Virus record (IMG/VR): IMGVR_UViG_3300004369_000072 | Coordinates: 1 to 33,052 of that record | Strand: one strand, 5' to 3' | DNA length: 33,052 nt | Source: a virus | Part shown: positions 1-33,052 of the stretch, in pieces | Numbering within the stretch: position 1 is the first letter of the stretch | How the letters are laid out: each line of letters opens with the position of its first letter | Program-made: the position numbers and the translations under genes | Notes under the pieces: generated by a model | Databases searched by the model: none | What the model was told of the DNA's origin: nothing | The model's input: only the letters and a program-made list of their open reading frames with translations

Positions 1-386
1 GGTTCTAGAAGATAATTGAACAGTGCAATCACGGGACTGCCAATCCACAGGGACAGTGCTAAACTGGTCAGTTGTGGAGATACTGTGTATGGATTCCACT
101 GATACTTTTCCAATTCCACAAAATCCGGTAGGCATTCTATGCCTTCATGGAAAATGTATTTCGCAAGACAATTCTTTGGGGTTAAAACCAGTGATTCCGG
201 CTGTTTGGCTGGCATTATTTTGGCTATGTCTTCATTGTTGTTGACACATATGTACTGTGGCTTTGCATTCAATCGTTCCATTCCCTTGGTTCCGCCCACA
301 ATTATATGATCATCTGCGTTTAAGAACGTTAGATCAGTGTTATCAGCACACATTTCTCCCACAACTGCTATGATATTTCTGCTCAT
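1..386 (-). CDS. Unknown protein, 3' part outside window
   Basis: An open frame runs leftward from an ATG at 384-386 to the window edge without a stop, giving at least 128 residues that begin MSRNIIAVVGEMCADNTDL. It contains an NADDHIIVGGTKGMERL stretch and, near the visible end, SLWIGSPVIALFNYLL. The pattern suggests an alpha/beta protein. The last stretch faintly recalls the Gly-Ser strand of DUF115-like or glycosyltransferase-like proteins, but this is only a guess. A TAAATA late-promoter core on the minus strand (396-401) ends 9 nt before the ATG, as at many other genes here, which supports both the frame and the start. A shorter plus-strand ORF across the same bases has no such support. 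I do not recognise the function. Confidence 0.7.
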   Translation of the reverse strand, partial: MSRNIIAVVGEMCADNTDLTFLNADDHIIVGGTKGMERLNAKPQYICVNNNEDIAKIMPAKQPESLVLTPKNCLAKYIFHEGIECLPDFVELEKYQWNPYTVSPQLTSLALSLWIGSPVIALFNYLLE

Positions 387-395
387 ATTATTGGG

Positions 396-431
396 TATTT
401 AACACCGCTCTTTTGACGGATCAAATAAATA
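396..431. promoter_or_regulatory. Divergent late promoter pair
   Basis: The 88-base gap between two divergent genes holds TAAATA on the minus strand (396-401, read toward the gene ending at 1) and ATAAATA on the plus strand (425-431, read toward the fibre gene at 475). Both match the core of T4-type late promoters (TATAAATA). The minus copy sits 9 nt from its start codon. The plus copy is followed by a leader of about 40 nt with a GAGG ribosome site at 461-464. The leader also contains short perfect palindromes (TGTTAACA at 436-443, CTACTAGTAG at 452-461) of unknown meaning. Confidence 0.6.
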
Positions 432-474
432 ACACTGTTAACAACTAAAAACTACTAGTAGAGGAAATAGACAA

Positions 475-2490
475 ATGGCAATAGGACGTATTTCAGGACA
501 GATGCTAAAAGCAAACCTGCAGAGATCAGGTGTTGACTTAGCGTTTGAAACAAATTTATTGGTGTTAGACGTAACAAACTCATATGTGGGTATTGGTACA
601 GCAACACCATCAAGACAATTACACATTTCAGGAACAGGAGCGATTAGACTTCCGTCAGGTACAGATGCAGAGCGAGGTACTTCGGCCAACGGAGACATTC
701 GTTACAACACTGACCAAGGCTTCATCGAAGGATACAGCGGCGGCTCATGGATGAATTTAACTGACCAGGGTATAGACGACATATCAGAAGACACCACTCC
801 ACAGTTGGGTGGTGATTTGGACGTAAATGGCCAATCAATAGTATCAACAAGCAACGCCGACATCAGCATCACTCCCAACGGCACGGGATCAGTGGTCATG
901 GCCAAGGTGGACATCAACGGTGGTGCCATAGACGGTACAACCATAGGTGCTTCCAGCGCCGCGGCGGGTACATTCACAACGGCCACTGTGACCACAGCAG
1001 ACATCAACGGTGGTAACATCGACGGCACAACAATTGGTGCCAACTCAGCGACGGCGGGAACATTCACCGACGTGACTGCAACCAATTTACAAGTGACCAA
1101 CATCAAGGCCAACGACGGCACAGCGGCGATCGACATTGCTGACTCAACAGGTGCTGTGAGCGTATCAACCAACTTTACAGTTGGTGGTAACTTGATTGTT
1201 AATGGTACAACAACTACCATCGAATCTTCAACATTAACAATTGAAGATCCACTTATTCAATTAGCAAAAAACAATTCAGGCGGTGCGGCGAACGCATTTG
1301 ACCAAGGTTTATTCTTTAACCGAGGCTCTCTAGACAACGTATCATTCCTATGGGATGAATCAGCTGATGAGTTTGTGGTTGCTGTAACATCTAGTGAAGA
1401 TGGATCAACAGCAGGCAACATCACAATTGATTCTTATGCGAATTTCAGAGCAGGCACAGTTACAGCAGATTTAACAGGTAACGTAACAGGTAACGTAACA
1501 GGTAACGTAACTGGTGACGTAACTGGTAACGTAACTGGTGATGTTACAGGAAATATTACTTCAGGTGGAACTTCAACATTCTCTGGCACAGTGAACCTAA
1601 ACGGTGCAACTGTATCAAATGCGGCGTTCAACTTAACAGGTGATGTTACAGGTGATTTAACAGGTAACGTAACAGGTAACGTAACTGGTGACGTAACTGG
1701 TAACGTAACAGGTAACGTAACAGGTAACGTAACTGGTGATTTAACAGGTGACGTAACTGGAACTATTGATGGTTCAGGAAGCACTAGTGCTTTCTTACTA
1801 CCAGTAGGAGACAATTCTCAAAGACCGTCAGCATCAACTGGTGTTATTAGATTTAACTCACAATCGGGTGCTTACGAAGGATCAACAGATGGATCTACTT
1901 GGGTTAACTTTGCAATGGGTGGAAACAACGTTTCTATTAACAAAGCAACAGCGACTGGAGATGGATCAACCACAACATTTACTGGATTCTTTTCATCAGC
2001 GCCAAGCTCTGCTAACAACGTAATGGTATTCATTGATAACGTTTATCAAGAACCAACAGAAAACTACACAGTATCAAGTAACAACATCACATTTACTTCT
2101 GCTCCTCACTCAGGTGCGAGAATATTTGCGATGGAAGGTTTTGATAACACTGCGGTATTAAACGGTGGTGTTGCTAGAACATTAACTGAATCAGTGAGTT
2201 TTGAAAGTTCAGCAACAACAATTATGAGCTTCAATGCAAGTGATTATAGATCAGCAGAATTATACATTCAAGTAACTGACTCTGCAAACGGTGAATACTC
2301 TTGTATGAAAGCACACGTGATACACAACGGTACAACAGCATATGTTACAACATATGGTGTTAACAGCACAAGCGGTTCTGATTTATCAGACATTACTGCA
2401 ACATACAGCAGTGGCTCAGTATTGGTACAAGCAACAAGCACAGGTGGAATATCTTCTGCTAAAGTACAATACTCATTGAGTGCAGTATAA
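475..2490 (+). CDS. Tail fibre-like structural protein, type A, with TGNV repeats
   Basis: A 671-residue Thr/Gly/Asn/Ser-rich virion protein, probably a fibre. Modules in order: an N-terminal MAIGRISG...DLAFETNLL...VGIGT segment (1-43) shared with the gene at 5336; a G-IRYN-EGY-W module (about 60-95) that recurs at about 443-480; an EDTTPQLGG-DLDVNG module (105-145); two DINGG-IDGTTIGA repeats (146-200); a GNL-VNGTTTTI-WDES module (238-300); 18 four-residue TG(N/D)(V/L/I) units in two blocks (about 335-361 and 388-431); and a C-terminal beta-rich domain (about 575-671) also found three times in the gene at 5336. It has no C-terminal domain like those of the next two genes. The ribosome site GAGG is 10 nt upstream of the ATG. 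A terminator follows the stop. The fibre role is inferred from composition, repeats and family resemblance to marine T4-like phages. The receptor is unknown. Confidence 0.85.
   Translation: MAIGRISGQMLKANLQRSGVDLAFETNLLVLDVTNSYVGIGTATPSRQLHISGTGAIRLPSGTDAERGTSANGDIRYNTDQGFIEGYSGGSWMNLTDQGIDDISEDTTPQLGGDLDVNGQSIVSTSNADISITPNGTGSVVMAKVDINGGAIDGTTIGASSAAAGTFTTATVTTADINGGNIDGTTIGANSATAGTFTDVTATNLQVTNIKANDGTAAIDIADSTGAVSVSTNFTVGGNLIVNGTTTTIESSTLTIEDPLIQLAKNNSGGAANAFDQGLFFNRGSLDNVSFLWDESADEFVVAVTSSEDGSTAGNITIDSYANFRAGTVTADLTGNVTGNVTGNVTGDVTGNVTGDVTGNITSGGTSTFSGTVNLNGATVSNAAFNLTGDVTGDLTGNVTGNVTGDVTGNVTGNVTGNVTGDLTGDVTGTIDGSGSTSAFLLPVGDNSQRPSASTGVIRFNSQSGAYEGSTDGSTWVNFAMGGNNVSINKATATGDGSTTTFTGFFSSAPSSANNVMVFIDNVYQEPTENYTVSSNNITFTSAPHSGARIFAMEGFDNTAVLNGGVARTLTESVSFESSATTIMSFNASDYRSAELYIQVTDSANGEYSCMKAHVIHNGTTAYVTTYGVNSTSGSDLSDITATYSSGSVLVQATSTGGISSAKVQYSLSAV
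910..1014 (+). repeat. 105-bp direct repeat, copy 1 (other copy 2908-3012)
   Basis: This segment of the first fibre gene matches 2908-3012 in the second at 104 of 105 bases by eye; the only difference is ACC versus ATC. It encodes the DINGGAIDGTTIGASSAAAGT-type module in the same frame in both genes. The identity drops sharply on both sides. Each copy also contains a partial internal duplication of the module. It may reflect recent recombination or gene conversion between neighbouring fibre genes. Confidence 0.9.
1474..1557 (+). repeat. 12-bp tandem repeats encoding TGNV/TGDV, block 1
   Basis: Seven in-frame units of about 12 bases (ACAGGTAACGTA and close variants) encode TG(N/D)(V/I) repeats. 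Asn and Asp alternate through AAC/GAC and GAT codons. Such repeats in fibre proteins probably form a regular beta structure, and they can change length by slippage or recombination. They are coding and unlike CRISPR repeats, having no spacers. Confidence 0.9.
1636..1767 (+). repeat. 12-bp tandem repeats encoding TGNV/TGDV, block 2
   Basis: Eleven in-frame units of the same 12-base repeat as block 1 encode TG(N/D)(V/L), ending in TGTI. The blocks are separated by a 26-codon non-repeat spacer containing GTSTFSGTVNLNGATV. Several adjacent units are identical at DNA level, suggesting recent duplication. Confidence 0.9.
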
Positions 2491-2511
2491 TAACTTAACA
2501 CTTTAAAAATT

Positions 2512-2549
2512 AACCCCTTACGGTAAATAACACTGTAAGGGGTTTTTTT
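2512..2549 (+). terminator. Intrinsic terminator after first fibre gene
   Basis: The arms CCCCTTAC (2514-2521) and GTAAGGGG (2535-2542) pair perfectly and are extended by AA/TT. They enclose a 13-base loop and are followed by seven T (2543-2549). The loop itself contains a TAAATA late-promoter core (2524-2529), so termination and re-initiation are superimposed. Confidence 0.85.
2524..2529 (+). promoter_or_regulatory. Late promoter core for second fibre gene, inside terminator loop
   Basis: TAAATA lies in the loop of the upstream gene's terminator hairpin, in the context ACGGTAAATAACACTGT. A closely similar ACGGTAAATACTGCTGT precedes the next fibre gene at 3997-4013, which supports it as a real element. 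The predicted start of transcription is near 2535, giving a leader of about 58 nt before the ATG at 2593. Confidence 0.55.
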
Positions 2550-2592
2550 ATACCCCAAATATAAACAACTAATCATGCGGGAGATGTGAACC

Positions 2593-3933
2593 ATGACAGC
2601 AAAAAACTTTCGTGTTAATAATGGTATAACCATAGGTGATATCATCATTGATGCGGCAACAAATAAAATCACAGGATTGTCAACAGCAACACCAACCAAT
2701 CCAGGTGATGTAGCAACAAAATCATATGTGGATTCCGGACTAGCCGGTCTATCACAAAACCAAATTAAACAAGGTGACACAGAAATAACTGTAACAGACA
2801 CAGGTACTGGTCAGATCGTGCTATCTGCAGAAAGTACCACACTATTAACAGTGCAGGGTTCTGGAGTAACAGTAGCAAGTGGTATATCATTTGTGACTGA
2901 CACTGCGGACATCAACGGTGGTGCCATAGACGGTACAATCATAGGTGCTTCCAGCGCCGCGGCGGGTACATTCACAACGGCCACTGTGACCACAGCAGAC
3001 ATCAACGGTGGTGCCATAGACGGTACGACTATTGGATCTTCATCTGCGAGCTCGGGTGCATTCACTTCGTTGTCTGCTTCCAGTGGACTAACTGTGAGTT
3101 CAGGCAACGTGGGTGTTACTTCAGGTAATCTAACAGTCACCACAGGAACAGTCACGGTGTCATCGGGTGATACCACAGTACAAAACTTGAACGTACAGGG
3201 TGACCTGACAGTGTCGGGAACAGAAACCATCGTTAACTCAGCACAGTTAGAGGTGGAAGATCCCATAATCACGATGAACTCGGGCATATCTGATTCTTCC
3301 CAGATGGGTAGATTCACAGGTATACACATCCACAGGGGTACTGGTTCATCAGCCACTGAATTGGATCCATACTTCGTGTGGGATGACGCATACGATGTGT
3401 CGGGTGGTTCTGGACAGGGCGGAACTTGGACGGCATTGGCATCGTCCCACACCGACGGCACAGAGACTCCAAACACGGATTTCTCACTGGCGGATATGAG
3501 ATGTAACGTGATCGAAGCCACAGCGACATCGGCTCAATACGCCGACATTGCGGAACGATTTGCGGCGGATGCCCCAATGGTTCCAGGTGCAGTGGTTCAG
3601 TTAGGTGGTGCTGAAGAAATCACAGAAACATCTGAAGACTTATCAGACAGAGTGTTTGGTGTTGTATCAACTCAACCAGCATACATGATGAACTCAAAAG
3701 CAGGTAACGATACTACTCACCCATTTGTAGCGATGACAGGAAGAACTCCTGTGAGAGTTACAGGCACTGTTAACAAAGGTGATAGATTGGTGTCTTCATC
3801 TGTTAAGGGTACTGCGAGAGCGGCATCAGACAGCGAAACAATTAACCCATTCCACGTTATCGGAAGAGCTCTAGAAGACAAGTTCGATGATGGTATTGGC
3901 ATGGTAAATTGCGTGGTGAGAACCAACAACTAA
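2593..3933 (+). CDS. Tail fibre-like structural protein, type B, with conserved C-terminal domain
   Basis: A 446-residue virion protein, probably a fibre or appendage. The N-terminus (about 1-95: NFRVNNG, GDI-IDA, ITGL, YVD-GL-GLSQN) is shared with the next gene and differs from the type A fibres. Two DINGGAIDGT-IG repeats follow, encoded by the 105-bp direct repeat, then a SSGNVGVTSGNL Ser/Thr/Gly run and a GDLTVSGTETIV-VEDPIITM module. The C-terminus (about 315-446) starts with QYADIAERF and includes FGVVSTQPAYMMN, MTGRTPVRVTG and NKGDRL. It recalls C-terminal chaperone or autocleavage domains of phage appendages such as Peptidase_G2, but I cannot confirm that assignment. A GGGAGA ribosome site (2579-2584) precedes the ATG. 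The gene is bracketed by terminators, so it is probably its own transcription unit. Confidence 0.83.
   Translation: MTAKNFRVNNGITIGDIIIDAATNKITGLSTATPTNPGDVATKSYVDSGLAGLSQNQIKQGDTEITVTDTGTGQIVLSAESTTLLTVQGSGVTVASGISFVTDTADINGGAIDGTIIGASSAAAGTFTTATVTTADINGGAIDGTTIGSSSASSGAFTSLSASSGLTVSSGNVGVTSGNLTVTTGTVTVSSGDTTVQNLNVQGDLTVSGTETIVNSAQLEVEDPIITMNSGISDSSQMGRFTGIHIHRGTGSSATELDPYFVWDDAYDVSGGSGQGGTWTALASSHTDGTETPNTDFSLADMRCNVIEATATSAQYADIAERFAADAPMVPGAVVQLGGAEEITETSEDLSDRVFGVVSTQPAYMMNSKAGNDTTHPFVAMTGRTPVRVTGTVNKGDRLVSSSVKGTARAASDSETINPFHVIGRALEDKFDDGIGMVNCVVRTNN
2908..3012 (+). repeat. 105-bp direct repeat, copy 2 (other copy 910-1014)
   Basis: This is the second copy of the near-identical segment in the first fibre gene, with one mismatch by eye. 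The two host genes differ in their N-terminal type and in their C-terminal domains, so the shared DNA stands out against otherwise diverged flanks. Confidence 0.9.
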
Positions 3934-3961
3934 TAAGTAGTTTTAATTCTTCCTAGTTATT

Positions 3962-3990
3962 AAAAGGGCGGCTTTGGTCGCCCTTTTTTT
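3962..3990 (+). terminator. Intrinsic terminator after second fibre gene
   Basis: AAAAGGGCG (3962-3970) pairs with CGCCCTTTT (3979-3987) across an 8-base loop, and the T run continues to 3990. It lies 28 bases beyond the stop codon. Confidence 0.9.
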
Positions 3991-4000
3991 GTTTTTACGG

Positions 4001-4029
4001 TAAATACTGCTGTAAAAGATACTTTTACA
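4001..4029 (+). promoter_or_regulatory. Late promoter core and 5' leader hairpin
   Basis: TAAATA at 4001-4006 is followed by a perfect hairpin: TGTAAAAG (4011-4018), triloop ATA, CTTTTACA (4022-4029). By analogy with T4, transcription would start about 6 nt after the motif, near 4012. The hairpin would then form the very 5' end of the mRNA. A GGGGAGA ribosome site lies about 10 nt before the ATG at 4072. Confidence 0.6.
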
Positions 4030-4071
4030 AACATAACATAACAACTAACAACCATAGGGGAGAATGGAACC

Positions 4072-5181
4072 ATGGCAAATAGAAACTTCCGTGTCAAAAA
4101 CGGATTATCAGTTGGTGACATCGTAATAGATGCATCAGCTAACACAATAACAGGTCTAACCACTGCGGCACCAAGTGCTGACGGTGATGTGGCCAATAAA
4201 AAATATGTAGATGACTCATTATCGGGTCTATCACAAAACAGCATTGCACAACTAGACAGTTCGGTAGCAGTAACTGATACAGGAGCAGACGGTGCTATTA
4301 CAATTACCGCAGATAATTCTGCAATAGTAGTTGTGAACGCATCAGGTGCGGCAGTAACTGGAACATTATCATCATCCGGTAACTTTGATGTTGCAACAAA
4401 CAAATTCACTGTGAACGCAACAAGCGGAGACACAGCAGTGGCAGGTACATTAGGTGTAACTGGTGCGGCTACATTCTCAGATACATTGACAGTGACCGGT
4501 AACTTGACGGTCAACGGAACAACCACTACTGTAAACTCAACCAATACCACACTGGATGACAACTTGTTAGAATTGAACTCGGGAGCGGCTTCCAACGCCA
4601 ATGACTCGGGTATCATCATCGAACGGGGATCAACTGGTGACAACGCTGTCTTCATGTGGGACGAGTCTGAGGACACGTTCACATTGGGCACAACAACTGC
4701 CACAGCATCTGACACAGGTGACTTGACAATAACAGTGGGAACATTGGTTGCCAACCTAACAGGTACAGCCACAGCGGCACAGTACTCAGACGTTGCGGAG
4801 AGATTCGCATCTGACAGTATGTACGAGCCAGGCACAGTAGTAGCATTGGGCGGAGCGGCAGAGATCACAGCAGTGGCAGAAGAAGCATCAGACGAAGTGT
4901 TTGGTGTTGTTTCTGGTACACACCAAGCGGCGTTCAAAATGAACGGCGGTGCTGGATCTGATGAAACTCACCCATACATTGCGATGACTGGACGAGTTGA
5001 TGTTAAAGTAATCGGCACAGTAAACAAAGGTGACAGATTGATATCTGCATCTATGCCAGGTTATGCTAGAGCGGCTACTAAAGCAGAATGCACAGCATTC
5101 AACGTGATTGGTAGAGCGTTAACAAGCAAAAATACATCAGGTACAGGTACAGTATTAGCGGCAGTGAGAGTAAGTCACTAA
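4072..5181 (+). CDS. Tail fibre-like structural protein, type B, paralogue of preceding gene
   Basis: A 369-residue virion protein, paralogous to the preceding gene and shorter. It shares the N-terminal layout (NFRVKNG, GDIVIDA, ITGLTTAAP, KKYVDDSLSGLSQN) and the C-terminal domain (QYSDVAERF, FGVVSGTHQAAFKMN, MTGRVDVKVIG, NKGDRL). It lacks the DINGG repeats. The middle has the GNLTVNGTTTTV-LDDNLLELN module and a FMWDESEDTFTLG segment like those in the first fibre gene. The two type B proteins may form alternative or co-assembled appendages; that is inference. It stands between two intrinsic terminators and has its own late promoter. A long minus-strand ORF lies opposite it (3960-4937), but that frame's composition is explained by this gene's codons. 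Confidence 0.83.
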   Translation: MANRNFRVKNGLSVGDIVIDASANTITGLTTAAPSADGDVANKKYVDDSLSGLSQNSIAQLDSSVAVTDTGADGAITITADNSAIVVVNASGAAVTGTLSSSGNFDVATNKFTVNATSGDTAVAGTLGVTGAATFSDTLTVTGNLTVNGTTTTVNSTNTTLDDNLLELNSGAASNANDSGIIIERGSTGDNAVFMWDESEDTFTLGTTTATASDTGDLTITVGTLVANLTGTATAAQYSDVAERFASDSMYEPGTVVALGGAAEITAVAEEASDEVFGVVSGTHQAAFKMNGGAGSDETHPYIAMTGRVDVKVIGTVNKGDRLISASMPGYARAATKAECTAFNVIGRALTSKNTSGTGTVLAAVRVSH

Positions 5182-5205
5182 TCATTATTACCAATACTTT
5201 TAAAC

Positions 5206-5233
5206 AAAAGGGCGGCCATTGTGTCGCCCTTTT
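5206..5233 (+). terminator. Intrinsic terminator after third fibre gene
   Basis: AAAAGGGCG (5206-5214) pairs with CGCCCTTTT (5225-5233) across a 10-base loop. The arms match those of the terminator at 3962-3990 exactly, although the loops differ. The T run is short (four). Confidence 0.85.
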
Positions 5234-5245
5234 CATTTTAGCACA

Positions 5246-5252
5246 CTAAATA
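5246..5252 (+). promoter_or_regulatory. Late promoter core for fourth fibre gene
   Basis: CTAAATA lies 83 bases before the ATG at 5336, just after the preceding terminator. The intervening leader carries a GGGAGA ribosome site at 5321-5326. Assignment rests on the motif and its position. Confidence 0.5.
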
Positions 5253-5335
5253 CACATACAGTTTGGCCCACTATGTAATAGGGCTCTTTGGGCATATGCT
5301 CATTGATATAAAATTATAACGGGAGACCTAATCAT

Positions 5336-7300
5336 ATGGCCATTGGTCGTATATCGGGGTCAGTGTTAAAGTCAAATTTGACTAGAAACGGCGTTGACCT
5401 TGCGTTTGAAACAAACCTATTATATCTTGACGTGACCAACGCACGAGTAGGTATAGGCACTTCCGAACCCACAACAGCACTAGACGTATCCGGCACAGTG
5501 AATGCAACAGCGTTCACAGGAGATGGATCTGGTTTAACTGGACTGTCCAACATCGCTAATTCAAGTTTAATAAACAGCACAATCACTGTGGTTGGAGATG
5601 ACTCCTCAGGCACAGCAGTCTCCCTGGGAGAGACATTTAAAGTGGCAGGTGCTGGAGGAGTGACCACGGCAGTGTCAGGAGACACAGTCACCATAACAGG
5701 ACCAACGGGCACACTGTCCAATGTGGTAGAAGATACCACACCACAATTGGGTGGCAGTTTAGATGTCAATGGTAACAGCATTGTTTCAACATCCAACGGA
5801 AACATTGTGCTTGATCCTGACGGAACTGGTGTTATTCAAGTCAATGCTTCTGTTATTCCCGAAACAGATTTATCTATCAGTCTAGGATCTCCTACAAAAA
5901 GATTTACAGATGCTTATTTCGGTTCAGGCACAGTGTATATTGGTGATGAATCAATTTCTTCCAGTGATGCAGGACTAGTATTTTCAGCACCGATATCGGT
6001 AGAAGGTGGTCTTACACAGATATCAGATGATACTACAGCAACTATTATTAATGCAACAAAGATTGGCAACTCTGTCACAACCGTGAACAGTTTTGACACT
6101 GCGGATTATGACAGTGTATTATATTATACCACAACATTAGATGAATCAAACAACAAAATAGAAGTTGCCAAGATTTCTCTATGTCATGACACCGCAACTT
6201 CTTACTCGGCACAGTCGGGAACTGCTACATCAGACACAACATCTGTTCACACATACAGCACAGACATCGACAGCGGAACTGTTAGATTAAATTTACTTGG
6301 ATCGTCTGCTGTCAACAGTATGACTGCTTACCAATTGGGATTGGGAGATAACAGCACAGCAGGAACCAGTGGACATACTGCTGTTGTAACACCGAACACT
6401 ATATCGGGTTCTTCTACAACCAGTATCGACTCTTGGTCTGCTAGTACCTATCGAGCAGTAAAATATTTTGTAAGTGTAAAAAACACAGACACCAACGAAG
6501 TTAATAATATAGAGGCAATTGTATTACACGATGGTTCTTCTGCTGATATTGTAAATTACAATATTGTAAAAACAGGCAACGAAGAATTATGCACACTGTC
6601 GACAGGATACGACAGCGGCACTGTACACCTATATGCTGTACCAAACAACTCACAAACGTTAAGAATTCAATTGCACAAAATAATTTTATCAGACAGCGAA
6701 TCGGTTGTTAACTACGACAACGTGTATGTACTACCCACAAAAACAATATCGGGTAGCAGTTACACAACAATAGACACATTTGAAAATATCAAAATTAATG
6801 GTGCTGTGTATTTTGTCACTTCAACCAATACCACAGATGGTCTATACACTGCTTCAGAAGTGTATGTAACCACAAATGGAACTCAATCATTCGTTGTGCA
6901 TGGTCCAGAGTTGGCTATGGGCGGACAGATATATTTTCAAACATCACTGTCAGGAAACAAAATAAATCTAAAAGCATACACCACGGGTTCCAGCAACACT
7001 GTCATCAATGCCTATAGAATTGGTATGTACAGATTTGAACAAGGGGGAGATTTTGCTCAAACTGTTACTCTCGATAGTACACAAACTATTTCAGGTGCAA
7101 AAACATTCACAGCAGGTGTGCTTACAGATACCATACAGTCACCGGGCTCTAATGCTGATCTAACCATAGATGCATCTGGTACAGGTGCTGTACAAATACT
7201 GACACAAAAAGTAATAATGTCCAATTTACCAATAGCAGACCCCAATGTTGCTGGACAATTGTGGAACAATGCTGGTGTTTTGAATATTTCTGCTGGTTAA
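5336..7300 (+). CDS. Tail fibre-like structural protein, type A, with three tandem beta domains
   Basis: A 654-residue probable fibre. Residues 1-43 match the type A N-terminus of the gene at 475 (MAIGRISG...FETNLLYLDVTNARVGIGT). An EDTTPQLGG-SLDVNG-SIVSTSN module (about 132-155) is also shared with it. Next comes a D-SISLGSPTKRFTDAYFG-TVYIGDESI module (about 178-207), common in marine phage fibres. Three tandem domains of about 97 residues follow (roughly 240-337, 354-450 and 468-565), each starting with T-I-SF-Y-like residues and containing HDG/NG and SGTV-L strands. A QTISGAKTFTAGV segment and a short tail ending NNAGVLNISAG close the protein. It has no QYADIAERF-type C-terminal domain. 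The ribosome site GGGAGA precedes the ATG. The fibre role is inferred; receptor specificity could lie in the tandem domains. Confidence 0.83.
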   Translation: MAIGRISGSVLKSNLTRNGVDLAFETNLLYLDVTNARVGIGTSEPTTALDVSGTVNATAFTGDGSGLTGLSNIANSSLINSTITVVGDDSSGTAVSLGETFKVAGAGGVTTAVSGDTVTITGPTGTLSNVVEDTTPQLGGSLDVNGNSIVSTSNGNIVLDPDGTGVIQVNASVIPETDLSISLGSPTKRFTDAYFGSGTVYIGDESISSSDAGLVFSAPISVEGGLTQISDDTTATIINATKIGNSVTTVNSFDTADYDSVLYYTTTLDESNNKIEVAKISLCHDTATSYSAQSGTATSDTTSVHTYSTDIDSGTVRLNLLGSSAVNSMTAYQLGLGDNSTAGTSGHTAVVTPNTISGSSTTSIDSWSASTYRAVKYFVSVKNTDTNEVNNIEAIVLHDGSSADIVNYNIVKTGNEELCTLSTGYDSGTVHLYAVPNNSQTLRIQLHKIILSDSESVVNYDNVYVLPTKTISGSSYTTIDTFENIKINGAVYFVTSTNTTDGLYTASEVYVTTNGTQSFVVHGPELAMGGQIYFQTSLSGNKINLKAYTTGSSNTVINAYRIGMYRFEQGGDFAQTVTLDSTQTISGAKTFTAGVLTDTIQSPGSNADLTIDASGTGAVQILTQKVIMSNLPIADPNVAGQLWNNAGVLNISAG

Positions 7301-7307
7301 TAATCGG

Positions 7308-7345
7308 TTGACAACTTATTCCTTTTATTGTATATTGTATAAATA
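7308..7345 (+). promoter_or_regulatory. Overlapping sigma70-like and late promoters
   Basis: TTGACA (7308-7313), an exact 17-base spacer and TATATT (7331-7336) form a near-consensus sigma70-type promoter. The perfect late consensus TATAAATA follows at 7338-7345. The gene at 7399 could thus be read by host polymerase early and by phage-modified polymerase late. This tandem occurs in the window only here and, rearranged, before gp32. Confidence 0.75.
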
Positions 7346-7347
7346 AT

Positions 7348-7367
7348 TATGTTGCGAGTGCAACATA
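7348..7367 (+). promoter_or_regulatory. 5' leader stem-loop
   Basis: TATGTTGC (7348-7355), loop GAGT, GCAACATA (7360-7367) forms a perfect 8-bp hairpin. It begins about 5 nt after the predicted sigma70 start near 7343. A 5'-terminal hairpin can protect an mRNA from decay. The predicted late start near 7351 would fall inside the first arm, so the structure would serve the early transcript best. Confidence 0.6.
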
Positions 7368-7398
7368 TACACACAAACACAAACAAAAGGAGCCAACA

Positions 7399-7797
7399 AT
7401 GGCAAACACACAAAGAAACGCTTATGAAATCAGAGCGGACCTATTAGGACTAGCAAAAAATATCGCTGAGTTCAATTACACAATCAAACAACAAGAGTAC
7501 GAAACATCTGTGAGAAAAGATGGCGACCAAGTTGTTGCTGAGTTCAAATACCCAGTAGTAACTGCCGAGTCAATCATTGAAACTGCAAAGAAATTCAATG
7601 AATTCGTGACTGGCAATATGCCAAGCAACGAAGCGACTAAAATTTTAATGGAAAACATACAGAACTACGCGAGCAATGTTAATAAGCAACTTGCTGAAAG
7701 TATGTCACCAGACACAATCCAAAAAAATGTAAAAACTTTCCAAGACAACGTGAAGAAAGCAACCGAAGCATTCTTCAACGGTGCCGTTCAGAAGTAA
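7399..7797 (+). CDS. Conserved phage protein of unknown function, strongly promoted
   Basis: A 132-residue, charged, largely helical protein with no membrane segment. It starts MANTQRNAYEIRADLLGLAK, a pattern like a small protein family found in T4-like cyanophages whose role is not known to me. The C-terminal third (QKNVKTFQDNVKKATEAFF) is an amphipathic helix reminiscent of phasins, but that resemblance is weak. Expression signals are among the strongest in the window: a near-perfect sigma70-type promoter, a perfect TATAAATA, a 5' hairpin and an AAAGGAG ribosome site ending about 8 nt before the ATG. That suggests high expression, probably from early infection onward. It stands alone between the fibre genes and the small-gene cluster. 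Confidence 0.85.
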   Translation: MANTQRNAYEIRADLLGLAKNIAEFNYTIKQQEYETSVRKDGDQVVAEFKYPVVTAESIIETAKKFNEFVTGNMPSNEATKILMENIQNYASNVNKQLAESMSPDTIQKNVKTFQDNVKKATEAFFNGAVQK

Positions 7798-7818
7798 TTG
7801 AAACATTTTACATCACTG

Positions 7819-7838
7819 GGCCTACTTCAACGTAGGCC
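7819..7838 (+). terminator. Hairpin after the 132-aa gene
   Basis: GGCCTAC (7819-7825), loop TTCAAC, GTAGGCC (7832-7838) is a perfect 7-bp stem in the gap between 7797 and the small gene at 7853. There is no T run after it, so it may be a processing or pausing structure rather than a true intrinsic terminator. Confidence 0.45.
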
Positions 7839-7852
7839 TGGAGTGTGACGAT

Positions 7853-7969
7853 ATGTGTGAGAGAATGAAAAAATTTTTTAGAGACCTACACGTGAGTTTT
7901 AGGATAACCACTTTGATAAGACACGGTGAGCTAGAACTAGCGAGAAGATACGCAAGGAGATATGAATAA
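7853..7969 (+). CDS. Small basic protein, 38 aa
   Basis: A short frame encodes a 38-residue, Arg-rich protein starting MCERMKKFFRDLHV and ending ELARRYARRYE. The stop TAA overlaps the ATG of the next small gene by one base (TAATG), a typical translational-coupling junction that supports both. An alternative start is the internal Met at residue 5. I see no clear ribosome site; the preceding bases are GAGTGTGACGAT. The function is unrecognised. Confidence 0.5.
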   Translation: MCERMKKFFRDLHVSFRITTLIRHGELELARRYARRYE

Positions 7970-8127
7970 TGTGGCCCTACAATCACTGCGAATGGAAGAC
8001 AATAACCTATGGTGCTGGTGCCCTCAAAAGAGCAAAACAAAAAATCAAAAACAAGATTGTTTTGATGGTGTTGAGCATATTACCCACAATATTACTAGTT
8101 TTAGGTATCGTTGGTTTAGTTAAATAG
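7969..8127 (+). CDS. Small C-tail-anchored membrane protein, 52 aa
   Basis: This frame gives a 52-residue protein. A polar, basic N-terminal half (to KRAKQKIKNK) is followed by one strongly hydrophobic segment (about 30-51, IVLMVLSILPTILLVLGIVG), so the likely topology has the C-terminus in the membrane. It overlaps the preceding stop by one base. Its own end overlaps the TAAATA motif that precedes the next gene. Small single-span proteins in phages include holins, pinholins and superinfection proteins. Nothing here selects one of these, and the family is unrecognised. Confidence 0.55.
   Translation: MWPYNHCEWKTITYGAGALKRAKQKIKNKIVLMVLSILPTILLVLGIVGLVK
8121..8126 (+). promoter_or_regulatory. 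Late promoter core 5 nt from ATG
   Basis: TAAATA overlaps the stop codon of the small membrane gene and ends 5 nt before the ATG at 8132. A transcript from it would have almost no leader. Confidence 0.5.
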
Positions 8128-8131
8128 TATT

Positions 8132-8359
8132 ATGTTTATGACGAGTCCATGGGATATATTTCCGCCGGCGGAAAAAACAGCAACACCTGTTGACACCATA
8201 CGTGGTTACAACAACAAATTAGAACCCAACGCGGGCAACTTCCAGGAATACACATACGAGTTGGAATGGATAGAATGCTCTTGGAAGATCGTTCACAAGA
8301 CCACAGATCTTGTGACTGCTTACTGGTATCCTTGGATACGTTATCCATCATCAAAATAA
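8132..8359 (+). CDS. Unknown 75-aa protein
   Basis: A 75-residue protein (or 73 from the second Met at 8138), rich in Trp and Tyr. It starts MFMTSPWDIFPPAEKTATPVDTIRGYN and ends WYPWIRYPSSK. It is probably soluble, with no signal or membrane segment. Codons 9-14 contain a perfect GC-rich 16-bp palindrome at 8159-8174, odd in such an AT-rich genome. The TAAATA core five nucleotides upstream, the tight 6-nt gap to the next gene and the protein-like composition support it as real. I do not recognise the family. Confidence 0.65.
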   Translation: MFMTSPWDIFPPAEKTATPVDTIRGYNNKLEPNAGNFQEYTYELEWIECSWKIVHKTTDLVTAYWYPWIRYPSSK

Positions 8360-8365
8360 TACCCA

Positions 8366-8593
8366 ATGAGAATTTTATCAATCTTGGCTGTTCTTATATT
8401 CATGAACAGTTGTACCACTATTAAAGACTGCGGAGTTCAACCCACAATCACCATAGATAAAAGCAAAGAAAAAACTGCCACAGAATCCAATACAAATAAA
8501 TCCAATACAGATACTACACCTTCACCCGGTGCAATAATTCAAGATATCAGAGAAAATGCTGTGCCTGGCGGACAGGTTAAATGTACTTTTTAA
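8366..8593 (+). CDS. Small putative lipoprotein
   Basis: A 75-residue protein with a short basic start, a hydrophobic stretch (residues 3-13) and a Cys at 16 in FMNSC. This is a plausible, slightly degenerate lipobox. The mature part is hydrophilic and Thr/Ser/Asn-rich (KEKTATESNTNKSNTDTTPS), like a periplasmic tether. Phage lipoproteins of this size include Rz1-type outer-membrane spanins, but no overlapping inner-membrane spanin gene is present. Superinfection-immunity lipoproteins are another option. It starts 6 nt after the previous stop and overlaps the convergent nuclease gene by 4 bases at its 3' end. Export by the host lipoprotein pathway is inferred. Confidence 0.65.
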   Translation: MRILSILAVLIFMNSCTTIKDCGVQPTITIDKSKEKTATESNTNKSNTDTTPSPGAIIQDIRENAVPGGQVKCTF

Positions 8594-9033
8594 TTTTTGA
8601 GGATACCAGCCGCAATTAATTTTTGCTTGTTGGCTTCGTGTGCAGATTCAACCAATTGTTTATTTTGACCATGGTAGGCCACAGCATAACCTTCGTCACA
8701 CATTTTTTGATTGATGTTGATTCCATCGATAAAGATCTCGCCTAAAATACGGCCGAATTTGCCTGTCTCTTCGCCCTTGTGCGTTTTAATCACAATCTTT
8801 TTTGACGATTTTAAATGCTCTTTTAAGAAATTTTTACTCAACAATCCTCTCACTTTTTCTTCTGTATTTCTTGTTCTAGATTCTGGAGTATCAATACCAA
8901 ACAATCTCACTCTGCTTCTATACATGATATCAAAACCTAAATCGATGATCACATCAATGGTATCACCGTCTACTATCTTAGTAACTTCTGCTACTCTATA
9001 ACTGAAATCTGTGGGATCACCTAGTTTTGCCAT
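8590..9033 (-). CDS. Thermonuclease (staphylococcal nuclease-like)
   Basis: A 147-residue SNase-fold protein that probably cleaves DNA or RNA with calcium. Recognised features: VTKIVDGDTIDV (17-28), RVRLFGIDTPE (41-51) with the catalytic-type residues R43, D48 and E51, and a second Arg (R95 in GKFGRILGE). These match the key Asp/Arg/Glu set of Staphylococcus nuclease. There is no signal peptide, so it should act inside the cell or be packaged. A minus-strand TAAATA (9040-9045) lies 6 nt before its ATG, implying late expression. It is the last gene of the leftward gp14-gp15-Nudix run. Host-DNA breakdown, virion-associated entry functions or nucleotide recycling are possible roles. The family call is firm; the role is not. 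Confidence 0.9.
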   Translation of the reverse strand: MAKLGDPTDFSYRVAEVTKIVDGDTIDVIIDLGFDIMYRSRVRLFGIDTPESRTRNTEEKVRGLLSKNFLKEHLKSSKKIVIKTHKGEETGKFGRILGEIFIDGININQKMCDEGYAVAYHGQNKQLVESAHEANKQKLIAAGILKN

Positions 9034-9039
9034 ATATGA

Positions 9040-9059
9040 TATTTACCATAATATGGTAA
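9040..9059 (-). promoter_or_regulatory. Late promoter core beside a palindrome
   Basis: The minus strand reads TAAATA (9040-9045), ending 6 nt before the nuclease ATG. It overlaps a perfect inverted repeat, TTACCATA-A-TATGGTAA at 9043-9059. The palindrome could be an operator, or a weak hairpin ending the upstream Nudix transcript. Confidence 0.5.
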
Positions 9060-9061
9060 TA

Positions 9062-9490
9062 TTATACTATGAGGTCCAATATGGTCTGTAATTTGCCTTT
9101 GATACTCTTATTGTTGAGAGTGTTCCTTAATCCAGCGTGTAGATTTTTTGGCCAGCACTCAAAAGCACACCAAGCGTAGGAGTTGTGCTCTCGATTCAGT
9201 TGCGGTAGAAATTCATCCTGTACAGCAATCACATAGGTATTAAAGAAAAATTTTTGATCGTTAGATGTGAATAACTCTAATGGTATGACTTTTTTGAATG
9301 TGGGTGTTGTGCCTACTTCTTCCTGTATTTCTCTCTTTAATCCTTCAAAAGCACTTTCTTGGAATTTGTTTTTGCCTCCAGCCAAACCCCACATACCGTG
9401 AGTTTTGCCATCGTTTCTCTGTAAGAATAGGAAACGTTTGGTATTAACGGCGTAGAACAATGCGCCTGAGCATATGATATTTTTTTCCAT
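9062..9490 (-). CDS. Nudix hydrolase
   Basis: A 142-residue Nudix-fold protein that should hydrolyse a nucleoside diphosphate linked to another group. The full Nudix box is present at residues 39-60: G39, E45, then R53-E54-I-Q-E57-E58-V-G60, fitting GX5EX7REUXEEXGU. Upstream, FLFLQRNDGKTHGMWGLAGG is the usual strand-loop leading into the box. The substrate (for example damaged dNTP, NAD-like or sugar-nucleotide) cannot be read from sequence. It lies 7 nt downstream of gp15 on the same strand. TATAAT on the minus strand ends a few nucleotides before the ATG, overlapping the gp15 stop. The gene most likely belongs to the leftward operon and is expressed with the neck genes. Confidence 0.9.
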   Translation of the reverse strand: MEKNIICSGALFYAVNTKRFLFLQRNDGKTHGMWGLAGGKNKFQESAFEGLKREIQEEVGTTPTFKKVIPLELFTSNDQKFFFNTYVIAVQDEFLPQLNREHNSYAWCAFECWPKNLHAGLRNTLNNKSIKGKLQTILDLIV

Positions 9491-9497
9491 TGTTTAA

Positions 9498-10925
9498 TTA
9501 TAGCACAAGAGTCCACTTGCCGCCAATATAAATTCCTTCATAGCTCTTAACCCAAGCGCCGTTGGTGAATTTATACTGTATGCCAGTATTAGAGTTTGTG
9601 ATGTATAATTGTGTGCTGTCTGGGTCAGTAGCGTCCCATATCACAGACCATTTACCAGTAGAACTGTTGTATTCTATGATGTCGTTAGTACTAGCAACAA
9701 GATCTCCCCAAACATTAGGATCTACACTGTTACCAGTATCACCGATATTGTTGGTTATAAGATATCTGGTGCCATTTGTGGGTGTTCCAGGATTGAACGT
9801 TAATGGATTAATAATTTTATTAACAGTGCCTGATCCAGCAGTGTACACCGGTGATTCTAGAGGACTGTTAGATGGAATAGTGTCAGTATCGATTGTGAAT
9901 AAAAGAATTGTTTCATCTAACGGAGAAATTGCAATTGTACCTACCACTTCATTGCCATTTTCTTGAGTTAATTTAATTTGACTTAATCCATTAGTGATTT
10001 TTCCATACTGTGTTAGCAGTGCGTTCCAGTTGACTGGTTGTCCAAACTGTTCAAAAGGATCAAGATTGGATGCCGCGTGTGCTCCAGTATAGTAACCATC
10101 ACCACCAGAACTAACATTAATACCTGTACTACCTAATAATCTCAACTGATTGCCTGATAGAAAAACAGAAAAATTACCTGGAGTGACATAAGATTTAGAC
10201 AATAATGTGCCGTCTATTAATCCTTTATTCATTCCGCCATCATCGTCATAGATGCTCATAATAATTTTTTGTATAACACCTAATTTAGAAACTTTTACTG
10301 GAGGTGATAACCATATAGGCATTGAGAAATTCATCGATGCTATATCTATTTCTGTGTCAGCACCCACCGGAATAGTCCTAGAACTAAAACCAATGTCTGG
10401 TTGTAACTCTATGTAACTTAGGCTGGTCCAATCGATATAATTGTCTGATTTTTGTATTTCAAAATCTGGATTGAACAGATAAAGGATCTGTTCCATTATC
10501 TGTAATTTCATATCTGTGTTAGTGGTATAGATGTCTGCTCTCACATTCAATCTAAAAGGAGATGGCATCACTTTTTCTATGGTATATCCTGCTCCTAGAG
10601 TGTTATCATACTCTCCTGTGGCATCATTATAGTTTCTTTCTTTAAGATGTTGTTTTTCAATGTGATAAGGATTTTGCATTCGCTCTCGATCATAGGTCAA
10701 ACCTGTGATATAACACGCAATTTTTGGTGCAGATTGTAGAAAGTTTTCACTGTTGTTTCTTATGATGTTGGCCACCTGACGAGTCATATCTCCGTAAACC
10801 ACTGGCACTTGTCTCAATACTATTTGATCATCTGCGCCTTTGCCTAGTTCAACAGAAAAGTTACTCAACACTCGCATAAATTGAGTTAGAAATTTTCTTA
10901 TCTGTCCGTCGTAAAAATGAAGCAT
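9498..10925 (-). CDS. gp15: Tail completion and sheath stabiliser, gp15-like
   Basis: A 475-residue protein whose N-terminal 220 residues resemble T4 gp15, the proximal tail-terminator that caps the tube and sheath and binds the neck. Matching stretches are MLHFYDGQIRKFLTQFMRVL, RQVPVVYGD near residue 38, MPSPFRLNVRADIYT and MEQILYLFNPDFE (about 120-160), and MNFSMPIWLSPPVK. T4 gp15 has about 270 residues. The extra C-terminal half here has an NGTRYLITNNIGD...DIIEYN-TGKW...W module (about 375-475) like segments in phage fibres and in this phage's gp14 and gp18. The gene starts at the gp14 stop with a one-base TAATG overlap, so the two should be translationally coupled. It acts in virion assembly. 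Confidence 0.88.
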   Translation of the reverse strand: MLHFYDGQIRKFLTQFMRVLSNFSVELGKGADDQIVLRQVPVVYGDMTRQVANIIRNNSENFLQSAPKIACYITGLTYDRERMQNPYHIEKQHLKERNYNDATGEYDNTLGAGYTIEKVMPSPFRLNVRADIYTTNTDMKLQIMEQILYLFNPDFEIQKSDNYIDWTSLSYIELQPDIGFSSRTIPVGADTEIDIASMNFSMPIWLSPPVKVSKLGVIQKIIMSIYDDDGGMNKGLIDGTLLSKSYVTPGNFSVFLSGNQLRLLGSTGINVSSGGDGYYTGAHAASNLDPFEQFGQPVNWNALLTQYGKITNGLSQIKLTQENGNEVVGTIAISPLDETILLFTIDTDTIPSNSPLESPVYTAGSGTVNKIINPLTFNPGTPTNGTRYLITNNIGDTGNSVDPNVWGDLVASTNDIIEYNSSTGKWSVIWDATDPDSTQLYITNSNTGIQYKFTNGAWVKSYEGIYIGGKWTLVL

Positions 10926-12091
10926 TAATTATCCGCCTTGGGTTTTAGAGCATCTGTGAGTGATTGTCTCTGTTCCACTGTTAATCCATTGATTGTAGCA
11001 CTGCTACTGTTGTTAATAAATCCTGTTTTAAATGTATTTCTAGTATTGTTGTTCGTAGTAGTTAGTCGCACAGCATCTTCTACCTTGATCCATCTTGTGC
11101 CATCGAAACGGAACAATCTGTTAGGTAGGAAATCTAATCGTAGATAGTAATCACCTTTATTGACATTGGACGTAGGAAAACTGGTTCCAGCGCCTGCCAC
11201 ATAACCATTGGGTGGAATACCATCACCATTGTAGTAGAATCCATAATGACTGCTGGCTGGTGTATCGATCACAGCATTGATCTGTTTGTTAGAAGCAATC
11301 GATTCATCTGAATTTGCACCGTCTAATCTCACATTGCCTCGCTCATCTATTGGAGTAACATAGAATTGTTTATAATTGAAGCCTGCTTTTGGTGAATCCA
11401 TTTCTGCTTGATTTATAATAGCGTCATTGATTTCTCGTTCTTTATTATAAGAACTCATATAACTTGCCACACTACCTGCTGTGGTAGCGTCACCTAATAT
11501 ATCTCTAAATTCTTGTGAATCAACCAGTGTTTTTAATTTTAATCTCAACAAATGAGGCCACCAAGATTGCGAAAATCCTTCAGCACTTCTGTTTACGTCT
11601 TCAACCACATAAAATCTTTTAAGTGCTATAGGTATGGAAGCATCTAAACTGTAATCGTCTTTTAAATGAGGAAATTCTAACACATCTCCACTCATGGGTT
11701 TTCTGCCAATTCTTTCCACAACATTATTTAGATGTACAGTTAAAAATAGAGTATCGTTCTGTAGGAACATACCAAACTGACTTAGATTAAAATCTGTGTC
11801 TTGTACGTTGTAAATGCCTCGAATTGTGTAGATATCTTTGTCGTATTTTCTATCTCTATTTTCTAAAAACAGTAGATCTTGTATGGTCCTCTCATTTAAA
11901 GAATCTCCAGAATACTGTGGCAGTGAAGGACTGGCTGGACCATCCTTATTAGTATCTCCTTGATCGTATGGACCGATGTATTTGTGTAGGAATATGTCGG
12001 TTCCTCCCACTGTAAACATCTCGTTTATAGTGCGATCAAAGAACTTGTAATCGTTGCCTTTTTCTGGCTTGTAAAGTGATAATCTTGGCAT
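10925..12091 (-). CDS. gp14: Neck protein, gp14-like
   Basis: A 388-residue protein related to T4 gp14, which joins the head to the tail at the neck. The recognisable core is about residues 80-200: NLSQFGMFLQNDTLFLTVHL, GRKPMSGDVLEFPHLKD, ALKRFYVVEDV and SWWPHLLRLKLK. T4 gp14 has about 256 residues. The additional C-terminal part includes NKGDYYLRLDFLPNRLFRFDGTRW (about 315-338), a fibre-like surface module also seen in gp15 and gp18. It is transcribed leftward from a minus-strand TAAATA (12099-12104) ending 7 nt before the ATG. The opposite arm of the same inverted repeat serves gp13. gp15, Nudix and nuclease genes follow in the same direction. Confidence 0.85.
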   Translation of the reverse strand: MPRLSLYKPEKGNDYKFFDRTINEMFTVGGTDIFLHKYIGPYDQGDTNKDGPASPSLPQYSGDSLNERTIQDLLFLENRDRKYDKDIYTIRGIYNVQDTDFNLSQFGMFLQNDTLFLTVHLNNVVERIGRKPMSGDVLEFPHLKDDYSLDASIPIALKRFYVVEDVNRSAEGFSQSWWPHLLRLKLKTLVDSQEFRDILGDATTAGSVASYMSSYNKEREINDAIINQAEMDSPKAGFNYKQFYVTPIDERGNVRLDGANSDESIASNKQINAVIDTPASSHYGFYYNGDGIPPNGYVAGAGTSFPTSNVNKGDYYLRLDFLPNRLFRFDGTRWIKVEDAVRLTTTNNNTRNTFKTGFINNSSSATINGLTVEQRQSLTDALKPKADN

Positions 12092-12096
12092 ACAAG

Positions 12097-12130
12097 CATA
12101 TTTATTGATTATATCTTTGCAATAAATATG
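12097..12130. promoter_or_regulatory. Bidirectional late promoter as an 11-bp inverted repeat
   Basis: CATATTTATTG (12097-12107) and CAATAAATATG (12120-12130) are perfect inverted copies separated by 12 bases. Each arm contains the late core TAAATA pointing outward. The left arm ends 7 nt from the gp14 ATG on the minus strand, and the right ends 5 nt from the gp13 ATG at 12134. Two partner neck proteins would thus be driven from one symmetric element, with nearly leaderless messages. Confidence 0.75.
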
Positions 12131-12133
12131 TGT

Positions 12134-12892
12134 ATGTCAGAGTTACAAACCGCACAACAAGAAGTATTTGATTACGTTAAAGCAATGCTAGGTGAAGGCA
12201 TGATTGACGTAGAATTAGACCCTAAACACTACCAATCTGCACTGGAAAGAGCGATTAATAGGTTTAGACAGAGATCAAACAACTCGGTAGAAGAAAGTTA
12301 TGCTTTTATCGATCTTGTGAAAGACCAAAACAGATATATTCTACCCAATGAGATTATTAACGTGAAATCCATGGGCAGAGCCACAGTGGGTTCTAGAAGT
12401 GACGGTCAGGGTGGTACATTGTTTGAACCGTTCAACCTTGCCTACACAAACACCTATCTGTTGAGAGCGGGTGCGGCAGGTGGATTGGCCACATATTTTG
12501 CCTTTGCTTCTTATCAAGAATTAGTGGGCAAAATGTTTGGATCATTTATCCAATTCCATTTTGATCACGTGACTCACACATTAACAATTACTCAACGTCC
12601 TCGAATTGACACTGAAAGAGTGCTGTTACACACTGACAATTATAGACCAGACATCAATCTATTGAGAGATATCTATTCTAAACCATGGATTAGAGATTAC
12701 ACTCTAGCAGTATGTAAAACTATACTAGGAGAAGCTCGAGGTAAATTTGGTACCATTGCTGGACCACAAGGTGGAACCAGTCTAAATGGCGATGCACTTA
12801 AACAGCAAGGTCAAATGGAAATGGAAAGATTAGATCTAGAAATTAATAACTTTGTTGATGGCGGCAATCCATACAGTTTTGTTATCGGTTAA
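12134..12892 (+). CDS. gp13: Neck protein, gp13-like
   Basis: A 252-residue homologue of T4 gp13, the head-completion and neck protein that joins gp14 and the portal. Diagnostic stretches are VKAMLGEGMIDVELDPKHYQ, ALERAINRFRQRSNNSVEES and ILPNEIINVKSMGRA near the N-terminus, and LRDIYSKPWIRDYTLAVCK further on. I start it at MSELQTAQQ (12134). The ATG at 12128 lies inside the TAAATA box and would be upstream of the likely transcript start. T4 gp13 has 309 residues, so this version is compact. Its divergence from gp14, with a shared promoter, separates genes that are adjacent and co-oriented in T4. Confidence 0.88.
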   Translation: MSELQTAQQEVFDYVKAMLGEGMIDVELDPKHYQSALERAINRFRQRSNNSVEESYAFIDLVKDQNRYILPNEIINVKSMGRATVGSRSDGQGGTLFEPFNLAYTNTYLLRAGAAGGLATYFAFASYQELVGKMFGSFIQFHFDHVTHTLTITQRPRIDTERVLLHTDNYRPDINLLRDIYSKPWIRDYTLAVCKTILGEARGKFGTIAGPQGGTSLNGDALKQQGQMEMERLDLEINNFVDGGNPYSFVIG

Positions 12893-12930
12893 TTCTTTTT
12901 ACTGTCTTATTATTTTTTATAAGAAGATAT

Positions 12931-12936
12931 TAAATA
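12931..12936 (+). promoter_or_regulatory. Late promoter core 9 nt from ATG
   Basis: TAAATA ends 9 nt before the ATG at 12946. A weak CTTAT/ATAAG hairpin with a T-rich loop just upstream (about 12906-12924) may partly end the gp13 transcript. Confidence 0.5.
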
Positions 12937-12945
12937 ATTTTGATT

Positions 12946-13122
12946 ATGGCACAGACAGGCTCAAAAAAAATTAAAGATCTTACCTTAGAAGAGTTAGAAG
13001 ACTTCGTCACATCATTGGAAAATATGGTTAATGTAGCACACAAAAAAGAAATGCGTGAACATTTACTATTAACCACAAAAAAAGTCAAAAGAGAGATTGC
13101 AAAAAGATTAAAAACCTTGTAG
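12946..13122 (+). CDS. Small charged protein, 58 aa
   Basis: A 58-residue, Lys/Glu-rich, helical protein starting MAQTGSKKIKDLTLEELEDF and ending KKVKREIAKRLKTL. It probably forms a helical hairpin or short coiled coil and has no membrane segment. The ATG at 12946 is preferred over an upstream TTG because of its position after TAAATA. It sits between gp13 and the dNMP kinase, with 9 bases to the latter. The family is unrecognised. Small helical proteins of this kind can be chaperones or regulators, but nothing decides that here. Confidence 0.65.
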   Translation: MAQTGSKKIKDLTLEELEDFVTSLENMVNVAHKKEMREHLLLTTKKVKREIAKRLKTL

Positions 13123-13131
13123 TATAATTCT

Positions 13132-13713
13132 ATGCTTATAGGATTAGTAGGATTAATTGGATCTGGCAAGGATACAGTTGCAGAACAATTGGTTAAACAG
13201 CACAATTTTAAAAGAGATTCTTTTGCTAAGAGTCTCAAAGATGCCACAGCAAATATATTTGGTTGGGACAGAGAACTGTTAGAAGGTCATACCAAAGAGT
13301 CTCGAGAATGGCGAGAACAACCAGATGTTTTTTGGTCAGAAAAATTTGGCAAGGAGGTCACTCCTAGATGGATATTACAATATTTTGGCACTGAAGTATG
13401 TAGAGAAAATATGTTAGATTCTATATGGGTAGACAGTTTGGTAGCAAGATATCGTGGAGAAAACACTGTGATCAGTGACACACGATTTGTGAATGAAATA
13501 AACACCATCAGAAAACAAGGCGGAAAAATAGTGCTGGTTAAACGAGGAGAAATACCCAGCAGAGAAGAAATGCAGGCTTCTGGTGCTCATCAATCAGAGT
13601 GGGATTGGATTGGCTGTAAATTCGATTATGAGATTAGCAATAACGGCACTCTACAAGAATTGTACACTGGTGTAGACGATATGCTTAGTCATCTACTTCA
13701 AGATCACCGATAG
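13132..13713 (+). CDS. gp1: Deoxynucleoside monophosphate kinase, gp1-like
   Basis: A 193-residue P-loop kinase resembling T4 gp1, which phosphorylates dNMPs to dNDPs for phage DNA synthesis. The P-loop is residues 7-15 (GLIGSGKDT). FAKSLKDATANIFGW follows and includes a possible substrate-lid Arg/Lys region. Further on are WILQYFGTEVCRE and VISDTRFVNEINTIR, typical of the family, the latter carrying the Asp-Thr-Arg signature. Its length is slightly below T4 gp1 (241). No TAAATA precedes it; a TATAAT at 13123-13128 ends only 3 nt before the ATG, without a good -35. Finding a nucleotide-metabolism gene among neck genes is unusual relative to T4. The 3' end overlaps the convergent HNH gene by 29 bases. 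Confidence 0.85.
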   Translation: MLIGLVGLIGSGKDTVAEQLVKQHNFKRDSFAKSLKDATANIFGWDRELLEGHTKESREWREQPDVFWSEKFGKEVTPRWILQYFGTEVCRENMLDSIWVDSLVARYRGENTVISDTRFVNEINTIRKQGGKIVLVKRGEIPSREEMQASGAHQSEWDWIGCKFDYEISNNGTLQELYTGVDDMLSHLLQDHR

Positions 13714-14035
13714 ACCACCCTAACTCTTGGGTGCTTTTCAATCTCTGACAGTTGGCACATATGGTTTTTAAGTTATAACTGCTGACGTTGTTTTTGTTGC
13801 CATCCACGTGATACACATCTAACTGATTGTCTTGCACTGCTTTAAATCCACACAACTCACAGCGAGGTTTTTTACGATATCCTGCCAAGAACCATTTGGG
13901 AACACCACCAGTTTTTAAATTTTTCTGTTTCCTAATACAAGCATCACATTTACTGCGCCAATAGATCTTGTCACCTTTCTTATAGCCATAAGATCTAGGC
14001 CTTTCATTACAGACTGTGCATAAGGGTCGTTTCAT
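13685..14035 (-). CDS. HNH-type endonuclease or zinc protein
   Basis: A 116-residue Cys-rich protein with four CxxC pairs (C6/C9, C30/C33, C59/C62, C93/C96). Its core is CELCGFKA...LDVYHVDGNKNN...NLKTICANC, where H76, N80 and the flanking cysteines fit an HNH or endonuclease VII-like fold. I start it at MKRPLC (14035), not the upstream ATG at 14077, because a minus-strand TAAATA (14041-14046) ends 5 nt before it. It may be a free-standing homing-type nuclease or a packaging or recombination nuclease. Both occur in T4-like phages. It sits alone on the minus strand between the kinase and the sheath gene. Confidence 0.8.
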   Translation of the reverse strand: MKRPLCTVCNERPRSYGYKKGDKIYWRSKCDACIRKQKNLKTGGVPKWFLAGYRKKPRCELCGFKAVQDNQLDVYHVDGNKNNVSSYNLKTICANCQRLKSTQELGWSIGDLEVDD

Positions 14036-14040
14036 AGCAG

Positions 14041-14046
14041 TATTTA
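14041..14046 (-). promoter_or_regulatory. Late promoter core for HNH gene
   Basis: The minus strand reads CGTAAATA, ending 5 nt before the ATG at 14035. This position decides the start codon of the HNH gene. Confidence 0.5.
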
Positions 14047-14104
14047 CGTGCCCTATATAGGTACCACAGAAAGTCAAGATAATGACGTAAAAACTGTAAA
14101 ATGC

Positions 14105-14112
14105 TATAAATA
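14105..14112 (+). promoter_or_regulatory. Late promoter, full TATAAATA, for sheath operon
   Basis: A perfect TATAAATA lies 34 bases before the gp18 ATG, which has an AAGGAG ribosome site at 14134-14139. The leader contains a 12-bp palindrome, TACAAATTTGTA (14123-14134), abutting the ribosome site. Unlike most late promoters here, this one leaves room for a conventional leader. Confidence 0.75.
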
Positions 14113-14146
14113 AGTCTAGTACTACAAATTTGTAAGGAGAATTTAA

Positions 14147-17100
14147 ATGGCACTAACATCACCAGGTGTTGAAGTTACAGTAATAGATGAGAGTTTTTAC
14201 GTTCCAGCAGATGCAGGATCTACTCCATTAATGATCGTAGCAACAGCGAGCAACAAATACAATGGATCAGGAACAGGTATTGCGGCAGGTACACGATCTG
14301 CAAATGCAAATACAGTTTACCTAATATCTTCACAAAGAGAATTAACAGAGACTTTCGGTGATCCAAAATTTTACACAGATTCATCAGGCAATTCATTAAA
14401 TGGCTACGAGTTAAACGAATATGGTTTACAAGCGGCTTATTCATTCTTAGGAATTGCTAACAGAGCATTCGTATTAAGAGCGAATGTAGATCTAGGACAA
14501 TTAACTGGTAGTGCAACTGCTCCAACAGCATCTCCTTCGAATGGCACTTACTGGTACGATTTAACAGCGTCAGTTCCAGGTATTTTTGAGTGGTCAAGAA
14601 CAGACCAAGCATTCACAACAATCGCACCAATCTACATCACATCAACTGATGATTTAGTTGGCGGTTTATCTACAGGTGCTCCATTAACATCGATTGGATC
14701 AAAAGGTGACTATGCTATCAATACTACTCACGTAACAAATAAAATTTACTATAAAACATCATCAAACACTTGGGTACAAGTGGGCAGTGATGCGTGGGAA
14801 TCAGCAATAGGTTCAGGTGCATTATTCCAACAGTCTTCACACATTAATAGACCAGAATGGAAAACTGCTGAAGACAATGCGGCAACTGGGTCAGTTTGGT
14901 TCAAAACTACAACTCCAAATGCAGGTGCTGACGTTGCGATAAAACTTTACAGTTCATCTACAGAAGCTTGGGGCACAGTAGACGCTCCATTCTATGGAAA
15001 CAACCAAGCGGCAATTTATGGCATTGATCCAGCTAACGGTGGAACAAGCATTTCAATTGGAACACTTTACACTCAGTACAACGTGACTGAACAGAGTGAA
15101 CTGGGTGCTTTTGATTCTACAAACAGAGTGGCCGACTATCAGGTGTTTAGATATGAAGGTGGTACAACAACTATTACTTCAAACAATACTGCTCCATCAT
15201 TCACAAGCAGTAACACATTTTATATTTCAGAATCAGTAAAATCAAGTGGCAGTATGTCAACTCCGGTATTAGCAACATTGGCTGGTACAGCGGCGGCTGA
15301 CTTTGTTACAGCAATATCTGGTGTTGGTTTAACTAACGTTTCAGCAGAAGTATTATCAACTGGTGCAATCAGAATTACACACGCACTAGGTGGTGAGATT
15401 AGAATGTCAAACGTTACAGGAACTCCATTAGATGATGCAGGTTTTGGTACAGCCAATGCTCACTCATATGGAACATACACAGAGAACTCTGCTACACTAG
15501 TAGACAACTTGTATGATGCTCCGGCGGGTGCTACAGAAGACTCAACTCAACAGTTTGCATCTGTGGTTGCTTCTAACTGGAAAAGATTATCTTACACTGC
15601 TTCAATGACTGCACCAACAAGTACTCCAGTAAATGGAACACTTTGGTATGATACAAATTTAGAAGCAGATATTTTAAGTCATAACGGAACTACTTGGGTG
15701 GGTTATAAAAATGATGCTAATTTAACAAACACTGACCCTAATGGTCCTCAATTCTCAGCAACTAAACCTACTACACAGTCAGACGGTACTGCACTAGTAA
15801 ATGGTGACTTATGGATTGACACAAGCGATTTAGAAAATTATCCAAAAATTTATAAATGGGACACATCATTAGCTGATGGTGCTGATTTTGCGGCAATTGA
15901 TAAAACAGATCAAACCACAGAAAATGGTATCGTGTTTGCTGATGCTAGATACAACAAAACATCTGGCAGAACTGACTCTAACAGCGAAGGCGGAGTAGGT
16001 ACTGCGGCAAGCATTAAAGATTTATTAAGTGATAACTTCTTAGATCCAGATGCTCCAGATCCAGCATTATATCCAAAAGGTATCTTGTTGTTCAACACAA
16101 GAAGATCTGGTTACAATGTAAAAGAATATAAACAAAACTATATTAACACAACAACTTATCCAGGCTCTGGAAGTTCAACTAAAGGTAACATTAGATATTC
16201 TAATGAATCAGTTGCAGACTACTTCTCCGACAGATGGGTAACAAAATCTGCAAACAATGCAAATGGCTCAGGTACATTTGGTAGAAAAGCAGTGAGAAAA
16301 GTTATTGTTGCTCAACTAAAAGCAGAGATTAACACAAACCAAGCGATTAGAGAAGATCAAAGAGGATTTAACATAATTGCTTGTCCAGGTTATTCTGAAA
16401 TGATTTCAGAGATGGTTAACTTAAATGCTGATAGAAATTACACAGCATTTATATTAGGTGATACTCCAATGAGATTATCTAGTTCAGCGACCGCGATCAC
16501 TAACTGGGCAAATAACTCAGCAGGTGCAATTGATAACGGTGAAGACGGATTAGTAACTTCAAGTGATTATTTAGGAGTGTTTTATCCATCAGGAAAAACT
16601 ACTGATAATACAGGTAACAACATTATAGTACCAGCAAGTCATATGATGCTAAGAACACTAGCAAACAACGACAACGTTGGATACCCTTGGTTTGCTCCAG
16701 CAGGCACAAGAAGAGGTATTGTGGACAACGCAACAGCAGTTGGATATATTGATTCTGCAACTGGTGAATTCCAAACAGTTTCATTGAGTGAATCAGTGAG
16801 AGACAGTATGCACGAAGTTAAAGTTAACCCACTTACATTCTTCTCAGGTACTGGAATTGTTAACTTTGGTAACTTAACTAAAGCAACAGGCAGTTCAGCA
16901 CTAGATAGAATTAACGTAGCAAGATTAACAGTGTATCTACGAACACAACTGGACAAAATTGCTAAACCTTTTATATTTGAGCCAAACGATCAGTTAACTC
17001 GAAATGAAATCAAAGGAGCAATTGACAGTTTCTTATTAGAACTAGTAGGACAAAGAGCACTGTATGACTTCTTAGTTGTGTGTGACGAAACAAACAACAC

Positions 17101-17227
17101 TGCGGCTAGAATCGATAGAAACGAACTGTATGTAGACATAGCGATTGAACCTGTGAAATCTGTGGAATTTATCTACATACCTTTGAGAATTAAAAACACA
17201 GGCGAAATAGCGAAACTAGGAGCATAA
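14147..17227 (+). CDS. gp18: Tail sheath protein, gp18-like, enlarged
   Basis: The contractile sheath subunit, 1026 residues against 659 in T4. The N-terminus (MALTSPGVEVTVIDESFYVP, then VYLISSQRELTETFGDP and GLQAAYSFLGIANRAFVLRA, to about 115) and the C-terminal third (about 720-1026, including RGFNIIACPGYSE and AKPFIFEPNDQLTRNEIKGA) are sheath-like. The middle (about 120-600) is expanded. It carries three fibre-like modules: NGTYWYD-FEWS (about 132-152), NGTLWYD-HNGTTWVGY (about 496-520) and NGDLWIDTSDLENYPKIYKW (about 552-571), plus NTWVQVG and GSVWFKT segments. Such insertions should project on the outside of the sheath. gp19 follows after 3 bases, so the two are co-translated from one TATAAATA-driven message. 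Confidence 0.95.
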   Translation: MALTSPGVEVTVIDESFYVPADAGSTPLMIVATASNKYNGSGTGIAAGTRSANANTVYLISSQRELTETFGDPKFYTDSSGNSLNGYELNEYGLQAAYSFLGIANRAFVLRANVDLGQLTGSATAPTASPSNGTYWYDLTASVPGIFEWSRTDQAFTTIAPIYITSTDDLVGGLSTGAPLTSIGSKGDYAINTTHVTNKIYYKTSSNTWVQVGSDAWESAIGSGALFQQSSHINRPEWKTAEDNAATGSVWFKTTTPNAGADVAIKLYSSSTEAWGTVDAPFYGNNQAAIYGIDPANGGTSISIGTLYTQYNVTEQSELGAFDSTNRVADYQVFRYEGGTTTITSNNTAPSFTSSNTFYISESVKSSGSMSTPVLATLAGTAAADFVTAISGVGLTNVSAEVLSTGAIRITHALGGEIRMSNVTGTPLDDAGFGTANAHSYGTYTENSATLVDNLYDAPAGATEDSTQQFASVVASNWKRLSYTASMTAPTSTPVNGTLWYDTNLEADILSHNGTTWVGYKNDANLTNTDPNGPQFSATKPTTQSDGTALVNGDLWIDTSDLENYPKIYKWDTSLADGADFAAIDKTDQTTENGIVFADARYNKTSGRTDSNSEGGVGTAASIKDLLSDNFLDPDAPDPALYPKGILLFNTRRSGYNVKEYKQNYINTTTYPGSGSSTKGNIRYSNESVADYFSDRWVTKSANNANGSGTFGRKAVRKVIVAQLKAEINTNQAIREDQRGFNIIACPGYSEMISEMVNLNADRNYTAFILGDTPMRLSSSATAITNWANNSAGAIDNGEDGLVTSSDYLGVFYPSGKTTDNTGNNIIVPASHMMLRTLANNDNVGYPWFAPAGTRRGIVDNATAVGYIDSATGEFQTVSLSESVRDSMHEVKVNPLTFFSGTGIVNFGNLTKATGSSALDRINVARLTVYLRTQLDKIAKPFIFEPNDQLTRNEIKGAIDSFLLELVGQRALYDFLVVCDETNNTAARIDRNELYVDIAIEPVKSVEFIYIPLRIKNTGEIAKLGA

Positions 17228-17230
17228 TAA

Positions 17231-17857
17231 ATGGCGATATCAACATTAAGTAAATTTACAGTTCCACTAGCAAACGATCAAAGTTCAGCATCGCAAGGTT
17301 TGTTGATGCCAAAACTACAGTATCGTTTTAGAGTGGTTCTTGAGAACTTCGGTGTGTCTACACCAAGATCAGAATTAACCAAACAAGTGATTGACGTTAC
17401 AAGACCAAATTTAACATTTGATGAAGTAACACTAGATGTTTACAACTCAAGAGTTAGACTTGCTGGTAAACACACTTGGGAGGCGATCACACTTAACCTT
17501 AGAGATGATGTTAACAACTCAGTATCTAAATTGGTTGGTGAACAGGTTCAGAAACAGTTCGACTTCTTTGAACAGGCTTCAGCGGCTTCTGGTATTGACT
17601 ACAAATTCACTACAAGAATTGAAATGCTTGACGGTGGAAATGGCGCGACAGCACCAGGCATATTAGAAACTTGGGAACTTTATGGCTCATTTGTACAATC
17701 AGTGAACTACAACACATTAGCATACGGCACAAGCGATCCAGTTACAATTACATTACAAATTAGATACGATAACGCAGTCCAAACTCCACAAGGCACCGGA
17801 ATTGGCTCAGCATTAACAAGAACTATCGGCTCATTGAGCACAGGTGGTGGTATATAA
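17231..17857 (+). CDS. gp19: Tail tube protein, gp19-like
   Basis: The inner tail-tube subunit, 208 residues (T4 gp19 has 163). Typical features are LMPKLQYRFRVVLENFG, TKQVIDVTRPNLTFDEVTLD and GKHTWEAITLNLRDDVNNSV. Later come an ETWELYGSFVQSVNYNTLAYG strand region and the terminal TITLQIRYDNAVQ. It stacks as hexamers inside the gp18 sheath. It starts 3 bases after the gp18 stop (TAATAAATGG). A strong intrinsic terminator closes the two-gene operon. Confidence 0.93.
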   Translation: MAISTLSKFTVPLANDQSSASQGLLMPKLQYRFRVVLENFGVSTPRSELTKQVIDVTRPNLTFDEVTLDVYNSRVRLAGKHTWEAITLNLRDDVNNSVSKLVGEQVQKQFDFFEQASAASGIDYKFTTRIEMLDGGNGATAPGILETWELYGSFVQSVNYNTLAYGTSDPVTITLQIRYDNAVQTPQGTGIGSALTRTIGSLSTGGGI

Positions 17858-17882
17858 TTCTAAATAGCATTAAAAACAAAAG

Positions 17883-17907
17883 AAGCGTCATTAAGACGCT
17901 TTTTTTG
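17883..17907 (+). terminator. Intrinsic terminator after gp19
   Basis: AAGCGTC (17883-17889), loop ATTAA, GACGCTT (17895-17901) is followed by T to 17906. The next late promoter (17912-17919) begins only about 5 bases later. Confidence 0.92.
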
Positions 17908-17911
17908 TGGC

Positions 17912-17919
17912 TATAAATA
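17912..17919 (+). promoter_or_regulatory. Late promoter, full TATAAATA, 5 nt from ATG
   Basis: A perfect TATAAATA ends 5 nt before the ATG at 17925. With T4-like spacing, transcription would start at about 17925, the A of the start codon, so the message would be leaderless. Confidence 0.8.
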
Positions 17920-17924
17920 ACACT

Positions 17925-19316
17925 ATGCCAAGTATTAATAATTTTTTATCGGGTTTCTCAAATGGTCTTCCAGGAATGAAAGACTTCAGGCACGCGAGTC
18001 GTTTATATCTAGATGATAATCACAAACTTGCTCCCAAACAGAAATGGTTATTTCACGTCGTATTTGATATCGATAATACTATTCCAGCAAGAAGATTTAC
18101 AAACAACGAACAGTTAGAACTTAATATGCTCGTTAAGACTTGTGAGCTACCTAAGTACGATATGAGTCTAGAAGAAAAACTTCAATACAATAAGAAAGTT
18201 TATGTTGGAACAAGAATAAAATATAGTCCTGTATCTATAACATTTCATGACGACCAAGCAGACACTGTAAATGCTTTCTGGAAATCCTATTATGAATATC
18301 ATATCGCAGATTCTTTAACAGTGGCCAATGTGGGAGGACCTAATGGATTTACAAAAGATGATATGTATAGAGATACAAAATTAGTCAGTCAATTTGGTAT
18401 GGACAATGCTACACGAAGGAAAGAACCACTATTAAAATCTATTCAAATATTTGCTTTACACAAAAAAAGATTTACAAGTTTTACATTGATCAATCCCGTA
18501 ATTGGATCATTCAGTCACGACACACTGGATCAAACAGATGGTCAAGGTCTAATGACTAACACCATGCAAATTTTTTATGAAACAGTTTTATATGGTGCTG
18601 GTATTGTTAATAAAGTCGATATTGGAGGGTTCGCTACATTACATTACGATTTAGAACCATCACCGTTATCAGTATTAGGAAGAGGTACAACGAGTATTTT
18701 TGGTCCTGGAGGAATTATTGATGGCGTTGGTTCAGTAATTAAAAATTATCAAGAAGGCAATGTGTTTGGTGCTGTGGTTGGTGCGATTAATACCTACAAC
18801 AACGCTAAAAAAATCAAAGCCAAAGATGCTGTGAAAGAAGAATTAAAAGGTATAGTAAAAGAAGGTGTGGTAGAAATTGGCAAACAGGCAGGAACAATCA
18901 CAACTGCTCCTGTAGGCAATTACTATATGGGTGCCGCAGTTGCTACTGCCGCAATTGCATCGGCGGCGGCTACAAATAAATTAAATGAAAGAACCACAAA
19001 CAATAAAATTATTTCTAATCCAATATTAGATACGCAAAAATATTTGTCACCCACAGAATCATTTAATCTTATTCAAAATAATCAAACAGCCAGAGACAGA
19101 GTTGCGGCTAGTATCTATTACAAAGCGATAGGATCGAGAAAAGGTCTCAGCATCAACGAAAGCGAAATAGAATACACAGCATCTCCTGATGCCGTTAAAA
19201 ATGTTTATAGAAGCAGAGCATTAACTGACACAACTAAATTAGTGAGTGATGGCTACCTCTATATCAATAGAGCCAACAACCAAGTGAATCTAAATGCAGA
19301 AAAGGCATCGTTATAA
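17925..19316 (+). CDS. Tail tube or baseplate-associated virion protein
   Basis: A 463-residue protein beginning MPSINNFLSGFSNGLPGMKDF. The first 240 residues resemble a structural family of marine T4-like phages: ASRLYLDDNHKLAPKQKWLF, LNMLVKTCELPKYDM, KIKYSPVSITFHDD-type strands, FWKSYYEYHIADS, and TLINPVIGSFSHDTLDQTDG. This layout is reminiscent of tube-fold proteins (gp19/gp54-like), so a role as tube initiator or tube-like baseplate protein is plausible. The C-terminal half has an Ala-rich stretch (GAAVATAAIASAAATNK) and is less clear. A GTG 18 nt upstream lies before the likely transcript start, so I prefer the ATG. The next gene begins 1 base after its stop. Confidence 0.8.
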   Translation: MPSINNFLSGFSNGLPGMKDFRHASRLYLDDNHKLAPKQKWLFHVVFDIDNTIPARRFTNNEQLELNMLVKTCELPKYDMSLEEKLQYNKKVYVGTRIKYSPVSITFHDDQADTVNAFWKSYYEYHIADSLTVANVGGPNGFTKDDMYRDTKLVSQFGMDNATRRKEPLLKSIQIFALHKKRFTSFTLINPVIGSFSHDTLDQTDGQGLMTNTMQIFYETVLYGAGIVNKVDIGGFATLHYDLEPSPLSVLGRGTTSIFGPGGIIDGVGSVIKNYQEGNVFGAVVGAINTYNNAKKIKAKDAVKEELKGIVKEGVVEIGKQAGTITTAPVGNYYMGAAVATAAIASAAATNKLNERTTNNKIISNPILDTQKYLSPTESFNLIQNNQTARDRVAASIYYKAIGSRKGLSINESEIEYTASPDAVKNVYRSRALTDTTKLVSDGYLYINRANNQVNLNAEKASL

Positions 19317-19317
19317 T

Positions 19318-19695
19318 ATGGCTAACTTTTATACAAATCTTCCTCAGAAAGACAAAGACAATTTACAAAAGACTATTAACGATCTTACCCAAAATCAATA
19401 CACAGAGACATTCGAATTCAACGCTAATGACTACGATGCCACTGTGGGATTTTTTGTGAAAAGAAATTTTGATCGACAGCCTGCTGAAGAAATTGCTTAT
19501 GTGATATTACAACAGGCCAAAATAGATGCTGTGCCTGTGACACAAATATTAGACATCTTAAAAAAAGCAGAGTTGGCACAACTTAACGATTTACTCACAG
19601 TGATACTAAATTCTAACAGATATAAATCTAGTAGATTGGGTGTTAAGAACGATAGACAAACCAAAGATCTAGTCTCTAGAAATATTAGAGCATAA
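19318..19695 (+). CDS. Conserved phage protein, 125 aa, probable virion assembly role
   Basis: A 125-residue, largely helical protein starting MANFYTNLPQKDKDNLQKTI. It contains YDATVGFFVKRNFDRQPAEE, an AYVILQQAKIDAVPV helix and, near the end, LNSNRYKSSRLGVKND. It looks like a small conserved protein that accompanies tail and head genes in T4-like marine phages; its role is unknown to me. An upstream in-frame ATG (19294) lies inside the previous gene, so the ATG directly after that stop is preferred. The stop overlaps the ATG of gp4 by one base (TAATG). The genes at 17925, 19318 and 19695 therefore form a tightly coupled set. Confidence 0.78.
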   Translation: MANFYTNLPQKDKDNLQKTINDLTQNQYTETFEFNANDYDATVGFFVKRNFDRQPAEEIAYVILQQAKIDAVPVTQILDILKKAELAQLNDLLTVILNSNRYKSSRLGVKNDRQTKDLVSRNIRA

Positions 19696-20129
19696 TGAAA
19701 TTCGCACACGGCAAATTTGTCATGAAGAATCCTGCCAAATATGTGGGATTAAAAACTCCTACCTATAGAAGTGGTTGGGAACATTCGTTTATGCGACTGT
19801 GTGACGAACATCCAAACGTATATCAGTGGGCATCGGAATCAATTAAAATTCCTTATCGTCATCCTATCACAGGCAAATACACCATCTATGTGCCAGACTT
19901 TTTTATTGTGTATGTGGACAAAAACGGTCGTAAACACGCTGAACTAGTTGAAGTTAAACCAATGAATCAAACCAATATGCGTGATGCTGGTAAAAGTATT
20001 GCTAAGAAAACACAGGTGGTTATCAATCACGCTAAATGGGAAGCCGCAAGTGCGTATGCTCGACAGAATAGAATCACATTCAGAGTACTCAGTGAAGAAC
20101 AATTATTCCACCAAGGTAAACGCAAGTAA
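19695..20129 (+). CDS. gp4: Head completion nuclease, gp4-like
   Basis: A 144-residue PD-(D/E)XK-type protein resembling T4 gp4 (also called gp50), a head-completion protein with a TnsA-like nuclease fold. The pattern is TYRSGWEHSFMRLCDEHP (E29), IYVPDFFIVYV (D68) and ELVEVKP (E86 and K88), which supplies a complete E...PD...ExK set. The N-terminus has the conserved GKFVMKNPAKYVG stretch. In T4 the protein finishes packaged heads before tail joining, and nuclease activity is plausible from the motif. It starts within the previous stop and is followed 9 bases later by gp16, matching a packaging and head-maturation context. Confidence 0.88.
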   Translation: MKFAHGKFVMKNPAKYVGLKTPTYRSGWEHSFMRLCDEHPNVYQWASESIKIPYRHPITGKYTIYVPDFFIVYVDKNGRKHAELVEVKPMNQTNMRDAGKSIAKKTQVVINHAKWEAASAYARQNRITFRVLSEEQLFHQGKRK

Positions 20130-20132
20130 ATA
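20127..20132 (+). promoter_or_regulatory. Late promoter core 6 nt from ATG
   Basis: TAAATA overlaps the gp4 stop codon and ends 6 nt before the gp16 ATG at 20139, with no ribosome site between. Confidence 0.5.
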
Positions 20133-20138
20133 CCTTAG

Positions 20139-20663
20139 ATGACAAAAAAGTTAGAAGACATACTCAATTTACCAAATGTCAAAGATGCATTTAAAAAAGT
20201 AGATGCTAAAGAAAAAGCACGTGAAGATAAAGATTCAGAAAGATCCATACCAAAAAATGTAGATCCTAAGACTGCCAAAGCACTGCAACAGACCTATGCA
20301 GAATTTGATAAGATTGCGGCCGCATTGCCACAGGTAAAAGGGCTAGGTGAGCTGAGTGATTTAGAATTGGATAAACTGGCTGGTGAAGCAGAAGAGAGTT
20401 ATAAGAATCTAATGGATTTGGGAATGAACGTGGATTCACGTTACTCGGGACGTATATTTGAGGTTGCTTCCACAATGTTGCGTAATGCTATAGATGCTAA
20501 AAACAACAAGATTACAAACAAATTAAAGATGATCGAACTGCAACTTAAGAAGTTAAAAATAGACAAAGACGGTGTGGATGACACTGGTAGCCCTATAGAA
20601 AGTGAAGGCACTATTATCAGCGATCGTAACGAGTTAATGAAGAAACTACTGAAAAAAGACTAA
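20139..20663 (+). CDS. gp16: Terminase small subunit, gp16-like
   Basis: A 174-residue, highly charged helical protein resembling T4 gp16, which regulates DNA recognition and the ATPase of the large terminase. Recognisable stretches are AEESYKNLMDLGMNVDSRYS, FEVASTMLRNAIDAKNNKI and NKLKMIELQLKKLKIDKD, the long central coiled-coil helices of the family. The N-terminus is Lys/Asp-rich. It lies between gp4 and the gene at 20676. The large terminase gp17 is four genes further on, whereas gp16 and gp17 are adjacent in T4. The assignment is by pattern and context. Confidence 0.8.
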   Translation: MTKKLEDILNLPNVKDAFKKVDAKEKAREDKDSERSIPKNVDPKTAKALQQTYAEFDKIAAALPQVKGLGELSDLELDKLAGEAEESYKNLMDLGMNVDSRYSGRIFEVASTMLRNAIDAKNNKITNKLKMIELQLKKLKIDKDGVDDTGSPIESEGTIISDRNELMKKLLKKD

Positions 20664-20666
20664 ATA
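20661..20666 (+). promoter_or_regulatory. Late promoter core 9 nt from ATG
   Basis: TAAATA starts at the gp16 stop and is immediately followed by an ATG at 20667. The next in-frame ATG at 20676 is 9 nt downstream. The promoter position favours the second ATG. Confidence 0.5.
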
Positions 20667-20675
20667 ATGCTGTAT

Positions 20676-21299
20676 ATGAGTAATTTTAAGCAATATCTAA
20701 CAGAAAGTACTAAAGAGTACCAGTATAAAATTAAAGTTGCTGGTGATATATCTGACGATTTTGGTACGAGAATGGAAACAGCGTTGAAAAAGTACGATGT
20801 TAAGAGTCTTTCGAAAGGCAAGAAAACACCAATACAAGAAACTCCATTAGATTTTCCAAATTTAAAAAATACTTCTGTCACAATATTTGATGCTGTAACT
20901 AACTATCCAGCATCTACATTTGAAATGCGTCATTATCTAGCTGATTACATGAATATACCGGTGAATCAAATCGTTACAAGAAAACCAGGCGAGCCTACAG
21001 AAGAATATCAAGAAGAAATGAAAGCAAAACCCACTTCAGAATTCAAAGCAAAATTACAAGATGTTGAATACAAAGACGCACCAAAAGTAAAAGCAGATGA
21101 AGTGTATGGTGACAAGGCAAACCAAAGCCTATTAAAAGAATTATTAAAAGCTAAACAAGAAAAATACGAAATCGAAAAAGGTTCTGATAACAAAACTCAA
21201 GACATTCAACCTAAAGAAGAAAAGGGTTCTACTTCTCCAGTACAAGCGGCACACAAAGGCGCAGTTAAAGGCAACCCACACCCAGCAAAAGGAAAATAA
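20676..21299 (+). CDS. Conserved phage protein with Lys-rich tail
   Basis: A 207-residue protein starting MSNFKQYLTESTKEYQYKIK. The first 100 residues look folded (KIKVAGDISDDFG, KKTPIQETPLDFPNLKN, VTIFDAVTNYPASTFEMRHY). The rest is Lys/Glu/Pro-rich and probably disordered (KADEVYGDKANQSLLKELLK, then HKGAVKGNPHPAKGK at the end). Similar proteins occur near head genes in T4-like marine phages. A structural or scaffold-associated role is inferred from position between gp16 and gp17. An alternative start at 20667 would add MLY. The next gene starts 3 bases after the stop. Confidence 0.75.
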   Translation: MSNFKQYLTESTKEYQYKIKVAGDISDDFGTRMETALKKYDVKSLSKGKKTPIQETPLDFPNLKNTSVTIFDAVTNYPASTFEMRHYLADYMNIPVNQIVTRKPGEPTEEYQEEMKAKPTSEFKAKLQDVEYKDAPKVKADEVYGDKANQSLLKELLKAKQEKYEIEKGSDNKTQDIQPKEEKGSTSPVQAAHKGAVKGNPHPAKGK

Positions 21300-21302
21300 T
21301 TT

Positions 21303-22208
21303 ATGGAAATGATTGACATTCTATCAACTTTACAAAAAATTCAAGAAAGCAATCCAACGTTAGATATTTCAGACGCAATTAAAGGTGCCGAGATGACACA
21401 AACAACTCAAGAAGGCACTTTCAAAGAAATCGATACTGCGAAAAAAGAAAAAGCAAGACTATACGCACGATTAAAAGATTTAAAAGCTAAGTACAATGCT
21501 CAAATGGCAGGTCAATGGGACGGTGAGCCGGAAGACACAGAAGAAGAAATTGAAAAAATAGAAAAAGAATTAGGTATGAGTCAAGAGTCTGTACAAGAAG
21601 CAAAACCAGATTTTTTAGATCTAGACAAAGACGGTAATAAAACAGAACCAATGACAAAAGCGGCAAAGGATAAAGAAATGAAAAAAGAAACAGTACAAGA
21701 AGCAATCACAATGACTGCTGAAACTCCTCAAGAAGCGAGCGTGTTAATGCAAATTTTAAAACTAGCAGGTATTGAACCAAAACCTGTAGATGACCAAATG
21801 ATCAATCAACCATCTGAGCAAGAAAGCGGTAAAGCAGAAGAAATGTATGCTAATGAACCACAAACATCTGTAAAAGGTATCGACGCAATCATAAACAAAG
21901 GCAGTGATGATTTACACAGAGCCAAAGGTGCTTATGTTAAAGCGGCTGGCGGTGATAACCCAATGGCTATCGGCGAAGGTGAATTGTCTGAAGAAGAATT
22001 ATCAAACTCACTTAGAGCACAATACGAAAGTTTCAAACAAGCATATCAAACAGAAGCATCCAAAGCAAAAGAAAAAAAAGAATCAGTAGAAGTAAACGAA
22101 GAAGATGCTTACGATGGCACTCCTGCAGAAGTTAAAAAAATTAGAGAAAAAGAAAAAAAAGCAAAAGAAAAAGCTGATGCTGAAAAAGCAGTTGAGAAAG
22201 GTAAATAA
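21303..22208 (+). CDS. Acidic/Lys-rich structural-type protein with DxDxDG motif
   Basis: A 301-residue, extremely charged protein (Glu, Lys, Ala), probably mostly helical or disordered. Residues 102-117 (PDFLDLDKDGNKTEPM) contain a DxDxDG loop like a calcium-binding dockerin or EF-hand half. A MQILKLAGIEPKP segment (about 148-160) resembles short motifs in the 811-aa protein at 24516. The C-terminus is a run of Lys/Glu/Ala (EVKKIREKEKKAKEKADAEK). Composition suits a scaffold, core or tape-like virion component, but I cannot choose. Gaps of 3 and 5 bases to its neighbours indicate one operon with the genes at 20676 and 22214. Confidence 0.75.
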   Translation: MEMIDILSTLQKIQESNPTLDISDAIKGAEMTQTTQEGTFKEIDTAKKEKARLYARLKDLKAKYNAQMAGQWDGEPEDTEEEIEKIEKELGMSQESVQEAKPDFLDLDKDGNKTEPMTKAAKDKEMKKETVQEAITMTAETPQEASVLMQILKLAGIEPKPVDDQMINQPSEQESGKAEEMYANEPQTSVKGIDAIINKGSDDLHRAKGAYVKAAGGDNPMAIGEGELSEEELSNSLRAQYESFKQAYQTEASKAKEKKESVEVNEEDAYDGTPAEVKKIREKEKKAKEKADAEKAVEKGK

Positions 22209-22213
22209 GACAT

Positions 22214-22588
22214 ATGGCAACAGTTACTAGACAAACAGGTTTACAAGCAACAGTAGGCACAATGTATAGTCCCAACTGTAACGTTTATCTTTTCACAATC
22301 AAAAAAGGTGACACCGTAGCAGTTGATTTACGAGCAGAAGATGATGCTGTTAACGAAACTGTAGAACAAATTATTAAAGAATTCAATCCTCAAGCATACT
22401 TTATCACTAACGATGCTTCAGGAAAGATTCACATGGTTTTAGATAAAAGCCAAAACAGTGCTTCTGAATTACAAGTTCAATTGAGAAGAATTAGTGATTC
22501 CGTTGACGACGGATCCACAGTAGGACCAAATTTAGTTGATATCGGTGGTTCAACAGTAGTTGCGGCTTCTTCAATTACAGTAGCATAA
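22214..22588 (+). CDS. Unknown 124-aa protein, possible virion decoration
   Basis: A 124-residue soluble protein starting MATVTRQTGLQATVGTMYSP. It contains NVYLFTIKKGDTVAVDLRAE and an Ala/Ser/Val-rich, beta-like end (VDIGGSTVVAASSITVA). The alternating hydrophobic pattern suggests a small beta protein. No catalytic motif is visible. It begins 5 bases after the preceding stop, so it is probably co-expressed with the two charged proteins upstream. It is followed by a T-rich stretch (22588-22595) without a clear hairpin. I do not recognise the family; a head-decoration or accessory role is only a contextual guess. Confidence 0.7.
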   Translation: MATVTRQTGLQATVGTMYSPNCNVYLFTIKKGDTVAVDLRAEDDAVNETVEQIIKEFNPQAYFITNDASGKIHMVLDKSQNSASELQVQLRRISDSVDDGSTVGPNLVDIGGSTVVAASSITVA

Positions 22589-22607
22589 TTTTTTTACCAA
22601 CAATCAC

Positions 22608-22613
22608 TAAATA
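22608..22613 (+). promoter_or_regulatory. Late promoter core 5 nt from ATG
   Basis: CTAAATA ends 5 nt before the ATG at 22619, separated from it only by five T. Confidence 0.5.
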
Positions 22614-22618
22614 TTTTT

Positions 22619-22882
22619 ATGAGATTCTTTGGCGAATATTCTGATGGATTACGATTAACATCGATAAAGATTATCTACAAGATGCCAGACTATTCCAATG
22701 TACTCAATGAATTTTGGTGGCAGACGTTGGACGTACCACCTAAATATCCCAGAATGAAAACATTCGTAGACTATTGGAATGATTATATAGAAGGTATCAT
22801 ACACTCATTGGAGATAGGACACGTAGACGAGTTTGGTCCAATTAAGTGGACTAATGTAACAAATATTTTTAAAATCAAATAA
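22619..22882 (+). CDS. Usg-like family protein
   Basis: An 87-residue protein whose core fits the Usg-like family: LTSIKIIYKMPDYSNVLNEF, WWQTLDVPPKYPRMKTFVDY, then WNDYIEGIIHSLEIGH. Family members read approximately LTTAEILYHMPDHP...W-DLAP-FP-L-KFLDFW...I-G-LHSV. The alignment from memory is strong over about 55 residues. The family is mostly alphaproteobacterial, small, and functionally uncharacterised. In a phage it may have been taken from a host. It has its own TAAATA core and is placed directly before the large terminase gene. Its role in infection is unknown. Confidence 0.75.
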   Translation: MRFFGEYSDGLRLTSIKIIYKMPDYSNVLNEFWWQTLDVPPKYPRMKTFVDYWNDYIEGIIHSLEIGHVDEFGPIKWTNVTNIFKIK

Positions 22883-22893
22883 TAGTTTTTACT

Positions 22894-22899
22894 TAAATA
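22894..22899 (+). promoter_or_regulatory. Late promoter core 10 nt from ATG
   Basis: TAAATA in the 27-base gap between the Usg-like gene and gp17 ends 10 nt before the gp17 ATG at 22910. No ribosome site is visible. Confidence 0.5.
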
Positions 22900-22909
22900 C
22901 TGTAAAATT

Positions 22910-24505
22910 ATGGCATATGTAAGTTTAGATTCAGAACAGGTAAAAAAAGCCAACAAGAAACACAAGTATACTCACGAGCAGGTACTTCAATTGGACAAAT
23001 GCATGGATCCTAAAACAGGTCCACTGTACTTTATGCGAGAATTCATACAGATACAGCATCCTACTAAGGGATCCATACCATTCAAGCCATTTCCTTATCA
23101 GGAGAGGCTGATCGAGAGTTACAACAATCATCGATTCTCTATTGCGATGATGCCACGACAGACAGGAAAAACTACCTGTGCTTCTGCCTATCTAATATGG
23201 TATGCGATGTTCAGACCAGATTCGCAAATATTGATTGCGGCACACAAATATGCAGGAGCATCAGATATTATGTCAAGGGTACGTTATGCCTATGAGATGT
23301 TGCCTAGTTGGATTAAAGCAGGAGTAACTCAATACAACAGAAACTCTATAGAATTTGACAACGGTTCCAAAATTATGGCAACTACTACAACTGAAAACAC
23401 AGGACGAGGTATGTCCTTAACAATGATTTACTGCGATGAGTTTGCGTTCGTTCAACCGCCCGAAAAGGCCAAAGAATTCTGGACTTCACTGTCTCCTACA
23501 CTGTCCACAGGAGGAAAATGTTTGATTACTTCTACACCAAACTCAGATGAAGATCAGTTCGCACTTATTTGGAAAGAAGCACTCAAACGCTATGATGATT
23601 ACGGCAATGACAATGTGGTAGGAACTAATGGTTTCTATGCTATGAAAGCACACTGGTCAGAACATCCTGATAGAGACGAAGCATGGGCCGCGGCTGAAAA
23701 ATCCAGAATTGGTGAAGAGAGATTCCGTCGAGAGCATGAATGTGAATTCTTAATCTTTGACGAAACATTAATTTCAAGCATACGATTGGTAGAAATGGAA
23801 GGCATAGATCCTATATGGAATATGGGACAGGTACGTTGGTATTCTAAACCCAAACCTAAACACACTTATATGGTAGCACTGGATCCGTCAATTGGAACAG
23901 GTGGGGACTACTCTGCTATACAGGTCGTTGAGTTACCCACATTCAAACAGGTAGCAGAATGGCATCATAACACCACACCCGCCAATCATCAAATAAGAAT
24001 ACTACAAGAAATTAACAAATACATTCACGACACCATAATGGAACAGGATTCCACAGCATCTCCTAGCATATTCTATTCTATGGAAAACAACACACTGGGA
24101 GAAGCGGCTTTGATGCGAGTAATGGATATTGGTGAAGAAAACATTCGAGGTATGTTCCTATCTGAGCCTATAAGAAAAGGACACAGACGTAAGTTTAGAA
24201 GAGGATTTAATACCACTGCTAAACACAAAATGGATGCCTGTGCTAAATTTAAAGAATTAGTTGAGAATAACAAATTAGAAATAAACTCTAAACCTCTGCT
24301 ATCAGAACTTAAAAACTATGTGGCCACAGGAGTGTCCTACAAAGGCAAGCCCGGCGAGCACGATGACCTTGTATCTGCTATGCTACTGGCTACAAGAATG
24401 ATGAAAGTATTAGCGGATTTTGACCCTAAAATATTTGAACGTTGGACTGACAGAACCTCTGAATGGACTGCCCCAATGCCTATATTTGCCAACCTAGGTT
24501 CTTAA
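22910..24505 (+). CDS. gp17: Terminase large subunit, gp17-like
   Basis: A 531-residue packaging motor (T4 gp17 has 610). The ATPase domain has Walker A RQTGKTT (83-89), preceded by FPYQERLIE and SIAMM, a Walker B MIYCDE (172-177, with D176 and E177 catalytic), and a coupling motif TSTPN (208-212). The C-terminal RNase H-like nuclease has ALDPSIGTGGDYSA (D325 as metal ligand), a YSMENNTLGEA stretch and a late Asp in GEHDDLVSAM. It translocates DNA into the prohead through the portal and cuts the concatemer. The portal gene is not in this window. The gene is expressed from the TAAATA just upstream. A further late core lies after its stop. Confidence 0.96.
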   Translation: MAYVSLDSEQVKKANKKHKYTHEQVLQLDKCMDPKTGPLYFMREFIQIQHPTKGSIPFKPFPYQERLIESYNNHRFSIAMMPRQTGKTTCASAYLIWYAMFRPDSQILIAAHKYAGASDIMSRVRYAYEMLPSWIKAGVTQYNRNSIEFDNGSKIMATTTTENTGRGMSLTMIYCDEFAFVQPPEKAKEFWTSLSPTLSTGGKCLITSTPNSDEDQFALIWKEALKRYDDYGNDNVVGTNGFYAMKAHWSEHPDRDEAWAAAEKSRIGEERFRREHECEFLIFDETLISSIRLVEMEGIDPIWNMGQVRWYSKPKPKHTYMVALDPSIGTGGDYSAIQVVELPTFKQVAEWHHNTTPANHQIRILQEINKYIHDTIMEQDSTASPSIFYSMENNTLGEAALMRVMDIGEENIRGMFLSEPIRKGHRRKFRRGFNTTAKHKMDACAKFKELVENNKLEINSKPLLSELKNYVATGVSYKGKPGEHDDLVSAMLLATRMMKVLADFDPKIFERWTDRTSEWTAPMPIFANLGS

Positions 24506-24511
24506 TAAATA
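24505..24511 (+). promoter_or_regulatory. Late promoter core 4 nt from ATG
   Basis: ATAAATA overlaps the end of gp17 and ends 4 nt before the ATG at 24516, the shortest spacing in the window. The predicted transcript start falls at the start codon. Confidence 0.55.
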
Positions 24512-24515
24512 CAGT

Positions 24516-26951
24516 ATGATTTCAGCAAAAACGTCAAACGACCTATTTAATAAAGTACGAAGCAAGTTTGCCAACATTCAATTGGGCGACAGTATGGGAG
24601 GTGTAACTGCTAATCCTGGAGATGCTGTGTTTTTTGACTTTGAATTCAGTGAAAATTCGGATGAATTTGGTCGAGTTAGTATCAGTTTAGCCGACGGCGA
24701 AACTATGAAAGTGTTCTACAACAAAGGATTAGTGGAAAAATTAGAAGACGAAAACAAAACCAACTGGTATTCTTTCCTAAAAGAGCTTAAAGACTTTGCA
24801 GTAGAGCATCAAATTGGCTTTGATGTGCGTGATATTACTAAGCCTAACCTATCACAGCAAGATTTTAAGAATCTTGCAAACAACAACAATACACTAAATA
24901 CTGACGGTATGTCAGAAGAATTAAACAGAATTACAAAACTAGCAGGTCTTGAAAAAGCAAAAGTAGCAGAAAGTTTAACAGGCACAAAGAAAAGTTCATA
25001 TGAAAATTTAGATAAAACTAGATTAATTGTGAGACATTCTAAACCAGTTGAATCTGAAATGCCAGGTGCTAGAACAAGACATATCAATTCATTATACATC
25101 GAAAACGCAGATGGTGAGAGATTTAAATACCCAGTGGTTCATTTAGCTGGTGCAAGAGCTATGCAAAGACACGTGGCTAACGGTGGATTGCCACACGATG
25201 AATTTGGCGAACATATTGTTAAAATGAGCGAACAGATTGCTCAACTTAATTCTTTTTCTAGATATGTTGCTACTAAAGATCAATTAAATGATTCAGCAGG
25301 TGACATTATTGAAAAAGCCAAAATGAAATTAGAAACAATGAGAAAGTATGTTAAAGGACTTTCCAAACAAAAAAATTACGAATCAGTTAAAGCAAATTTC
25401 CAACCTAGCACAATTGCTGAAATCGACGACGAAACTAAAAACACACTTAAAGATAAGTTTACTCTAAAACACTTTGATGAGCGAGTGGATCAAGTATTAC
25501 CTTTAATTAATTCTATTATGTCTGAATATGACGATGAAAAACCATTAAGTAAAAAAGATATTGAAATACCTGCGCCAGTTGATGGTGGTGGTGAAACACT
25601 TAAATTTTTAAACAGCGGTCAACCGTTGGTACTTAAAAAGAATCCGTCAGCAGATATGTTAACTTTTAGATCTGAATTTAAACAGAAAAAAGATATGTTA
25701 AGAACAGTGTTGATGGATATTGCAACAAGAATTTTACCAACAACACCAGAAACAGATACAATAGCAAATTTTGCATCAGCAATGGCAAACGATCTTGCTA
25801 AAGTAGGAGATGCTTTTGGCGATGTGAGCAGTAATACATTTAATAGAGATTTAAAAATTGCAGAAAAACTTGGAATTCGATATGTACAAGATATAGCCAA
25901 AATGAGGAAAGATCCAAACTACGCTGACACTGTGAGAAAAGATCCTCAAGATGTCAAAGCCAAAGTGGACCGACAAGGAAAAGCAAAAGTAAATGTCGAA
26001 GACACTGTGATTGAGGGTTGGGCAGACAACATCACTGAACAAAAACCTTATGTGTCTATGTACAAAGGTGACGATAATAAAATGGTATATGATGTATTAG
26101 ATCAAGAAGGCGAAAGTGCTTTTAAAAGCGATGACTACAAAATTGCCACAGACTATTTAAAAAAGAATTTTGATCAATTGTCAGGCAAAGAAACTGATGA
26201 TGATGTTAACACAGCAATGACCCAAACTGCTATGGATGACGTAAACGAAAATCCAGAAACAGATTACGAAGGTTCGTTTGATTACGAGTTATACGGTGAC
26301 GACGGCGAGACAGCATATGGCAAAATACACTACAAGGCAGTGAACGGAAAAGTTGATCCCAACTCCCTGCAGGGCGTATACGAATACGAAGGCAATGCCA
26401 AGGTGGACAGCGATCTTGCCACTCAAATGATTCAACCAGGTGGTGATGAGCATGAAGAAGCACTGAAAGCCGCACAGGATGATTACGATTATGAAGTAAA
26501 AAATAAAAAAGAAAGCCAAGTCAACATTGATGATGAGTATAGGTTTCGTGACTGGTTGAAAAAAACACACAACAAACAAGTGCATGAATTAAAACCACAG
26601 GAATATGCAATAATTTCAAAACAGTTTAGAGATGAAACAACAACAGAAGGCAACGAATTCGCTCAAGCAGTACAAAAAGCCAAAGCGGCGGGAATGAAAC
26701 CAGGTGACAAGTTTGAAGTGGGTGGCAAAGAATACACACTCAAAGATGCTATTGAACAAGCAGGCTTAAATTTAAATGAATTTTTCCAAGAAGACGAGCT
26801 GTCAGAGCTAGAAGCTGAACCAAAAAAATGTGACCACTGTGACGGCACAGGCAAACACGGTGAAGAAGACTGCACAGAGTGTGGCGGTACAGGTATTCTT
26901 AGAGAAGAATCTGCAGAACTAGAATCCATCAAAAGACTAGCTGGTATCTAA
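24516..26951 (+). CDS. Large virion-type protein with DnaJ-like zinc motif
   Basis: An 811-residue multi-part protein. Residues 1-120 look folded (SAKTSNDLFNKVRSKFANIQ, FFDFEFSENSDEFGRVSISL, WYSFLKELKDFAVEHQIGFD) and resemble a conserved domain of marine T4-like phages. A SEELNRITKLAGLEKA motif follows (about 133-148). The middle (about 160-480) is helical. Then come acidic stretches with YETDYEG-like and YELYGDDGE segments, and a GNEFAQAVQKAKAAGMKPGD module. Near the end, C772xxC775xGxG and C786xxC789GGTG form two DnaJ-type zinc-binding repeats. The protein ends AELESIKRLAGI, echoing the earlier LAGL motif. Neither function nor location is known. Its position after gp17 and its late promoter suggest a structural or assembly factor. 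Confidence 0.8.
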   Translation: MISAKTSNDLFNKVRSKFANIQLGDSMGGVTANPGDAVFFDFEFSENSDEFGRVSISLADGETMKVFYNKGLVEKLEDENKTNWYSFLKELKDFAVEHQIGFDVRDITKPNLSQQDFKNLANNNNTLNTDGMSEELNRITKLAGLEKAKVAESLTGTKKSSYENLDKTRLIVRHSKPVESEMPGARTRHINSLYIENADGERFKYPVVHLAGARAMQRHVANGGLPHDEFGEHIVKMSEQIAQLNSFSRYVATKDQLNDSAGDIIEKAKMKLETMRKYVKGLSKQKNYESVKANFQPSTIAEIDDETKNTLKDKFTLKHFDERVDQVLPLINSIMSEYDDEKPLSKKDIEIPAPVDGGGETLKFLNSGQPLVLKKNPSADMLTFRSEFKQKKDMLRTVLMDIATRILPTTPETDTIANFASAMANDLAKVGDAFGDVSSNTFNRDLKIAEKLGIRYVQDIAKMRKDPNYADTVRKDPQDVKAKVDRQGKAKVNVEDTVIEGWADNITEQKPYVSMYKGDDNKMVYDVLDQEGESAFKSDDYKIATDYLKKNFDQLSGKETDDDVNTAMTQTAMDDVNENPETDYEGSFDYELYGDDGETAYGKIHYKAVNGKVDPNSLQGVYEYEGNAKVDSDLATQMIQPGGDEHEEALKAAQDDYDYEVKNKKESQVNIDDEYRFRDWLKKTHNKQVHELKPQEYAIISKQFRDETTTEGNEFAQAVQKAKAAGMKPGDKFEVGGKEYTLKDAIEQAGLNLNEFFQEDELSELEAEPKKCDHCDGTGKHGEEDCTECGGTGILREESAELESIKRLAGI

Positions 26952-27000
26952 TTACCAAACAATCAAATACAATATAACCAATTATCTATACATATTTCAC

Positions 27001-27049
27001 TTGACCTTGTATAAATAAGTGTGTATATTATTCATATGTCTAATATACA
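27001..27049 (+). promoter_or_regulatory. gp32 promoter region: sigma70-like, late motif and inverted repeat
   Basis: TTGACC (27001-27006), 17 bases, TATATT (27024-27029) makes a sigma70-type promoter whose spacer contains a full TATAAATA (27010-27017). A perfect 9-bp inverted repeat, TGTATATTA (27022-27030) and TAATATACA (27041-27049), covers the -10 box. On a late transcript starting near 27023 it would form a 5' hairpin. As DNA it could act as an operator. T4 gene 32 is also read from more than one promoter class and is autoregulated. The AAGGAGG ribosome site at 27081-27087 is the strongest seen in the window. Confidence 0.7.
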
Positions 27050-27095
27050 TTTAGGCAAAATAAAACAAACATAGGCAAACAAGGAGGCTTACATT

Positions 27096-28103
27096 ATGGC
27101 TACACTAGCAGAAATAAGAGCAAGACTTAAACAACAAGAAACAAGTCGCTCATCATCATCAACAATTGGCGGAGACAACGCCATCTACCCACATTGGAAC
27201 ATACAGGAAGGACAGGAGGCGGTGGTTCGTTTCTTACCTGACAAAGATCCAAACAACACTTTCTTTTGGACTGAAAGAGCAATGATCAAATTGCCTTTCG
27301 CAGGAGTTAAAGGTCAAGCAGATTCAAGACCAGTACAGGTACAAGTACCATGTATGGAAATGTATGGAAAAACTTGTCCAATTCTAACAGAAGTTAGACC
27401 GTGGTTCAAAGATAAATCTATGGAAGACATGGGCAGAAAATACTGGAAAAAGAAAAGTTATATTTTCCAAGGTTTTGTGTTACAGAATCCATTAGCAGAT
27501 GATAAATCACCTGAGAATCCAATCAGAAGATTTATTATTGGTCCTCAAATCTTCAACATCATTAGATCAGCATTGCTGGATCCAGAAATGGAAGAGCTAC
27601 CAACTGATTCTGTGAGAGGTGTAGATTTTAGAATAACCAAAACTTCTAAAGGTGGTTATGCTGATTACTCTACTTCCAAATGGTCTAGAAGAGAACGAGC
27701 ACTAGACGAAGCAGAGAGAGCGGCCATAGACAAATATGGTCTACACAATCTCAACGACTTTAGACCAAAAGAACCTACAGATGCAGAAGTTAAAATAATC
27801 AAAGAGTTATTTGAACAATCTGTAGAAGGCGAAGCATACGATCTAGAGAAGTACGGTCAATATTACAGACCGGCAGGATTGTCTAATCCGAACAACACCA
27901 GCAATGGTGCTAGTTCTTCTAATGTATCAGCAGAAACTGTATCTACAGAAGTAAAAGTAGAATCAACACCAGTGTTAGAGACTAACAACGGTAATGCTAC
28001 TGCTACTGCTACTGCTACTGCTACTGCTCAACCAACTGGAGATTCCAGCAAAAGAGCAGAAGACATTCTGAAACTGATTAGATCTAGACAGGCTAGCAAA
28101 TAA
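27096..28103 (+). CDS. gp32: Single-stranded DNA binding protein, gp32-like
   Basis: A 335-residue homologue of T4 gp32 (301 aa), which coats single-stranded DNA in replication, recombination and repair. The basic N-terminus (LAEIRARLKQQET) is the likely cooperativity arm. The core has PHWNIQEGQEAVVRFLPDKD, FFWTERAMIKLPFAGVKG, VQVPCMEMYGKTCPI, a Lys/Tyr-rich KYWKKKSYIFQGFV (about 115-129) and FRITKTSKGGYADYSTSKWS. Of the T4 zinc ligands (one His, three Cys) only two Cys (86 and 94) are evident, so the zinc site may be lost or altered. The C-terminus has an Ala-Thr repeat (301-311) and ends EDILKLIRSRQASK rather than a strongly acidic tail. It has a perfect ribosome site and a dual promoter. 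It is followed by recombination genes. Confidence 0.93.
   Translation: MATLAEIRARLKQQETSRSSSSTIGGDNAIYPHWNIQEGQEAVVRFLPDKDPNNTFFWTERAMIKLPFAGVKGQADSRPVQVQVPCMEMYGKTCPILTEVRPWFKDKSMEDMGRKYWKKKSYIFQGFVLQNPLADDKSPENPIRRFIIGPQIFNIIRSALLDPEMEELPTDSVRGVDFRITKTSKGGYADYSTSKWSRRERALDEAERAAIDKYGLHNLNDFRPKEPTDAEVKIIKELFEQSVEGEAYDLEKYGQYYRPAGLSNPNNTSNGASSSNVSAETVSTEVKVESTPVLETNNGNATATATATATAQPTGDSSKRAEDILKLIRSRQASK
27996..28028 (+). repeat. (GCTACT) hexanucleotide repeat in gp32
   Basis: Five and a half perfect copies of GCTACT encode an Ala-Thr run of 11 residues in the gp32 linker. Copy-number changes keep the reading frame, so linker length could vary between isolates. Confidence 0.95.
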
Positions 28104-28115
28104 AGAATAGAGCCG

Positions 28116-28931
28116 ATGTTATTCTCGATAGACGGAATACCTTCATTTAGAATACGGCTGTATGAAAACTCTGTTGCCGACAAGTGGCATTCTTTGGTTA
28201 AAGAAACATACGTCGGCGACGGAGAAGATTTTGATAACAAAAGATCTTTTCATTATCTAAGAAGTAAAGAAGAGGTAAGAAACGATTTGTTAGAGTCTAT
28301 TCATGAAATTAACAATTTTTTAAGAACTAACTTTATTAAATTACCAGAGATCATTGATTGGAATGACGACAATCTTTATAACAAGTTACACATCTGTTTT
28401 GAAAAATTATCTGGAGGCTTTGATAATCCAACTAAATTAATTAAAATTGCCCCATTACATATTAAAGAAAGAATTAGAGATTTAAACTTTTGTGTACACA
28501 CTTTAGAACATAATGACATTGATAAAGAAAGAAAGCAATTAGATGTTCAATGGTCTAAAAAAAGAGAAAGAACATTAAGAATAAAACTGGAAAAAAGAGA
28601 ATATGATGATATTCAATTTAATAGAAAAGAAAAAGAAGTGTATCTAGCGTATAATGAGCTTGGAAAAAATTACATAGATTTATGGAGAGATAATTTACCA
28701 ATTAATTATGGCAATCTTAAAAATAATCACTACATAGGCAAAGATATTATGATATCATTAGAAAATAGAAAAGATATTTTTGAAAAAGATTTTGTGAAAT
28801 GGATGTTAGATAATAAACTAGATCCTTATAATAAAAAACACGGTATTGGTTTATTAGCAATTGGTACTTGTGATATTATCGATATAAAACATTTGACAAA
28901 AGACAGTAAAATAGATATAATAATTGAATAA
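28116..28931 (+). CDS. Unknown 271-aa protein between gp32 and uvsX
   Basis: A 271-residue soluble protein starting MLFSIDGIPSFRIRLYENSV. It contains DFDNKRSFHYLRSKEEVRND, an EIINDFL-like helical region, HIKERIRDLNFCVHTLEHND, KREYDDIQFNRKEKEVYLAYNE-like charged segments, and a C-terminal GIGLLAIGTCDIIDI strand pair. It is rich in Asn, Ile and Lys, in line with the local AT-rich codon use. No catalytic motif is evident, but the position between ssDNA-binding and recombinase genes, with gaps of 12 and 10 bases, suggests a link to DNA metabolism or expression in the same period. The start has no good ribosome site. I do not recognise the family. Confidence 0.75.
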   Translation: MLFSIDGIPSFRIRLYENSVADKWHSLVKETYVGDGEDFDNKRSFHYLRSKEEVRNDLLESIHEINNFLRTNFIKLPEIIDWNDDNLYNKLHICFEKLSGGFDNPTKLIKIAPLHIKERIRDLNFCVHTLEHNDIDKERKQLDVQWSKKRERTLRIKLEKREYDDIQFNRKEKEVYLAYNELGKNYIDLWRDNLPINYGNLKNNHYIGKDIMISLENRKDIFEKDFVKWMLDNKLDPYNKKHGIGLLAIGTCDIIDIKHLTKDSKIDIIIE

Positions 28932-28941
28932 GGAATAAACT

Positions 28942-30009
28942 ATGACAAAACCATTTGACGCAACAAAATTTAGAAAAAGTATAACAAAATCTATTCAAGG
29001 ACTAGGTATTGGTTTCAATGATCCTACAGATTGGATTTCAACAGGTAACTATGCTCTTAACTATCTCATATCAGGAGATTTCAATAAAGGCATTCCACTA
29101 GGCAAAGTATCTGTTCTAGCAGGAGAATCAGGAGCAGGTAAATCTTATATTGCTTCGGGTAATATTATTAAAAATGCTCAAGCACAAGGTATCTATGTTA
29201 TCTTAATCGATACTGAGAATGCTCTAGATGAGGCGTGGTTAAAAGCTCTTGATGTGGACACATCAGAAGAAAAATTATTAAAATTAAGTCTATCCATGGT
29301 AGATGATGTAGCAAAAACTATTTCAGAGTTTATGAAAGGCTACAAAGAAGAACACGCAGAAAAAAGAGAAACTGCTCCAAAAATTTTATTTGTAATTGAC
29401 TCTTTAGGTATGTTATTAACACCTACAGATGTTAATCAGTTTGAAGCAGGAGAAATGAAAGGTGACCTAGGAAGAAAACCCAAAGCACTAACAGCACTGG
29501 TGCGTAACTGTGTGAATATGTTCGGGTCTTACAACGTAGGATTGATAGCAACCAATCACACCTATGCATCACAGGATATGTTTGATCCAGATGATAAGAT
29601 ATCGGGTGGACAGGGTTTTATCTATGCATCATCTATTGTGATAGCAATGAAGAAATTAAAACTAAAAGAAGACGAAGCTGGCAATAAAATATCCGAAGTG
29701 AGAGGTATAAGAGCCGCTTGTAAAGTAATGAAAACTCGTTATGCTAAACCGTTTGAAAGTGTACAAGTTAAGATTCCATACGATACTGGCATGGATCCAT
29801 ACTCTGGATTAGTAGATCTGTTTGAGAAAAAAGGTCTATTAACACAAACAGGAAACCGTTTAAAATATGTAGATTCTAAAGGCAAAGAGATGTTAGACTT
29901 CCGAAAAAACTGGACTGGTGATAAATTAGACATAGTTATGGAGGATTTCCGTAATGTTAAACAACCAGAACAGGAGACAGTAAATGCAGGAGAATCAAAT
30001 GACGCATGA
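28942..30009 (+). CDS. uvsX: UvsX recombinase (RecA-like)
   Basis: A 355-residue RecA-family strand-exchange protein (T4 UvsX has 391). The Walker A motif is GESGAGKS at 61-68. The catalytic-type Glu (E92, in ILIDTENALDEAW) and a Walker B-like ILFVIDSLGM (about 148-157) follow. GLIATNHTYASQDMFDPDD and KISGGQGFIYASSIVIAMKK match the loop and core region. The C-terminus (GDKLDIVMEDFRNVKQPEQ) is acidic. It should form filaments on gp32-coated single-stranded DNA with UvsY help, for recombination-dependent replication. It follows the unknown 271-aa gene by 10 bases with a weak AAGGAA-like ribosome site. Its 3' end overlaps the next small gene. Confidence 0.95.
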   Translation: MTKPFDATKFRKSITKSIQGLGIGFNDPTDWISTGNYALNYLISGDFNKGIPLGKVSVLAGESGAGKSYIASGNIIKNAQAQGIYVILIDTENALDEAWLKALDVDTSEEKLLKLSLSMVDDVAKTISEFMKGYKEEHAEKRETAPKILFVIDSLGMLLTPTDVNQFEAGEMKGDLGRKPKALTALVRNCVNMFGSYNVGLIATNHTYASQDMFDPDDKISGGQGFIYASSIVIAMKKLKLKEDEAGNKISEVRGIRAACKVMKTRYAKPFESVQVKIPYDTGMDPYSGLVDLFEKKGLLTQTGNRLKYVDSKGKEMLDFRKNWTGDKLDIVMEDFRNVKQPEQETVNAGESNDA

Positions 30010-30241
30010 TCAAATAGAAGAAATTTGGACATCCGTTTCTAGTTATCTTCCAGAAAGAGTTAAATTAGACTGTGCTGTAGATTATGTTAAAACACTGATG
30101 GATATTGGGATTGATACTCGAATATTAAAAGCCGCAGGTGAGCACGATGATCGTTTAGAACAAGCAGTACAAATTGTATTAGAAGACGAAGATAATTTAG
30201 AGGAAGACGAAGAAGAAGAACACAATTATTATAACGAATAA
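29999..30241 (+). CDS. Small acidic protein between uvsX and uvsY
   Basis: An 80-residue acidic protein starting MTHDQIEEIWTSVSSYLPE, with VDYVKTLMDIGIDTRILKAA and a terminal Glu/Asp run (LEEDEEEEHNYYNE). Similar small proteins lie at this place in T4-like cyanophages; the function is unknown. Two starts are possible. The one at 29999 has AGGAG six bases upstream and fits my memory of homologues. The one at 29984 would add MQENQ and has an AGGAG too. It overlaps uvsX by 11 bases, and its stop overlaps the uvsY start by one (TAATG), so the three are translationally coupled. The acidic tail could mimic DNA or contact UvsX, UvsY or gp32; that is inference. Confidence 0.82.
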   Translation: MTHDQIEEIWTSVSSYLPERVKLDCAVDYVKTLMDIGIDTRILKAAGEHDDRLEQAVQIVLEDEDNLEEDEEEEHNYYNE

Positions 30242-30699
30242 TGACTTGGTATAGAAAAATAAGTCAAGACATTGGCCTAATTCCAGAGTGTATTACTCAT
30301 TTTGAACAAGAATTAGAAAAAGCCAAACAAGAAGTTAAAATTTACGGCAGTTTAGAAAAAGCATCTGCTTCTCTTCCGGGAGTAGTTGAACAGCGTTTTA
30401 ATCAGTTACAAGAGATTGAAGGTATATTAGAGTATCTCAATATTGAAAAAAGAAGATTACGTTCTCAAACATTTCAAAAGTTTTTAGAAAATTATAACAG
30501 AGCATTAACATCGCGAGATGCTGAAAAGTATGTGGATGGTGACAGTGATGTGGTTGATTTAGAAAAAATAGTAAATGAGTTTGCTCTAATTAGAAACAAA
30601 TGGTTAGGGATTACTAAAGGTTTAGATCAAAAACAATGGCAACTTACCAATATCGTTAAATTACGAGTAGCGGGAATGGAAGATGCTTCAATCAGATAG
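30241..30699 (+). CDS. uvsY: UvsY recombination mediator
   Basis: A 152-residue homologue of T4 UvsY (137 aa), which loads UvsX onto gp32-covered single-stranded DNA. The protein is helical. Residues around 40-80 carry SLEKASASLPGVVEQRFNQL and IEGILEYLNIEKRRLRSQTF, the family's central segment, then NRALTSRDAEKYVDGDSDVV and a C-terminal IRNKWLGITKGLDQKQWQLT helix. It starts inside the preceding stop and overlaps the methyltransferase-like gene by 17 bases. The co-location of gp32, uvsX and uvsY in one direction is tighter than in T4, where they are dispersed. Confidence 0.92.
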   Translation: MTWYRKISQDIGLIPECITHFEQELEKAKQEVKIYGSLEKASASLPGVVEQRFNQLQEIEGILEYLNIEKRRLRSQTFQKFLENYNRALTSRDAEKYVDGDSDVVDLEKIVNEFALIRNKWLGITKGLDQKQWQLTNIVKLRVAGMEDASIR

Positions 30700-31243
30700 T
30701 CTAGATAACTTATATAACTCTTGGAAAAATAAAACAAGATCAAATGTTCGATGGAAAATGGCAGGAGATATGCCTTCTCGTATGGACTGGCTTCTCAACC
30801 ATTTTTCAAATTTAGAATCTATTGCAGAGTTTGGACATTATCAAGGATGTTCTACCGCTGTTTGGCTTAAATGTCGTCCAAAGCGTTTGCTCACTGTTGA
30901 TTATGCCAACTACCTACCACAGGAAGAATATCACAGTGTTGCTAGGGAGATTGGAGTTGACTTAACTATTGTTATAGAAGATGATCTCAAAATAAACATC
31001 GATCCCGTTGATCTGCTTTTTATTGATACTATGCATACCGAAGATCACACATATAAAGAATTAATTCAACATGGAGATAAAGCCAAAAAATATATTGTGT
31101 TTCATGATGTAAATCCAAACAGATTTGAAACACAAAAAGGTATAGATAAATGGTTAGAAGCAAATAATAATTGGAAAACATTTTATCATGATATTAACGA
31201 TTGTGGATTATTAGTGTTAGAAAGAAACAATGAAAAAAGATAG
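30683..31243 (+). CDS. SAM-dependent methyltransferase-like protein
   Basis: A 186-residue Rossmann-type protein resembling class I methyltransferases of the Methyltransferase_24 type. The likely SAM loop is SIAEFGHYQGCSTAVWL (46-62). RLLTVDY (68-74) gives the acidic residue after strand 2. DLLFIDTMHTEDHTYKEL (110-127) and KYIVFHDVNP form the later strands, with a metal-like Asp and His. It could methylate a small molecule, sugar or protein. The substrate is not evident. It overlaps uvsY by 17 bases and the HAD gene by 14, so it belongs to the same message. Its association with HAD and glycosyltransferase genes suggests carbohydrate modification rather than DNA methylation. Confidence 0.7.
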   Translation: MLQSDSLDNLYNSWKNKTRSNVRWKMAGDMPSRMDWLLNHFSNLESIAEFGHYQGCSTAVWLKCRPKRLLTVDYANYLPQEEYHSVAREIGVDLTIVIEDDLKINIDPVDLLFIDTMHTEDHTYKELIQHGDKAKKYIVFHDVNPNRFETQKGIDKWLEANNNWKTFYHDINDCGLLVLERNNEKR

Positions 31244-31820
31244 AATTATACTCACAGACGTGGATGGTGTACTTTTAGAATGGGAAAAGCATTTTGCTAA
31301 TTGGATGCTCACAAAGGGTTACGAAGAAAAAGACAATAAACGAAATTTGTATTCGATGGAGAAAAGATATGGATTATACAAAGAAGATAAAGAAGCACTC
31401 ATAGAAGAATTTAATCGTTCTGCTTGGATGAGCAATCAAGAACCAATGACAAATGCTCAAACTTGGGTAAAATTATTACACGCAGAAGGTTGGACATTCA
31501 TACCTATAACTTCACAAACCACAGATATACCAGCACAAGAATTAAGAAAGAGAAGACTGAAAGAGCTGTTTGGTGGTACAGTGTTTGAAAACTTTTTTAT
31601 ATTAGACACCGGTGCTGATAAAGATTCAGCACTTGCGGAATTCCATGGCACAGGATTATGGTGGGTGGAAGATAAACCAGAAAATGCACTCTTAGGATTA
31701 GATTATGGATTAAAACCTCTATTAATAGATCACGAGTACAATGCTAAATTTAGACATAAAGAAATTACTCGAGTGAAAAATTGGCAACATATATACAAAG
31801 TAATTAACGGGAGAACATAG
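31230..31820 (+). CDS. HAD-like phosphatase
   Basis: A 196-residue HAD-superfamily protein. Motif I is DVDGV (10-14, nucleophile D10 and acid D12), motif II PITSQ (S95), a Lys at about 131 (motif III), and motif IV WWVEDKPENA (E147-D148). A helical cap segment lies between motifs I and II (about 18-80). The full set suggests a working phosphatase, acting on a nucleotide, polynucleotide end or sugar phosphate. T4 carries a related domain in its 5' kinase/3' phosphatase, but no kinase domain is present here. It overlaps the preceding gene by 14 bases, and the glycosyltransferase-like gene begins one base after its stop. Confidence 0.8.
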   Translation: MKKDRIILTDVDGVLLEWEKHFANWMLTKGYEEKDNKRNLYSMEKRYGLYKEDKEALIEEFNRSAWMSNQEPMTNAQTWVKLLHAEGWTFIPITSQTTDIPAQELRKRRLKELFGGTVFENFFILDTGADKDSALAEFHGTGLWWVEDKPENALLGLDYGLKPLLIDHEYNAKFRHKEITRVKNWQHIYKVINGRT

Positions 31821-31821
31821 T

Positions 31822-32505
31822 ATGAGTTTACCAGTGTATGTAGGTTGGGACAGCAGAGAAGATATTGCTTATCAAGTGTGTGAGCATTCTATCAAAAGAA
31901 GAGATCCCGGAGCCACAGTTATACCTCTCAAACAAAAAGATATGCGATCAGAAGGATTGTATCGCAGAGACACAGACAAACTGGCCACAACAGAATTTAC
32001 ATTCACTCGATTCTTTATTCCCTATCTACAAAATTATAAAGGGTGGGCCGTGTTCTGTGATTGCGATTTCGTATGGCGTGTGCCCACAACAGAATTAGAA
32101 CAATACTGTGATGATTCCAAAGCAGTAGTATGTGTACAACACGACTACACTCCCAAAGAAGGGTCTATGAAGATGGACGGACAAGTGCAAACAGTATATC
32201 CAAGAAAGAACTGGTCATCGATGGTTTTATGGAACTGTGCTCATCCTGCCAACAAAATTCTTACACCAGAAGTTCTCAATAAAGAAACCGGAGCATTCAT
32301 GCATCGCTTTCAATGGTTGGCTGATTCAGAAATTGGATCACTGCCACATCACTACAATTGGTTAGTGGGTTGGTATAAAGAACCCGTCGACGGGGCTCCT
32401 AAGATACTCCACTATACAGAAGGAGGACCATGGTTTGATGGTTATAGAGATTGTGAGTATGCTGATGTGTGGAAAAAAGAAATTATAAATCTTTTTAGTT
32501 CTTAA
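31822..32505 (+). CDS. Glycosyltransferase-like protein
   Basis: A 227-residue protein with a GT-A type pattern. MSLPVYVGWDSREDIAYQVC is a typical first strand and helix (compare GT8 members). A DxD motif stands in VFCDCDFVWR (D80, D82), and ILHYTEGGPWFDGY near the end resembles the terminal HYxGxxKPW motif of GT8-type enzymes. It would transfer a sugar from a nucleotide donor, using a divalent metal. Targets may be a virion protein, phage DNA or host surface glycan. A GGGAGA ribosome site (31810-31815) precedes the ATG. The 3' end overlaps the convergent gene by 11 bases with no terminator in between. Confidence 0.82.
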   Translation: MSLPVYVGWDSREDIAYQVCEHSIKRRDPGATVIPLKQKDMRSEGLYRRDTDKLATTEFTFTRFFIPYLQNYKGWAVFCDCDFVWRVPTTELEQYCDDSKAVVCVQHDYTPKEGSMKMDGQVQTVYPRKNWSSMVLWNCAHPANKILTPEVLNKETGAFMHRFQWLADSEIGSLPHHYNWLVGWYKEPVDGAPKILHYTEGGPWFDGYRDCEYADVWKKEIINLFSS

Positions 32506-33052
32506 TTTTAAAAGTATTTCTGGCTGTTCTTATTACTTTATTGTTTGGTATGAATTTTTTCTGTCCAAATGCGTGTCCAAAATAACAGTCTATTCCGTTT
32601 TTTCTATTAAACATAGGATCCATGTATTCTGTTTTAACTCCGCTTTCTAACATTGCATATACTAGTTGTCGATTATCGTCGTCTGTAAATTCTTTATAAT
32701 TTAAAAATGGTTTCATTATTTCACAAGCAATGCGAGTTAGCATTAAAACACCTGCATTAAATCTTTTTGTTCTTAATGTTACTCCGTCAAACTTTTTTAA
32801 AATAGAATCTTTCTCTCGTTCTACGTGCCATTCGGGAGATTTTAACATTGCTTTTCTATCATCTACAGGTTTGAAACTATCTAAATTTGGATACATTTCA
32901 AATATATTAGGTGCTTTTGGCCAACAGATAACATCAGTATCTAAATATAATATTTGATCATATTTGTCCCACCATTCGTTATTATAGAACAAATCCATTC
33001 GTTCAAACGTAGGATGTTTATAGTTAATTTTGGGTTCTGTGATTAACTTATA
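32495..33052 (-). CDS. Second glycosyltransferase-like protein, 5' part outside window
   Basis: A minus-strand frame stays open from the stop at 32495 to the right edge, 185 visible residues. The visible start is YKLITEPKINYKHPTFERM, so an internal Met (32998) is not the true start. It contains a GT-A type ILYLDTDVICW with a DxD motif, RFNAGVLMLTR, and IDCYFGHAFGQKKF near the C-terminus, all typical of GT8-like enzymes. It differs clearly from the plus-strand glycosyltransferase next to it. The two are convergent and overlap by 11 bases, so each is probably the end of its own operon. The donor and acceptor are not known. Confidence 0.8.
   Translation of the reverse strand, partial: YKLITEPKINYKHPTFERMDLFYNNEWWDKYDQILYLDTDVICWPKAPNIFEMYPNLDSFKPVDDRKAMLKSPEWHVEREKDSILKKFDGVTLRTKRFNAGVLMLTRIACEIMKPFLNYKEFTDDDNRQLVYAMLESGVKTEYMDPMFNRKNGIDCYFGHAFGQKKFIPNNKVIRTARNTFKIKN

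What the first reader, a model, noticed from the sequence alone, without database searches (positions are those of the whole stretch)
7308..7367. Tandem sigma70-like and late promoters with a 5' stabilising hairpin
TTGACA-N17-TATATT is nearly ideal and is followed directly by TATAAATA and an 8-bp hairpin with a GAGT loop. The downstream 132-aa protein of unknown function should be highly expressed throughout infection, which makes it a good candidate for an important uncharacterised phage factor.
Basis: partly seen in the sequence, partly recalled or inferred. Interest (0 to 1): 0.55.

Follow-up and report, generated by a model that had tools for sequence, protein, structure and literature searches.

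The report
Dual-promoter, ACA-leader phage expression cassette
A small unknown phage gene carries a host-type and a late phage promoter, a hairpin and an unusual A/C-only leader in front of it; its relatives keep the leader while their promoters are swapped around, which suggests a transplantable on-switch for strong expression.

Summary
The DNA observation is confirmed: TTGACA-N17-TATATT (7308-7336), TATAAATA (7338-7345) and a perfect 8-bp GAGT-loop hairpin (7348-7367). Of 99 distinct upstream regions of environmental homologues, 98 have a NATAAATA octamer and 57 (56 by script) have both it and a sigma70-like promoter. The octamer lies in the sigma70 spacer, on its -10, or 3 to about 20 nt downstream, so the two elements seem to have moved independently. 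L042 and L044, with identical coding sequence, share exactly 32 nt of leader, starting at the predicted +1 G; upstream of that L042 has only a sigma70 promoter, L044 only a late one. Such ACA repeats are a tested translation enhancer in Salmonella. The hairpin is not general: 22 of 98 predicted late transcripts have one. Best reading: a late, often also host-driven, well-translated cassette. High expression is inferred; I found no RNA data, codon usage is average, and the protein's function stays unknown.

The parts
7308..7313 (+). sigma70-type -35, TTGACA
   Evidence: -35 kept at 17-nt spacing in homologues
7331..7336 (+). sigma70-type -10, TATATT; predicted start about 7343
   Evidence: start position inferred from usual spacing
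7338..7345 (+). T4-type late promoter octamer TATAAATA; predicted +1 = G7351
   Evidence: octamer in 98 of 99 distinct upstreams; 6th nt after it is G in 86 of 98
7348..7367 (+). inverted repeat, 8-bp stem with GAGT loop; 5-bp part 7351-7364 lies in the predicted late RNA
7369..7388 (+). A/C-only unstructured ACA-rich leader, putative translation enhancer
   Evidence: enhancer role by analogy with PMC3879156
7389..7392 (+). Shine-Dalgarno GGAG, 6 nt before ATG
   Evidence: GGAG in 99 of 99 upstreams, 5-8 nt before ATG
7399..7797 (+). 132-aa protein of unknown function (YEIRxDLLGLA family), predicted mostly helical at low confidence
   Evidence: structure models poor

Best explanation
This is a compact 5' control region that keeps one small gene transcribed by two programmes and well translated. 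Host sigma70 RNA polymerase would use TTGACA-N17-TATATT early; the phage gp55-type late sigma would use TATAAATA later, starting at G7351. Both RNAs carry an unstructured A/C-only leader with repeated ACA just before a GGAG Shine-Dalgarno, which by analogy with tested Salmonella leaders raises translation initiation. In some lineages the RNA also begins with a hairpin at the +1, which would shield the 5' end from 5'-end-dependent decay; this is an accessory. Shown by sequence: the elements, their conservation, promoter turnover with retention of leader and ORF. Inferred: use of the promoters, start sites, enhancement, stabilisation, high protein level. The protein's own function is not known.
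For: Conservation in 99 distinct upstreams: octamer in 98; octamer plus sigma70-like promoter in 56 by script, 57 with L001, whose -35 was cut off; spacer 17 in 56 of 58 hits. In 27 representatives sigma70/late/both = 15/26/14; shuffle means 0.05/2.0/0.003. Octamer-to-(-10) register varies: 0, -15, +3, +5, +7, about +20; at least 13 changes of architecture and 9 of sigma70 presence on a 70-row protein tree with many weak forks. L042 versus L044 and L045: 336 nt of coding sequence identical, identical 32 nt upstream, unrelated promoters beyond. ACA at least 4 in 99 of 99 against 2 of 101 controls. Same leader in the PAC2 and PA5oct homologues. gp55 family found in G002, a contig carrying a homologue, and in PAC2. 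Literature passages: PMC2984593, PMC1524935, PMC3879156.
Against: No expression data. 41 of 99 upstreams have no sigma70-like promoter (42 by script) and one has no octamer, so duality is not universal. In 26 the -10 and octamer are one sequence, so only the -35 argues for two promoters there. 76 of 98 late leaders have no stable 5' hairpin, and that the 22 start at +1 is partly built in, because folding began there. Pairs changed on both sides in the hairpin are no more than in shuffles (1; 186 of 500 shuffles reach it). Codon adaptation is average (0.589, 12th of 23). PA5oct's record marks some neighbours as seen by ESI-MS/MS but not this homologue. ACA enhancement was shown in Salmonella, not in this host, which is unknown. 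gp55 was found in only 4 of 17 searched records, most of them fragments. In S-PM2 a few genes that are middle genes in T4 did not show a middle profile by Q-PCR (PMC2984593 passage).
Confidence: 0.68

Rival explanations
1. The hairpin and unstructured leader are a translational operator: phage ssDNA-binding protein (gp32) or another RNA-binding protein loads at the 5' structure and coats the leader to repress translation, as in T4 gene 32.
For: The window's own gp32 gene (27096; family) has a like layout: late octamer inside a TTGACC-N17-TATATT promoter, hairpin at the predicted +1, A/C-rich leader, GGAGG. In gp32 relatives 50 of 52 octamer-bearing upstreams have a 6-bp or longer stem starting at the predicted +1 (shuffled 8.6%). 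T4 precedent: PMC3014915 passages.
Against: Most focal leaders have no 5' structure (76 of 98); T4's coated leader is A+U-rich, this one is A/C-only; conservation of ACA specifically fits an enhancer better (inference).
Confidence: 0.14
2. Only the late promoter is real; the sigma70-like match is a chance or a relic.
For: 41 of 99 upstreams lack it; several late-only sequences have, by eye, a terminator-like hairpin just upstream instead.
Against: 15 of 27 representatives against 0.05 in shuffles, with a spacing of 17 in 56 of 58 hits; L042 has the sigma70 promoter alone with an intact leader and ORF.
Confidence: 0.12
3. The inverted repeat at the start is a DNA operator for a repressor rather than an RNA hairpin.
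For: Operators often overlap +1 (general knowledge); the repeat is symmetric DNA; compensatory change is scarce.
Against: Arm sequence, loop length (3 to about 20) and length differ between lineages; 3'-arm changes are of the U-A to U-G type plus one U-A to C-G pair in two related sequences, as RNA pairing predicts.
Confidence: 0.06

Closest known systems
Overlapping early and late promoters of T4-like phages RB49, S-PM2 and Syn9 (PMC2984593, passages read)
   Same: sigma70-like and NATAAATA promoters in front of one gene
   Different: there described above all for homologues of T4 middle genes; here on an unknown gene, with several registers and promoter swaps at the predicted +1
ACA translation-enhancing motifs of Salmonella yifK and dppA (PMC3879156, abstract and passages read)
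   Same: repeated ACA directly upstream of the Shine-Dalgarno
   Different: here a phage leader that is almost wholly A/C; whether any sRNA pairs with it was not tested
5'-terminal stem-loop mRNA stabilisers such as ompA (reference titles and a passage on unpaired 5' nucleotides seen in PMC3997798; mechanism otherwise recalled)
   Same: stem beginning at the predicted 5' end
   Different: only in some lineages; stability untested
T4 gene 32 leader operator (PMC3014915, passages read)
   Same: 5' structure followed by an unstructured leader over the RBS
   Different: simple hairpin rather than pseudoknot, A/C-rich rather than A+U-rich, and mostly absent in the focal family

Membership tests
T4-type late promoter | TATAAATA (or NATAAATA) at -13 to -6 | tested here: met
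   octamer in 98 of 99 distinct upstreams; G at predicted +1 in 86 of 98; actual start not mapped
T4-type late promoter | gp55-type late sigma in the same genome | tested here: inconclusive
   in G002 and PAC2, which both carry a homologue; 4 of 17 records overall; not searched for in the window itself, a 33-kb record
T4-type late promoter | transcripts start there late in infection | not testable with these tools
   no RNA data
sigma70 promoter | TTGACA and TATAAT-like hexamers 17 nt apart | tested here: met
   conservation
Overlapping early/late promoter pair (RB49, S-PM2 type) | both promoters within the same upstream region | tested here: met
   56 of 99 by script (57 with L001); in 26 of these -10 and octamer coincide
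ACA translation enhancer | multiple ACA just upstream of the SD | tested here: met
   99 of 99 have at least 4; 2 of 101 controls
ACA translation enhancer | replacement of ACA lowers translation | not testable with these tools
   needs a reporter
5'-terminal stem-loop stabiliser | stem at or within a few nt of the 5' end | tested here: inconclusive
   all 22 hairpin-bearing late leaders start at the predicted +1, but folding began at that base, and in the window the DNA repeat extends 3 nt upstream of it
gp32 translational operator | 5' structure plus unstructured leader, bound by gp32 | tested here: inconclusive
   layout shared with the gp32 gene; 5' structure absent in 76 of 98 focal leaders; binding not testable

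The most novel reading that the evidence does not exclude
The leader plus ORF is a transplantable cassette whose boundary is the transcription start: phages swap the promoter (host-type, late, or both, in several arrangements) at +1 and move the unit between tail, metabolic and replication neighbourhoods, while an A/C-only ACA leader is held nearly constant as a translation-priority tag that gp32 mRNA carries in weaker form.
Probability: 0.3. Interest if true: 0.68.

Novelty: new variant of a known kind. Interest (0 to 1): 0.5.

Why it matters
It gives a natural experiment on promoter logic: one gene, one leader, many promoter arrangements, including an exchange at the predicted start with the coding sequence unchanged. 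It makes testable whether repeated ACA before the Shine-Dalgarno is a phage device for strong translation, and it points to a widespread small protein whose expression seems to be under strong selection and for which my searches found no study.

Tried and rejected
Named-phage search with the protein (tblastn, 50,697 records): no match at E 0.01; a 73-aa consensus gave 5 records at E 3 to 9, taken as chance. A profile search then found the Arenbergviridae homologue; P0001 finds it in 11 named records, all Pseudomonas phages. With the profile at E up to 5, nothing was found in HTVC008M, S-PM2, Phosso, T4 or P-SSM2; two weak hits in Atu_ph07 (E 0.014 and 0.016) were not followed.

Pfam PF24182 (G1RFP) hits 40 of 48 members, best E 0.00046; in the window protein the match is 15 residues and below the cut-off. 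A six-frame search with the family found nothing in 4 phage records and rang in 10 of 14 control genomes, none over the cut-off. Rejected as chance. The literature search for that name listed nothing relevant. PHROG hits of the family were weak (best 0.0056) and scattered. NCBIfam and PADLOC were not searched. Solved-structure profile search: best E 0.095.

Two AlphaFold jobs gave poor models (pLDDT 44.5 and 53.2), so no fold search was run. Codon adaptation did not single the gene out. Searches for an A/C or CA-rich leader in print; for PA5oct transcriptome or protein papers. No title or abstract opening listed there describes this leader or gene; the lists were capped and the library holds open papers only.

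A profile search with the focal family in 7 contigs reached through gp32 relatives found nothing at E 0.01; they may be fragments.

Full report
What is there. The window is a 33,052-base virus record. Its terminase is nearest, among named phages, to Pseudomonas phages of the Arenbergviridae such as PAC2 and PA5oct (54.9% identity), and the record carries head-tail adaptor, tail-sheath-stabiliser (gp15) and gp32-like genes. At 7308-7398, in front of a 132-aa ORF, lie TTGACA, 17 nt, TATATT, then TATAAATA, an 8-bp hairpin, a 20-nt A/C-only stretch and GGAG. TATAAATA by itself is not surprising in this window (4 found, 2.4 expected); the sigma70 match is, and so is the fold.

Conservation. With the window, 189 sequences were held; 4 had no recognisable start and 5 had under 95 nt upstream and were dropped; the other 180, some of them the same contig fetched twice, collapse to 99 distinct 95-nt upstreams. 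By the script 56 have both promoters, 42 only the octamer, 1 (L042) only sigma70. One of the 42, L001, lost the first T of TTGACA to the cut, as one search shows, so the corrected numbers are 57, 41 and 1. The sigma70 spacer is 17 in 56 of 58 hits. Among 27 representatives, 15 have sigma70, 26 the octamer and 14 both; 300 rounds of dinucleotide shuffles give means of 0.05, 2.0 and 0.003.

Two elements, not one. If TATAAATA were only a sigma70 -10, it would keep one place. Instead the octamer starts at the -10 itself (26 upstreams), 15 nt before it, inside the spacer (17), 7 nt after it (4, plus L001), 3 after (3), 5 after (3), or about 20 after (3). In the 26 fused cases the -35 is the only sign of a second promoter. 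On a 70-row protein tree the architectures need at least 13 changes, presence of sigma70 9 and of the hairpin 4; 25 of its 66 inner branches are open. The clearest case is L042 against L044 and L045: 336 nt of coding sequence are identical, the 32 nt upstream are identical, and 60-120 nt upstream identity is 22-28%; L042 has only a sigma70 promoter, the others only an octamer. The shared stretch begins at a G that is the 6th base after TATATT in L042 and the 6th after CATAAATA in L044 and L045. Those two have a second, overlapping octamer 4 nt further on, which searches used; counted from it, +1 would fall 4 nt later. With the last octamer taken throughout, the 6th base is G in 86 of 98 upstreams. 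T4 spacing is from PMC1524935.

The leader. Every one of 99 leaders has at least 4 ACA in the 20 nt before GGAG (mean 5.6), and 97 have an A/C run of 14 or more. Of 101 control ORFs with the same kind of Shine-Dalgarno, 2 and 1 do; the controls were chosen mechanically and not all need be genes. In 157 ORFs of four longer sequences the three highest ACA counts (7, 7, 6) are the focal gene, the next (5) is gp32 of G001, and at 4 gp32 of G003 ties with a 64-aa ORF; the window's gp32 has 3 (gp32 of G001 and G003 named by likeness to the window's). In 14 contigs, A/C runs of 18 or more mark this leader in 13; other such runs occur, but few are of the ACACAAACACA kind. The leader outlasts the protein: a profile search finds a 74-aa homologue in Pseudomonas phage PAC2 (E 6e-8; hhalign probability 96%), and its upstream reads CTAAATA ... 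ACACAAACACACAAGGAG; PA5oct has the same. CTAAATA is the late motif reported for Aeh1 (PMC1524935). ACA repeats at this place raise translation in Salmonella, and replacing four of them in dppA cost over 100-fold (PMC3879156 abstract). Applying this to the phage is inference.

The hairpin. Of 98 predicted late transcripts, 22 fold at -4 kcal/mol or better in their first 45 nt, all from the first base. Part of this is built in, since folding began at that base; in the window the DNA repeat extends three bases further up. The 5' arms are of two unrelated kinds, GTTGC (5 sequences) and GTTATATT or GCTATATT (17); the latter contain the sigma70 -10, so that arm is constrained, while the 3' arms and loops differ. 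For 10 of those 17, distinct in this stretch, 97.8% of 90 cells pair against 22-59% for slid versions; one pair is compensatory, in two related sequences, four vary only by U-A to U-G, and one fails in two sequences. Pairs changed on both sides are no more than in shuffles (186 of 500); cells paired and the covariation score are higher (9 of 500 each). In the window's own version only the loop varies. Protection of the 5' end by such stems is known (titles and one passage in PMC3997798; otherwise recalled).

A sibling. The gp32 gene of the window has a like layout. A scan with its protein gave 599 relatives, best 80 kept; with the window, 9 were too short, leaving 65 distinct upstreams, 52 with NATAAATA and 9 with NCTAAATA. 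50 of the 52 and 8 of the 9 have a stem of 6 or more starting at the predicted +1, against about 9% in shuffles, with clearly different arm sequences. By my strict rule only 12 of the 65 have a sigma70-like promoter. T4 gene 32 is autoregulated through a 5' pseudoknot and unstructured leader (PMC3014915 passages), so gp32 control of the focal gene is a live rival.

Neighbourhoods differ. In the window's group the gene lies between a large ORF (tail-fibre-like by my reading; no family for 5336-7300) and, further down, gp15; L107, L065 and L070 have a like ORF layout. It lies near a 2OG-Fe(II) oxygenase in L007, and near clamp, clamp-loader, helicase-loader, exonuclease, Hsp20 or peroxiredoxin genes in L054, L036, L042 and L155 of the other large clade (20 neighbours scanned). 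In PAC2 it stands between a baseplate hub gene and a hypothetical gene.

Judgement. A late, often dual-promoter, ACA-leader cassette is the best reading (0.68). Each ingredient is known; the combination, its turnover at +1 and the near-constant leader are the new part. The expression level and the protein's job are open.

Noticed in passing
window 27001-27095, and gp32 relatives L215-L294: The gp32 gene has TTGACC-N17-TATATT with TATAAATA inside the spacer, a hairpin at the predicted late +1 and an A/C-rich leader; 50 of 52 octamer-bearing gp32 upstreams have such a stem, with varied arms.
   Followed up: partly
PA5oct NC_071039 165164-165388 (PQE65_gp238); PAC2 XAI94104: Distant 74-aa homologue of the focal protein in cultured Pseudomonas jumbo phages, annotated hypothetical, with the same ACA leader in both.
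   Followed up: partly
L034, L036, L037, L045, L054, L154, L158 and others, just upstream of the octamer: Several late-only sequences show, by eye, a terminator-like hairpin immediately before or touching the NATAAATA octamer, perhaps ending the upstream gene.
   Followed up: no
window 28893-28921: The only other TTGACA-N15-19-TATAWT match of the window lies before a RecA/uvsX-like gene (my reading) at 28942.
   Followed up: no
window 17912-17919: TATAAATA directly after a terminator-like stem and T-run and only a few bases before an in-frame ATG; if used, the transcript would be nearly leaderless.
   Followed up: no
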